Positions 1 to 57,740 of a stretch of 57,740 nt of DNA are shown piece by piece. The stretch's first letter is position 1. Each line of letters begins with the position of its first letter. The stretch is taken from contig JAAOMT010000198.1 of assembly GCA_016748015.1 (NCBI GenBank), forward strand, positions 542,519 through 600,258, in the 5' to 3' direction. A program made the translations under genes and the position numbers. A model generated the notes under the pieces. That model searched no databases. It was not told the origin of the DNA and worked only from the letters and a program-made list of their open reading frames with translations. This DNA is from Geosiphon pyriformis. Its lineage: Eukaryota; Glomeromycota; Glomeromycetes; Archaeosporales; Geosiphonaceae.

Positions 1-1421
1 TCATTAGTAGTAAAACAAAGAGAACCCTTCCCAGAAGAAAGAAAGATAGACATTGAAAATCTGTTGGCAAGAAACAGCCCAGTTATCTCAAAAGAAAGTG
101 ATACCCCAGGACGAACCCATGTGATACAACACACCATCACCACCAGAGAAACTCACCCCATCCATTTGAAGCCTTACCAATCCAATTGCTGAAATGATGA
201 GTTCATCAAGAAAGAAATAAACCAGATGAAAGAACTTGGATTCATACAAGAAACCAAGAGTGAATGGGCTTTCCCAGTTGTAGTAGTATCCAAAAAAGGT
301 GGAATCCTACACTTTTGTGTTGACTACCACCAATTAAATGCAATCACTGAAAGAGACATGTACTCACTTCCCAAGATTGATGCAATGCTGGACCAATTCA
401 AAGATGCTGCTTTCTTTTCAACCATTGATCTAACTGCTGGATTCTGGCAAATAGAGATGAATCCAGAAAGCCAGAAGAAAACCACCTTTATCACCAAGTA
501 TGGCACCTATGAATTCACAGTCATGCCTTTTGGTCTCACCAATGCCCCTCTCACCTTTCAATGCTTAATGGATAAAGTATTTAAATCAGTAAAAGAAAAC
601 TTTGTTCTGGTTTATCTGGATGATATAATGGTTATTCAAAAACCTGGGATGAATATCTTGAACATTTGCAAAAGGTTTTTAATCTTCTCAGAAATGCAGG
701 TCTCAAAATCAACCCAATCAAATCTTTCTTTGAAAGACAATCCACCCAATTCCTTGGCCATCTTATTACAAAAGATGGAATCTTCTCTGATCCAGCTAAA
801 GTGGAAAAAGTTCAGAACATAAGACAACCAATGAATGTTCATGAGTTACATTTTTTCCTTGGTTTGGCCTCCTATTATCACAAATTTGTTAAGGATTTCT
901 CCAAAATCGCCTCTCCATTCAATCAGCTACTCAGGAAAAATGTCAACTACCATTGGGGCACACATCAGCAGAAAGCATTTGAAACCCTTTAAGAAAAATT
1001 GGTTACAGAACCTATTCTCAAGCAACCTGATTTGGATCAACTTTTTATCCTTCACACTAATGCATCTGCCTATGGACTTGGTGCTGTTCTCTCACAAAAA
1101 GATGAAGATGGCAGGGAATATGCAATAGCCTATGCCAGTAGAACCCTTACACCAGCAGAACAGAACTATTCAGTCACTAAACAAGAATGCTTAGCAGTAG
1201 TATGGTCCACCAGTTACTGGAGTAAGTATCTTCTTGGTGTGAAGTTTTTGGTGGTAACAGATCACCAAGCTTTGGTTTGGCTGTGCAACAAAAAGAGGCT
1301 AGAACACAAATGGATAACTCATTGGATACTCCACTTGGATGAATTTGACTATGATATTCAACATCGCAAAGGAGCTAATCATCAAAATGCCGACGCTCTC
1401 TCCAGACTTACCACCAAGTGA
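1..1421 (+). pseudogene. gypsy A1 pol: reverse transcriptase and RNase H
   Basis: Encodes the middle of a Ty3/gypsy pol polyprotein. RT shows the finger/palm region (KKGG, VDYHQLNAIT, FSTIDLTAGFWQIEM), the MPFGLTNAP motif and an intact YLDD catalytic motif near 610-630. RNase H follows at about 1000-1420 with YGLGAVLSQ, YASRTLTPAEQNY, ECLAVVW, VTDHQAL and NADALSRL. Compared with copy A2, one base is missing just after YLDD (about 630-645), so the frame moves. A TAA stands between the RT tail and RNase H at about 990, and a TGA near 190 precedes RT. The active site survives but the polyprotein cannot be made as one chain. Its neighbour is the integrase starting near 1683. Confidence 0.92.
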
Positions 1422-1682
1422 CAGTACAACCTCCCAAACCAAACCAACCTAATTATTAGTAATTCTTTTACAACCAACCACGATAATGGACTTGGACAAC
1501 TACTCTGCCTTAATAAAATTTTTGGGTAAAGGACAATATTCACCAGAATACACTCGACAGCAAAGAGAACATTTGTGCAAACAATCAAATTTTTATTTGA
1601 TCTGCCAGAACCAATTATATAAAAAAATAGAAAAGATCCTAACTGTCCCCAGAGAGTCATAAGATTTGAAAAAAGAGAAATT
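1422..1682 (+). other. pol spacer between RNase H and integrase
   Basis: Low-similarity connector of the gypsy polyprotein, with stops in all frames in this copy. The matching stretch in A2 (about 15135-15390, opposite strand) is similar in sequence, so it is element sequence and not a separate gene. Confidence 0.6.
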
Positions 1683-2047
1683 GTGATCTACAACATGCAC
1701 ACTGATTCATTAGCTGGACACTTTGGAAAAACAAAAACAATTCAGAAAACTCTAGCTTACTATTATTGGCCTATCTTGGGAAAAGACATTGCTGAGTACA
1801 TCAAAACTTGTGATACCTGCCAAAGAAGAAGAAAACCCAATCGTAAAGAAGACATCCATCCAATTTTTGTTGGCCAACCCTTTGACAGAATTGGTATAGA
1901 TGTTGTTGGATCATTAACAGTAACTCCTGATGGCAACAGATACATTATCACAGCTACTGATTATCTTACAAAGTGGGTAGAAGCAAGAACCACCCCAGAT
2001 CAAACAGCAGTTTCCATTGCTAATTTCATTTATGAAAATATTATTTG
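1683..2047 (+). pseudogene. gypsy A1 integrase, N-terminal part
   Basis: Contains the HHCC zinc-binding domain (H-x3-H near MHTDSLAGH, C-x2-C in CDTCQRRR) and the start of the DDE core with the first catalytic Asp in RIGIDVVGSL and a TDYLTKWVEART stretch. The reading frame runs into LINE L1a after NFIYENI. The rest of integrase resumes at 4498. The catalytic triad is therefore physically split by the insertion. Confidence 0.9.
2038..2047. repeat. Target site duplication of L1a, left copy
   Basis: ATATTATTTG here and ATATCATTTG at 4498-4507 flank L1a with one mismatch. The uninterrupted integrase of A2 (about 14757-14770, reverse strand) has a single copy at the homologous point. Confidence 0.8.
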
Positions 2048-4497
2048 TTTTTTTTTGTTTTTTTTTTGTTAACGTGTAGCCACACCAGTTGTTTATTAGT
2101 TATTCCACAGTAATGTGGTGGTTTCATAAAGCCAGTTCACCCAATAATACATATTACAAGATGCAGCTAACCACAAGCGGAAAGCCCTAACTACATGCTA
2201 GTACTACCTTTGCTACCTAATGTATTAAACATATCTAATTTATACATCTTACTCATAATGCATACAAGTTCATAACTACTCTTAACAAGACTGCTCATCC
2301 ACTTAGCAGTCTGATCTGGATCAGACTTGATATCAGAGGATTGAACCTCCTATAACTCCATCATCACATCAAATGTATCATCATAGACCAAAAAATTTTT
2401 AGCATCACCATCATCATTATCATCATCATCATCATTATCATCCATGTCTTTATCATCAGATATGTTATAGTGTACCTTCCCACCCCTCAACTTGAGGGCT
2501 CCCACTTCCTTTTGCAGCACAGAAGCCACAGCATGAATGGCTTTAATTTGGTTTCCCAATCCAATCACACTTTCCTTCATTGTCTCTGCCATAACTGGTG
2601 GAGTAGACAATAACATAGTAACCAATGCAACCAAAGAACCCACAGGCTCAACAATAGATTTGATCAACAAAGACAGTTCACTAAGTTGGGTTTCTAGAGA
2701 AGCCAACCTAACATTAACAGCAACATCTGAACCAGAGGAGACAACCAGCAACAGCAGCACCACAACTTTGGGGAAGGTACTGAAAGCCAGACCCGTATCA
2801 GCAGCAGCAGCAACAGGAGGAACCACAGAAGTGGTGGCTTTGGCATAGGATTTAGCTCCAATGAGGGATGACTTGAAAATGATGGGACCACCAGCAGAAT
2901 TAGAAGAGAGTTTGGGAGGGAGAGATGACAACACCTTACAGCCCACAGCCAAATGATCTAAACTTTGACATCTATAGCAGTGATGACATTCAGGAGTTTC
3001 CCACCAGATGCGGCAGCCATGTAAGGTACTGGTTTTTGAAACAGCAGCATTCAAAGATTCCAAAGAGCCAAAGGTCACTACTGCAAAGCATTGACGTTGA
3101 TAGGAATCAGAGGAGCGGGAAATAAAACACGTACAGCCACCAACTTGGGAGACCAGATCATTTATCTCAAATACAGTGCAGTCAAATGGAAGATTAACCA
3201 GCTTAGCTTTGAAAGCATCTCTTGAAGAGATAACCTCCTTTTGGTTGGCAATGGGAAGAATCCTAATACTATCTTTTCTGACCAACACAGACCAGTTAGA
3301 GAGAGCAGCAGCAGCAGAAAAAATGTCCTTAAAGTTAACCACAGCATATTGCCATAAGCCAGCAGGCTTCAACTTAACAGAAGTGACAACACCAAAAATG
3401 CCAAGAGCAGATTTGATGTCATCAGAAGAGGCACCCAAGAGTACAACACACAGTGCAACTGACAAAGAAAAGGAAGAAATAGAGGCCACTCCTGAAGACT
3501 GTGCAATCTTAAGAGTGGTCAAAAAAACCTCATCACCAATGGCCACCTTGGTAGCACCATTTAGACACTCCTGAGATGCAAATTCTACACAGAACAACTT
3601 GACAGCATCTCATGAAACTGATTTAAGCCCAATACAACCAGACAGCAATTGAAACAAAGAACTGAGCAAAGCCATCTTGATCTTAAACATAGCACCAGGT
3701 ACAAGATTGGAGGCCACCCAACCAGAGAACCTTTGACATCCATTCACATTTACCCAAGCATCAGCATCAGATGCACCAGAAACTGGGGGGGAACAGTTGA
3801 TTCCATTTCCATCTGATCAGCCCAATCTTTGAGATTATCTGGATTGATGGACTGTTTTGCTACTGGGATTGGCAATGATCTGCTGGAGAGTACCACATCA
3901 GGCAACACAGCCAGTGGTTGATCTTGGCCCATCTTGGGAGATGTGCTGCTGCTGTTGCCATCCATATTAGGAAGAGGGCTTGCTGCTGCTGTGGAGATCT
4001 TACCAAAAATCTCATCTGGAATCACAAAGGGGTTCAGTGTAACTATAGCAGTTGTGACTGCTTGCTGCTGTTTTTTGGGATTTTTGGCTTTTGCAGCCAT
4101 TTGTGAAGTAGTAGTAGTAGAAGTAGTAGTGGGAGTGGTGAAAGCAGGAAAGACCAACTTGTTGACTGGTCTGTTATTAAAAATCTTTGGGCTCTTTGAA
4201 GTGGTAGAAACAACACTAGGACTAACCTGAGTGTGCCTTTTTGAAGGGACTTTGACTGGAGAAGAACTTCCAGCCAAAAGAGAAGAAAATGAACCAGAAG
4301 CCACTAAAGGCAGCTTATTACTATTATTTTTTAAAGGAAATGTTGCCAGAACGTTTTGTCTAGCTGCTTCAATAACAGAGAGACCCTCTCACATTGAAAC
4401 TTTATTAGTTACTATAGGAAAAGTAACGTTTGCAACTTTTTTACTCTTAGCTCTATTTGTGGTCATGAAATTTAAAAGAGAAAGAGTTTTTTTTTAG
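2048..4497 (-). mobile_element. ORF1-only LINE L1a, apparently complete (about 2.45 kb)
   Basis: Inserted in the gypsy A1 integrase with a roughly 10-bp duplication. On the minus strand it begins near CTCTTTCTCTTTT, the same 5' boundary as L1b at 8583. It then carries an ORF1-type gene, about 300 bp of 3' untranslated sequence, and ends in an A-rich tail (T-rich at 2048-2069 on +). The same 3' boundary recurs in L1c at 9583. No endonuclease or reverse transcriptase sequence is present, so the element looks non-autonomous. The A-tail and target duplication fit target-primed reverse transcription by a LINE machinery. Confidence 0.88.
2350..4466 (-). pseudogene. LINE ORF1-type nucleic-acid-binding protein (L1a)
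   Basis: ATG at 4466 (MTTNRAKSKKV), with a low-complexity Ser/Thr/Pro N-terminal region. The second half holds two RRM-like segments (around VALCVVLLGASSDDIKSALG and AVVTFGSLESLNAAV) and a CCHC zinc knuckle C-x2-C-x4-H-x4-C (CYRCQSLDHLAVGC, near 2950). A coiled-coil-like tail (RLASLETQLSELSLLIKS) and an acidic Asp/Glu run close to the stop end the protein. This is the usual layout of the RNA-binding ORF1 protein of fungal LINEs. One stop follows in KVSM*, the frame changes near 3750-3800, and a TGA lies near 3615. The frame change and the last stop are shared with L1b. LINE-type retrotransposition is inferred from the architecture. Confidence 0.8.
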
Positions 4498-4507
4498 ATA
4501 TCATTTG
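4498..4507. repeat. Target site duplication of L1a, right copy
   Basis: ATATCATTTG, matching 2038-2047 with one difference. The integrase frame continues directly after it (CHHGC, then LSDKGRAF). Confidence 0.8.
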
Positions 4508-5200
4508 TCACCATGGCTGCTCCAAAGAACTTTTATCTGATAAAGGAAGAGCTTTTCTTAGTATACTGGTTGAAGAACTTTGTAGAAAAATGGGAATATG
4601 TCACAAACTTTCCTTCCCTTATCACTCCCAAACAAATGGCCTAGTGGAACATTTCAATAGAACACTGTGTAAAACCTTAGCCAAAACAAGTGAAGAAACA
4701 AACTTATGGGACAAAGTACTGCCTTCAGCTTTGTTTGCTTATAGAACTGTGAATCATGACATAACAAGTTATGAACCTTTTTATCTGCTCTATAGATGCA
4801 TGGCAACACTACCAATAGAAATTGACATTGAAACAATACCTTTTGAAGAGATCACAATAGCAAATTACAAAGACATTTTGCAAAGAAGACTGGGTACCAT
4901 TCTTGACTCATTGGTAGAAGCATGAATAGTTGCTTTTGAAAAGATAAAACAGTTTCAAGAAAAGCTTAAAAAGAAGAAAACCTATAAAACACTTTCTTTA
5001 AGTATTGGTAACTTGGTATTAGAATACTGTTCAGACAGAGACAATGTTTATGGTGATAAATTCTCTAGCCAGTGAAAAGGACTCTTTATAGTCAACAAAG
5101 TTTTGAACAATGGTTCTTATATTCTTTAAGATCAATCTGGAACAATCTTTAATGATCATCCTGTTCATGACACATGACTTAAGAAATATTACAAACAATC
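4508..5200 (+). pseudogene. gypsy A1 integrase, C-terminal part
   Basis: Continuation of the DDE integrase core: second Asp in the SDKGRAF stretch and the Glu-containing HSQTNGLVEHFNRT motif at about 4625-4660, followed by LPSALFAYRTVNHDITSYEPF. After a stop at 4923-4925 the C-terminal domain is still readable (GLFIVNKVLNNGSYIL), similar to the GPY/F-type tail of gypsy integrases. The last part overlaps, in another frame, the region leading into the third ORF. Confidence 0.88.
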
Positions 5201-5299
5201 TGATTGGTTACCTGTTGTGGTAATACCAACTCAAATGATCAGCAAAAATCAGATATTAATAAATGCACCACTCCCAAAACAGAGGTATCTTTAATCAAC

Positions 5300-5956
5300 A
5301 TGAACAATTATTTTCTGGATCAAAACATTCAAAACACTTTCTATACTCTTTATGAGTATTGGATTAAAAACTATCCAAATGCTACTCTGACCATTGGAAA
5401 ACAAACTACAATAACTGACAACAGTAGAACACATACTGTTATTAAACCAAAGAAAACAACTACCAGAAGAGAAAGAATTGATAGCAAAATGGATAAGTAT
5501 TTGCTAAAAAGTATAACAGCAGCAATACTTGCACTTTCCATCACAATTGGAAAAACAATTAAAGAAATCTTGCCCATAGACAAAAACTTGTCATATGGAA
5601 GACAACTAGAACTCTATGGTCACCTTGGTAAAATCATAGAAGACATGAAGCTCATGAAGAAAACAACTTCTGAGATACAAGTGGAAATTTTGGACATTGT
5701 ACAATTAGATGTCCCAAGAGTTTTGACCATTGCAAGAAGAGCCAAAACTTTTATACAAAGATTTGGTCTCTTGGACACAAAGCTCATTTCATCTCAAGTT
5801 TTATATACCTTATCCACAAAAGACTTCAACAAACTAGTTAGTTTTGAGTTAGATAAAACCCTTCAAATAGAGTATCTTCTAAATAGTTTGATTTCGCCAG
5901 AGCTCAATCTCTTTGAAGAAGATAATGTTACAGTTGAGACCTATACTTCTTATTAA
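5300..5956 (+). CDS. gypsy A third ORF downstream of integrase, unknown function (A1)
   Basis: Open reading frame of 218 codons counted from the ATG in INMNNYFLDQ. The frame is open another 32 codons upstream, so a frameshift or internal entry from pol is possible. It has no recognisable enzyme motif, signal peptide or membrane segment. It shows YPNATLTIGKQTTI, a basic KKTTTRRER patch, then an alpha-helix-like half (MDKYLLKSIT, LGKIIEDMKLMKK, RRAKTFIQRFGLLD). A2 encodes the same protein (13305-13961), also uninterrupted, while most other frames of these elements are broken. A diverged counterpart lies in the same place in gypsy B (41046-41550). The stop falls 31 bp inside the 3' LTR. I do not recognise the family. 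Confidence 0.7.
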   Translation: MNNYFLDQNIQNTFYTLYEYWIKNYPNATLTIGKQTTITDNSRTHTVIKPKKTTTRRERIDSKMDKYLLKSITAAILALSITIGKTIKEILPIDKNLSYGRQLELYGHLGKIIEDMKLMKKTTSEIQVEILDIVQLDVPRVLTIARRAKTFIQRFGLLDTKLISSQVLYTLSTKDFNKLVSFELDKTLQIEYLLNSLISPELNLFEEDNVTVETYTSY

Positions 5957-6567
5957 TTATCACATGTATTAGCCACTGATGTCATATGATTAGCCATACT
6001 ATTTTTAGAAAGTGATCATTGACCTGATCATTGACCACTTTTGATAGTTATATAAGTGATGAATCTTTTAGCTGTAGAAAAGCATGTAATAACAAGCATC
6101 TGAATAATCAAAAATAAATAAAATAACAACTTTCATCTCAATCCTTCTTTTATCACTAATTTCCCTTTCCCTACCTTCAAGTATCTAAACATTTTAAAGA
6201 TAAAAGATTATTTGTTGGCCTTTTCCTATTTGAATAATTGTAGTATTTGAAGACTATTTGTATAAATGTGACTGAAGAGCACAAGTTGATACTTGATATT
6301 GAATTCTAAAAGCACCAATGTAAAGGCATAGAATTAATACCAGCAGTGATCAATTGTTGACAGTATGGACTATCTTTCTACCTTCAGATTCTCTAGTTAT
6401 CTTTAAAAAGTATAGCAACTGAGATATTTTATGAGACTGATCTTGTACATTAAATCTATATTCATTCAATTCGCTCTTTAAAGTTGAAATTCTTTTTGAT
6501 TATTTCCATCACCTTACAATTCTGTTCTCTCTTGCTATCTGTTAGCTTGTTACTCCAACTCATAACA
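5926..6567 (+). repeat. 3' LTR of gypsy A1
   Basis: Starts TGTTACAG at 5926 and ends near TCATAACA at 6567. It is about 642 bp and homologous in inverted orientation to the LTRs of A2 (12693-13335 and 19669-20321). The intact termini of the family read TGTTACAG...CTGTAACA, an 8-bp perfect inverted repeat. A purine-rich GAAGAAGATAA lies just upstream as a candidate polypurine tract. The sequence immediately beyond is LINE L1b. Confidence 0.85.
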
Positions 6568-8562
6568 TCATTATCATTATCATCCAAACAGGCCCATTTA
6601 CACTTCTTCCTAAGATTTGTCATATTTTTCTGCATTATAAAGGTTACAGCACAAAAGCCTTTAATTTGATTAGCCAATACACAACCATGACAGATGGAAT
6701 AGACAGCAATTTGGTAACCAATGCAACCAGAGCACTGACAGATTCAACTAAGGACTTAATCAACACAGATAGTTCACTAAAGTGGGATTCAAGAGAAGCC
6801 AACCTAGATTCAACAGTAGTATTGGGAATGGAGGGAACAGCAGACAACACAGGTGTTGCAATTTTGGGAGAACCACCAAGATCCAATTCCATATCAGCAG
6901 CAACAGCACCAGGAGGAACCACAAAAGTGGCAGTCTTGGCATAAGATTTAGATCCAACAAATAAAGGTTTGAAATTTTTGGGGCCATTCAGGATGTTGAA
7001 AGAGAGTTTAGGTGTGAGAGGAGGCAACTTCTTGCAGTTCGCAGCCAAATGATTCAAGTCTTAACACCTGTAGCAGCAGCAACACTCAGGAGTTTCTCAC
7101 CAGATGCGACAACCACACAAGGTACCAGTTTTTGACACAGCAACATTTAGAGATTCCAAAGAATCAAAGGTAACCACAGCAAAGCATTGATGTTGATAAG
7201 ATTCAGAGGAGTGAGGAATGAAACATGTACAGCCACCAACTTGGGAGACCAAATCACTTATCTCAAATGCAGTACAGCCAAACAGAAGATTGACCAACTT
7301 AGCTTTGAATGCATTTCTTGAGAAGATAACCTCTTTTTGGTTGGCAATGGGAAGAATCCTAACACTATCTTTTCTGACCAATACAGACCAGTTAGAGAGA
7401 GCAGCAGCAGCAGAAGAAATGTCCTTAAAATTAACCACAGCATATTGTTATAAGCCAGCAGGCTTCAACTTAACAGAAGTGACAACACCAAAAATGCCAA
7501 GAACAGTTTTGATGTCATCAGAAGAGGTACCCAAAGGTACGTTGCGCAGTGCAACTGACAAAGAAAAAGAAGAAACAGAGGCCACTCCAAAAGACCGTGC
7601 AATCTTAAGAGTAGTCAAAAAAATCTCATTACCAATGGCCACTTTGGTGGTACCATTTAAACTCTCCTGAGATGCAAATTCCACACAGAACAACTTGACA
7701 GCATCTCATAAAACTGATTTAAGCCCAATACAACCAGGCAGCAACTGAACCAAAGAACTGAGCAAAGTCATCTTGATCTTAAACATAGCACCAGGTACAA
7801 GATTGGAGGCCACCCAACCAGAAAACCTCTGACAACCATTTACATTCTCCCAAGCACCAGCATTAGCTGCACCAGAAACTGGAGAGGGACAGTTGATTCC
7901 ATTTCTATCTAATCAGCCCAATCTTTAAAATCATCTAGATTGATGGACTGTTTTGCTACTGGGATTGGTGATGATCCGCCAAAGAGTACCACATTAGGCA
8001 ACACAGCTAATGGTTGATCTTGGCCCATCTTGGGAGATGTGCTGCTGCTGTTGCCATCCATATCAGGAAAAGGGCTTGCTGCTGCTGTGGAGATCTTACC
8101 AAAGATCTCATCTGGAATCACAAAGAGGTTTAGTGTAACTATAGCAGTTGTGACTGCTTGCTGCTGTTTTTTGGGATTTTTCGCTTTCACGGCCATTTGT
8201 GAAGTAGTAGTAGTAGAAATAGTAGTGGAAGTGGTAAGAGGAGGAAAAACCAACTTGTTGACTGGTCTGTTATTAAAAATCTTTGGGCTTTTTGAAGTGG
8301 TAGAGACAACACTGGGACTAATCCAAGTGTGCCTTTTTGAAAGAACTTTGACTGAAGAAGAACTTCCAGCCAAAGGAGAAGAAAATGAACCAGAAGCTGC
8401 TAAAAACAGCTTATCACTAATATTTTTTAAAGAAAATGTTGCCAGAATATTTTGTCTAGCTGCTTCAATAACAGAGAAATTCTCTCGTGTTGAAACTTTA
8501 TTAGTTACTATAGGAAAAGTAATGTTTGCAACTTTTTTACTCTTAGCTCTATTTGTGGTCAT
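6568..8562 (-). pseudogene. LINE ORF1-type protein (L1b), broken
   Basis: ATG at 8562 (MTTNRAKSKKVANITFP). An open N-terminal half runs to about 7909, then the frame changes at the same place as in L1a. The RRM-like part follows (LGIFGVVTSVKLKPAGL, WSVLVRKDSVRIL), then the zinc-knuckle neighbourhood near 7040-7100 and the KSYAKTATFVVPP and RLASLESHFSELSVLIKS segments. The TGA in the LKSVL*DAVK stretch (about 7708) is identical in position to that of L1a. The protein would bind RNA in a LINE particle, but this copy cannot be translated whole. Confidence 0.8.
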
Positions 8563-8583
8563 AAAATTTAAAAGAGAAAGAGT
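6568..8583 (-). mobile_element. ORF1-only LINE L1b, 3' part displaced by insertion of A1
   Basis: Collinear with L1a from the region coding the acidic C-terminus to the 5' boundary CTCTTTCTCTTTT at 8583. Its 3' end is missing here because gypsy A1 inserted into its ATC/GAT-repeat region at 6567/6568; the remainder should lie left of the window. On the other side its 5' end abuts gypsy A3 pol at 8584. Confidence 0.85.
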
Positions 8584-9582
8584 TGATAGTACAAAAGTTT
8601 TTTGAAAGTGAACTATCTGAAATTCAATCACTTGCAGTAGAACAAAGAGAACCCTTCTCTGAAGAAAAAAAAGTAGACATTGAAAATCTGTTGGCTAGAA
8701 ATAGCCCAGTTATCTCAAAAGAAAGTAATACCCCTGGACAAACTCATGTAATACAACACACTATCACCACCAAAAAAACTTGCTTCATCCATTTGAAGCC
8801 ATATCAATTCAATCAATGTAATAATAAGTTTATTAAGAAAAAGATAAACTGAATGAAAAACTTTAGATTTATACAAAAAACCAAAAGTAAATAGGCTTTT
8901 TCAGTTGTAGTGATATCCAAGAAAGGTGGAATCTTACCCTTTTGTGTCAACTATTGCCAATTAAATGCTATTACTATAAGAGACATGTACCCACTTCCCA
9001 AGATTAATGCAATGCTAAACAAATTCAATAGTGCTGCCTTTTTCTCAACCATTGACTTGACTGCTAAATTCTGGCAAGTAGAAATAGATCCAGAAAGCAG
9101 AAAGAAAACTGCCTTTATTACCAAGTATGACATCTATGAATTCACAGTCATGCCTTTTGGTCTTACCAATGCTCCTCCTATCTTTCAATGTCTAATGGAC
9201 AAAGTGTTTAAATCAATAAAATAAAACTTTGTTTTGGTCTATTTGGACAACACAATGGTATACTCAAAAACTTGGAATGAACATCTAAAACATCTAAAAA
9301 AAGGTTTTTAATCTCTTTAAAAATACTGGCCTCAAGATCAATCTAATCAAATTTTTCTTTAGACATCAATCCACCCAGTTTCTTGGTTATTTTATTACAA
9401 AAGATGGAATCTTCCCTGATCCAGCTAAAGTTGAAAAAGTTCAGAACATTAGACAACCAATAAATGTTCCTGAACTATGCTTTTTCCTTGGTTTGGCTTC
9501 TTATTATTGCAAATTTATCAAAAATTTCTTCAAAATCGTCTTTTCTTTTAATCAGCTACTCAGAAAAAATGTTAATTATTAC
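8584..9582 (+). mobile_element. gypsy A3 pol fragment between L1b and L1c
   Basis: Family-A pol from the pre-RT linker (SEIQSLAVEQREPF) through RT to LLRKNVNY, cut on the left by L1b and on the right by the L1c tail. It represents the outermost layer of the nest. Confidence 0.88.
8584..9582 (+). pseudogene. gypsy A3 reverse transcriptase, broken
   Basis: RT segments KKGGILPFCVNY, FSTIDLTAKFWQVEI, MPFGLTNAPPIFQCL are readable. The catalytic motif reads YLDN instead of YLDD (G-to-A type change), so the enzyme would be inactive even without the in-frame stops near 8850, 8892 and 9222. The fragment ends shortly after LLRKNVNY, well before RNase H. Confidence 0.85.
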
Positions 9583-10790
9583 TTTTTTTTTTTGTTAATG
9601 TGTAGCCATGCTGGTTATTTATTAGTTATGTCTACAGTAATGTGGCACTTTCATAAAGCCAGCTCACTCAATAATACAAATTACAAGATGTGGCTAACCA
9701 CAAATAGAAAGCCCTAACTACATATTAGTACTATTTTTGCTACTTAATATATCAAATATATCTAATTTATACATCTTACCTATAATGTTAACAAGCTCAT
9801 GATTATTTTTAACCATACCACTTATTCACTTAGCAGTCTAATCAGAACTGGATTTGATACTGAAAGACTAATCTTCTCATAGATGCATCATAACATCAAA
9901 GGTGTTATTATAGACTGAAAAATCTTTATCATCATCATTATCATCATTAATCATGTCATTATTATCTGATTCATCATCCAAGCAGGCCTGTTCACATTTT
10001 TTCTAAAGATGTATTATTCTTTTCTGCATTATGGTAGCAATAGCAGCCAAGCCTTTATTTTGCTTAGCCAACCCAGTCATACTTTCCTTAACTAACACAT
10101 CTACAGCAGGTGAAGTAAACAGCAATTTGGTAACCAATACAACCAAAGCACCAACAGATTCAATCAAAGATTTTATTAACACAGACAGTTCATTAACCTA
10201 GATTCAACAGCAATATTGGGAGCAGAAAAGACAACAGACAACATAGGTGTTGTAGTTTTGGAAGAACCACTGAGATCCAAATTTATATTAGCAGCAGCAG
10301 CAACAGAAGAAATTATAAAGGCAGCAGCTTGGCATAAGATTTGATCCAGCAAATAAAAGTTTAAAAACTCTGAAGCCACCAAAAGTGTTGGAAAACAATT
10401 TGAATGGGAGAGAAGGTGACCTCTTGCAGTCCACAGCCAAATGGGTCAGGTCTTGACACCTGTAACAGTGACAACATCCAGGAGTTTCCCACCAGATGTG
10501 ACAACCATACAAAGTACCAGTTTTTAACACAGTAGCATTCAAAGATTTCAAGAAATCAAAGGTAATCACAGCAAAGCATTAATGTTGGTAAGATTCAGAG
10601 AAGCAAGGAATGAAACATGTATGGCCACCAACTTGGGAGACCAAATCACTTATTTCAAAGGCAGTACAGCCAAAGAAAAGATTAACCAACTTAACATTAA
10701 AAGCGTCTCTTAAAAAAATAACATCATTTTGGTTAACAACAGGAAGAAATCTTAACACTGTTTTTTCTAACCAGCACAGACCAGTGAGTA
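9583..10790 (-). mobile_element. ORF1-only LINE L1c, 5'-truncated
   Basis: Begins with the same A-tail (T-run 9583-9593 on +) and 3' terminal sequence (GTTAATGTGTAGCC) as L1a, and is collinear with L1a up to about 10790. There the similarity stops inside the RRM-like region (WSVLVRKD equivalent). Beyond it the sequence is neither L1 nor the interrupted gypsy A3, so a second event (L2 insertion or a deletion) is needed to explain the join. Confidence 0.8.
9880..10790 (-). pseudogene. LINE ORF1 C-terminal half (L1c), broken
   Basis: Contains the zinc knuckle C-x2-C-x4-H-x4-C (CYRCQDLTHLAVDC, about 10425-10466), the preceding CHIWWETPGC stretch, and the FKVKLVNLFFGCTAFEI segment. Frames change several times, and stops interrupt the coiled-coil tail. 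Function would be as in L1a. Confidence 0.75.
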
Positions 10791-12692
10791 GGAGCAAGAA
10801 TCAACATAAACAATTATAGTGACTTTTTTTTTCTCTTTGACTGCTACTACACAATTTACTATGTCTCAAATTTGGAAAAATAAGTTTTTTGCAAAGAAAC
10901 CTTTAATTATATTAAATTATTATTATTACAACAGATTTAAAAGTGTCTGATAACAACACCAACAGTGAAGTGACACCAGTCATGCAAAAAAGTACCAGTA
11001 TAGAGAGTACTGACTGTAAAATCCAAGTAAAGGGAAGCAAAACTTCCACTATAGAGAAAGAAAAAAATAACACAACTCTGCGAAATACAACAACAGTAAA
11101 AGCTATAAGACTAACTACATCTCCATTCAAGTTTGAAACTGTCAACAGACTATTTGGAAGTGTAAACACAAGTAGTAAAGACAACACACCTTTTAGAATA
11201 GCCAACACATCAAAAAAAACAGCTCCACATAGGCAAGCAGCAGACTTTTCTTCCACAACAGCCAACAGACTAGAGAAAAAAACTAATAATAAATACAGAC
11301 ACATTGGGAGAATAAGTGTTAAAGGTCTGACTGAAAGATTCAACCAAGTAATAGAAAAAGATTCATCTGAAAACACAACTCTTTAGACCAACAACTTTGT
11401 CTTGCAACCAATGTTTAACAAAGATGAAAACAGTAACAAATTTCAAATGGAAGCTTGGACTAGTGAAAAAGGTGCCTTAAAGTCCCTGAAAAAAATGGAT
11501 AAACCTCCAAAAACTACTAAAGGAGACAGTGAAAGAGCTACACAAATAGAGGCAGCTCTGAGGAAATACAATCCAAATATTTTGAACAGGATTAACAGTG
11601 AGAATTCTGTGGTAGAAATTGAGAAGCAAAGGGACAATCCATTTGTTACAAATGAAGATGAAGCAGATTTGGATGACAAAGCAGAGGACATGGAAGACTC
11701 TGAATTGGCCATGTCAAGCAGAATAAGGAGTCCAAACCCAAAGCAATATAGCAGCAAATCACTTAGCAAAAAACTCATGCTTATAAAACCAAACCATAAA
11801 GAAGGATGGAAGACTGTAGTGCATAGAACCAAGAGACATGTGCTCTTTGTACAGACATTGAATATACCTGAAAAGATTATGGAAAAGAAAGTAGAGTGGA
11901 TCTATGATCTTCTGTAATAGTAAAAAACCAGGAAATCCAAGTGGATTTTTCTCAAATAGCAGGGAGAGACTAAGCCAGAAAAATCTTAGCAGGAAAAAAA
12001 ATTGAATCTTTTTTGGCATTACCAACCAGGTGGCTAGTCAAAAAAAAGTTCTAGTAAGAGATATCCCTTTAGACATTTCAAACAAAGAAGTGGGAGCTGT
12101 CATGAAAAAATTTGGTGAGATTAAAAACATTCAAATCAAAGTGGCCAGAAAATGGCAATCAGTAGTGGTTGAATACATCAACCAAAAAGAAGCAAACAGA
12201 GCTGTGAACCAATGGTCAACTATGGTCAGGAAGGATGCAGTCAGAATTTACCTAATAATTAATACTCAAAAAACTATTAAACAGAGAAAAACCTGGAAAG
12301 CTAAACTAGTAGGTTTACCTTAAAACTGCACTGCTCACTACTTGAGTACCACTCTGGTTTAGATCAAAGCCCGAACTTGCTTTATCCTCAGAACTAGCAA
12401 GAATTACATAAGAATGGGCTGTGCTTACATTGGTTTTAATAGTGAAATTAGTTGCAACAGTACTACTATTAAGCCCTTAGTAATTGGAGACACATTGGTC
12501 CACTGGGTGTCCACTGATGCTAAAGAGTGCCATTTCTATTACCAAGTAGGGCATTTGGTCTCCAAATGTCCAACTTTACACAAGAAAAAAGAAGGAGATA
12601 ACAAAAAAATTATCAACAGCAAAGCTGTATGTTAGGAGGAAGCTTTTGGTAGAAAATCATATGCCGAAATGACTACACTCAGACCTCCCCAT
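10791..12692 (+). pseudogene. LINE ORF1-type gene of a second family (L2), truncated by gypsy A2
   Basis: A + strand coding block: open stretches 10943-11386 and 11402-11917 in one frame (Ser/Thr/Lys-rich, acidic, disordered). It then moves to another frame, 12030-12323 (VLVRDIPLDISNKEVGAVMK, QWSTMVRKDAVRIYL, an RRM-like unit) and 12414-12635. A zinc-knuckle-like C-x6-H-type segment near 12525-12568 has the second Cys replaced by Tyr (CHFYYQVGHLVSKC). The KSYAEMTT motif just before the break matches KSYAK in L1. Homology to L1 is clear only around W-x4-VRKD and the knuckle, so it is a distinct family. It is cut at 12692 by the LTR of A2. No EN or RT follows. Confidence 0.7.
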
Positions 12693-13335
12693 TGTTACAG
12701 GTTGGAGTAACAAGCTAATGGATAGCAAGAGAGAACAGGATTGTAGGGTGATGGAAATAATCAAAGAAAATTCAATTTTAAAGAGCAAATTGAATAAGTA
12801 TGGATTCAATGTGTGAGATCAGTCTCATAAAATATCTTAGGTGCTATACTTTTTAAAGATAACTGGGGAATCTGAAGGTAGAGGGATAGTCTATACTGTC
12901 AACAATTGATTACTGCTAGTATTAATTCTATGTCTTCACATCAGCACTCTTAGAATTCAATATTAGGTATTAATTTGTGCTTTTCAGTCACATTTATACA
13001 AATAGTCTTCAAATACTATAATTATTCAAACAGGAAAAGGCCAACAAGTAATCTTTTATCCTAAGATGTTTGGATACTTGAAGGTAGAAAAAAGAAAATT
13101 AGCAATAAGAGAGTGATTAAGATGAAAGTTGTTATTTTTATTTATTTGATTCTTGTCTGAGAGATGATTTTTTACAGCTAAGAGACTTATCACTTATATA
13201 GCTATTAAAAGTAGTCAATGACCAGGTTAACAACTAGGTCAATAATCACTATCTAAAAATAGAGTGGCTAATTATATGACATTAGTGACTAATACATGTG
13301 ATAACTAATAAAAATTATGGGTTTCAACCATAACA
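12693..13335 (-). repeat. 3' LTR of gypsy A2
   Basis: About 643 bp, starting TGTTACAG on the + strand and ending near CCATAACA. Collinear with 19669-20321 and with the A1 LTR (inverted). The end of the third ORF overlaps its inner edge. Confidence 0.85.
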
Positions 13336-13961
13336 TCATCCTTTCTAAAGAGATTGAGCTCTGGTGAAATCAAGCTATTTATAGGGTATTCTAATTGAAG
13401 AGTTTTGTTTAACTCAAAACTAACTAGTTTGTTGAAGTCTTTTGTGGATAGAATATATAGTACTTGAGGCAAAATAAGCTTTGTATCCAAGAGACCAAAT
13501 CTTTGTATAAGAGTTTTGGCTCTTCTTGTAATGGTCAAAACTCTTGGGACATTTAAACATATAATGCCCAAAATTTCCACTTGTATCTCTGAAGTTGTTT
13601 TCTTCATGAGCTTCATTTCTTCTATGATTTCACCAAGACGACCATAGAGTTTTAATTGCCTTCTATATGACAAGTTTTTGTCTATGGGCAAGATTTCCTT
13701 AATCATTTTTCCAATTGTCATGGAAGATGTAAGTATTGCTGCTGTTATGCTTTCTAACAAATACTTATCCATTTTGCTACCAATTTTTTCTCTTCTGGTA
13801 GTGGTTTTCTTTGGTTTAATAACAGTATGTGTTCCACTGTTATTAGTTATGGTGGTTTGTTTTCCAATGATCAGAGTAGCATTTGGATAATTTTTGATCC
13901 AGTACTCATAGAGAGTGTAGAAAGCATTTTGAATGTTTTGATCTAGGAAATAATTGTTCAT
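13305..13961 (-). CDS. gypsy A third ORF downstream of integrase, unknown function (A2)
   Basis: Open for 218 codons from the ATG in INMNNYFLDQNIQ. It is nearly the same protein as in A1 (5300-5956), with NYPNATLIIGKQTTI, a Thr/Arg/Lys-rich stretch, MDKYLLESITAAI and RRAKTLIQRFGLLDTKLI. No indel separates the two copies and neither has an internal stop, in contrast to gag-pol. No membrane segment or known motif is visible, so it does not look like an envelope protein. The frame is open another 32 codons upstream into the pol end. Function unknown; conservation suggests a real element protein. Confidence 0.7.
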   Translation of the reverse strand: MNNYFLDQNIQNAFYTLYEYWIKNYPNATLIIGKQTTITNNSGTHTVIKPKKTTTRREKIGSKMDKYLLESITAAILTSSMTIGKMIKEILPIDKNLSYRRQLKLYGRLGEIIEEMKLMKKTTSEIQVEILGIICLNVPRVLTITRRAKTLIQRFGLLDTKLILPQVLYILSTKDFNKLVSFELNKTLQLEYPINSLISPELNLFRKDDVMVETHNFY

Positions 13962-14049
13962 GTTGATTGAAGATACCTCTGTTTTGGAAATGGTGCATTT
14001 ATTTATATCTGATTTTTGTTGATCATTTGGGTTGGTATTACCACAACAG

Positions 14050-15140
14050 GTAACCAATCAGGTCGTTTGTGATATTTCTTGAGTTGTGTGTCATAAACAG
14101 GACGATTATTAAAGATTGTTCCATATTGATCTTGTAAGATATAAGAACCATTGTTCAAAACTTTGTTGACTATAAAGGGTCCTTTCCACCGGCTAGAAAA
14201 TTTATTACCATAGACATTGTCTCTGTCTGAATGGTATTCTAAAACTAAGTTACCAACACTTAAGGAAAGTGTTTTATATGTTTTTTTTTTCTTAAGCTTC
14301 TCTTAAAATTGTTTTATCTTTTTAAAGGCAATTATCTATGCTTCTACTAATGAGTCAAGAATGGTACCAAGTCTTCTTTGCAAAATGTCTTTGTAATTTC
14401 CTATTGTTATTTGTTCAAAAGGTATTGTCTTAATGTTAGTTTCTATTGGTAGGGTTGCCATTTGTTCATAGAGTAGATAAAAGGGTTCATAACTTGTTAT
14501 GTCATGATTTACAGTTCTATAGGCAAACAAGACTGAAGGCAGTACTTTGTCCCATAAGTTTGTTTCTTTGCTGGTTTTGGCTAAGGTTTCACATAGTGTT
14601 CTATTGAAACGTTCTACTAGGCCATTTGTTTAGAAGTGATAAGAAGAGGAAAGTTTGTGACATATTTCCATTTTTCTGCAAAGTTCTTCAACAAGTATAC
14701 TGAGAAAAGCTCTTCCTTTATTAAATAAAAGTTCTTTGGGGCAGCCATGATGACAAATGATATTTTCATAAATGAAATTGGCTATTGAGACTGCTGTTTG
14801 GTCTGGAGTGGCTCTTGCTTCTACTCACTTTGTAAGATAGTCGGTAGCTGTGATAATATATCTGTTGCCATCAGGAGTTATTGTTAAAGGTCCAACAACA
14901 TCTATACCAATTCTGTCAAAGGGTTAACCAACAGAGATTGGATGAATATCTTCTTTGCAATTGGGTTTTCTTCTTTTTTGGCAGATATCACAGGTTTTGA
15001 TGTATTCAGCAATGTTTTTTCCCAAGGTAGGCCAATAATAGCAAGCTAGAGTTTTCTGAATTGTTTTTGTTTTTCTAAAGTGTCCAGCTAATAGATCATG
15101 TGCATATTGTAGATCACAATTTCTCTTTCTTCAAATCTGA
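14050..15140 (-). pseudogene. gypsy A2 integrase
   Basis: Minus-strand integrase without the L1a insertion. Read from right to left it has the HHCC zinc domain (near 15120-14980), first core Asp (IGIDVVGPL region, about 14905), second Asp (about 14735), the NGLVEHFNRT-like Glu motif (about 14605-14630), FAYRTVNHDITSYEPF (about 14480-14530) and a GPY/F-like tail (about 14165). A stop replaces a codon near 14630, among others. It gives the reference for the L1a target site: ATATCATTTG occurs once, at about 14757-14766. Confidence 0.88.
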
Positions 15141-15384
15141 TAACTCTCTGGGGGTGGTCAGAATTTTTTTTATTTTTTTTATAAAGTTAGTTCTGGCAAA
15201 TCAAATAGAAATTTGATTGTTTGCACAAATGTTCTCTTTGTTGTCATGTGTATTTCGGTGGGTATTGTCCTTTACCCAAAAATTCTATTAAGGCAGAGTA
15301 GTTGTCCAAGTCTATTATCATGTTTGTTAAAAAGGGGAAATTACTAATAATTAAGTTGGTTTGGTTTGAGAGGGTTGTTCTGTC

Positions 15385-16936
15385 ACAAGATGGTAAGTCT
15401 GGAGAAAGCGTCGGCATTTTGATGATTACCTCTTTTGCAATATTGAATATTATAGTCAAATTCATTCAAGTGGAGTATCTAGTGAGTTATCTGTTTGTGT
15501 TCTAGCCTTTTTTTGTTGTACAGCCAAACCAAAGCTTGGTGATCTGTTACCACCAAAAACTTCACACCAAGAAGATACTTACTCCAGTAATTGGTGGACC
15601 ATACTACTGCTAAGCATTCTTGTTCAGTGACTGAATAGTTTTGTTCTGCTGGGGAAAGGGTTCTACTGGCATAGACTATGGCATATTTTTTGTCATTTTC
15701 ATCTTTCTGGGAGAGAACAGCACCAAGTCCAAAGCCAGATGTATCAGTGTGGAAGATAAAGGGTCGATCTAGATCAGATTGCTTGAGGCTGAGTTCTGTA
15801 ACCAGTTTTTCCTTTAAAGTTTCAAAGGCTTTTTGCTAATGTGTTCTCCAATGGTAATTGACATTTTTCCTGAGTAGCTGATTGAGAAGAGAGGCAATTT
15901 TGGAGAAATTCTTGACAAATTTGCGATAATAAGAGGCCAAACCAAGAAAAGAGCGTAGTTCATGAATGTTCATTGGTTGTTTGATGTTTTGGACTTTTTC
16001 AACTTTGGCTGGATCAGGAAAGATTTCATCTTTTGTGATAAGATGACCAAGGAACTGGGTGGATTGTCTTCCAAAAAAAGATTTGATTGGGTTGATCTTG
16101 AGGCCAGCATTTCTGAGGAGGTCAAAAACCTTTTGCAAATGTTCCAGGTGTTCATTTCAGGTTTTTGAGTATACTATTATGTCGTCCAAATAGACTAGAA
16201 CAAAGTTTTTCTTGACTGATTTAAATACTTTATCCATTAAGCATTGAAAGATGGGAGGGGCATTGGTGAGACCAAAAGGCATGACTGTGAATTCATAAGT
16301 GCTATACTTGGTGATAAAAGTGGTTTTCTTCCAGCTTTCTGGATTCATCTCTACTTGCCAGAATCCAGCAGTTAGATCAATGGTTGAAAAGAAAACAGCA
16401 TCTTTGAATTGGTCCAGCATTGCATCAATCTTGAGAAGTGAGTACATGTCTCTTTCAGTAATTGCATTTAATTGGTGGTAGTTGACACAGAAGTGTAGTG
16501 TTCCACCTTTTTTGGATACCACTATAACTGGAAAAGCCCATTTACTCTTGGTTTCTTGTATGAATCCAAGTTCTTTCATCCAGTTTATTTCTTTCTTAAT
16601 AAACTCATCATTGTGCCAATTGGATTAATATGGCTTCAAATGGATGGGGCAAGTTTCTCTGGTGGTAATAGTGTGTTGTATCACATAAATACATCCAGGT
16701 GTATCACCTTCTTTTAAGATAACTGGGCTATTTCTAGCCAACAGATTTTTAATATCCACTTTTCTTTTTTCAGGAGAAGGTTCTTTTTGTTCTATAACTA
16801 TTAATTGGATTTCAGATGATTTACTCTTAAAGGACTTCTGTACTTTTTTTAGTTCTTCTCTGGGTATCAAACTAATTGGCTCCCAATTTTTGTAATAGAT
16901 TAGACAAAACTTGCATTCATTACTAGGAGAATACAA
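15385..16936 (-). pseudogene. gypsy A2 reverse transcriptase and RNase H
   Basis: RT: KKGGTLHFCVNY, FSTIDLTAGFWQVEM, MPFGLTNAPPIFQCL and an intact YLDD followed by IIVYSKT (about 16160-16190). RNase H: FGLGAVLSQ, YASRTL, VTDHQAL and ADAFSRL near its end at 15395. Short stops and frame changes occur near 16155 and 15840. The N-terminal linker (ISLIPREELKK) marks where L1b cut copy A3. The catalytic centre is intact. Confidence 0.9.
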
Positions 16937-17300
16937 AGGTTTATTGCACCAGCACCTGGCACAAAGATCATGCTACCAATAACTGTATTTTGCTTTCTTG
17001 CCAGGTTTTCTATTAAAGATTCTTTTGAGAATATTATAGTAGGGCCAGCAGATCAGCTTGCCATTTACCATAATTCCTTTTTTGTCAGCTTTAACATTGT
17101 CTAATGATTTGTCATTGCTGATGAAGATAGTATCGGCAAATTCAACAGTTTTTTTTTGTTCTTCTTGATCTTTTTCTTCATTACTCTCATCATCATCTGA
17201 TTCATCTGATTGTTTTTCTTCTTGGTTTTGCTTGGATATTAAAAAAGTTGTCCAATGGCAACATTTAACCACAATGGGTTTTTCACTACATCTGATGATT
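16937..17300 (-). pseudogene. gypsy A2 acidic and cysteine-rich linker between PR and RT
   Basis: On the minus strand an acidic run (SDESDDDESNEEKDQEEQ, about 17160-17215) is followed by a C-x2-C ... C-x2-C arrangement around the stop near 16973 (CARCWCNKP then NECKFCLIYY, about 16900-16965). Four spaced cysteines suggest a zinc-binding module, which is an inference. Gypsy B has a longer Cys-rich stretch in the same position, but no dUTPase motif is visible here. Confidence 0.55.
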
Positions 17301-17780
17301 AGCTCACAAAGTTCATAATCAAGTAATGTTTTAGCTTTCTTAAGCCACTTGTTGCCAACAATTATAGTGTACTCTTTTATTTCAGATACTTATATATCAG
17401 TTTCAATGCTGATACTATTGATGTGAACAGAAATAGCTTTGGCTATGTCTAGGTTTTTCTTCTTGTCACCATATATATTGTTCATTGGTCGAATAGAAGA
17501 CTCATCAATTTTTCTGCCAATTGCTTCAAAAAAGTGTTTGGAAATTACATTAACAAATGATCCACTGTCTAGGATCAGATCAATAAAATAACCAGCTGCT
17601 TGAGCTTTACAAATCAGAAAGGTAACATTGCTGTTATCAGTGAGTTCAATTTGGCAAGATCATTTATTGATCTTTGGTATTTTTTTCTTTGGTATTAATG
17701 ATTTGTGAAGATTTTTTCTGAACTGTAAATGAGTTATTAGTTGGCCAAATGTAATGTGTGTTGGGGTTTCCATAAGATCT
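17301..17780 (-). pseudogene. gypsy A2 aspartic protease
   Basis: Retropepsin-type domain recognised by the active-site stretch IDLILDSGSFVNVIS at about 17540-17585, which keeps D-S-G. A SIRPMNNIYGD segment follows, as in retroelement proteases. It lies between gag and the RT linker. A TAG near 17390 interrupts its downstream part. Confidence 0.7.
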
Positions 17781-17949
17781 TTAACAACAAAATAGGGGCC
17801 AGATTTTTGTACTATTTTTGAAGATTCTAGCTTTGGAGAATTTTTAAAAACTTTAGCTTTTGGGGGCTTATTGTTATTAGTATTTGATGTGAAAATTTTC
17901 TTTGGATTTATAACAAAATTAATCTTGGCTTTCTTCTTCTTTCTTGTTG

Positions 17950-19640
17950 ATTCAGAAGTGTTGATTGCTAGTTTATTTATGTCATGGTCATTATCAGTTA
18001 GGTTAAAAGCATAAAAGAAGTTTTCTTCTGGTTGGTTTGCACTTTTACTCTTTGGAGGTGCGCCTATCAGTTTAAAGGCTGATAAATAGTGGCTTCAACT
18101 AAGGAATTCTCTCCAAAGAAATTGATGTTGGCATGATTGGATCTTTGGTTGGGAACATTGTTGTTAGTGGTTCTGTTGTTTTGATTGTTATTGTTTCTGA
18201 AGACTAAAGGAGACAGAGGAGGACTATTACAATCTCTAGAGAAATGTCCAGTTAATCCACAGCAATAACACACAGGTAAGCCATGATTTTGTTGTCTTTG
18301 ATAAGGGGATTGCTAGGGTTGATTAAAATGGGGTTCAAATTTGGGTCTTTGGAGTTGTTGATTTTCTTTAATTGCTTAAGCTAAGGGTTCTAATAAACAG
18401 GCAAAATTGGCTGTAAGTCTATCTATCAATTGTTCATTGGGATCTGAAGTTTGGGCAGTAAAAGAAGTGGCAGCCATTTGAGAAGCAGGGACCATAACAG
18501 GAACAGAAGCAAAAACTGGAAATGTAGATCCCAAATGCATCTTTTAATTGTTTTTAATTTGTTGGGCTAGTTCAACAGCCATATTTATTGTGGAATTGTC
18601 TTTTAGGGCCAGAAAAGGCCAAAAAGCATAGAACAGATCTGTTCTTAATTCTTTGTAAAGGAATAGATATTTTGTTCTTCTGTCCAGTTTTTTTCAGAGT
18701 CTACCTGCTTGATTAATTTTCTAATTGCTTTTGCATATTTAGTTACAGCTTTACCAGAACCTTGGGTTCTTCTTTTTAATTCTATGCACCATTTAGATAT
18801 CAAGATAGAAGTTCTAAATTTCATTTCAAACTGAATAGTAAAAAAGATGTTGTCTTTTCCAATATTTGCTGGTGCTTATCTAATGATTTTTTATTGAGTA
18901 TTGGCATTGGTTTTTTGTGAGAACCAAGTAGTAAGAAAGTCTTGGAAATAGCCACCAATGATTTGGAACTTGTATTTATTATCATATTGGTTGGCTGTGA
19001 CAGCTCTTTCAAAGTCATCCAATCATTCAATTAGATCTTGTGTATTGTCTCTGAATAATAGTAGTGGGGTATTGTTTTTTCGCCTTAGAGCAGTTTGTAT
19101 GTCTTGAAGAGCAATCAGAATGTTTTGTTGTATGGGGTCATTAGCTATTGGTTTAGGGGTAACTGTTTGTGTGAATAAATCTGATTTGCTTGATAAAAGG
19201 TCAAAAACAGAAGCAGTTTGGTAGCTTTCTTCTTCTGTTTCAAAGAGAGTTTCAGTTGCTTGATGGGCAGCAATTCAAATGTGAATTTGATGATTCAAAT
19301 ATTCGAAATCAGAAGGCTGTTGTTCAAAAATTGTGAAGTATAAAAGCTGATTGATACTGTTGTTTTTTTCTTCAAAGTTGTCTTCAAAATAAGCTTGGTC
19401 AAAGTAATAGGTTGTGTAGACTGTATAGGTTTCAGCTAAATGCTTGTTCAGAAACCAGTTCTAAAAATCTTGGAATTGTCTGCTGGATTGTTTTTCAATG
19501 AGGAAGCAAATCAAGCAGGAGGACAAAAGATTAAGTTCAATAAAGTCTATATTATTTTTGTTGTGTGCTTCAAAGTGTTTTTCTAATTGTTGTGGCAGGT
19601 ATGAAAAATTATTCATACAATAAGAAACAAAGTAAATTTT
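17950..19640 (-). pseudogene. gypsy A2 gag
   Basis: Minus-strand region between the 5' LTR and PR. Near 18230-18273 it encodes a CCHC zinc knuckle (MCYCCGLTGHFSRDC) followed by an Asn-rich linker. Upstream are helical capsid-like fragments (for example 18821-19030), broken by stops. The order LTR, gag, knuckle, PR identifies it as gag. It would package the element RNA in virus-like particles. Confidence 0.7.
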
Positions 19641-19645
19641 GACAA

Positions 19646-19662
19646 CTTCACAGGGAGCACCA
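19646..19662 (-). promoter_or_regulatory. Candidate primer binding site of gypsy A2
   Basis: Minus-strand TGGTGCTCCCTGTGAAG begins six bases after the 5' LTR end. TGG is the complement of a tRNA CCA end. Gypsy B has TGGTGCTC at the same place. The tRNA itself was not identified. Confidence 0.6.
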
Positions 19663-19668
19663 CTTTTA

Positions 19669-20321
19669 TGTTACAGGTTAGAGTAACAAGCTAACAAATA
19701 GCAAGGGAAAACAGGATTGTAGGGTAATAAAAGGAATCAAAGAGAATTCAACTTCAAAGAGCAAATTGAATAAGTATGAATTCAATATGTGAAATCAGTT
19801 TCATAAAATATCTCAGTCACTATACTTTTTAAAGATAATTAGAGAATCTGAAAGTAGAGGGATAGTCTATATTGTTAACAAATGATCACACACTAATATA
19901 ATTTTATGTTTTACATCAGTGCTCTTAAAATTTAATATCAGATATTAGATGTACTATTTAGTCACATTTTATTCAATAATCTTTAAATACTGCAATTACA
20001 CATTTCAGAAAAAGGGTAAGTAAAGGCCAACAAATATTTTTTATTCCAAGATGTTCAGATATTTAAAGGTAGGAAAAGGGAAATTAGTGATAAGAGAAGG
20101 ATTGAAATAAAGTTGTTATTTTTTTTATTTGATTTTTTGGATTTCTACATGCTTTTCTACAGCTAAGAGATTTATTGCTTATATAGCTATTAAAAGTGAT
20201 CAATGATCAGATTAATGATTAGGTCAATGATCATTTTCTAAAAATAGAGTGGCTAATTTATGTGACATCAGTGGCTAATATATGTAATAATTAATAAGAA
20301 GTATAAGTTTCAACTGTAATA
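19669..20321 (-). repeat. 5' LTR of gypsy A2
   Basis: About 653 bp from TGTTACAG to CTGTAATA (expected CTGTAACA). Noticeably diverged from the other LTR of the same element, mostly by transitions, indicating an old insertion. Confidence 0.85.
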
Positions 20322-20760
20322 TTACCATAGTAATTATAAGTATCTGCTGCTGTTTTTTGGATTTTTTGGCCTTTTTAGCCATTTACAAAGTAGTAATAAT
20401 AATAGTAGTAGTAATAGGAATGGTAAAAGCAAGAAAAACCAATTTATTAACTGGTTTGTTAATAAAAATCTTTGGGCTTTTAGAAATAATAGAAACAATA
20501 CTAAGACTAATTCAAGTGTGTTTTTTTAAAAAAACTTTAACAGAAAAAGAATCATTAGTTAAAGATAAAAAAAATGAACTAGAAGTTACTAAAAGCAGCT
20601 TTTCATTAATGTTTTTTAGAAAAAATATAACCAGAATATTTTGTTTAACTGTTTTAATAACAAAAAAACTTTTTTATGTTAAAACTTTAATAATTACTAT
20701 AGAAAAAGTAATATTTGCAATTTTTTTACTTTTAGCTCTTATTGTGATCATAAAAATTAC
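20322..20760 (-). mobile_element. Decayed L1-type ORF1 fragment (L1d)
   Basis: Collinear with the 5' third of L1a and L1b. The + strand shows the CTGCTGCTGTTTTTTGG region, the repeated GTAGTAGTA tract and the LTGLLIKIFGL antisense pattern of those copies. Many G-to-A and C-to-T changes raise the AT content. It adjoins the A2 LTR directly. Confidence 0.75.
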
Positions 20761-20789
20761 TACAATAAATCATAAAAAATAATAAAAAA

Positions 20790-21490
20790 ATTATTTTGTT
20801 TAACATGCATTCTAATCTGACAATAGAACACTTTAACAAAAATATTACTTTAGAAAAAACAATTAATCTATATTATTGGCTAATAATATATAAGAATATC
20901 TTTAAATATGTCTTTAATTGTAACTTTTACCAAAGAAAAAAAGGAGCCAAAATAATAGAACCACTTCAATTTATTCCAGTTGAAAATTAATTTAATAAAA
21001 TTGGAATTGATTTGGTTAAAATTTTCTCAATTATCTTTAAAAAAAATTGTTATATTACTATATTTATAGACTATTTTACTAAATAGTCTGAAGTTAGAGC
21101 TATTTAAGTGACAAATGCCAAAACAATAGTCGAATTTGTATATTAAAATCTGATTTGTCAATATAAATGCCTAAAAAAATTATTATTTAACCAAAAAACT
21201 TATTTTGTTAATAGTATATTTGTTAAACTAAGCCAATAATTTAGAATAAAATAACTATTATTATTATTATCATCATATTACTTTCAAATAAACAGACTGG
21301 TAGAATAATTTAACTAAATATTGTATAAAACATTAACAAAAATAAGTTATAAAATACATAAAAATAAGACTTATTTATATTTTTAGTATTATTTTTATAT
21401 CAAATATTAAAGCAAAATATTATTCAGTTTATATCAATCAAATTAGTCTATAAACAAAAAACTACACTATTTATTGAACAAAAAAGATTT
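20790..21490 (+). mobile_element. Decayed gypsy integrase remnant
   Basis: On the + strand an integrase zinc domain (C-x2-C near FNCNFYQRKK), then IGIDLVKIF, FIDYFTK*SEVRAI and QINRLVE*FN can still be followed with many stops. It represents the HHCC domain and DDE core of a gypsy element. L1d lies immediately upstream and antisense to it. Gag, LTR and RT were not recognised nearby. Confidence 0.65.
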
Positions 21491-24080
21491 TTCTTTCTAA
21501 TAAAAACAATTACTGGAAAAAATTTTAAATTTATTTTGTATTAAAAAATATACTAATTTATAAAAATATTGGAAAACAATTGTAAAACAACAGTTGATAA
21601 TATTAGCAATACTCAAAAATAACAAAAAAAAAGACATAATAATCACTTATTAAATTAACTAATTGAATTCAAAATTGGAAACCAAGTATTGTTATATTAT
21701 ACTAAATTTAAAAAACAGTAAAATAAAAAGTTTGATCTAAAGTAGAACAAATTATTTTATATACACAAAATTTTGAACAACAGAGCTTACAAATTACAAT
21801 TAAAAAACAGAATTTTAAAAAAAGCCACACATAAAAATTGTCTAAAAATATATTATACAACATAAAAATTATTATTATTTGTATTTTAACTAAGAACACA
21901 AATTTTATTAATCAAACCAGAAAATATATTATAAAATCTAGAACCAATTATTATTATCAAACACAATTTACATAATACAATTTGAATTACATAAAATAAA
22001 TATATAAATACTAAGAAGATAAAAAAGAAGTTAATAATACTTACAACATAAATCTCTTAAACAAAATCTTGAAACTTTTACAACAATTATTTAAAACAAT
22101 TCAACAATCTATAATACTAATAAAAATTATAATTGATAAAAAAAAAATACAATACAGAAATACAAATAAAAAAAAGATGGACAAGAGTTTAACTAGAATT
22201 AAATATTCTTATTTCTACAAACAATTAAAGAAAAAAAAACATGTAGTTTTATACACTTAAAAAAATCAAAAAAATTTTGAACAAAACTATTTATAAAACC
22301 AAACATAAAAAATTAAACACCAAAAATCTTTAAAGCTTAAAAAAAAAGACTTTTACTAACTTATTGGTTTTTTAAAATTGGTAAAATACTAGACTTATAA
22401 ACATTATACTTAAATATTAATAAACAAATATTTAATAAAAAAGCTCTTAAACAAGTAAAAAAATTTGTTAAAAAAAACAACTTGATACTATATTATAAAG
22501 CAATATACCAATTGTATTTAGTATTTAAATACTGTTCAGCTATACTATTAGACAATTTACTAAAGGTTATTACAGTTAACAACATAAAACAAATAACAAA
22601 TTTATAATTTAAAGACTTACAAAAAGCAATATTTGACACAACAATTAAACATTATATCAATAAAACAATTTTTACAAATAAATACAATTTTACAAAAGAT
22701 TAATTTTAAAAGAAAAAAATAATATTACCCAAATAGAAAAACCAATTCAAAGCTATTAAAAAAATATTATTAACATATAAAAACATAATAATACAAAATA
22801 ATACATAATAACTTAAAATAATACAAAATAATATACAATAACATAAAATAACACATAATAATTAATTATAATATAGAATAACTAATTATAAAGCAATAAA
22901 AAAAATAATAAGCAATAGTTAATAATAACAAACAATCAAAAACAATCTTATAAAACTAGAAAATATATATAAAAACAAATAGTTTAGTAAATAGAAAAAA
23001 AAAAACTCTCCAATTTTTTTTAACATATCTTATTTTTTTTATATTTTTATATTTATTATTAAATAAAAATATTATTTAATTTATTTGTACATAATCACAG
23101 AATTTGTGTTGTTAAAATTAAATTAATTATTTTTTTTATTTTTATTTTATATTAGATGCTATTAGCATAAACAATTTTAGAATTTTAACAATTTGAACTA
23201 ATTATTTTTAATTATAATAATTAACAATACTAATTTCTTTTTTTCTTTTCACTTATGTCTATTTTTTATTTTTTATTTTTTTTTGTAAAGCAACAACAAA
23301 AAAAATAGACTGTTTAAAAATAGATTTTGTAATAATCTGGTAAAAAAAAGAAGTTTTTTTTAGATTTGAATATTAATTTTATTTTGTTAGTTTACTAAAA
23401 AAGCAAAAAAACAATATTAGACCTTAGCAATTACACTCAATTAGTTTGAAAAAAATAGTTCATATTTCTTAATTACAAATTGTCAAGATGTATTTTTGTG
23501 CTTTATAACCAAAGAACTTTACAAGTAAATTTATATATAATAAAAATTTTTAGAAATCAATAAAATTTTAGCACATTTTTTATGTAATTAAAAGAAACTT
23601 TACAGTTTTTTTACTTAAATTCAGAGCACCAAATATTACTATAATATTCTACCAAGTTTATTTGTAACAATATTTTGTATTTAACAAATAAATAATTTAA
23701 ACTTTGATATTTGTAATAATAATAGCATCTAAAATTTTTTTACCAAATACAATATTTGTATAGAATATTAATTTTTATTATAGTAAGCTTTAATATTTTA
23801 TCAATCTTAAAAGTAATAACAATAAAGCATTAATAATAATAAAAAATAAAAAAATAAAAAAATAAAAAATAAAACAAATATAAATACTTACCTAAAAAAT
23901 TTTATTATTGATTTCAAAGACAGTTTAATTAAAGAAAAAATTAACTAATTTGGTCTTAAATAAATTTTTATAAATAATAATTTTTTTTAATTAAAAAAGA
24001 GAAAAATACAAATACTATCTTTTTTTATTTGTATAAATTAGTTATTAAAAACAACAAGAGCAAAAAAAAAGTTCTTAAAA
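21491..24080. other. Extremely AT-rich decayed repeat DNA, no gene
   Basis: Almost only A/T with short random frames. Occasional element-like phrases occur (for example around 22440-22560, resembling a gypsy RT tail), but no gene can be supported. Tandem-like AATACAAAATAATA variants occur at 22785-22930. Confidence 0.6.
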
Positions 24081-25180
24081 TTAATAATAATATATTTTTA
24101 CAAACCAGCAAACTTTAATTTAACAGAAATAACAACACTAAAAATACCAAAAGCATTTTTAATATTACCAAAAAATATACCAAAAAAAATATTGCAAAGT
24201 ATAATAAACATGAAAAAAAATTATAACAGAAGATTTTGCAATTTTAAGTATGGTCAAAAAAAAAATCACTAATAATAACATTAGTAATAATAATTAAAAA
24301 GACTTTAAAAACAAAATTTACACAAAACAACTTAATATTGTTTTTAAAAACTAATAAAAAATCAATTAAAACCAATTTAATCTTAAAAGTAAAATTAAAC
24401 ATTAGAATAGAAATTATTTACTTAAAAAAATTATGATAACTAAAAATTATTTCTTAGATACCATTAAAGACAACATTAGAAAACAAAAAAGCAGAAATTA
24501 ATTTAATTTTTATTTAATCAGTTTAATTCTTAAAATTAAAGTAATTTAATGAGTTGGTTTGCTTTTAAAATTGGCAATAATTTGTTAAAAAACATCATAT
24601 TTGGCAATATAATTAATAGTTAATTTTGACTTATCTTAAAAAATATGTTTTTATTATTATTATTCATATTAAAAAGAGAGCTAAATACCAATAAAAAAAT
24701 TTTATCAAAGATTTTATTTGGAATTACAAAAAAGTTTAATATAAAAATAGTAAATACAAATAACTACTACTGTTTTTTTAACTTTTTAGTCTTTTTAATT
24801 ATTTATATAATAATAATAATAGTATAAATAATAAAAATAAAAAAGACTAGTTGTTAACTGGTTTGTTGTTAAAACTTTTAAAAAAAGTAAAAACAATATT
24901 AAAATTAATTTGAATATATTTCTTAAAAAAAATCTTAATTAAAAAAACCATTAACCAAAAGTAAAAAAAATATCTTAAAAATTATCAAAAATAGCTTTTT
25001 ATTACTAATATTTAAAAAAAATGTTGTTAAAATATTTTGCTTAACTGTTTTAATAATAAAAAAAGATTTTTTATTATGATTTTATTAATTATTATAGAAA
25101 AAATAATGTTTAAAACTTTTTTATTTTTTATTTTGATCATGATTATAAAAATAAGAAAGAAAAAAAGTATAATTTTTATT
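24081..25180 (-). mobile_element. Strongly mutated L1-type ORF1 relic
   Basis: From 24105 the + strand follows L1a almost base for base (the stretch starting CCAGCAAACTTTAATTTAACAG corresponds to 3359 onwards), with G and C systematically replaced by A and T. It continues to the N-terminal start region near 25150. No usable frame remains. Confidence 0.7.
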
Positions 25181-25870
25181 ATTTTTTATATTATTTGTTA
25201 TTATTAATTATATAATTTATTATTTTATGTTATTAGTATTATTATTAGTTATTTTATATTATTAATTGTTTTGTATTATTATATATTATTATATATTATT
25301 AATTATATTTTTTTGTAGTTAATTAATTTTACTATTTAAATAATAATAAAAATAGATATAAAAAAATTAAAAAATATTGTAATATTGCTTAATAATAAAT
25401 AAATAAATTGTTTAAAATTACAAATAAAATATGAAAATATGTTAAAAAATTAATATTAATAATGCTGTAATTTATTTAATGTAATTTTAATTAATAAAAT
25501 ACTACTTAATAATTGGCATAAAACATGAATTATAATAATTTTCTATATATTTGTTTATTAATTTTATTATAAAACCAATATTTAATTATGTACTTAAAAA
25601 ATATATATATTTAAAAAAGTTAATTATACTTAAATAAAAATATATATTAAAACATAATCTGTTTTATGTTTACAATAAACAAAAAATAATTGTAATTTTT
25701 AATATAATTAAATATTATATTTATATTTATTAAATCAAATATATTATTATTATTGTTGTTGTTTACAATTAAATTAAAATTAAAAATTTGTATTAACATA
25801 ATTAATATATATTAATAATAATAAATTAGCTTTAAATAATTAAGCCAAAGCTATTTTAAAAAAAAATTAG
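25181..25870. other. AT-rich intergenic, no gene seen
   Basis: Long ATT/TAT-rich stretch, including ATTATTATATATTATTA variants at 25260-25310. No coding or RNA feature recognised. Confidence 0.6.
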
Positions 25871-26295
25871 TTAAAAAACAGTAATAACAATAGAAAAAAC
25901 ACAAAATTGTTGTTTTTTCATGTTAAAATTTTTAAAAAAGCTAACTTATTACTATTATTAATAAAATTGGTTTTTTGTTTTTTCTGGTTATTTGTAAAAT
26001 GTTGGTAAATATTAAAAAACACAAAATTTTTATAATAAGTTTGGTATTAAAAGTTTTAAAACTTTTGGTTACAATTGAAACCACACTAAAATTGTTTTTA
26101 ATATGCTTTTTAAGAAAAACTTGACTGTAAAAAACAACAAGCCAAAGAAAATTTTAATAATAATAATCAAAAGTTTTATCATATATAAAAAATGGGTTAA
26201 AACATTTTGTCTCACTGCTTTTAATACTAAAAAAAACTTTTTTGGTGTTTGCTTTTTTAGTTATAATTATAAAATCAATAAAATGAATTATTAAT
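25871..26295 (-). mobile_element. Relic of L1-type LINE 5' region
   Basis: The + strand at 26040-26290 resembles the L1 5' coding region (GAAACCACACTAAAATTG, then TGCTTTTTAAGAAAAACTTGACTG), corresponding to about 4205-4260 of L1a. Heavily AT-shifted. It is the last repeat before base composition becomes normal near 26300. Confidence 0.55.
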
Positions 26296-28033
26296 TATTT
26301 AAACATCAAAGGCTTAAAAATCCCAAGATTAGCCGTCTGTTTTTTAATGAAGTTGACTGTCAGGATATATTGCAAAAATTTAAAAATTTCTTTCAGCAAT
26401 CATAAAAACTATTCCCAGATTCTGAGGCATTAGATAATCTTACTGTGGTGTTGTCATCTTACGTACAAACTCTGAATGACCGGGAAAACTAAAAGTCAAC
26501 AAACTCAATAACATTTAACAACGCCAAACATCTTGATATGATCGTATTTATTTCGTTTGATCGGAACACACAAAAATTACTTATTTCCATATTTGTCGTC
26601 TTGAGATATTCCAATAAACCTTGATCTTTTTAATCTAATTTTTGATTTCACAGGGTTTCTAGATGGACATTAAGGTTAAAAACCATCGCGCTCTGGCCAA
26701 AAAAATTTTCACGGTTTTTTATTTAATTTTTCGGTTTGGTGGATTTTTCTCAAGATTATGGGTAAACGGTGACCTCCCTAAATTTTAGGCTCAAGCTCCA
26801 GGGTTTTCATCTATTCCAAATCACTCTCATGAGTGGAAAAACAAATATTTAATAATTGACACCTTTTGTGATTAGATCTTCTAGCATAGACGAAGAGTCA
26901 CGACATTTTTTCATAGTACCCTTAAAATAGTTAAAAATCCGAGACTTTTTAATATTATGAATCCGTTATATTGAGATATACGTATATAATGATAATCTTT
27001 GATTCTCTGGTCTCACGCCTGATAACATGATCTTGGTTGTTTAATTATCTTTTTTTTATTTTTACGATATGAGATAAAGGATTTACCCGTTGTTGTTAAG
27101 CACGTTCGAGATAAAAAAGCAACTAATCGTTAATCATCAACGTCATCAATTATTAAAAGTTGTTAAAAACCGTTCTCATAAATGTATTTGTTTTTAATAT
27201 TAAGCTTTCCAATTATAGATCATGCAGATATTCTGATAGAAGTTGAGAACGTTTTTCTTATTTAAACCTGAAATCGTCATCATCATGATGAACGATCTAG
27301 GTTATCTGTCATGATTATCTGTTATGCGCAGAGGGAAAATCCATAACCAAATATTTATTCTTGTGTCAACTCAGTAAGCCCGTAAAACGGTTACGCTGGT
27401 TTCGGGAATCTATTTTTTTGTGAAAAATTTGATATCGTCATATGTATCATCGATCCCTTAACGTTGGTTTTCTTGTTACCACGCTCGTTTTAGAATTTCT
27501 ACATTTAAACGAAATCTAAAAATATTCATTGATAAAAATCTTAACTTTATGGAGTATTCACAATTAATATTTGCTATTCTTATGTACTATTTTTATTCAC
27601 TGCTGCTGCTGCTATGTAGAAGTAATATGATGATGACTAAAAGGGAAGCTGTTACTTTGACAACTAATTTTAATATGAATGCTGAGAATGTGATTTGATG
27701 TGCAGCAAAAAGAAAAATTGAACTAATAGCACCAAGATAAAGCGAGAAAATAAGGTTTCTTTCGCCCTCGATATGTCACCACATTTGCATGCATGTAAAC
27801 ATGTCGTCCTTTCTTCGAGAGGTATCATGCCAAATAAAATTTCAAGCCAAGTGACTAAAGAAATCCCATGCAATCATTTATACCAGGTGTCCAAAAGTTC
27901 AAAAAAAGACAAATCAAATCCTTGAAAAATCAAAAAAGAAAAAAAATAGGGGAGTGTTTACAGAAGGGATTTATTCAAAATATTTATATAGAAGGTGGAA
28001 ATGTAAAATGACCAATATATGAGGGTATACTGA
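26296..28033. other. Intergenic, downstream of CYC8
   Basis: Balanced composition compared with the neighbouring repeats. No open frame with family features, tRNA-like fold or repeat was recognised. It presumably holds the CYC8 3' untranslated region at its right end. Confidence 0.55.
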
Positions 28034-31000
28034 TTAATCGGTGGTCGGAGAATGTGACCCACTTCCATTAGCACTTTGCTCAGACTTTCGTCGTTCGCGT
28101 TCTCTTTGTTCTCGTTCTCTTATTTCTCGATCACGATCTCTTTCTCTTTCAATACGATCCCTTTCTCGTTCACGGTCACGATCACGATCCCGATCCCGTT
28201 CAGGCTCCCTTTCTCTTTCGCGATCCCGTTCCCTTTCATTGCGATCCCTTTCACTACGATCCCTTTCACTACGATCCCTTTCACCACGGTCTCTTTCACC
28301 ACGATCTCTATCTCGTTCACGATCTCGATCTCGTTCACCACGGTCACGTTCTCCCCGATCACCTCTATCACCGCGATCAGTTCGCTCTCGTTCCTGTTGA
28401 TGATTCAAGGTTGAAGAAGTTGAGGAGGATGGGGTGGAAAGTGGATGAGTTTCATCGGAAGCTCGAGGAGTTGGTGGTAAATTTTTGCTTCTTTTTGTGT
28501 TGACATCTTCTCGTGAACGATCCTCTGAGTCAAGTTCGCCTTTTGTTGGAGAGTATGGTCTTTTTTGACTAACATTTAACGGAGAACTTGAACTTTCACT
28601 TATGCTGAGCAAGACATCAGCCGCACCTCCATCATAATCTTCATCAACTTGACGTGATGATGTAGGAGCAATAGGTGCGTTACTCATATTTCGATCTGGT
28701 GGGCCGGTAGCGGAGCGAAAACTTGGGAGTTTCACATTTTCGCTATCCATTGGGCTACCACCTGGTGATGTTGTTCCATTATCCAAGATACGCGGTAATG
28801 ATGCTGATGATCTTGATTCGGTAGGAGATCGCGGAGCTGGTTCTTCATTCAAAATACTGGGTTTCGGCAGCTCGACACGGATAGAGTGTTGATGATCAGA
28901 AGAGCTAGACGATTTTCTTGGGGTTTGGGGCACTTCATTGCTGCTGCTATTATTATTATTATTATTGTTGTTGTTGTTGTTGTTGTTGTTATTGTTATTA
29001 CTGTTGTTGCTGTTATTGGGCATTGAAATACTGGTAGGGCTACGCATATCACCAACAAAAGGGTCATTTTCTCTCACTGGAGATTCATGAGGGGCTGAGC
29101 TTCTAGGTGTCGAAGGTTCAGGTATTTGAGGTTTAATTTCTGGGAGATGTATTGAAGCAGATCTCCTTCGATCATTAATATCTTCTTGCGATTGTGGTGG
29201 CTGACGAAAAGAATGAATAGGAGGTACAACACCTTTATCTTCAACTGGTGGATCATGTAACCGATGGCCACTACCGTGATCAATTATTGGAGAAGAGGGT
29301 TGAGGATGGTGTGGTGCACTCAATATTTGAGGTGGTGGCTGAGGAGGACCTCTGGCTTGAGCTTGGTCCATCAAATTATTTGTATGATTAATTGAAGGTG
29401 AATCTTCTGGTTTCATTGGTGTTCGATATTCGTCAAGATAATGATGTGAGGAATGATTTTCATGATTATTTGGAAGTGGGGGCGGATGATCACCGATATG
29501 ATATGGGGCTGGAATACCATTACTATGCTTGTCTTCACCCTTGATCTTGGTTGGATCATACATTTCTTCACGACGATCAATCACTGGTGAACCATGAATT
29601 TCATGATGAGATGCAGAATGGGATGGGTGAGGTGGCAAATGAGGTGAACTATTATATTGATCAGGACCCGGTAATAATTTAGGTGATGATAAATTATAAG
29701 GAGGACGAACCGGTGGCTGAGGTTCGGGTAATTGTGGAGGTGAAGAATATCTGTTATCTCTTTCAGAAATCGGAGGAATTTGTGGCGAAGGAGAAGGGCG
29801 TTTGTCAGGATGACGTAATGATGGTGGCGGTCCAGATGGGATTAGTTGGCGTACATCATGTTGAGGCATCATCGGCAATGAGTTTTGTTGATTTGGCGGA
29901 GTTGCATCACCACGAATGTGAGAAGATAACGGAGGATGATTGTAAGGAGCTCCAGAGGATCCGGGACTTCTACCAATGATCATTGGTAGAACGTCACGAC
30001 CATTGATTGGCCCGTGATCAGGGAAATTGACGGGTGGTGGAGCTGGATGATTACTAGCACGATTATCCATACGATTTCCATAGCCTGGCATACCGGGAGG
30101 CGGACCTGGGGGACCAGGTGGGAATTGTGGAGGAGGATTACCCATCATCGAAGGGGAGCTATTATTATAAGCTTGCGGATTAATATCCTGAGGAACGGGT
30201 GCAGTAGTTGGACCTCCTTGAGCTTGTTGATTTCTGAGTGCTTGTAAACGTTGCTTGATGTGTAGACTGCTTGGATCCAATTCGGAGGCACGTTGGTATG
30301 CATCCACTGCGTCACTGATCTGATTATTACAAGTTTCGTATAATGTCCCTAAATTGTACCAAACTTCGCTAATGTAAGGATTCAAGCGAATCGCGCAACT
30401 ATAGGCGTGCAGGGCATCCCTAAACTGAATTCCCAATTTTAATAGATTAGAAACTTTGGGTAAAACTCCTTTGGGTAAAACTCAACTTTTAAAAGAGATA
30501 AATATAGATACCTGATTAATCTGATAATATAGTACACCAATTGAACACCAGAACGTGGGATTACGTCCATCGCGATAACTAGAATATGAAAGGAGTCGGA
30601 GAATAAGTCAATTTTTTCGGGGGGGGGGGGGGGGGGGGGTTCACAGCTGCGTTAGTTTTGTTTACTTACACAGCTTGTTGATAAGCTTCATAAGCCTTGT
30701 TATGCTTATGCTGTGCCATATAACAACGACCAAGAAGGTACCAAGACTGTGCATCGTTTCCATCTGTTTTACATGGCGTTTGATTAGATAGTATTTAAAT
30801 ATATATTTATATCCCAAAAATTTGATATCATTGCCTACCAGACTCCAATGATTTTGTTAAATAACTGATGGCTAACTCTTGATTGGAAGAAGTGTTATTT
30901 TGTTGATGATATAGCCAACCGAGTTGTTGAAGTACTTTAGCATGATTCGGGTTGTCTGCAAGTACGCGTTCGTATGCCTCCTTTGCTAAAGGGTACTTGA

Positions 31001-32370
31001 ACATGCGAAGCAGACAAAATTTATAGAAAGTATTTAAAAGAGCGGAGAATGTTTCAAGGGCAAACCTACATTCTTTTGTTGTTCATGTACATGCCCGATT
31101 TGAAACCAGATATCCACTTCTGTCAAAGGACGTGGTGGATTGTGAAGTATATATTTGAAACACTTTTTTTGAGGAAGGAGTATGTGTTAATCTTCTGTTT
31201 AGACATCTCTCGAATATTCAATTCATCCATGATGGGATGTGAACAAAGGAAAAGCAAATAAAAAATCTTTTTGATTTATATTAGGCAGCTGACCTGCAAA
31301 CTTTGATCGTATTTATTTTGTTGCTTATAAATAATTCCAAGCCTAAAGTATATTTCGTTGGCCTTTTCAAACTTGGGTTCCATATTCATGACTTGGGAGA
31401 ATGCTTCCTCGGCATGCTCAAGGGATCCGTACCTATCATATAGGATACCGATTCCGTACCAAAGTTTTGGTTCCTATATTTTGATTTACAAAGTTGGTTC
31501 ATTGATAGTTTGATCGATAAAGAAATGTGATAATGGAGATGTGATTTATATACCTTCGGATTGGGAAGGTGGTAAAGAGCTTGTTGATACGCGCTATAAG
31601 CTTTTTGTAAATCATCCATCATTAGGTAGCAATGACCTAAAAGAATTTCACGTTTTCGATATTTGCAAGAAGCCAATAATATTTTCAATTTTCAAAAAAT
31701 GCTTGATTAAACTCAGATATTATCTCAATAGTTTACCTAGAGCACCCCATATTTCACCATTGTTTTGATCAATGTTTAAAATTCTTTGAAAATATTCTAC
31801 TGCCTAATAGCAAAGAATAAGTTGATTTAATTAAGAAATGATTATAGAGGAAAAGCCGATCGTGTTCAAAAGATGATGAATACTTTTGCAAACTGCTCTC
31901 GCCGTCTACACAAGGCAGCAATGTGACTTAATGCTGGAATCGAATAAGCATTGTGCCGGATTGCAGACTCATATGCGCTCTCGGCGCGATCATAGTCTAA
32001 CATCATCTCGGCTAGCTCTCCTATTATATATTCCAAAAAAGGAAAGAAGGAAATTAAAATATTAAAATATTAAAAATCATGATCGACAAAGGACATAATG
32101 AATAACATGTTTAGTATTCAAATTCGGTAAGGTGATTACTTTATGTCATAGATCGAGTTACTAGATGTAGTTGGTCGATAAAGGGAAATATATCTCAACA
32201 ATTTTTACTCCTTTTTAATTGTACGAACCAATAGTTTATCAAGTGGCAAGTTGAGGCAATATCTATTTTAAAGTAGATAGTTATTGAGCCAATGACTTAC
32301 CCATCTGCAGCCATGTTTCCTCGTTCACCTGAGCCAACTTTTGAAGCGGCGTTTGGCCGTTAGACGTCAT
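28034..32370 (-). CDS. CYC8: General transcriptional corepressor Cyc8/Ssn6 homologue (TPR protein), 10 coding exons
   Basis: Cyc8 with Tup1 forms a corepressor recruited by DNA-binding repressors in the nucleus. My splice model (32301-32370, 31884-32020, 31737-31803, 31554-31636, 31294-31473, 31070-31162, 30839-30995, 30670-30763, 30512-30578, 28034-30424) sums to 3339 bp, in frame, 1112 residues. All introns are GT-AG. Residues 1 to about 385 are tandem TPRs with family phrases such as HAKVLQQLGWLYHQ, AKEAYERVL and YISEVWYNLGTLYE. The remainder is Pro/Ser/His-rich and disordered, with a poly-Asn run at about residues 787-812 and an Arg/Glu/Asp repeat at about 994-1104. The start is the first ATG (MTSNGQTPLQKL). 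S. cerevisiae Cyc8 is 966 residues, so this one is somewhat longer. Identity is confident; exon ends are from sequence only. Confidence 0.93.
28045..28390 (-). repeat. Arg/Glu/Asp-coding repeat at the CYC8 3' end
   Basis: Imperfect short repeats on the + strand (TCCCTTTCACTACGA and TCTCGTTCACGA variants) encode RDRERDRDRGERD-like charged repeats in CYC8. The opposite strand would read Arg/Ser-rich and is a shadow. Confidence 0.8.
28930..29015 (-). repeat. Poly-asparagine coding tract in CYC8
   Basis: TTATTATTATTGTTGTTG on the + strand encodes about 20 consecutive Asn plus interrupted Asn/Ser, mixing AAT and AAC codons. Yeast Cyc8 has poly-Gln tracts, so the homopolymer here is of a different residue. 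Confidence 0.85.
30619..30639 (+). repeat. 21-base G run inside a CYC8 intron
   Basis: Uninterrupted G tract (C tract in the transcript) in the intron 30579-30669. Length may be uncertain because homopolymers are error-prone in sequencing. Confidence 0.8.
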
Positions 32371-32380
32371 GTTTGCGTCA

Positions 32381-32459
32381 CTAATAATAAACCGAGAAAT
32401 AAGGCGATTTGAAGGGGTGGAGAAATTTTCTGGTTTTAAGGAAAAAAAAGTATACTTAC
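32381..32459 (-). other. Candidate 5' UTR intron of CYC8
   Basis: On the minus strand GTAAGTATAC (from 32459) is a strong donor and TTATTATTAG ends at 32381, 11 bp before the ATG at 32370. A 79-bp leader intron is a reasonable inference, not proven. Confidence 0.5.
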
Positions 32460-33284
32460 GGGTAACAATTCAGAAACTATGCCCGGTGACGTACAAAAGA
32501 GGCACAAATTTTGTTAAAGGCAAGCCCGAATAGAGAATATTTGGTAAAATATGAAATAAAAAGAAGTTTATCAATAAGTTGTTGAAAGGACACTTATCAT
32601 TTAAGAAACGTTTCAAGAAGGAAAGGTTGTGTGAAGGATATTTTTTATTTTATTTTTTTAAACAAAAGGAATAAATATGGAGAGAAGGGAAAATGACCAA
32701 ACAAAAGATTGGCGAGGAACAAAGAGCCAGGTACAAAGGTATTTTGAAAGAGAAAAAAAAAGGGGAAAAAAGACCAGACGTGAAGGATGGGGGGGTTTAT
32801 GAATGTTAATTGAATATTAGTAGTAAATCAAATCGACACTCATATCAACAATAACAGAGTGCGCAAACACCCACAGTTCTGTATCACCCTGTAAAATCAA
32901 CGCTAATCTAAATAAAGTCCAGGGCAGCGCATGCGCATGAACAAGTATGTTTGTTGTTCGGTTCGCATACTTACGACATTCAGCTAGAAGTATATTATGA
33001 AAATTTGTTTAGTCAAAGAGGGAAACAAGTTTTTTTTTTTTTTTAAACATGCCCGATTATATTTTTTTTGACCGAACCTATTTTCGTAATATTTTTTTAA
33101 TGATGTACTTTTGTTTTTTTTTTTTAGTTAATTTTTCATTCTTTCCAAACCTCAACGTCAACATAGAAGAAAAGGCTATCAAAATTTTTTTAAAGAAAAA
33201 AGTTGATCATGATGACGTTATAATAGGATGATTTAAAAGTAAGTCATCTTTCTTGGTCGTTGTCGTTGTCGTTTTTTGTGTATT

Positions 33285-33338
33285 TGTTCGTTCGTCCGTT
33301 CGTTCGTTCGTTTGTTCGTTCGTTCGTTCGTTCGTTTG
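33285..33338. repeat. CGTT tetranucleotide microsatellite
   Basis: Tandem TTCG/CGTT units with a few TTTG and TCCG variants. Confidence 0.9.
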
Positions 33339-33372
33339 TAGTCGTATTGTTCGTCGTTCTTTATATATAAGA

Positions 33373-33411
<39 letters not shown>
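33373..33411. repeat. GAT trinucleotide microsatellite (13 units)
   Basis: Perfect GAT repeat of 39 bp. Confidence 0.92.
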
Positions 33412-33624
33412 AAACAATTTGAAACTGAACACCATTTTTTTTTTTTCATTCAATGAAAGGATCAACAGTAGAGTAATAATAATAAAAATGTGTTCATGTA
33501 TTATCAAAGCCTCTGAAGGTCGGCATAATTTTAAAAAAATATATGTATTTGTATATTTGTGTTTTTGGCGAAGGGGGGATTCACAACAACTCGTCACCCC
33601 AAACATATTTTTTCTTTTGAAAAG

Positions 33625-33692
<68 letters not shown>
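33625..33692. repeat. Poly(A) tract, 68 bp
   Basis: Uninterrupted A run. The flanks show no LINE or SINE body in either direction, so it is treated as a simple repeat. Confidence 0.9.
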
Positions 33693-33694
<2 letters not shown>

Positions 33695-34814
33695 GTGAGA
33701 AAAAAAAAAAAGATTTTGGGATCACTTTGTAACCCCTTACGTTTTGGGGCGATGAAATTTTTAGCTAGTACCCGCAATAATCGCTGAAGATCTATGTGTA
33801 TATATATATATTGTGTAGGAAAAGTCTTATACTCAGATGAAAAGAATTGATGTTTTGTAAAATTTTCAGCCTTTTATCTTTTAATTTCCAATGAAACGAA
33901 ATTATTTTTAATTAATCTATTGTAGAGAAAATTATTAGTTATTATTAATAAGCAAAAAGTTTGTGATTATTGGAAAAATTACATTCCTTGGGATTTTTTA
34001 TTGTGATTTTCAAATGGGACTCAAAATACCTAATATCTGTTAATATATATATATATATGATATCATATTTTACGACCACATGATTTTTATAGTCGAAATG
34101 GGTAATCAATGACACCTATCAAGGTTGGTTGGGTTTATTTTGGCAGATTTCGAAACAGGAAACAGAATTCTTAAAATGAAAAAAAATCAAGATAATTAAA
34201 TTGATGGATTTAAAAGAAACTTTCGAATGCTCTTTAAATTATAAATCTCAAATCCATTTTAGTTCTTTGCAGATTTGATCAAAAAAAATTTTATTTTTAA
34301 GTTTTCAAACTTAATTTTTAATTTACTTATCTTTAAAATATAATTCAAATCTTATTTTGATTAGTAATAAGAAATTTGAAATTATCATTATGCAAATCTT
34401 ATTAATTAAATTAAATTAAAATAAACAAACAGCTATTCAAGTATTTAATATTTAGAAAATATTAAGTAAACCAATAAAAAAATATATATATTAATTATTT
34501 AATATAAAAAATTAAAAATTAGAAAAATTAAAATTGTTTCAAAATAATTGTTATTACAATAATACAAATTAATAAAATATTTTGCAATCTTTTTTTTCTT
34601 TTAAAATAATTCTTAAATAATTAAAACTTTAATATAAATATGTTTTTTTAAAATTTTAATTATATAACTATGTATATAATTATAAATTATTTAATATATA
34701 TTAATATATTAATTATGTTAAATTATATTAAATTTATTATTTGTTAATAAATTTAAATAATAATAATTTTATATAAACAAATAATATTAAATTTTTCATC
34801 ATTAATATTTTTTA

Positions 34815-34816
<2 letters not shown>

Positions 34817-34850
<34 letters not shown>

Positions 34851-34851
34851 T
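34817..34851. repeat. AAT trinucleotide microsatellite
   Basis: ATAATAATAATAATAAT run in AT-rich DNA. Confidence 0.85.
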
Positions 34852-34950
34852 AATACATATTTTTATGTAATTTATAATTATTAATAATAATATATAGTAT
34901 TTATTTCTAAATATATTATTTTCATTTTATATTTTTATATTTTATTTTAT

Positions 34951-35088
34951 TATATTATATTATATTATATTATATTATATTATATTGTATTATATTTTAT
35001 TGTATTGTATTGTATTGTATTGTATTGTATTGTATTGTATTGTATTGTATTGTATTGTATTGTATTGTATTGTATTGTATTGTATTGT
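34951..35088. repeat. Pentanucleotide satellite, TATAT grading into TGTAT
   Basis: About seven ATTAT-type units followed by about seventeen TTGTA units. A single A-to-G change separates the two blocks, so one unit type likely arose from the other and was then amplified. Confidence 0.9.
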
Positions 35089-35363
35089 GTTATATTGTTT
35101 TATATAATATTTAAAAATTAAAAAAAAATTTTGTTTAATAAAAATTATAAAAACAAAATAATTTGTTTAAAAAAAAAACATTTACTATAAAAAAATTATC
35201 TTCTTTTATTAATTTTATATAAACAAACTAAATAAAAACTTATTAAGTACAAGTTAGGTAAATACAATAAATCATCTGATTTCATATCTGACAATTTTGA
35301 TCGATATAAATTTCATTCTTTTACCCCTTATTCATAAATTTGAAATTCCGAAATTTTATCATC

Positions 35364-36318
35364 ATGGAAACCACTGAGAAAACTGGATATAATTTATTCA
35401 AAAATACTTTATATTCAGGTAAGCCTTTTATAATTTAAATCCTATTATCCTGATGGAAATTCTTGAGATGAATTGAATATTTAAAAAAATTGGTTGGTTT
35501 TTTTTTTGATAAAAAGTGATAGCTGGTTCAACAGCCGGCTTGACATTGGCCTATTTTCGAAAAGAACCAATCCCAAGGTTCGCCTATCATATGGGAGTTA
35601 ATTGGGGAATTTGTGGATTTTTGTATTTTGGTAATTTCTAATAGAGTTCTAATAAAGGAGAGGGGGTTAGATCAATGATCAGCTTTTTCACTTTAAAAAT
35701 CTTTTTAAAATTCAAGGATCACGAGAAGCTTTTCTATCAATAAAACGTCAATACAACGAAAATATTAATTTTACCAATTCGCAAAACCGAGATCTAGATA
35801 AATTGCTGTGTAGCACTCTAGCAGGTGGAACGAGCGGAGCTATCGTGAATGGGATATTTCGTAAGTCAAGAAGATTTCGATAATCACATTTGAATTATTA
35901 TTATTTATATATTTATATATATATATTCATCAAATATACAACTAATTTAAAAAATTTAAAAAAAATATATTTAGGTGTTCAAAAAAGCATTATACCAAGT
36001 ATTATAGCTTTTAGTCTTATAGGTGGCACCGGTCAATTCATTTATACTCGGTTTCATCGATTAAGACAACGAGTAATCCTTAATTCACCTCCACCCTCCA
36101 ATGACCCTACTACTAAATTCAAATTCAATGAAAATCCGGGAATAATTGAATCCTTTGTGGCATTTGGAAAGATTATAAGAATACCCCCAAAAGAATATCA
36201 AGCAATGTTAGAGGAAAGAAATGCAAAACTAAAGCCTTTAGGAGCACCAAGAAATTATCCAGAAAAGGTGGAAAATGTCAAAGAGGCAAGGAAGGATAAG
36301 GATAAGGATAAAGAGTAA
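35364..36318 (+). CDS. Small multi-pass membrane protein, possibly Tim17/Tim22-like, 4 exons
   Basis: Exons 35364-35418, 35517-35630, 35717-35860 and 35975-36318, with GT-AG introns, join in frame to 657 bp (218 residues). Start ATG at 35364 (METTEKTGYNLFKN). Three to four hydrophobic, Gly-rich segments are visible: VIAGSTAGLTLAYF, MGVNWGICGFLYFGSREAF, STLAGGTSGAIVNGIF and IIPSIIAFSLIGGTGQFIYT. A soluble, charged Lys/Asp/Glu tail ends the protein. The Gly-rich short helices and the R-E-A segment resemble Tim17/22/23-type mitochondrial inner-membrane proteins, but I cannot name the orthologue. It is divergent from CYC8 and convergent with PRE1 (about 295 bp between stops). Gene model confident, function tentative. 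Confidence 0.72.
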
Positions 36319-36613
36319 CATCATAATCAAGAAAAATTAAAATCTCATCGTCGTAGTGTAAAACAAGAAACCCTTTTTCGAATCAAATACCCCATCATCT
36401 AAAATACAAATATTTCTGAAATTTTAAAAATACCAACAAACTCTATTTTTATTTTTATTTTTATTTTATTATTATTATTATTATTATAATTATAATTATT
36501 ATAGAAAAATACCCAAATTAAACTTGTTCAATATGAATTGCCTTTTCTTTTTTTAAATATATCTCTTGATTCTTCTTTAATTGTGTGTGATATCAAGTAT
36601 ATGGGTATATAAG
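36319..36613. other. Short convergent intergenic region
   Basis: Contains the 3' ends of the two convergent genes and a TTTTA/ATT simple repeat (36445-36500). No other feature. Confidence 0.6.
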
Positions 36614-37327
36614 TTAAACAGTAATTTCGCGAATACCATCCTTGTCGGAAACTTTGATTTTAAAATCTGCTAGATTCATAGTAAATCTCGTCTTTAATTC
36701 ATCAATACACTTCTTGATTAGAACTTTAGCCTCGTCGAGTGTTAGTTCCGGGTGATGATAACGGTCCATGATTGATAAGCAATAATACGCTCCATACCCA
36801 TGTGCCCCGAATGGTATTTCTACCGAGGAACCTAAATAATCAATCCAATAGAGTTGTGGTACTTCTGTTTTGACATTATACCCAGCTAAGAGAAGGTTCA
36901 CGGAATAAGGTTTCTAATTTTGAGAATTATTGAATTAAATAAAATAAAAAAGTTCATTGGATTTTATCAATTTTCAGCTAAATCTTAACTTTCAATTGGA
37001 ATAGATGACTAAACAATCCACCTGTTAGGTTAAAAAACTTACCCGACTTCTCAAGCTATTTGCCAACTCACGTCGAGTAAATTTGGACGCGGCTTCTGGA
37101 GTCAACTCGATCCCATTCTTGATTTCATAAAATCGTACATTTCGTTGAACATATTCCGCGAAATGAACGGTATCTCCAGGTTCTCCAGCATAAAGCATAA
37201 TGATATGTTTGTTCAAATTTCGCGATTTATCTTCCGTTTTCTTCATCACTGTAATGGAACGCGCGGCAGAAGTGTCAGTCGCGGTTAACACAAAGTCTTT
37301 ACCAACTATACCCAATAGACAATCCAT
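36614..37327 (-). CDS. PRE1: 20S proteasome subunit beta type-2 (yeast beta4, Pre1)
   Basis: Non-catalytic beta ring subunit of the 20S proteasome. Exons 37043-37327 and 36614-36913 are joined over a 129-bp GT-AG intron (donor GTAAGT), giving 194 residues, close to yeast Pre1 (198). The start is MDCLLGIVGKDFVLTA, with no propeptide or N-terminal catalytic Thr, as expected for this subunit. Family phrases: DKSRNLNKHIIMLYAGEPGD, AEYVQRN, FTRRELANSLRSR, NLLLAGYN, YWIDYLGS, PFGAHGYGAYYCLSIMDRYHHP. ATG 37327 is chosen over the longer upstream frame because it matches the family start. Two intact exons, no stop; host gene at the right edge of the gene island. Confidence 0.95.
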
Positions 37328-38040
37328 TATGAAAAAGTAGGTTTTGAACACTTTTTTAATTTATAAGAAATTACAATGTCGCTAGTAACAAAAGTGATGG
37401 CGAAAAAAAGTGCATATCATGTGACTTCCGACACTACCCGTACCTTTATGGTTTTTTTACTAATGTTAAAAACATTAACACACATTCTTATTAAAGATGA
37501 AATTGTAAATGTAACAAATAAGCATTACATAAATTACAATTAATTAATTCTTAATAAAATCAAAATATTAGTTCTTGTTTTTAATTTAAAAACTTTGTAA
37601 CATAATGTAAATTTTTATAAAATATCAATTTTTTATAATATTTAACATTATATATATAATTTAAACTAAATTTTAAATTACCAAACAATATTTAATTGAT
37701 TTTTTTTATAATATTTACCATTATATATAATTTAATTTATACAAATTATATATATATAATTAAATCTTATAATTAAATAATATAATATTTTAATTATATA
37801 TTATTAAAAAATTTGTTAAAATATAAATAATTTAAATAAAATTTATATTTATTTTTTAAAATTAATAATATTAAAAACAATTTTTATTTTTATAATTATA
37901 ATTAAAACAAAAAATACACTATAATATTAAAAAAAACTTCTTTTTTTCCTTCATCCAAAATTCCCCAAAGAGCAATTTTTCAAATAAAAAGTTTTTGTTT
38001 TTTATCTTATTTGTTTTATTATCTTCAATATTTCTCAAGC
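37328..38040. other. AT-rich intergenic between PRE1 and LINE L3
   Basis: PRE1 promoter side, followed by nearly pure A/T from 37500 to 37960. No gene recognised. Confidence 0.6.
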
Positions 38041-38052
38041 TAATAATTCTTT

Positions 38053-39930
38053 GTGGTGGATCTGAAAGCTGCTTTGAGTAATAGTATGTCTAAGAAAAAG
38101 GCTCCAAAAAATGCCTTTTATAATCCTGTTGGTAGTACTTTCTCTCAAAAGAAGAAGATTTCTGTTGGCAATATTAAATACTTCAGTAATAAAAAAAAAA
38201 TTTCTCTGACCAAATCTGGTATCAATAATAGTATGTATTTGGATATAAATAGTAAACTTAGTAACAATAAACTTAGTAGTACTATGATGGGTTCAAGTAG
38301 TGGTTTTTTTTTTAGTTTAGCTGTAACAACTTCCAAAGCTAAGAGAATTAATAATGATTTGATTAGTGGTTCTCCTATTGGTACTATTGATTTTAAAATG
38401 AATAAGAATATAGTTAATCTCCTCTCTTCTCTTAATATCTCTCTTGACAAAAGGTAAATTGATTCTAAAGTAGTGAAAACTCAAATTAAAGTGCTCATCA
38501 GAAGATCTTTTGCTTTAAATATTAATTTTTTAGCTGTGAAAAAGAAATCAATAACAGTAAAAACTCAGTTTATTAGAAAAAATTTTTCAGTTGTCAATGG
38601 TTTTGGGAGAACCACCACCTTCTCAAAATTTAAAAAAATCATCAGATCTATCTTTACTTTAAAGATCAGCATGAAGAAGATCACTTTATTGGCCAAAAAA
38701 AATGGGATTATTGCAAATATTAATGTCAAAAAACAAAAAATGCATTCAGATTGGACTGTGGTCATCAAAAAAATTTTCATGAATATGCCTAAGGAAATGA
38801 TCATTATTGCAGTATCTAAATTTGGTAAAATTAAGTCAATCAAAATTCAATTGATTGGAATATGACAGAAGACTATAATGGAATTTGCCAAATTGGGTCA
38901 GATTGAACAATTGGCTGCTAAATAGTCTTTCTTAATTGGAAAAAATTCAGTGTGTATGACCATGGCTGTGGAAAATCATGATACCTGGACATCAAAAGAT
39001 TAGTTCAGGGCTTTGTTGTTTACTTTGCTTATAAGAATAACTGCTCATAATTTGAACACTCTTTTAGAAGAGATTGGTGAAAAAACTTGTATCATTAATT
39101 GATCATTAGATACTGGCAATAGAATCCGCTGTATTATAGTGGACTTTGAATTAAAAAATAATATAAAGTCTGCATATTGCACTAAGCTAATCTTAGGTGG
39201 TGTTAAATTCTTTTGAACAAGATTAGGTTTAGTTTGGTGTAAAAAGTGTGTAAAGTTTGGTCATTCTGTTTTAGAGTGTGATACAACAAATGTGTCTATT
39301 TCTACAGTCCCAAAATTATTTAAGAGATCTAATTCTGAGGTAAATTGCCTTCAATTGGCCAAGCTGTACACTAAAAAAAGTGTTTTTATTGCTTGTTCTG
39401 TGGTCTTTGGTGGTAAATCTTGGGCCCAAGTAGTCTTACTTGCTGCATTTTCTAGAGATAATTCCTATTTGGTTTCTGGTTCTGGTTCTCATTTTTTTAG
39501 TTCTTTAAGTGTTAAGGAGCATTCATTGGTTGTGCAAGATAACTTTTCTGTTGTTAATCATCTGGTTTTCTTGGAGTGCTTATTAGAACTTTTGGCTAAT
39601 CAAGTGTCAAGTATAGTGCATAGATTGAATGATATGAAGCTGGTACTCTTGGCACTAGTATTCAATTTCATAGTCCCAATTATTTTTGTCTCAATATCAT
39701 CAGTGCCAAATTTGGATATAATTATGAATAATACATTGTTGACACCCATTCCTCTTCTTTTAGTTGTTAATAATATCATTTTTAATCTTGATTTAAGTAG
39801 TTTAAAAGTCTTTACCACCAAGATGGATGGTTTGGGATTAAAAATGGTGGCTTTGGAGGTGTCAGTTAACTTGGTTTTGGAGAAGTTAGATCAGTTGTGC
39901 TCTGGTGTAAGTTTTTCAGTTTTTCTTTGA
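38053..39930 (+). pseudogene. LINE L3 ORF1, RRM-like and zinc-knuckle protein
   Basis: About 625 codons in one frame with several stops (38455, 38863 and others up to about 39215). Features: basic N-terminal region (MSKKKAPKNAFYNPVG), RRM-like unit around FMNMPKEMIIIAVSKFGKIK, and a zinc knuckle C-x2-C-x4-H-x4-C near 39248-39290 (CKKCVKFGHSVLEC). Then come the KSWAQVV motif and a coiled-coil-like tail (LECLLELLANQVSSIVHRLN; MVALEVSVNLVLEKLDQL). The layout matches the L1 ORF1 and identifies it as the RNA-binding partner of ORF2. The frame is undamaged by indels. Confidence 0.8.
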
Positions 39931-39950
39931 TCTTAATAATAGATTTAATT

Positions 39951-40088
39951 TGGAAGTTTGCTATATACAATATTAGAAACATCAATGTTTCTGCAAAACA
40001 AAGAGACATTGTTTGTTGACATAAAGATTCAGATAACTTGGTTTCTATTGTTACTGAAACAAAATTGAGGTTAAATATTAGACTGTGG
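39951..40088 (+). pseudogene. LINE L3 ORF2, N-terminal endonuclease start
   Basis: WKFAIYNIRNINVSAKQRD and IVTETKLRLN correspond to the first strands of an APE-type endonuclease, including the metal-binding Glu in TETK. The frame is interrupted after RLW by the LTR of gypsy B. One TGA replaces a codon after DIVC. A start codon is not evident upstream. Confidence 0.8.
40085..40088. repeat. Target duplication of gypsy B, left copy
   Basis: GTGG here versus GCGG at 49575-49578. Four bases is the only spacing that restores the LINE frame. Confidence 0.65.
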
Positions 40089-40491
40089 TGTTACCAGAGG
40101 TTTTTGGTCTCTTTTCTTAAATGTTGTTGATGCCTGTTTGTTGTGAATTCACGTTTTCTGGATGTGGTTGAACCTCCAATAACTGAATTTATCTTCAAAT
40201 TATCTTCTATAATTTGAACTGCTGGGCTTATAAGTGGAATGGCCAATTTCTTGCCAGTTACTTTATGTAGTTACATTGTAGTAAATGTCAACTCTTTCCC
40301 AGGAATTGCTCATCTAGAAGCTCACTAAAATGTATAGTTACTTTGCTGTGAAAGTCAACTCTTCTACAGGAATCTTGTCTGTAGACTACCCTAATGATTG
40401 TAATAAGAAAAGAAAAGAAAAATAAAAGAAATGTAAAAGAAATAGAATTTTGTTAAGAGAAACGTTTTCTATCCAGGCCTGGAGTTACTAA
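40089..40491 (-). repeat. 3' LTR of gypsy B, visible part
   Basis: Collinear with 48604-49006. The remainder falls into the assembly gap. Confidence 0.92.
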
Positions 40492-41045
40492 NNNNNNNNN
40501 NNNNNNNNNNNNNNNNNNNNNNNNNNNNNNNNNNNNNNNNNNNNNNNNNNNNNNNNNNNNNNNNNNNNNNNNNNNNNNNNNNNNNNNNNNNNNNNNNNNN
40601 NNNNNNNNNNNNNNNNNNNNNNNNNNNNNNNNNNNNNNNNNNNNNNNNNNNNNNNNNNNNNNNNNNNNNNNNNNNNNNNNNNNNNNNNNNNNNNNNNNNN
40701 NNNNNNNNNNNNNNNNNNNNNNNNNNNNNNNNNNNNNNNNNNNNNNNNNNNNNNNNNNNNNNNNNNNNNNNNNNNNNNNNNNNNNNNNNNNNNNNNNNNN
40801 NNNNNNNNNNNNNNNNNNNNNNNNNNNNNNNNNNNNNNNNNNNNNNNNNNNNNNNNNNNNNNNNNNNNNNNNNNNNNNNNNNNNNNNNNNNNNNNNNNNN
40901 NNNNNNNNNNNNNNNNNNNNNNNNNNNNNNNNNNNNNNNNNNNNNNNNNNNNNNNNNNNNNNNNNNNNNNNNNNNNNNNNNNNNNNNNNNNNNNNNNNNN
41001 NNNNNNNNNNNNNNNNNNNNNNNNNNNNNNNNNNNNNNNNNNNNN
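40492..41045. other. Assembly gap (N run, 554 bp)
   Basis: Unknown bases covering the inner part of the 3' LTR, the candidate polypurine tract and the end of the third ORF. If both LTRs are 971 bp, the real gap must be longer than its nominal length. Confidence 0.98.
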
Positions 41046-41550
41046 TATTAAACAAGTCATAGAGTCTAAGAGCTGCTCTAAGTCTGTAGCGAGTGTTTGT
41101 TGGTCCAGCTGCTGTTTTGAATTCATTGTGGATTTGTTTTTATATAACTTCAGGAGTGAGATTTGTTGCTTCAAGTTCTAGTTTTCGTTCATAAAGTGTT
41201 TTTCCAATTTGAAAGTATTTATAGATAGGGGTGTGTTCATTGTTCTGTTCATTAAGAAGTAGTAGAAGTTTTTGTTGCATTGTAGCATTTGGTGGAATGT
41301 CAATAGGGGCAATTAAAAGATTTTCTTCTAGTGCCTGCTTCAAAAATCTTGGTAATCTATTCTCAGAATGACTTCTTGTTTTTCTTCTATAGGAGTGATA
41401 GTTCTGTAAATGATTTGCTACTGGGGCTGTGGTTTCTTTCTGAATGTAATTAATTTGACTTCCATTAATCGTTATAGATAAGTTAGGGAGTGTTTTCAAG
41501 GCTAACATTAATTTTTGGGATATTTGTTGAATATTTCGGGAAATAATCAT
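41046..41550 (-). CDS. gypsy B third ORF downstream of integrase, unknown function, partial
   Basis: ATG at 41550 (MIISRNIQQISQKLML), open for 136 codons to a TAA at 41140. The same frame then continues to the gap, so the stop may be a single damaged codon. It aligns in order with the gypsy A third ORF: LPNLSITINGSQI versus YPNATLTIGKQTT, a Lys/Arg/Ser-rich patch, LPRFLKQAL versus MDKYLLKSI, YFQIGKTLYERKLELEATNL versus HLGKIIEDMKLMKKTTSE, then an Arg-rich helix ending LYDLFN versus FGLLD. No membrane segment is seen. The C-terminus is hidden in the gap. Function unknown; the shared position and pattern support homology. Confidence 0.6.
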
Positions 41551-41692
41551 GATAAAATTGACTAATTATGAAAAGAGAGAATAAAAAAAATGATTTTTGG
41601 ATATGGGGTTTTTATTTGTTTTTGGGTTTGGGTGTTTTGTAATTATTTACTATTTTTGTCTTTGTGTTTTTATTAAAGAATTATTGTAAAAT

Positions 41693-43078
41693 TTAAGTGT
41701 TCAAGTTTGGTTGTTGTTCTATTATAATTATTGGTTCTAAATTTCGAGAAATATCTTCAGGATTAATTAAAAGAGAATGTGTACCAATTTGTGGAATTAA
41801 TGGTTCAGAATTGTTTCTGGAATGATAGTGTTTTAATCTGTCTCCATGTGCAACTTTTGCTAATATTTTGTCATCAAGTCTTAACTTATATGATCCATTG
41901 CCTAGAATTTCGTAAATATAAAATGGTCCATCCCATTTGTTTTCAAATTTCCCACTCCATTGTTTTTCAGCCTTAGTTCTGTGTAAGAGAACTTTATTTT
42001 CAACTTTAAATTCATTAGTAATAGGTGGTAATTTGTTGTCATGTCTTTCTTTTTGTTGAGCTTGGGAATGTTTAATATGAGTTGCTGTTATTCTTTTTTT
42101 TTCTTCCAGTGTACTAAAAAGAGTGTAGGCTCTTTTTTGGAGTGTTTCTTGAAAGTTTTCTTTATTGATTGGTTGTACTGGGTATGTTTCCACTGTGAAA
42201 TTAATTGGTAATGTTGCTGTCCTTCTATAAGTAAGATCAAATAGTGTATGTTTTATAATATCTTGTTTTAGTGTTCTGTATGCTAGTAACACTGATGGAA
42301 TAAAGATATCCCATTCCTGCTCAAAGTCTGTTGAGACTTTGGCTAGAGATTCACACAATGTTCTGTTGAAATGTTCTACAAGTCCATTTGTTTGAGAGTG
42401 ATAAGATGATAATAGAGGTTTTTTGATATTGAACTATTTACAAATTTCTTGTATCAAGTTGTTCACAAAATGTGTTCCTTGATCAGATAAGAGTTCAATT
42501 GGGCATTCATATCTACAGATAATGTCTTCATAGATGAAATTTGCTACTGATTTTGCATCTGCTCTTTGGATGACTCTAGCTTTAGACCATTTGGTAAGAT
42601 AATCCACTACAACTGCAATATAACAATTTCCTTGGGTTGTGATAGGTAATGGTCCAACTAAATCAATTCCAACTTTGTCAAAAAGTTGTCCAACTTTGAT
42701 TAGATTTAAAGGTTCTGTGGGGCAAGTTCCTTCTCTTTTTTAACAATTATCACAAGATTCTACATATTGTCGAATGTCTTTTTGCATGTGAGGCCAAAAA
42801 TAATGTTCAAGAATTCTTTGAATTGTTCACTCTTTTCCCAAGTGTGCTGAAAACGGATCTGTGTCCATGTTGTATAAAATTGTTTCTTTTTCATTCTCTT
42901 GTACTAATCTGAGTAGCTGGTTTGGTTTTCTGTGATTTTTATAATAAATTTTGTTCTGGTGTATGAAATATTGTTTTGATTGGTGTTGTAAGCAGTGTTT
43001 TTTACTTGGAGACCAGTTTTCTGGCATGGTAAGAGTCTCCAAATAATTTTTAAGATTGCTGTAGTTTCTGGGATCCAT
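41693..43078 (-). pseudogene. gypsy B integrase
   Basis: HHCC domain (near 42720-42860), then core Asp in VGIDLVGPL (about 42665), second Asp in LSDQGTHFVN (about 42480) and Glu in HSQTNGLVEHFNRT (about 42360-42400). These are followed by VLLAYRTLKQDI and a GPY/F-like tail (WDGPFYIYEILGNGSYKL, about 41890-41940). A TAA replaces one Cys-neighbour codon of the zinc domain and a TAG lies near 42434. The C-terminal 221 codons are fully open. It would insert the element cDNA. Confidence 0.9.
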
Positions 43079-43241
43079 TCTTGTTTGGTTATTTTTGTTG
43101 GTAAGTTGGTAAGTTGTAGTGGAATTGTTGTTGGTATTAATCTTGTCTCATTTTTGAGAGGCTATCAACATTGGTATGTAGTTTTTCTGATTTGTGGTGT
43201 ACAATATATTTGTAGTCTGCTAGGAAGTCATTCCATCGAAA

Positions 43242-44510
43242 CTATTTGGCACTTTGTTCAGTTTTCTTTTTATTGAGCCATTTGAGACCAATGTTGTCTG
43301 TTATTATGTCAAATTTTTTTCCATTCTTCAGATATTGTTGAAAATGTTTAAGAGCCCAAATAACTGCAGCAGCTTCTAATTCAGTTGAGCCATATTTGAG
43401 TTTTGTTGGCTTGAGTGTTTTGCTGGCATAGGCAATAACTTGTTCTTGGCCATTTTCATCCAATTGTGATAAGATGGCACCAAATGCTATGTGTGAGGCA
43501 TCAGTGGCTAATTGGAATCATTTGTTGAAGTCTGGGTAAGCAAGAACTGGGGCTGTTGTCAATTTTGTTTTGAGAATTTCAAAAGCTTTTTGTTGTTCTT
43601 CAGTCCATTTGTATGGTACATTTTTGTTGATAAGATAATTGAGTGGTTTGGCAATTTCTGAGAATCTTTTTATGAATTTTTGATAATAAGAAGCTAATTC
43701 CACAAATCCTCTTAGTTCTGTAGTATTTCTGGAGGTTTGAAAGTTTTTGACAGCACTGATTGTTCCTGGATTTGGTTTGATTCCATTTTTACTAACTATG
43801 TATCCAAGAAAGATCAAGCTTGTTTTTCCAAAGTGATATTTCTCAATATTTAACTTTAATCCTGCTTTCCATAATTGTTGAAAAACTTCTCACAGGTAAA
43901 TAAAATAGGCTTCAAAGCTTGGTGAATATACATTAGTATCATTAAAATAAACAACTACTGATTGCCATAAAAGTCCTTCATAGACAACATCCATGAGTCA
44001 CTGAAATGTTGCTGGTACATTGCAGAGTCCAAAAGACATAACATTAAACTCATAATTTCCTCCTTGAGTGGTGAATACTGTTTTGGGTCTATCTTTTGGG
44101 TCCATTTCGACTTGCTAATATTCACTTTCCAGGTCTAAAGTTGAAAAGAACTTGGCTTTTCCTAGAGCATCTAGCATGTCATCAATTCTTGGAAGAGAGT
44201 AGGCATCTCCAATTGTAACACTATTCAGTTGTCTATAATCAACACAGAATCTGATTTTTCCATTTTTCTTTTTAACTAAAACTACTGATAAGGCCCAAGG
44301 ACTTCTTGATGGTTGAATCAATCCGTTATTGAGCATTCTTTGAACCTCTTCTTTGATGAATTGGTGGCTGGCAGGTGGCACTCGATAAGCTTGTTGACAT
44401 TTTAGTAGAGCATTTCCTGTATGGATCTGATGTTGAACAATGTCTGTTTTTCCCAAGTCATTGTTGTCTTTTGCAAATATATCTGCAAATTCAGCTATCA
44501 ATTGTTTCAA
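43242..44510 (-). pseudogene. gypsy B reverse transcriptase and RNase H
   Basis: RT segments: KKKNGKIRFCVDYRQLNSVT, YSLPRIDDMLDALG, FFSTLDLESEY, MSFGLCNVPATFQ. The catalytic motif reads YFND near 43945-43960 where Y-x-D-D is expected, so one metal-binding Asp appears replaced by Asn. The connection (ELRGFVELASYYQKFIKRF) and RNase H (VIAYASKTLKP, ELEAAAVIWALKHF, ITDNIGLKWL) follow. Stops near 44115, 43980-44000, 43890 and 43518 break it. Several of these and D-to-N fit G-to-A or C-to-T changes. Confidence 0.9.
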
Positions 44511-44735
44511 TTGTTTTTGTTGTTGAGATTCTAAGGGACCTATATTGATTCGAGAGAGTTTTTCTTTTAATAAGTGATAGTTTTCAGTAATAGGAATGAT
44601 ATTTGGATTTGGGAGTAAAATGTGCTTTACAATTTCAATGAAATTAGAGACAATTTGAGGGTTTTCATCTTGAAAGATATTGCTGTGTATGATTCCAATT
44701 TTGTGATGTTCTCCAAAAGGTGAAATGGTAATTGG

Positions 44736-45230
44736 CTAAAGAAGTTGAAGAATCTGGTAAGATTCATTTTGTGTATTAAAAACTATGTTTACTGGGACTG
44801 TAAATCGTCCAGTTGAACCAAAACCTTGAGTTCCTCTTTCACTTTTTCCCAATTGTTCTCTGTTGTTTACTGATTGTAAACCCGAAATGTTGATTAAGGG
44901 TAAGTAAATTGCTTGAGCAATTTTTTCAGCATGTTCAATTTTGAATGGTTTGTCTGTCTTATTCTGTAATATAATGGTAATGTCTCCAGTGTATTCTGCA
45001 TCTATAACTCCTCCTCTAATATTGATTTTTTTGCTTGCCAATGATGATCTGGAGACAATTTGAACCATTGCTCCTGGTAGAATTTCAAGAGCAATTTTGA
45101 GATTGATTTTTGTCAAAGACTTTGGTTGGAGAATCAAAGTATCTTTTCCTAGATATCTTAGGTCATATCCAGCATCAATTTCGTGTGCTTTTTCTGGTCT
45201 GATTTCTTGGCCATGGTTGTTAAAATATTT
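44736..45230 (-). CDS. dUTPase domain within gypsy B pol, between PR and RT
   Basis: Trimeric-type dUTPase (dUTP to dUMP and pyrophosphate). All five conserved motifs are present in order: DAGYDL (about 45160-45177), SRSSLASK with PGAMVQI before it (about 45030-45080), GVIDAEYTGDI with catalytic Asp and uracil-facing Tyr (about 44979-45011), EKIAQAI (about 44910-44930) and the C-terminal P-loop-like RGTQGFGSTG (44808-44837). It is open from about 45370 to 44737 and in the same frame as the RT downstream, so it is a pol domain and not a separate host gene. A TAG at 44736 separates it from RT in this copy. The likely role is to keep uracil out of element cDNA. Gypsy A lacks it. Confidence 0.9.
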   Translation of the reverse strand, partial: KYFNNHGQEIRPEKAHEIDAGYDLRYLGKDTLILQPKSLTKINLKIALEILPGAMVQIVSRSSLASKKINIRGGVIDAEYTGDITIILQNKTDKPFKIEHAEKIAQAIYLPLINISGLQSVNNREQLGKSERGTQGFGSTGRFTVPVNIVFNTQNESYQILQLL

Positions 45231-46090
45231 AAGTTGTAGAGGTGGTTGCTTTTCAAGAAGATAGATGGAAGTGATTGGTAGTTTTTCTACTAGTTCAAAT
45301 ACTCCAAATTCGATTTCATTTTCATCATTCTCATCTGGCAGAGGAATGCTAAGAGCATAACATTCTAAACATCATTGTTTATTACAAGACATAACACATT
45401 CTTCGCACAATTGAATGTTCATTTGCTCTAATTGTTGAATTTGAGCTTCTTTGGTCGGATATGTGTGGCTTGCAATTTGGTGGTAGATTTCTACTTCATC
45501 TTCATAATCAAATCCAGCTAATTCTATAGTATACTCAATAAATTCAGCTTTTTTTATTTGGTGGACATCTTCTTGGGTGGCTCCATTAATTAATGCCATT
45601 GCTAAGTCAAAAATCATTTCAGTATCATGAGGGTAGTGGTAAAGTTTATTGAGAGCACTGTTGTATGCTGCATCAAATGGTGTTTCTCTTCTGACTTTTT
45701 CCGAAATTGATAGAGCATATTGACAGGTTTGATCATGTCAATCCAATTGCATTTTTCTGGTAGCATTTCTTCACATGTAAGGCAAGGTGTGTTGTCCCAT
45801 TTTCCACTTCTTTTTGGAAATCCAAATCGTTCTTTATGGCATGCTTTGCAAAAGTAATAGATACGAGTTTCATATTCCTCTTCTGGAGAAATACATGCTC
45901 CCATTGATGAAAGTTTTTTGTTGTAATCTTTGTATTTGAGTGGAATATAGGATGGTTGTTTCCATGGTTCTGGTGTAGAATATCTAACTTTCTTCCATCT
46001 CCTTGATTCTTCAAAAATCTCTTGTTCGGTTTCTTCAGCCCAATTGGATGTTGATCCAAGAGCCATGTAGGTTTTAGTAAGTGGCATTTT
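45231..46090 (-). pseudogene. gypsy B cysteine-rich linker domain between PR and dUTPase
   Basis: Two cysteine clusters: FCKACHKERFG ... PCLTCEEMLPEKC (about 45740-45870) and LCEECVMSCNKQ*CLEC (about 45360-45410). Between them is a helical stretch (TPFDAAYNSALNKLYHYPHD, then MALINGATQEDVHQIKKAEF). The frame changes once near 45700, and a TGA stands where a Trp would fit between the last cysteines. C-x2-C pairs suggest zinc binding, which is an inference. Gypsy A has a smaller Cys cluster at the equivalent place. I do not recognise a named family. Confidence 0.65.
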
Positions 46091-46861
46091 TTTCTCCTTT
46101 TCAAATTCAAATACTGGAGCTTTTTCTGATCGTTTGTTAAAAGTACCACAGGTTGCAGGTACTATGGTATATTGTTTTTGGTATGAGATTTTAAGTTCTT
46201 GAGTTTCTCAGTTCAGGTTTGCATTGGCCTTGAGAAGCCAATCATTTCCAACTAGAGCTTGGTATTGGGGTGCATCCATAACAAGAACTTTAACTGGAAT
46301 GGTGATTCCATCAATTGAAAAAGGGAAATCATCAATTTTTCCTACTGGAGTCTTCTTCATACCATCAGCTGTGACAATAACTGTTTGAGCTGGTCTGTCT
46401 ATGTTTCATTTGAGTTGTTGTATCAGCTGGTAATTGATGATACTTCCAGCTGATCTACTATCTAAGATTAAGCAAATAGGTTTTCCTTCTACTGTAGCTT
46501 CTGTGTACATAGCAGTAATTACTTTCTGTTCATTAACTGCTGCATTACTAAGCAGAAATGGTGATTCATTTGCTTCAAATTCAAATGGAAATATATCTGA
46601 CCGATTAGCATTTTGGGCAATTTGAGTTGGTGAGATGGTGTGGTTGGAAGAGTTTGATCTTAGTGCTGTAACTTTATCTTCAGAAAGTGCAGTTTGTTGA
46701 AAATCTGATTCCTCTGGTATTGTAAGATAACTGGGTTGAGTGTGATAGTGATTGGGTCTTTGTTGACCCGAATTTTGGGAAACCAACTGGTTATTTGAAT
46801 TGATTCTGTTGTGGTTATTCTGCAATTGATTTTGGGGTGTAAATTGGTTATGTTGAACCAA
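46091..46861 (-). pseudogene. gypsy B aspartic protease and gag/pol junction
   Basis: Retropepsin-type: ICLILDSRSAGSIIN at about 46445-46490 has D-S-R where D-S/T-G is expected, one base from Gly, so activity is doubtful. YQALVGNDWLLKANANL at about 46225-46275 is the typical distal part. A stop (tgt-adjacent TGA near 46405) and one near 46207 interrupt it. The Asn/Gln-rich N-terminal part is the end of gag. Confidence 0.75.
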
Positions 46862-48558
46862 TCTTCTTGCTGATACTTGATATTGTTGAGTGAGTGGTGT
46901 CTGATATGGCTGAATTGGTAAAAGTTGCTAATATTGTTGCTGCATTGATTGTGGAGCTGGTGGATAGTAGTTTTGATTTTGTGGTCTTGGTGAATAATAG
47001 GTTAGTGGTGGAGATTGGTAATAGGATTGTTGTGGTGAAGAGTAATGTTGAGTACTCCTGTTTTGTTGGTCTCTTTGTAATTTCCTACAATCTTGTTTCC
47101 AGTGTTCTGGAATTCCACAATAATAACAATTTTTAGATTGGTTGTTGGATGGTAATCCAAAATTGTTTTGGTTGCATCATTGTGGTGATTGATATCTTTG
47201 TGGTTGTTGCTGCTGTTGTTGTTGGTTTGTAAAATAGCTTTCAACTTTCTTTGTAAGTTGGTCTATCTTTTCTTCAGCTGCTGAGCTGGTTTCTCCAATT
47301 GCAAAGTTTACAAGCTTGGTGTGATTTGCTTCTTTCATTGCCATTTCATAGCTCTTTGCATGTCTAATAGCAGTTGCTAAGTCTGCTGGAGCATATGAAC
47401 AGACTTTCTTAATCAGTTTGTCTTTTAATCCTGCTATAAATTGATCCAGAATTTGAGCATCAGAATAGTAGTTATTGGTTTCCAATTGTTGGATTTGTCT
47501 AAGAAGTTTGTTAAATCTTTCAAGATAAGTTATAACAGATTCAGATGTTTCTTGTTTGATATTGTGAAAGTGGTTTCTGAGAGTGATAGAGGTATTGTTG
47601 TTGGTGAATTGTTGTAAAAAAGCATCTTTGAATGCTTGCCAGTTTTCAAATAGTTTTTCTAAATTTTCAAACCATTCTTCTGCTGTTCCTTAGAGAAAGT
47701 AGGAAATTGCTTTGAGCATTCTTGCTGCAATCCAACCATTTGCATCTCCTGCTTTTTGAACCTTGTTAAGCCATTCTTGAGGACTGGTATTATTGTTTTT
47801 ACCAGTAAATTCTGGGATTTTTGCAATATAAGCAGTTGTCATTTCTTCTTTGTTTTCTGTAATTTCTTCTGGTTCTGATTCAGTTTCTTCACTTTTCAAG
47901 CTTTCTGAGTAATTACTTTCGTTTTCTTGTAAGTAATCAATGATATTGGCACCTGTTGATATTGGTTCCTGCTGTTGAGTAGGATTTCTAGGTGACTGAA
48001 AATCTTCTGGTCTGGAGAAACGGCTAAGTGGTAAACTTGGTGTTTGTGGTTGAACAAATGAAATTGGAAATGGTGTAATAAAAAGTGGTAATTTGACACT
48101 GGTTTCTTGTTCTGGTGTTTGCAAGTGTTTGGCAGTTGTCTTTTGTAGTGTTGGAGTGTTTGGAGTGGTTCTTGAGTATTGCTTCAATCTTTGTTTGCCT
48201 TTGTTGCTTGTTTTTGTCTCTGATTCAAAGTCAAAGTGTATTTAGACTGTACTGGATATTTTTCTTCACAATACTCAATAATGTTAAAATTAATTTTTTG
48301 GAAGTAGGTAGCAAGTGTTTCACTGTTCAAGTCTTCTGTTCCCAATTGTGAATAGTGTACTAAATTATTGTAGAGGTTGTTTCTAACTTCTGAAATGTTG
48401 TAGTTTCCAAAAAAATAATTGTTGATGCGGTTTTCAATGTATTGGTATACTGATTTCTTTACAACTTCAATTCCGTCTGGAATGTTGAATCTTTGCTTGC
48501 AGTGGGTGTAAATTGACTGATAATACTCTAGAGTTGCTGTGTCTGGTGTGGTCACCAC
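46862..48558 (-). pseudogene. gypsy B gag
   Basis: Starts near MVTTPDTATLEYYQSIYTHC (48558), with a helical N-terminal domain, a Pro/Ser/Thr-rich and acidic linker (47840-48130), and a capsid-like region with FTGKNNNTSPQEWLNKVQ and DAQILDQFIAGLKDKLIKKV. A coiled-coil-like end and a CCHC zinc knuckle (CYYCGIPEHWKQDC, about 47090-47130) follow. A Gln/Asn-rich tail leads into PR. Several stops and frame changes (48184, 47690, 47177) break it. It would form the particle and bind RNA. Confidence 0.8.
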
Positions 48559-48585
48559 TTTGAATTTGTTGTTGCTGTGTTATTT

Positions 48586-48601
48586 CCGTGGGAGAGCACC
48601 A
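48586..48601 (-). promoter_or_regulatory. Candidate primer binding site of gypsy B
   Basis: Minus-strand TGGTGCTCTCCCACGG begins two bases after the 5' LTR end (48604). It shares TGGTGCTC with gypsy A. Confidence 0.65.
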
Positions 48602-48603
48602 AA

Positions 48604-49574
48604 TGTTACCAGAGGTTTTTGGTTTCTTTTCTTAAATGTTGTTGATGCCTGTTTGTTGTGAATTCACGTTTTCTGGATGTGGTTGAACCTCCAATAACTG
48701 AATTTATTTTCAAATTATCTCCTATAATTTGAATTGCTGGGCTTATAAGTGGAATGGCCAATTCCTTGCCAGTTACTTTATGTAGTTACATTGTAGTAAA
48801 TGTCAACTCTTTCCCAGGAATTGCTCATCTGGAAGCTCACTAAAATGTATAGTTACTTTGCTGTGAAAGTCAACTCTTCTACAGGAATCTTGTCTGTAGA
48901 CTACCCTAATGATTGTAATAAGAAAAGAAAAGAAAAATAAAAGAAATGTAAAAGAAATAGAATTTTGTTAAGAGAAACGTTTTCTATCCAGGTCTGGAGT
49001 CACTAACAGTTTACTGAAATTGGTAGCTAATCAATTTCAAAACGTTAGTTGGGTTTTGAAGATTTTCCAAGTGCAATAATTTAAAGAATTTGGTTTTTCG
49101 AATTATTTAATATTTATTTTTTTTTGTGTGTGTAGGAATGGTTCTAAGTAATAAATCTAAAGTAAGATACATTTTCCAGAAGAGAAAAGCTTTTCTTTTA
49201 TACAACTTGTTGTAGTACTAGTCTATGAACTTGTACTTTTTCTCTTTGCTCAAATTTTGGTGAACTAAAGATACATTTTGATGAACTACAAGTTATTTCG
49301 CTGAACTATTGATTAATTTGGATAAACTATTCATAATTTCGGCAAATTTCTGTAAATTTCGGCAAATTTTTGAATGTTACAAAGTTCAGGGTATTGTGTA
49401 ATTTGATCATCCTACTTTTTGTTATACTAATTAGATTATTTTAATTGAATCGTAATATGTGATAATTGATTAAATAATAAATGATAATTTGAAATGATAT
49501 TAATATACTAATGAATTATAGGAATTATAAAGATAATTTCATGCTAATTAATAACTAAAATTCTACTGGTAACA
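48604..49574 (-). repeat. 5' LTR of gypsy B, complete (971 bp)
   Basis: From TGTTACC to GGTAACA. Its first 403 bp match 40089-40491 with eight transitions. Confidence 0.93.
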
Positions 49575-49578
49575 GCGG
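49575..49578. repeat. Target duplication of gypsy B, right copy
   Basis: GCGG, matching GTGG at 40085-40088 except for one transition. Confidence 0.65.
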
Positions 49579-52500
49579 ATTATGAATAAGTTTAATGGGG
49601 TTTGAATTTTTATCTTTGGTCTAAATATGAGTTTTCTTGGTGCTGAGATTGCCATTATTATGAACAATTCATTGGCTTATTATGTGTCTAAAGTGGAGAA
49701 GATTCTTGGTTAGCTGGTTTGTGTATGTCTTTTATTTAAGAACAAGCTTTTAATTATGATCTTAAGTCTGTATGCTGGTGTTTCTATTGATATATATTTT
49801 AGTCAAGCTGCCAATATCAACTCTATGATATTCAAAATAGTCAATTTTAGTTTTTTTACAGTATTGAGCAGTGACTTTAATGAGAATAGATCTAAAAGAA
49901 GTACAAGTTTCAAATTCTGCTTGGATTTAAGACTTGTTAATACTTTTGATGAACATTTAATGGCCAAAACTTCTATTTAAAGCAATTCTAAAGGAATCAA
50001 AAAGGTGCTGGATTATGTTTTTGTGAGTAAGAACCTGTTATCTGCAATTGCATTACATAAAGTTGATGATATTTCAGAGTTTTTTGACACAGATCATAAA
50101 GTGGTTTCAATTTTAATTGGTTTGGGTGAATTTTTAGATACTCATCTTATCAGCATTCATAAACAGACCAACTGAAACCAGTAGAAATTCAAATTAGGTA
50201 ATGCAAATAAGGTCTAATGGTTGAATTTTAAAGAATGTTCTTCTGCCAAGTTGATTAAATCAAACATATTTGAGAATACAAAAGACAATAAAAACTTAGA
50301 TACAATATGAAAGATGCTGAAGGAAGCTGTAATACAGACTGCTGATGTGATGTTTTCTAAGATTTAGTATAGTGAATATGTTTGTTTAAGAAATAAACAG
50401 TCTTCAAAATTCTTTAAATTGAAGTAGTTTATTGCAAAAATTGTAAAAAGTTGGAATTTTGGGAATCTTATAAATTTTGACTGTTTTGTTAAAGTTTGGT
50501 CAGCTATTAATGAAATTAAGGTGTCCAAATTTATTGTCATAGTTTCAGATAGTACAAATTCAATAGATTTAATTAAGCATTTGTTAATAATGCAAAAAAT
50601 GTATTGGAAATCCAAATATTATAAGTCAAAAGTTGCTAAAAATATAGCTATTGACCATCATATGGAAAATTTCTGTTTTAACAAAGAACATATAATAAAA
50701 AGCATACTGGAATATCTATTTTACAAAGTTGTTTTGGACTATTTGGTAATAGATGATGAGCTAATAGTGGAATCTAATAAGATAAAACTCAAAGTTGATG
50801 AGATTATGAAAGGGTAGACAAAAAAGTATTTGGTGCTTCTAAAGATATCTAACATGTGGTCTTGTCAATATATATCTTTGAATTATGTAAATGATAATGC
50901 TTTTTCTAGTGTGATAAAAAAAATTGATATGGAAGAATTGTTTTTAGTTGTTAATAATCTGCCAAATGATAAAGCTGTTGAGTTATTAGAAATACTTAAC
51001 AAACTTTGAAAACATTGTGGTGATGGGGTGTTGGCCTATCTTTTGAAGCTGTTGAATTTGTGTTTGACTTTGGGTAAGGTTCTAACTTTTTGGAAAGGAG
51101 CATAAGTTTCAATAATTCCAAAACTTTATGATTGAAATGGTATTTTAATGAATATTAAACTTATTGTATTAGTCAAGACAGCTTGAAAAATCTTGTCTAA
51201 AATTATTTCTGATTGGATATTATCAGCTTGCAGCAAATTTGATATTCTTTGCAATGATAATTTTTTAGTATTGAAGGGCACTTTGACTCAATCTTCTATT
51301 TTTGCCATTGGGTCAGTTATTAAAGATACTCTAAAGAAGAATAAAAAGCTTTGGTTGGTGCTTTAAGACATGTGCAAAGCTTATGACTTAGTAAGCTGGT
51401 ATTATTTAAAAACTAGCTTGCTTTGCATCAAAATATGTAGTTAGTTCATCAAGTTTTTTGGCAATATTTATGAAAATTAGATCAATAAGATAATAACAGA
51501 TTTTGGTCTTTTAAATAGTTATAAAATACATGATAGTTTGGATCAGAGTTAGATTTTTTCTCTACTCCTTTGGAGAATCTTCTATAATCTGCTCTTGTAT
51601 AAGGTAAAAAAACATAAGCACTTGTACAAATACAGAATTAATACTAAGTTTATGGCAAAGTTTGGCAGAGTTAAAGCTATTAAAGAAAAAACTTCTTTTT
51701 TGGCTGCTGGCACCTTTGTTGATGATACAATTTGGGTTGGAAGTTGTTAAACTTTTACACAATATATTTTGAATATTGCTAGTAAGTTTTTTAAAGTCAA
51801 TAATATTTCGATCAATAATAATAAAACAGTAACTATTCTAATCAATCAAGGTATTAAGTTTGCTTTTCTGCTGATTAATAGTCCACCAATTTTAATTGCT
51901 AAGAAAGATAAAATGCACAGATAGTTGAGCATTTTTTTATTTACTGAAGACCTTTTTTAAGCCTAGTTTGGCTTAAGCTTATGTAGATATTAAGTTCTTT
52001 TTTAATGTTGTGTTGAAGATGACTATCACAGATAAATAATTTTCATACTTAGTTTCAGCTGTTTTGTAGCCAATTGTCAACTATAAAATGCAGTTTAGTT
52101 TTGTTTCTTTAGATATGTGTTGCAAATAGAATATAATAGTCAAGAAAAATCTTAGAGCCAAGACCAATTTACCACATGACTTTTTCAATGAAGTTTTGCA
52201 TTATCCATTTTTATATGGTTTGAAGCCTTTTAAGCAAGTGCAGTCTAAAAAGAAGCTGGCTGCTTTGATTTTTTTTCCAATGCCCATGGTATTTTAGGTC
52301 ATTTATTTGAATATAGGTTTTTGGATTTGCAGGTTCTGGGGTGGTCTTCTCTAAATCTTTTGCAATTTTCTGTCAGGCTATGTGTTAGCCCAATAAACAA
52401 TTTTTTGGCTGGAGTGGTAAAGATTTTTTTGAAAAATGAGTTGTTTTTGGCAAATAATTTATCTAATGTTTTTTGTAAATCTAATAGATTTCTAATGTCT

Positions 52501-54102
52501 TATATCTTGAAACAGCCCTTGTATTATAATTTGGTTCTGTTTTTAAAACAGTTTAGTGTTGCTTTTGATAACAGGCTTCTGGACAAAAAAGGGAAGATAA
52601 TAGACTGAAAACCATTTCAATGGTGAAAGAGATTGGATCCAAGAGGCTCTATATCTCATTGGTTTGTATTGACATCTGAGTTTTTGAGTAAAAGTGTTTC
52701 TTTGGGAGTTGAGTTTGCTGTAGTTCTCAGAATATCTGTAGTAGACATCTTGAGGTCTGAGATGTTTTCTAATATGTGTGGTAGTTTGTTAGAAGTTTGG
52801 TCTAATTGTATCAAAATTTATACAGATAAGTTTTTAAAGGGTGCTGGTTTGGCTGAAGTAGTAAGTGGAGTGACTGCTTACTTTTTGGTAATAGAAAAGA
52901 GTGTTAAAATAAAAGTAGATAGGCTTCTGTCTTCCACTATGGCTGAGTTGCAAGCTGTTGCCTTGGCTTTAGAATGTGTTTCATCTTTATGTTCTGTGGT
53001 TTTTTACTTAAACAGCCAATCTGTTATTAATGCTTATGTGTTTGAGACTTTATTGGCTGTGTTTAACTTCTGTAATCATTGTTAGATTGAGTGATTGCAT
53101 ATAGTTAATCTTCTTAGAGATAAAAATATTTTGGTAAAATGAGTAAAAATTAAAGGATATTTAAGAGTACTGGACAATATTAAAACAGACATAATAGCAA
53201 GTAAAGCCACTTTTTTTTCTTTTTTTTTGCCAGTTGAAATTCAGAAATGATTTTTGGTTGCTAAAGATACTGCTGTGTCTAATAATACTTGTTATTTTGT
53301 TCATAACATATATTAATTAATTTGTCATGCTTGTTGGGAAATTGGTTTTGGTTGTAATATAATTTCAAGTGTTATGATTAAGGAAATAAATTAAAATGCT
53401 ACTATAAAGATTTGGCAACTAGATTTATACATGCTCTCTGAGTTTACTAATTGAAAGTCAGTTAATTTGCAAATATATTTGATAAAAATAGTACATAAAT
53501 AACTGCCTATAGTAATTAGAAAGAGATTGTATAACAGAGATTATTCTGGGGTGCTGTGCTTGCTGTGTAATAAAGTAGAGTTGTTTAATCATGCTTTTAC
53601 ATGTTCTGGTAATGTTGACTTCCATAAAAACATTTTGGCTAAAGCTACTAAGAGGTAAATATTATTAACAGATTCTTCTTGCTCATCTATATCAGCTATC
53701 TTGCACTCTCTTTTATTATGTTTCTTGAATATAGACTTATATACTGTGATTTGCAAAGATTTTGTTTTATGTGATTGGTATGCTGAGGCTGTTTTGAGCT
53801 TTAAAGGGAAAATAAATACCATTTTGGTCTTTGTTAATTATGTCAAGTTTGTGGTGGAGCTGTATTACACTAAGATATAACTTATTAAGTCTAAGCATAG
53901 GATGAATATAAAAAAGGCTGGCTTAGTCAAGGATGATAGTTTGATTTTAAACTTGTTTTGCTGTTTAGTGTTTATATTATCTGATGGAGTGATTTATATA
54001 CTTGGTGTTATAGAATCTTTTTCAGTTAGTTTTGGTAAACACAAAATATGTCATTTTTTTTTTGGTTTAGGTGGTAATGTATGTGTTTGCATAAATATAT
54101 AG
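49579..54102 (+). pseudogene. LINE L3 ORF2, endonuclease rest, reverse transcriptase, RNase H
   Basis: One frame from 49579 to the stop at 54102, with at least 20 in-frame stops but no frameshift seen. Endonuclease: FLGAEIAIIMNNSLA, SDFNENRSK (DFN motif), VLDYVFVSKNL and DTDHKVVS. RT: fingers and palm from about 51000, with *DMCKAYDLVSW (one stop for the expected residue), LLWRIFYN and the catalytic FVDD at 51715-51726. RNase H at about 52815-53000: IYTDKFLKGAG and STMAELQAVALALEC. A cysteine-histidine motif near 53560-53610 (CLLCNKVELFNHAFTC) lies in the C-terminal part. The order EN-RT-RH defines the LINE clade. This copy is dead. Confidence 0.9.
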
Positions 54103-54200
54103 TGTTGCTTTATTTGGCCCAAGTGGCTGGTCATATATAATAAGTATATAAGTTACATTTAGTTTGATCTATTTAGTTTGGTTCTATATATTAAATAGTA

Positions 54201-55810
54201 ATTAGATTTCATTTGTTAAATTTATAATAAAAAATAAATAAATTATTTAGACATAATTTATAATAAAATTGTTAATAAATTAACTAATATAACTGTCTTT
54301 TTATTTTTATATCTTTTTTAAATATTAATAAAAAATTTTTTAAATTAATAATATAATTGTTTGATAATATATATTATTTTATTTACAATATTTCTTTTTT
54401 AATTAGTTTTATTTAATAAAAAACTGGTTTAAATACTAATATGATTTTTAGTAATATAATTAAATTTATAAATTAGTCTTATTATGATATAATATTAAAA
54501 TTTTTTTATATAATTAAGTTTTATAAACAAACTTATATTTAATTTGTAAATCTATATAATAATAATATTTTTTAGTAATTATTTATAAAAAATTATATAA
54601 TAAATAATATTTTAAAGTTATATGCTTTTATTATAATAAGATTAAAATTTTTGATTATATCTTTATATATATATTAAATATTAATACTTATACTAGAATA
54701 TTAAAATCTTAATTATTAAATAAAATTTTTTTGTTGAAGTATTGTTAATATTATTTCTAGTTTTAAAATTTTTATTTTTTGGTTTTTATAATAATATTAT
54801 ATATATTTTATTATATAAAAACTTTATATTTAAAAATTAGTTTACTAAAACTGTTTTTGTTTTTTATAATACCAAAATTATTATTTTTGAATTGGTTTTT
54901 TTTATATATTACATTGTAATAAGTTTCAAAAAATATATTTAAGCATATAAAACTAAATACAAAATAATAAAAAAAAAAAATAAACTTATAAAGATTAATA
55001 ATAATGTTTTTTATAATCTTTAAAATTTATTAAATTGGCTTTTTAATAAGATTATTTGTATATTAAGTATTAATAAAACTTTTGTAATATATTTTAATTC
55101 TTATAATAAATATTTATTTATTTTAAATTTAAATAATAAAATTTATATTAATATAAATATATAGTATAATTCTGGTTAGTTTGAATAACTGTTTACATAA
55201 AATAAATATGTAACTTGTATTTAATTATAAATATTTTGTTTATTTATATATATTAATATTTAAATTGTACTTATTAAATTTTTAATAATAAAAACAATAA
55301 TATAATTAATATAATTAAAAAGTTGATAACTAATTTAATTAATAAAAACAGTTTATTAAATTAATTACATGTAAAAAAAACATAAATTATAATTATTTAA
55401 AGTCTTTATATTTTAAATTACAGTTAACAATTAAATTATATTTTGTTAAAACAATAAAAAAACAGTTTATAAATATAAAACTTTAAAATATTAACTTAAA
55501 ATTAACAACAGAATTAAATACAATAACAGAAAAAAAACATAAAAACAACAGTCTTAACATAAAACTTTAATTCAAAAAACTTGTTATTAAAATTTTTAAA
55601 AGTTATTAAAAACTTAAGCACTAACTTTAAAGAAAAAAGTAAAACTATTTTATATTTTACAGCCAAATAATTCAAACTTTAATACTTAAAGCAATATTAA
55701 CAACCAAAAGTTTTTTATTAAATATAACATCTTTACAAAATATTAGTTTTAATTATAATATTATTTAAGTTTTTTTGAAAACTGAAAATAACAATAAAAA
55801 AATTTAACAG
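54201..55810. other. AT-rich decayed DNA, no gene
   Basis: Nearly pure A/T with no readable frame, tRNA or tandem array. Confidence 0.6.
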
Positions 55811-56160
55811 GTGTAATTATTAATTTAAAAGACCAACAAACTGATTTTAAAAACAGTACAGCCAGAAAAAAACCAACCAATTTAGCTTTAAATAAATATT
55901 TAAAAGCAATAAATTTCTTTTGATTAAAAAAAGAGAGGGTTTTTTTATCAGCACAAACCAGCACACAAAGCAGTTTTAACACTTAAAATAAAGAGCAGCA
56001 TATTGTAAAACACCAGCAGACTTTAACTTAACTTTTACTACTTTTACCAAAAACACCAAAAACAATCTTAACATTATTTGGCATAACATTTGAAGGAATG
56101 TCAAGAAAAGCAACAGTAGCGGAAACAGGAACAGAACTCGAGTTCACAGAAGACTGTAGT
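55811..56160 (-). mobile_element. Relic of L1-type LINE ORF1
   Basis: The + strand follows L1a from about 3160 to 3480 (for example AGTACAGCCAGAAAAAAACC, CCAACCAATTTAGCTTTAAA and CAGCATATTGTAAAACACCAGC). The antisense protein pattern FKAKLVGF and SVCW can still be read. Heavily AT-shifted. Confidence 0.7.
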
Positions 56161-56295
56161 CTTAAACTTTTGGTTTAAATTAATATTCATTAAATCATAA
56201 GTCCCTGTAATGCAAAGTTCTTGACCAATCAAATATTTTGCTCAGCTGATAAATCCAATCTGAACTTTGAATTTTTCGAATCGAAGTGATTATTG
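56161..56295 (+). promoter_or_regulatory. Upstream region of the F-box gene
   Basis: About 135 bp between the L1 relic and the ATG. Composition returns to normal at about 56100. A GACCAATCAAAT (CCAAT-box-like) lies at 56222-56233. The promoter is inferred from position only. Confidence 0.35.
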
Positions 56296-57740
56296 ATGGA
56301 TACTCAAAAGGTGCAAAGGCCCAAACCGAAAAATCTACACTCTATAAAGCAAGAAAGTACGATCACAATATCCAACAACGAAGGACCACAATCTCCCGTC
56401 TCCACTGAAATAGTAAAATCTTCCAAAAATAAGAAAAAAGCCTCGCATCGGGGACAACATATGATTCCAAAACAAACTTCAATCGCGGCGGTTATACCTC
56501 CTGAAGTTTTCATCAAAATCTGTGAAAACTTGCCTCCAGAAGCCCTCTTATCTTTAAGTCGTGTATGCAGGAGGTATCGAGAATTTTTGTATTCTACCAC
56601 ATCATCCTTATCACAACAGATGTGGACCACTTCACGATTGAATTTTATGCGTACACTACCTTTACCACCACCAAATGACATGGATGAGATTGCATACATA
56701 AAATTGGCCTTATTACAGAGAGGGTGTCAATTTTGCCCAAGAAAAGCAAAACCCAAAGTATACTGGGCTTTTAGGGTTCGATGCTGCCGGAAATGTTTGT
56801 CGGCCAGAACGCAGAAGTAAGTCTTTAATATTTTGCTGATTTGGTAGCCCAATTCATTTCACTTACTAAATTTTGTAGGGAGTTGCATATTCCTCATGAT
56901 TTTGTATCTTGTTTACCTTTTGCAATCGTAGAAGGAGTTCGTTATTATTGGACTACACAAGCTCAAGCCGCTAAATTAGAATACAATGAAAAGGCTACAA
57001 ATCTGGAAAAAGAAAATTTTCTTAACCAGCTTATTCAAAAGAGGGACGAGCGAATGGCAGATGCGACTGCTCGCGAAGAAGCTGCCAAAAAAGGACTTGC
57101 TCTAGAGATGGAAGGAAATAAGCACAAATTGTCTGTGCTGATAGAACGAATGTCTCGAGAAACAACTGATGAAGGGACTCCAAAATATAACATTGAAGAT
57201 CTCAAGAAATGCCCAAGTTATCTAAAAGTTTCCTGTGCCCTTGATCAAGCGATAAATGCTACATTATTGAAACGAGCAATTGCCAATGAGTATGAAAGAA
57301 TTTCCGCAGGGAGCGTGAAAAAGAAGAAGCAAAATGAGGTTCTCCAACTAATCGTAAAGCTTCGTCTAGCTTTACGTGAGACTCGAGGATATCAACAGTA
57401 TAGAAAGTCGTTACATCAAAATCAATCCGAAAATAATTCACTTCTAAAACCTGTTATTAAACCGGATTCCATGACTCAAAGATATGCACGCTTTGCTCTC
57501 GATATTATATCCGCAGTATCGGGAAGAAGAGACAATACAAGTTTTATGCAACCTCTTAATCAATGCGAAAAACTATTACGTTTTTGCCCCTCTTTCGTTC
57601 AGCCACCTTATGATTTGGACGAAATGGATGAGAATTTCCTCTTGAAAGTTTTTATTCCAAAACTTTGCCGAGAAGCGGCAGAAATTGACAAACAATTTCA
57701 ACCCTGTTTCACTATCGGAAAAGCTCTTGCTCAAGGATGG
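56296..57740 (+). CDS. F-box protein with zinc-finger-like motif and coiled coil, 3' end outside window
   Basis: Exon 1 56296-56816 and exon 2 56879-57740 (GT-AG intron of 62 bp) join in frame; 461 residues are visible with no stop. The F-box is at about residues 65-95 (IPPEVFIKICENLPPEALLS, then SRVCRRYREFL), the Skp1-binding module of SCF ubiquitin ligases. A C-x2-C ... C-x2-C motif follows at about residues 141-170 (CQFCPRKA, RCCRKC). Next comes a long charged coiled-coil region (EYNEKATNLEKENFLNQLIQ, TAREEAAKKG) and a C-terminal domain I do not recognise. The start is the ATG giving MDTQKVQRPKP. The protein probably selects a substrate for ubiquitination; the target is unknown. Confidence 0.85.

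Follow-up and report, generated by a model that had tools for sequence, protein, structure and literature searches.

The window analysed here, a stretch of 57,740 nucleotides of Geosiphon pyriformis DNA, encodes a dUTPase domain within the pol frame of a Ty3/gypsy element, in the order protease (PR), dUTPase, reverse transcriptase (RT). The copy in the window is a broken member of its element family. It belongs to a many-copy, selected dUTPase-bearing Ty3/gypsy lineage with an extra conserved cysteine-rich domain.

The dUTPase domain and its element

The five motifs named in the original prediction are present in their canonical order, and they lie on the minus strand, starting at 45176 (DAGYD), 45050 (RSSLA), 45011 (GVIDAEY), 44924 (KIAQ) and 44837 (RGTQGFGS); the plus strand across the region is full of stops. 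We take five motifs in this order to be the mark of the trimeric dUTPase superfamily. The Pfam profile PF00692, proposed beforehand as a check, scores 82.4 bits against a cut-off of 22 (E 3.1e-23) on residues 59–188 of the frame, and NCBIfam TIGR00576 (dut) reaches 102.4 bits, 0.15 bit below its cut-off of 102.55. Since the RT frame (44115–44735) is the next stop-to-stop frame and has the same phase as that of the dUTPase, the two lie in one frame, separated by one in-frame stop. The position foreseen for the domain, in the RT frame and between PR and RT of a fungal Ty3/gypsy element, is thus upheld by ORF phase and tblastn.

The modelled core of the domain matches the chain 8k6w_C with a Foldseek E-value of 4.4e-8, a target TM-score of 0.77 and an rmsd of 1.9 over 115 columns. 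The best Foldseek match in the PDB (E 1.7e-8) has an rmsd of 12.0 over 148 columns, which a stray tail probably explains; the mean pLDDT of the model is 64.7, both tails are poor, and motif V is inside a low-confidence tail. Taken together, the E-value, the fold match and the other copies described below rule out a chance match. The lentiviral pol chain 1f7d also matches the window dUTPase (E 2.4e-13), no closer than cellular dUTPases do. In the protein P0001, the stretch between dUTPase and RT (residues ~640–760, ..IFIANTTEESVYIPENTIIGYLGTE..) has no Pfam match at E<=0.01.

Pfam and tblastn searches on its pieces give the element the order gag, PR, cysteine-rich region, dUTPase, RT, RNase H and integrase (Table 1). 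Its LTRs are identical at 395 of 403 aligned bases (98%; 8 differences). Two bases inward from the 5′ LTR, at 48586–48601 on the minus strand, is the likely tRNA primer-binding site TGGTGCTCTCCC / TGGTGCTCTCCCACGG. The flanks of this one copy (40080–40088 and 49009–49016) differ and show no matching target-site duplication despite the 98% identity of the LTRs; elements may have recombined with one another. Among the window RT pieces, PF17919 scores above and PF00078 below the cut-off; in the relative P0173, the RT–RNase H has a Ty3 chain as its best match (E 6.6e-105). Neither of the two C-terminal window ORFs that were scanned matches a chromodomain at E<=0.1, and some of the 3′ interior is unreadable.

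The damage to the window copy consists of stops in RT, a frame change in the cysteine-rich region and an altered PR motif. No Pfam match above cut-off was obtained for PR in this copy, and its active-site motif is DSRS instead of the DSGS of P0001, so that the PR of the window copy is probably inactive. Elsewhere in the window, two inverted copies of 1548 bases (4489–6036 and 13225–14772) are 88% alike, and the inverted pairs I2 and I4 join pieces of a second Ty3/gypsy element, Gypsy A, near 0–1.5 kb and 15–17 kb.

Table 1. Features of the dUTPase-bearing element, of the Gypsy A comparison element and of host exons; plain coordinates refer to the window
Feature	Coordinates	Strand	Basis or remark
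5′ LTR	48604..49008	-	TG...CA ends; CA end read on 5′ LTR only
gag piece	47177..47689	-	Pfam PF03732, 56.4 bits
Aspartic protease (PR)	46181..46552	-	tblastn of P0001 PR, 61% identity over 124 aa
Cysteine-rich domain	45360..45919	-	tblastn of P0001 region, two pieces; between PR and dUTPase; frame changes inside
Stop-to-stop frame holding the dUTPase	44736..45371	-	211 aa
dUTPase domain, motifs I–V complete	44808..45197	-	PF00692, motifs, fold match
RT and start of RNase H	43476..44321	-	tblastn, 62% identity over 282 aa; in-frame stops in window copy
RNase H	43242..43517	-	PF17917, 102.4 bits
Integrase core	42434..42739	-	PF00665, 36.5 bits
Integrase C-terminal part	41693..42433	-	weak SH3_Tf2-1-like match, below cut-off
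3′ LTR	40089..40493	-	last two bases inferred from 5′ LTR
Gypsy A comparison element, RT	15719..16561	-	tblastn; PR match ends at 17294; no dUTPase upstream
UNG-like exons	G000:C271:277695-278345		60.0, 51.7 and 40.0 bits, each below whole-protein cut-off
dCTP-deaminase-type exon	L117:886-1107 (G000:C277:302385-302579)		TIGR02274 and PF22769 on 73 aa

Before the dUTPase there is a domain of about 220 residues with CxxC pairs, for which neither a Pfam family at E<=0.01 nor a confident fold was found. In the two subfamilies of copies introduced below as G1 and G2, mean agreement with the query is 94% for its cysteines in each, and 89% (G1) and 81% (G2) for the other positions. The CxxC pairs make it likely that this domain binds zinc. 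The relative P0131 shares the region (47% identity across 97% of the query), and in P0171, P0173, P0184 and P0185 a short linker takes its place.

Copies, selection and ancestry

The dUTPase is not a one-off in the Geosiphon genome. All 150 places scored with PF00692, out of 3181 first-look candidates, were above the cut-off, and a DNA search gave 40 scored places out of 1251 candidates, all at 94–100% identity, the window copy included. As a sample independent of the trait, the 30 loci that ranked best on RT alone were picked, including that of the query itself, and 30 of 30 have upstream matches to both the dUTPase and the cysteine-rich domain, the latter of 49–150 aa as limited by the flank. 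Excluding the query's own locus, the dUTPase is in one piece and free of stops in 16 of 29 and the RT in 26 of 29. The cysteine-rich region is also found in all 37 loci from the dUTPase searches (L001–L034 and L036–L038; two repeat others). One locus, L081, holds PR, cysteine-rich domain, dUTPase, RT and RNase H in a single unbroken frame of 1307 aa made of real letters; open frames of 2242 and 2504 aa were dropped, as they cross unreadable stretches.

Gypsy A lacks the domain, as had been predicted. Only one of its window copies shows both PR and RT, and there neither a dUTPase nor a cysteine-rich domain was matched; their spacing is 733 bases, against 1860 in the dUTPase element. The other two Gypsy A RT matches in the window are uninformative, with no PR upstream and one of them at the window edge. 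Of five further Gypsy A loci that were fetched, all have a PR match (5/5) and none has a dUTPase or cysteine-rich domain (0/5 each). Gypsy A is abundant (all 150 scored RT places at 80–100% identity) and, since it is so without a dUTPase, the domain is not needed for success in Geosiphon. The RT data reject neither a gain of the domain relative to Gypsy A nor a loss (AU p 0.373 and 0.427).

The test of selection across copies suggested by the original prediction gives an answer that depends on divergence. Among 40 near-identical copies (window 44736–45371 with L040–L078), pooled pN/pS for the dUTPase is 0.88 over 780 pairs, almost neutral, as expected for dead copies; 23 of the 40 are free of stops and gaps, and the other 17 are interrupted by a stop or a single-base gap. 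Singletons comprise 52 nonsynonymous, 17 synonymous and 1 stop variant, for which the neutral expectation from the singleton spectrum is 49.9 : 18.0 : 5.1, and shared variants comprise 106, 30 and 5. At this short range selection is invisible. Five stop-codon variants are each common to at least two of the 40 copies; stop-bearing copies may have been duplicated, or sites may have been hit repeatedly.

Constraint appears among diverged copies. Subfamily G2 comprises 20 places, the window copy and others that were all found via their dUTPase, which favours intact ones; its pooled pN/pS is 0.23 for dUTPase, 0.23 for RT, 0.22 for PR and 0.24 for the cysteine-rich domain (20, 18, 20 and 20 copies). 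For G2 pairs with pS of 0.35–0.6 the ratios are 0.19, 0.22, 0.20 and 0.21, respectively; binning by pS inflates low bins and deflates high ones and leaves pooled values unaffected. Subfamily G1 comprises 40 places, of which 38, 32, 16 and 17 copies were long enough for dUTPase, RT, PR and cysteine-rich domain, and pooled values there are 0.49, 0.36, 0.51 and 0.41. The difference between 0.49 and 0.36 means that the dUTPase is less constrained than RT in G1. In the RT-selected G1 copies alone, a choice that favours intact RT, the values are 0.50 for dUTPase (bootstrap 0.46–0.55) and 0.35 for RT (0.33–0.39). All of these ratios are pairwise counts on related copies, so the pairs are not independent. 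The dUTPase is thus shown to be under selection, as strong as that on RT in G2 and weaker than that on RT in G1. Across 67 loci, seven places being counted twice, the mean frequency of the major residue is 0.890 in the five catalytic motifs vs 0.793 in the rest of the domain.

The dUTPase tree has 30 rows, built from host, cellular and retroelement enzymes; phage (852 records, all below 60% identity), lentiviral and poxviral dUTPases were left out. Of the comparison originally proposed, with host, viral and other retroelement enzymes, it therefore covers the host and retroelement parts, and in these the elements stand apart from the host enzyme DUT1. The 21 element dUTPases other than that of P0182 form one clade (100/100). 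Within it, G1 and G2 fall together with P0131 (89/85), next to a clade of short-linker elements (96/93). In the RT tree, G1, G2 and P0131 likewise form a group (83/87) and the short-linker group is weak (45/75); the main groups agree between the two trees. P0131, P0171, P0173 and P0183–P0187 have dUTPase and RT in one protein, and PR too except in P0187. P0182 and P0205 are on long branches and are left uninterpreted; P0205 (988 aa) has a Ty1/copia-type RT (PF07727) followed by a dUTPase placed near the cellular ones.

The host's own DUT1 (L039), which is split by introns, groups with eukaryotic cellular enzymes (99/94). Identity to DUT1 is 30–34% for the G1 and G2 dUTPases and 61–71% for the five further cellular dUTPases of eukaryotes that were compared. 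Recent capture of DUT1 was rejected: holding G1 and G2 together with DUT1 gives an AU p of 4.3e-6, in a test that also separated these three from the other elements, so that the separation alone may cost likelihood. Rejection is weaker when DUT1 is held with all 21 element rows (p 0.013) or with 22 rows including P0182 (p 0.0035). The ancestry of the element dUTPase is shown to be separate from that of DUT1.

Possible function and the host background

We think it probable that the pol-encoded dUTPase works by hydrolysing dUTP beside RT, keeping uracil out of the element cDNA. Reverse transcription in a cell that contains dUTP would place U opposite A, and uracil-DNA glycosylase (UNG) and repair would then break the uracil-containing cDNA. 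A dUTPase released from RT's own polyprotein would lower dUTP where synthesis happens, provided that it is cut out, packed in the particle and enzymatically active; the benefit would be cDNA spared from the host glycosylase. A lowering of dUTP at the site of cDNA synthesis has been argued for retroviruses (PMC2427051).

The benefit had initially been tied to hosts that mutate repeats through C-to-T changes, and this part finds no support. According to the same source, dUTPase keeps dUTP from being incorporated across from A, an event that is not in itself mutagenic (PMC2427051), and the enzyme has no action on cytosine deamination. In the 40 close copies, decay is rich in such changes (C>T or G>A in 42 of 73 singletons) without a CpA preference, and a link to RIP was rejected: C>T occurred at 12/62 CpA, 11/35 CpT, 2/27 CpC and 0/4 CpG sites, and G>A at 5/37 TpG, 7/45 ApG, 5/21 GpG and 0/4 CpG sites.

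Besides DUT1, the host genome has UNG-like exons and a dCTP-deaminase-type exon (Table 1). The 73-residue translation of the latter scores 62.4 bits with TIGR02274, below the whole-protein cut-off, vs 16.2 bits with dut, and 65.1 bits with PF22769, above its cut-off; many places in the genome list for TIGR02274 coincide with PF00692 element dUTPases, and the place on C277 alone was followed. The genome therefore probably encodes both a source of dUTP and an enzyme acting against uracil-DNA. Homologues of Dcd1 are reported in the Glomeromycetes Diversispora, Gigaspora, Paraglomus and Rhizophagus (PMC10733785).

Other explanations for the presence of the domain have to be weighed against hydrolysis of dUTP beside RT. 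That the domain is retained not as a catalyst but for structure or binding (folding of the polyprotein, assembly of the particle, contact with RT or RNA) seems to us unlikely. Selection on the domain is silent on which function is selected, and bovine immunodeficiency virus is described as requiring a dUTPase-related gene for replication while its activity is undetectable (PMC4261571); yet the window dUTPase is full length, and its catalytic motifs are all complete and more conserved than the rest. The near-neutral ratio of the 40 closest copies and their 17 damaged members would suit a neutral passenger, or a one-off capture in a decaying element, but the domain's presence in every RT-selected locus, its pooled ratios in G2 and G1 and its occurrence in the relatives make this very improbable. 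That two dUTPases exist in the same genome might suggest descent from DUT1, an origin that the low identity and the three AU tests leave next to impossible.

It is tempting to connect the domain with the host enzymes, in that a dCTP deaminase would make dUTP and UNG would attack uracil-containing cDNA, a host programme that the element dUTPase would counter. The deaminase-type and UNG-like exons and the Dcd1 homologues of other Glomeromycetes speak for such a programme, but Gypsy A is abundant without a dUTPase, the deaminase may serve dTTP synthesis alone and the host has DUT1 too, so we give it little credence; that the host deaminase drives the need for an element dUTPase is a guess. Just as speculative, and in our opinion doubtful, is an extension in which the cysteine-rich domain and the dUTPase would form one cassette against this uracil-based barrier, the deaminase feeding dUTP, UNG destroying uracil-containing cDNA and the cysteine-rich domain docking the dUTPase onto the RT complex.

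Comparison with known systems

As in the Geosiphon element, the dUTPase of non-primate lentiviruses is inside the retroelement polyprotein (pol), and its place there is between RT and integrase. Retroviral dUTPase positions vary (PMC2427051, PMC5408684). The domain had been called rare in LTR retrotransposons, which overstates the case, as it has been published in fungi (PMC2864245) and in bdelloid rotifers (PMC5408684). Fungal Ty3/gypsy elements with a dUTPase between PR and RT are already on record (Novikova 2010; PMC2864245), so the kind is known, and it is the cysteine-rich partner that makes the Geosiphon family a variant. A dUTPase is described in the basidiomycete elements PosPlaTy3-3, -4 and -5 of Postia placenta and in Phanerochaete elements, and PosPlaTy3-5 has it in the same place as in Geosiphon (PMC2864245). 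Those elements contain a chromodomain and carry the dUTPase at three places, probably from several sources according to the authors, whereas in Geosiphon its place is the same in every examined locus, with the cysteine-rich domain before it. Another fungal LTR element with a dUTPase, according to the same report (PMC2864245), is Tmt1 of the truffle Tuber melanosporum, and enrichment of the dUTPase Pfam family is reported for Entomophthora muscae (PMC10515909). The literature searched, with subscription papers mostly outside it, yielded no report of dUTPase-bearing elements in Geosiphon or other Glomeromycota.

Whole lineages of bdelloid LTR elements, Juno, Vesta and TelKA, have a dUTPase placed between PR and RT, and Mag lacks one in the same genome (PMC5408684), as Gypsy A does in Geosiphon. 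Their hosts are animals, and in Juno the dUTPase is followed by an additional zinc knuckle (PMC5408684), whereas the cysteine-rich region of Geosiphon comes before it. The copy numbers in Geosiphon permitted selection on the dUTPase to be measured, a subject on which the accessible text of the fungal report (PMC2864245) is silent. With two abundant Ty3/gypsy lineages in one genome, one with a dUTPase and one without, together with DUT1 and the UNG-like and dCTP-deaminase-type exons, the need of an element for its own dUTPase, and against what, becomes testable by comparison within a single fungus.
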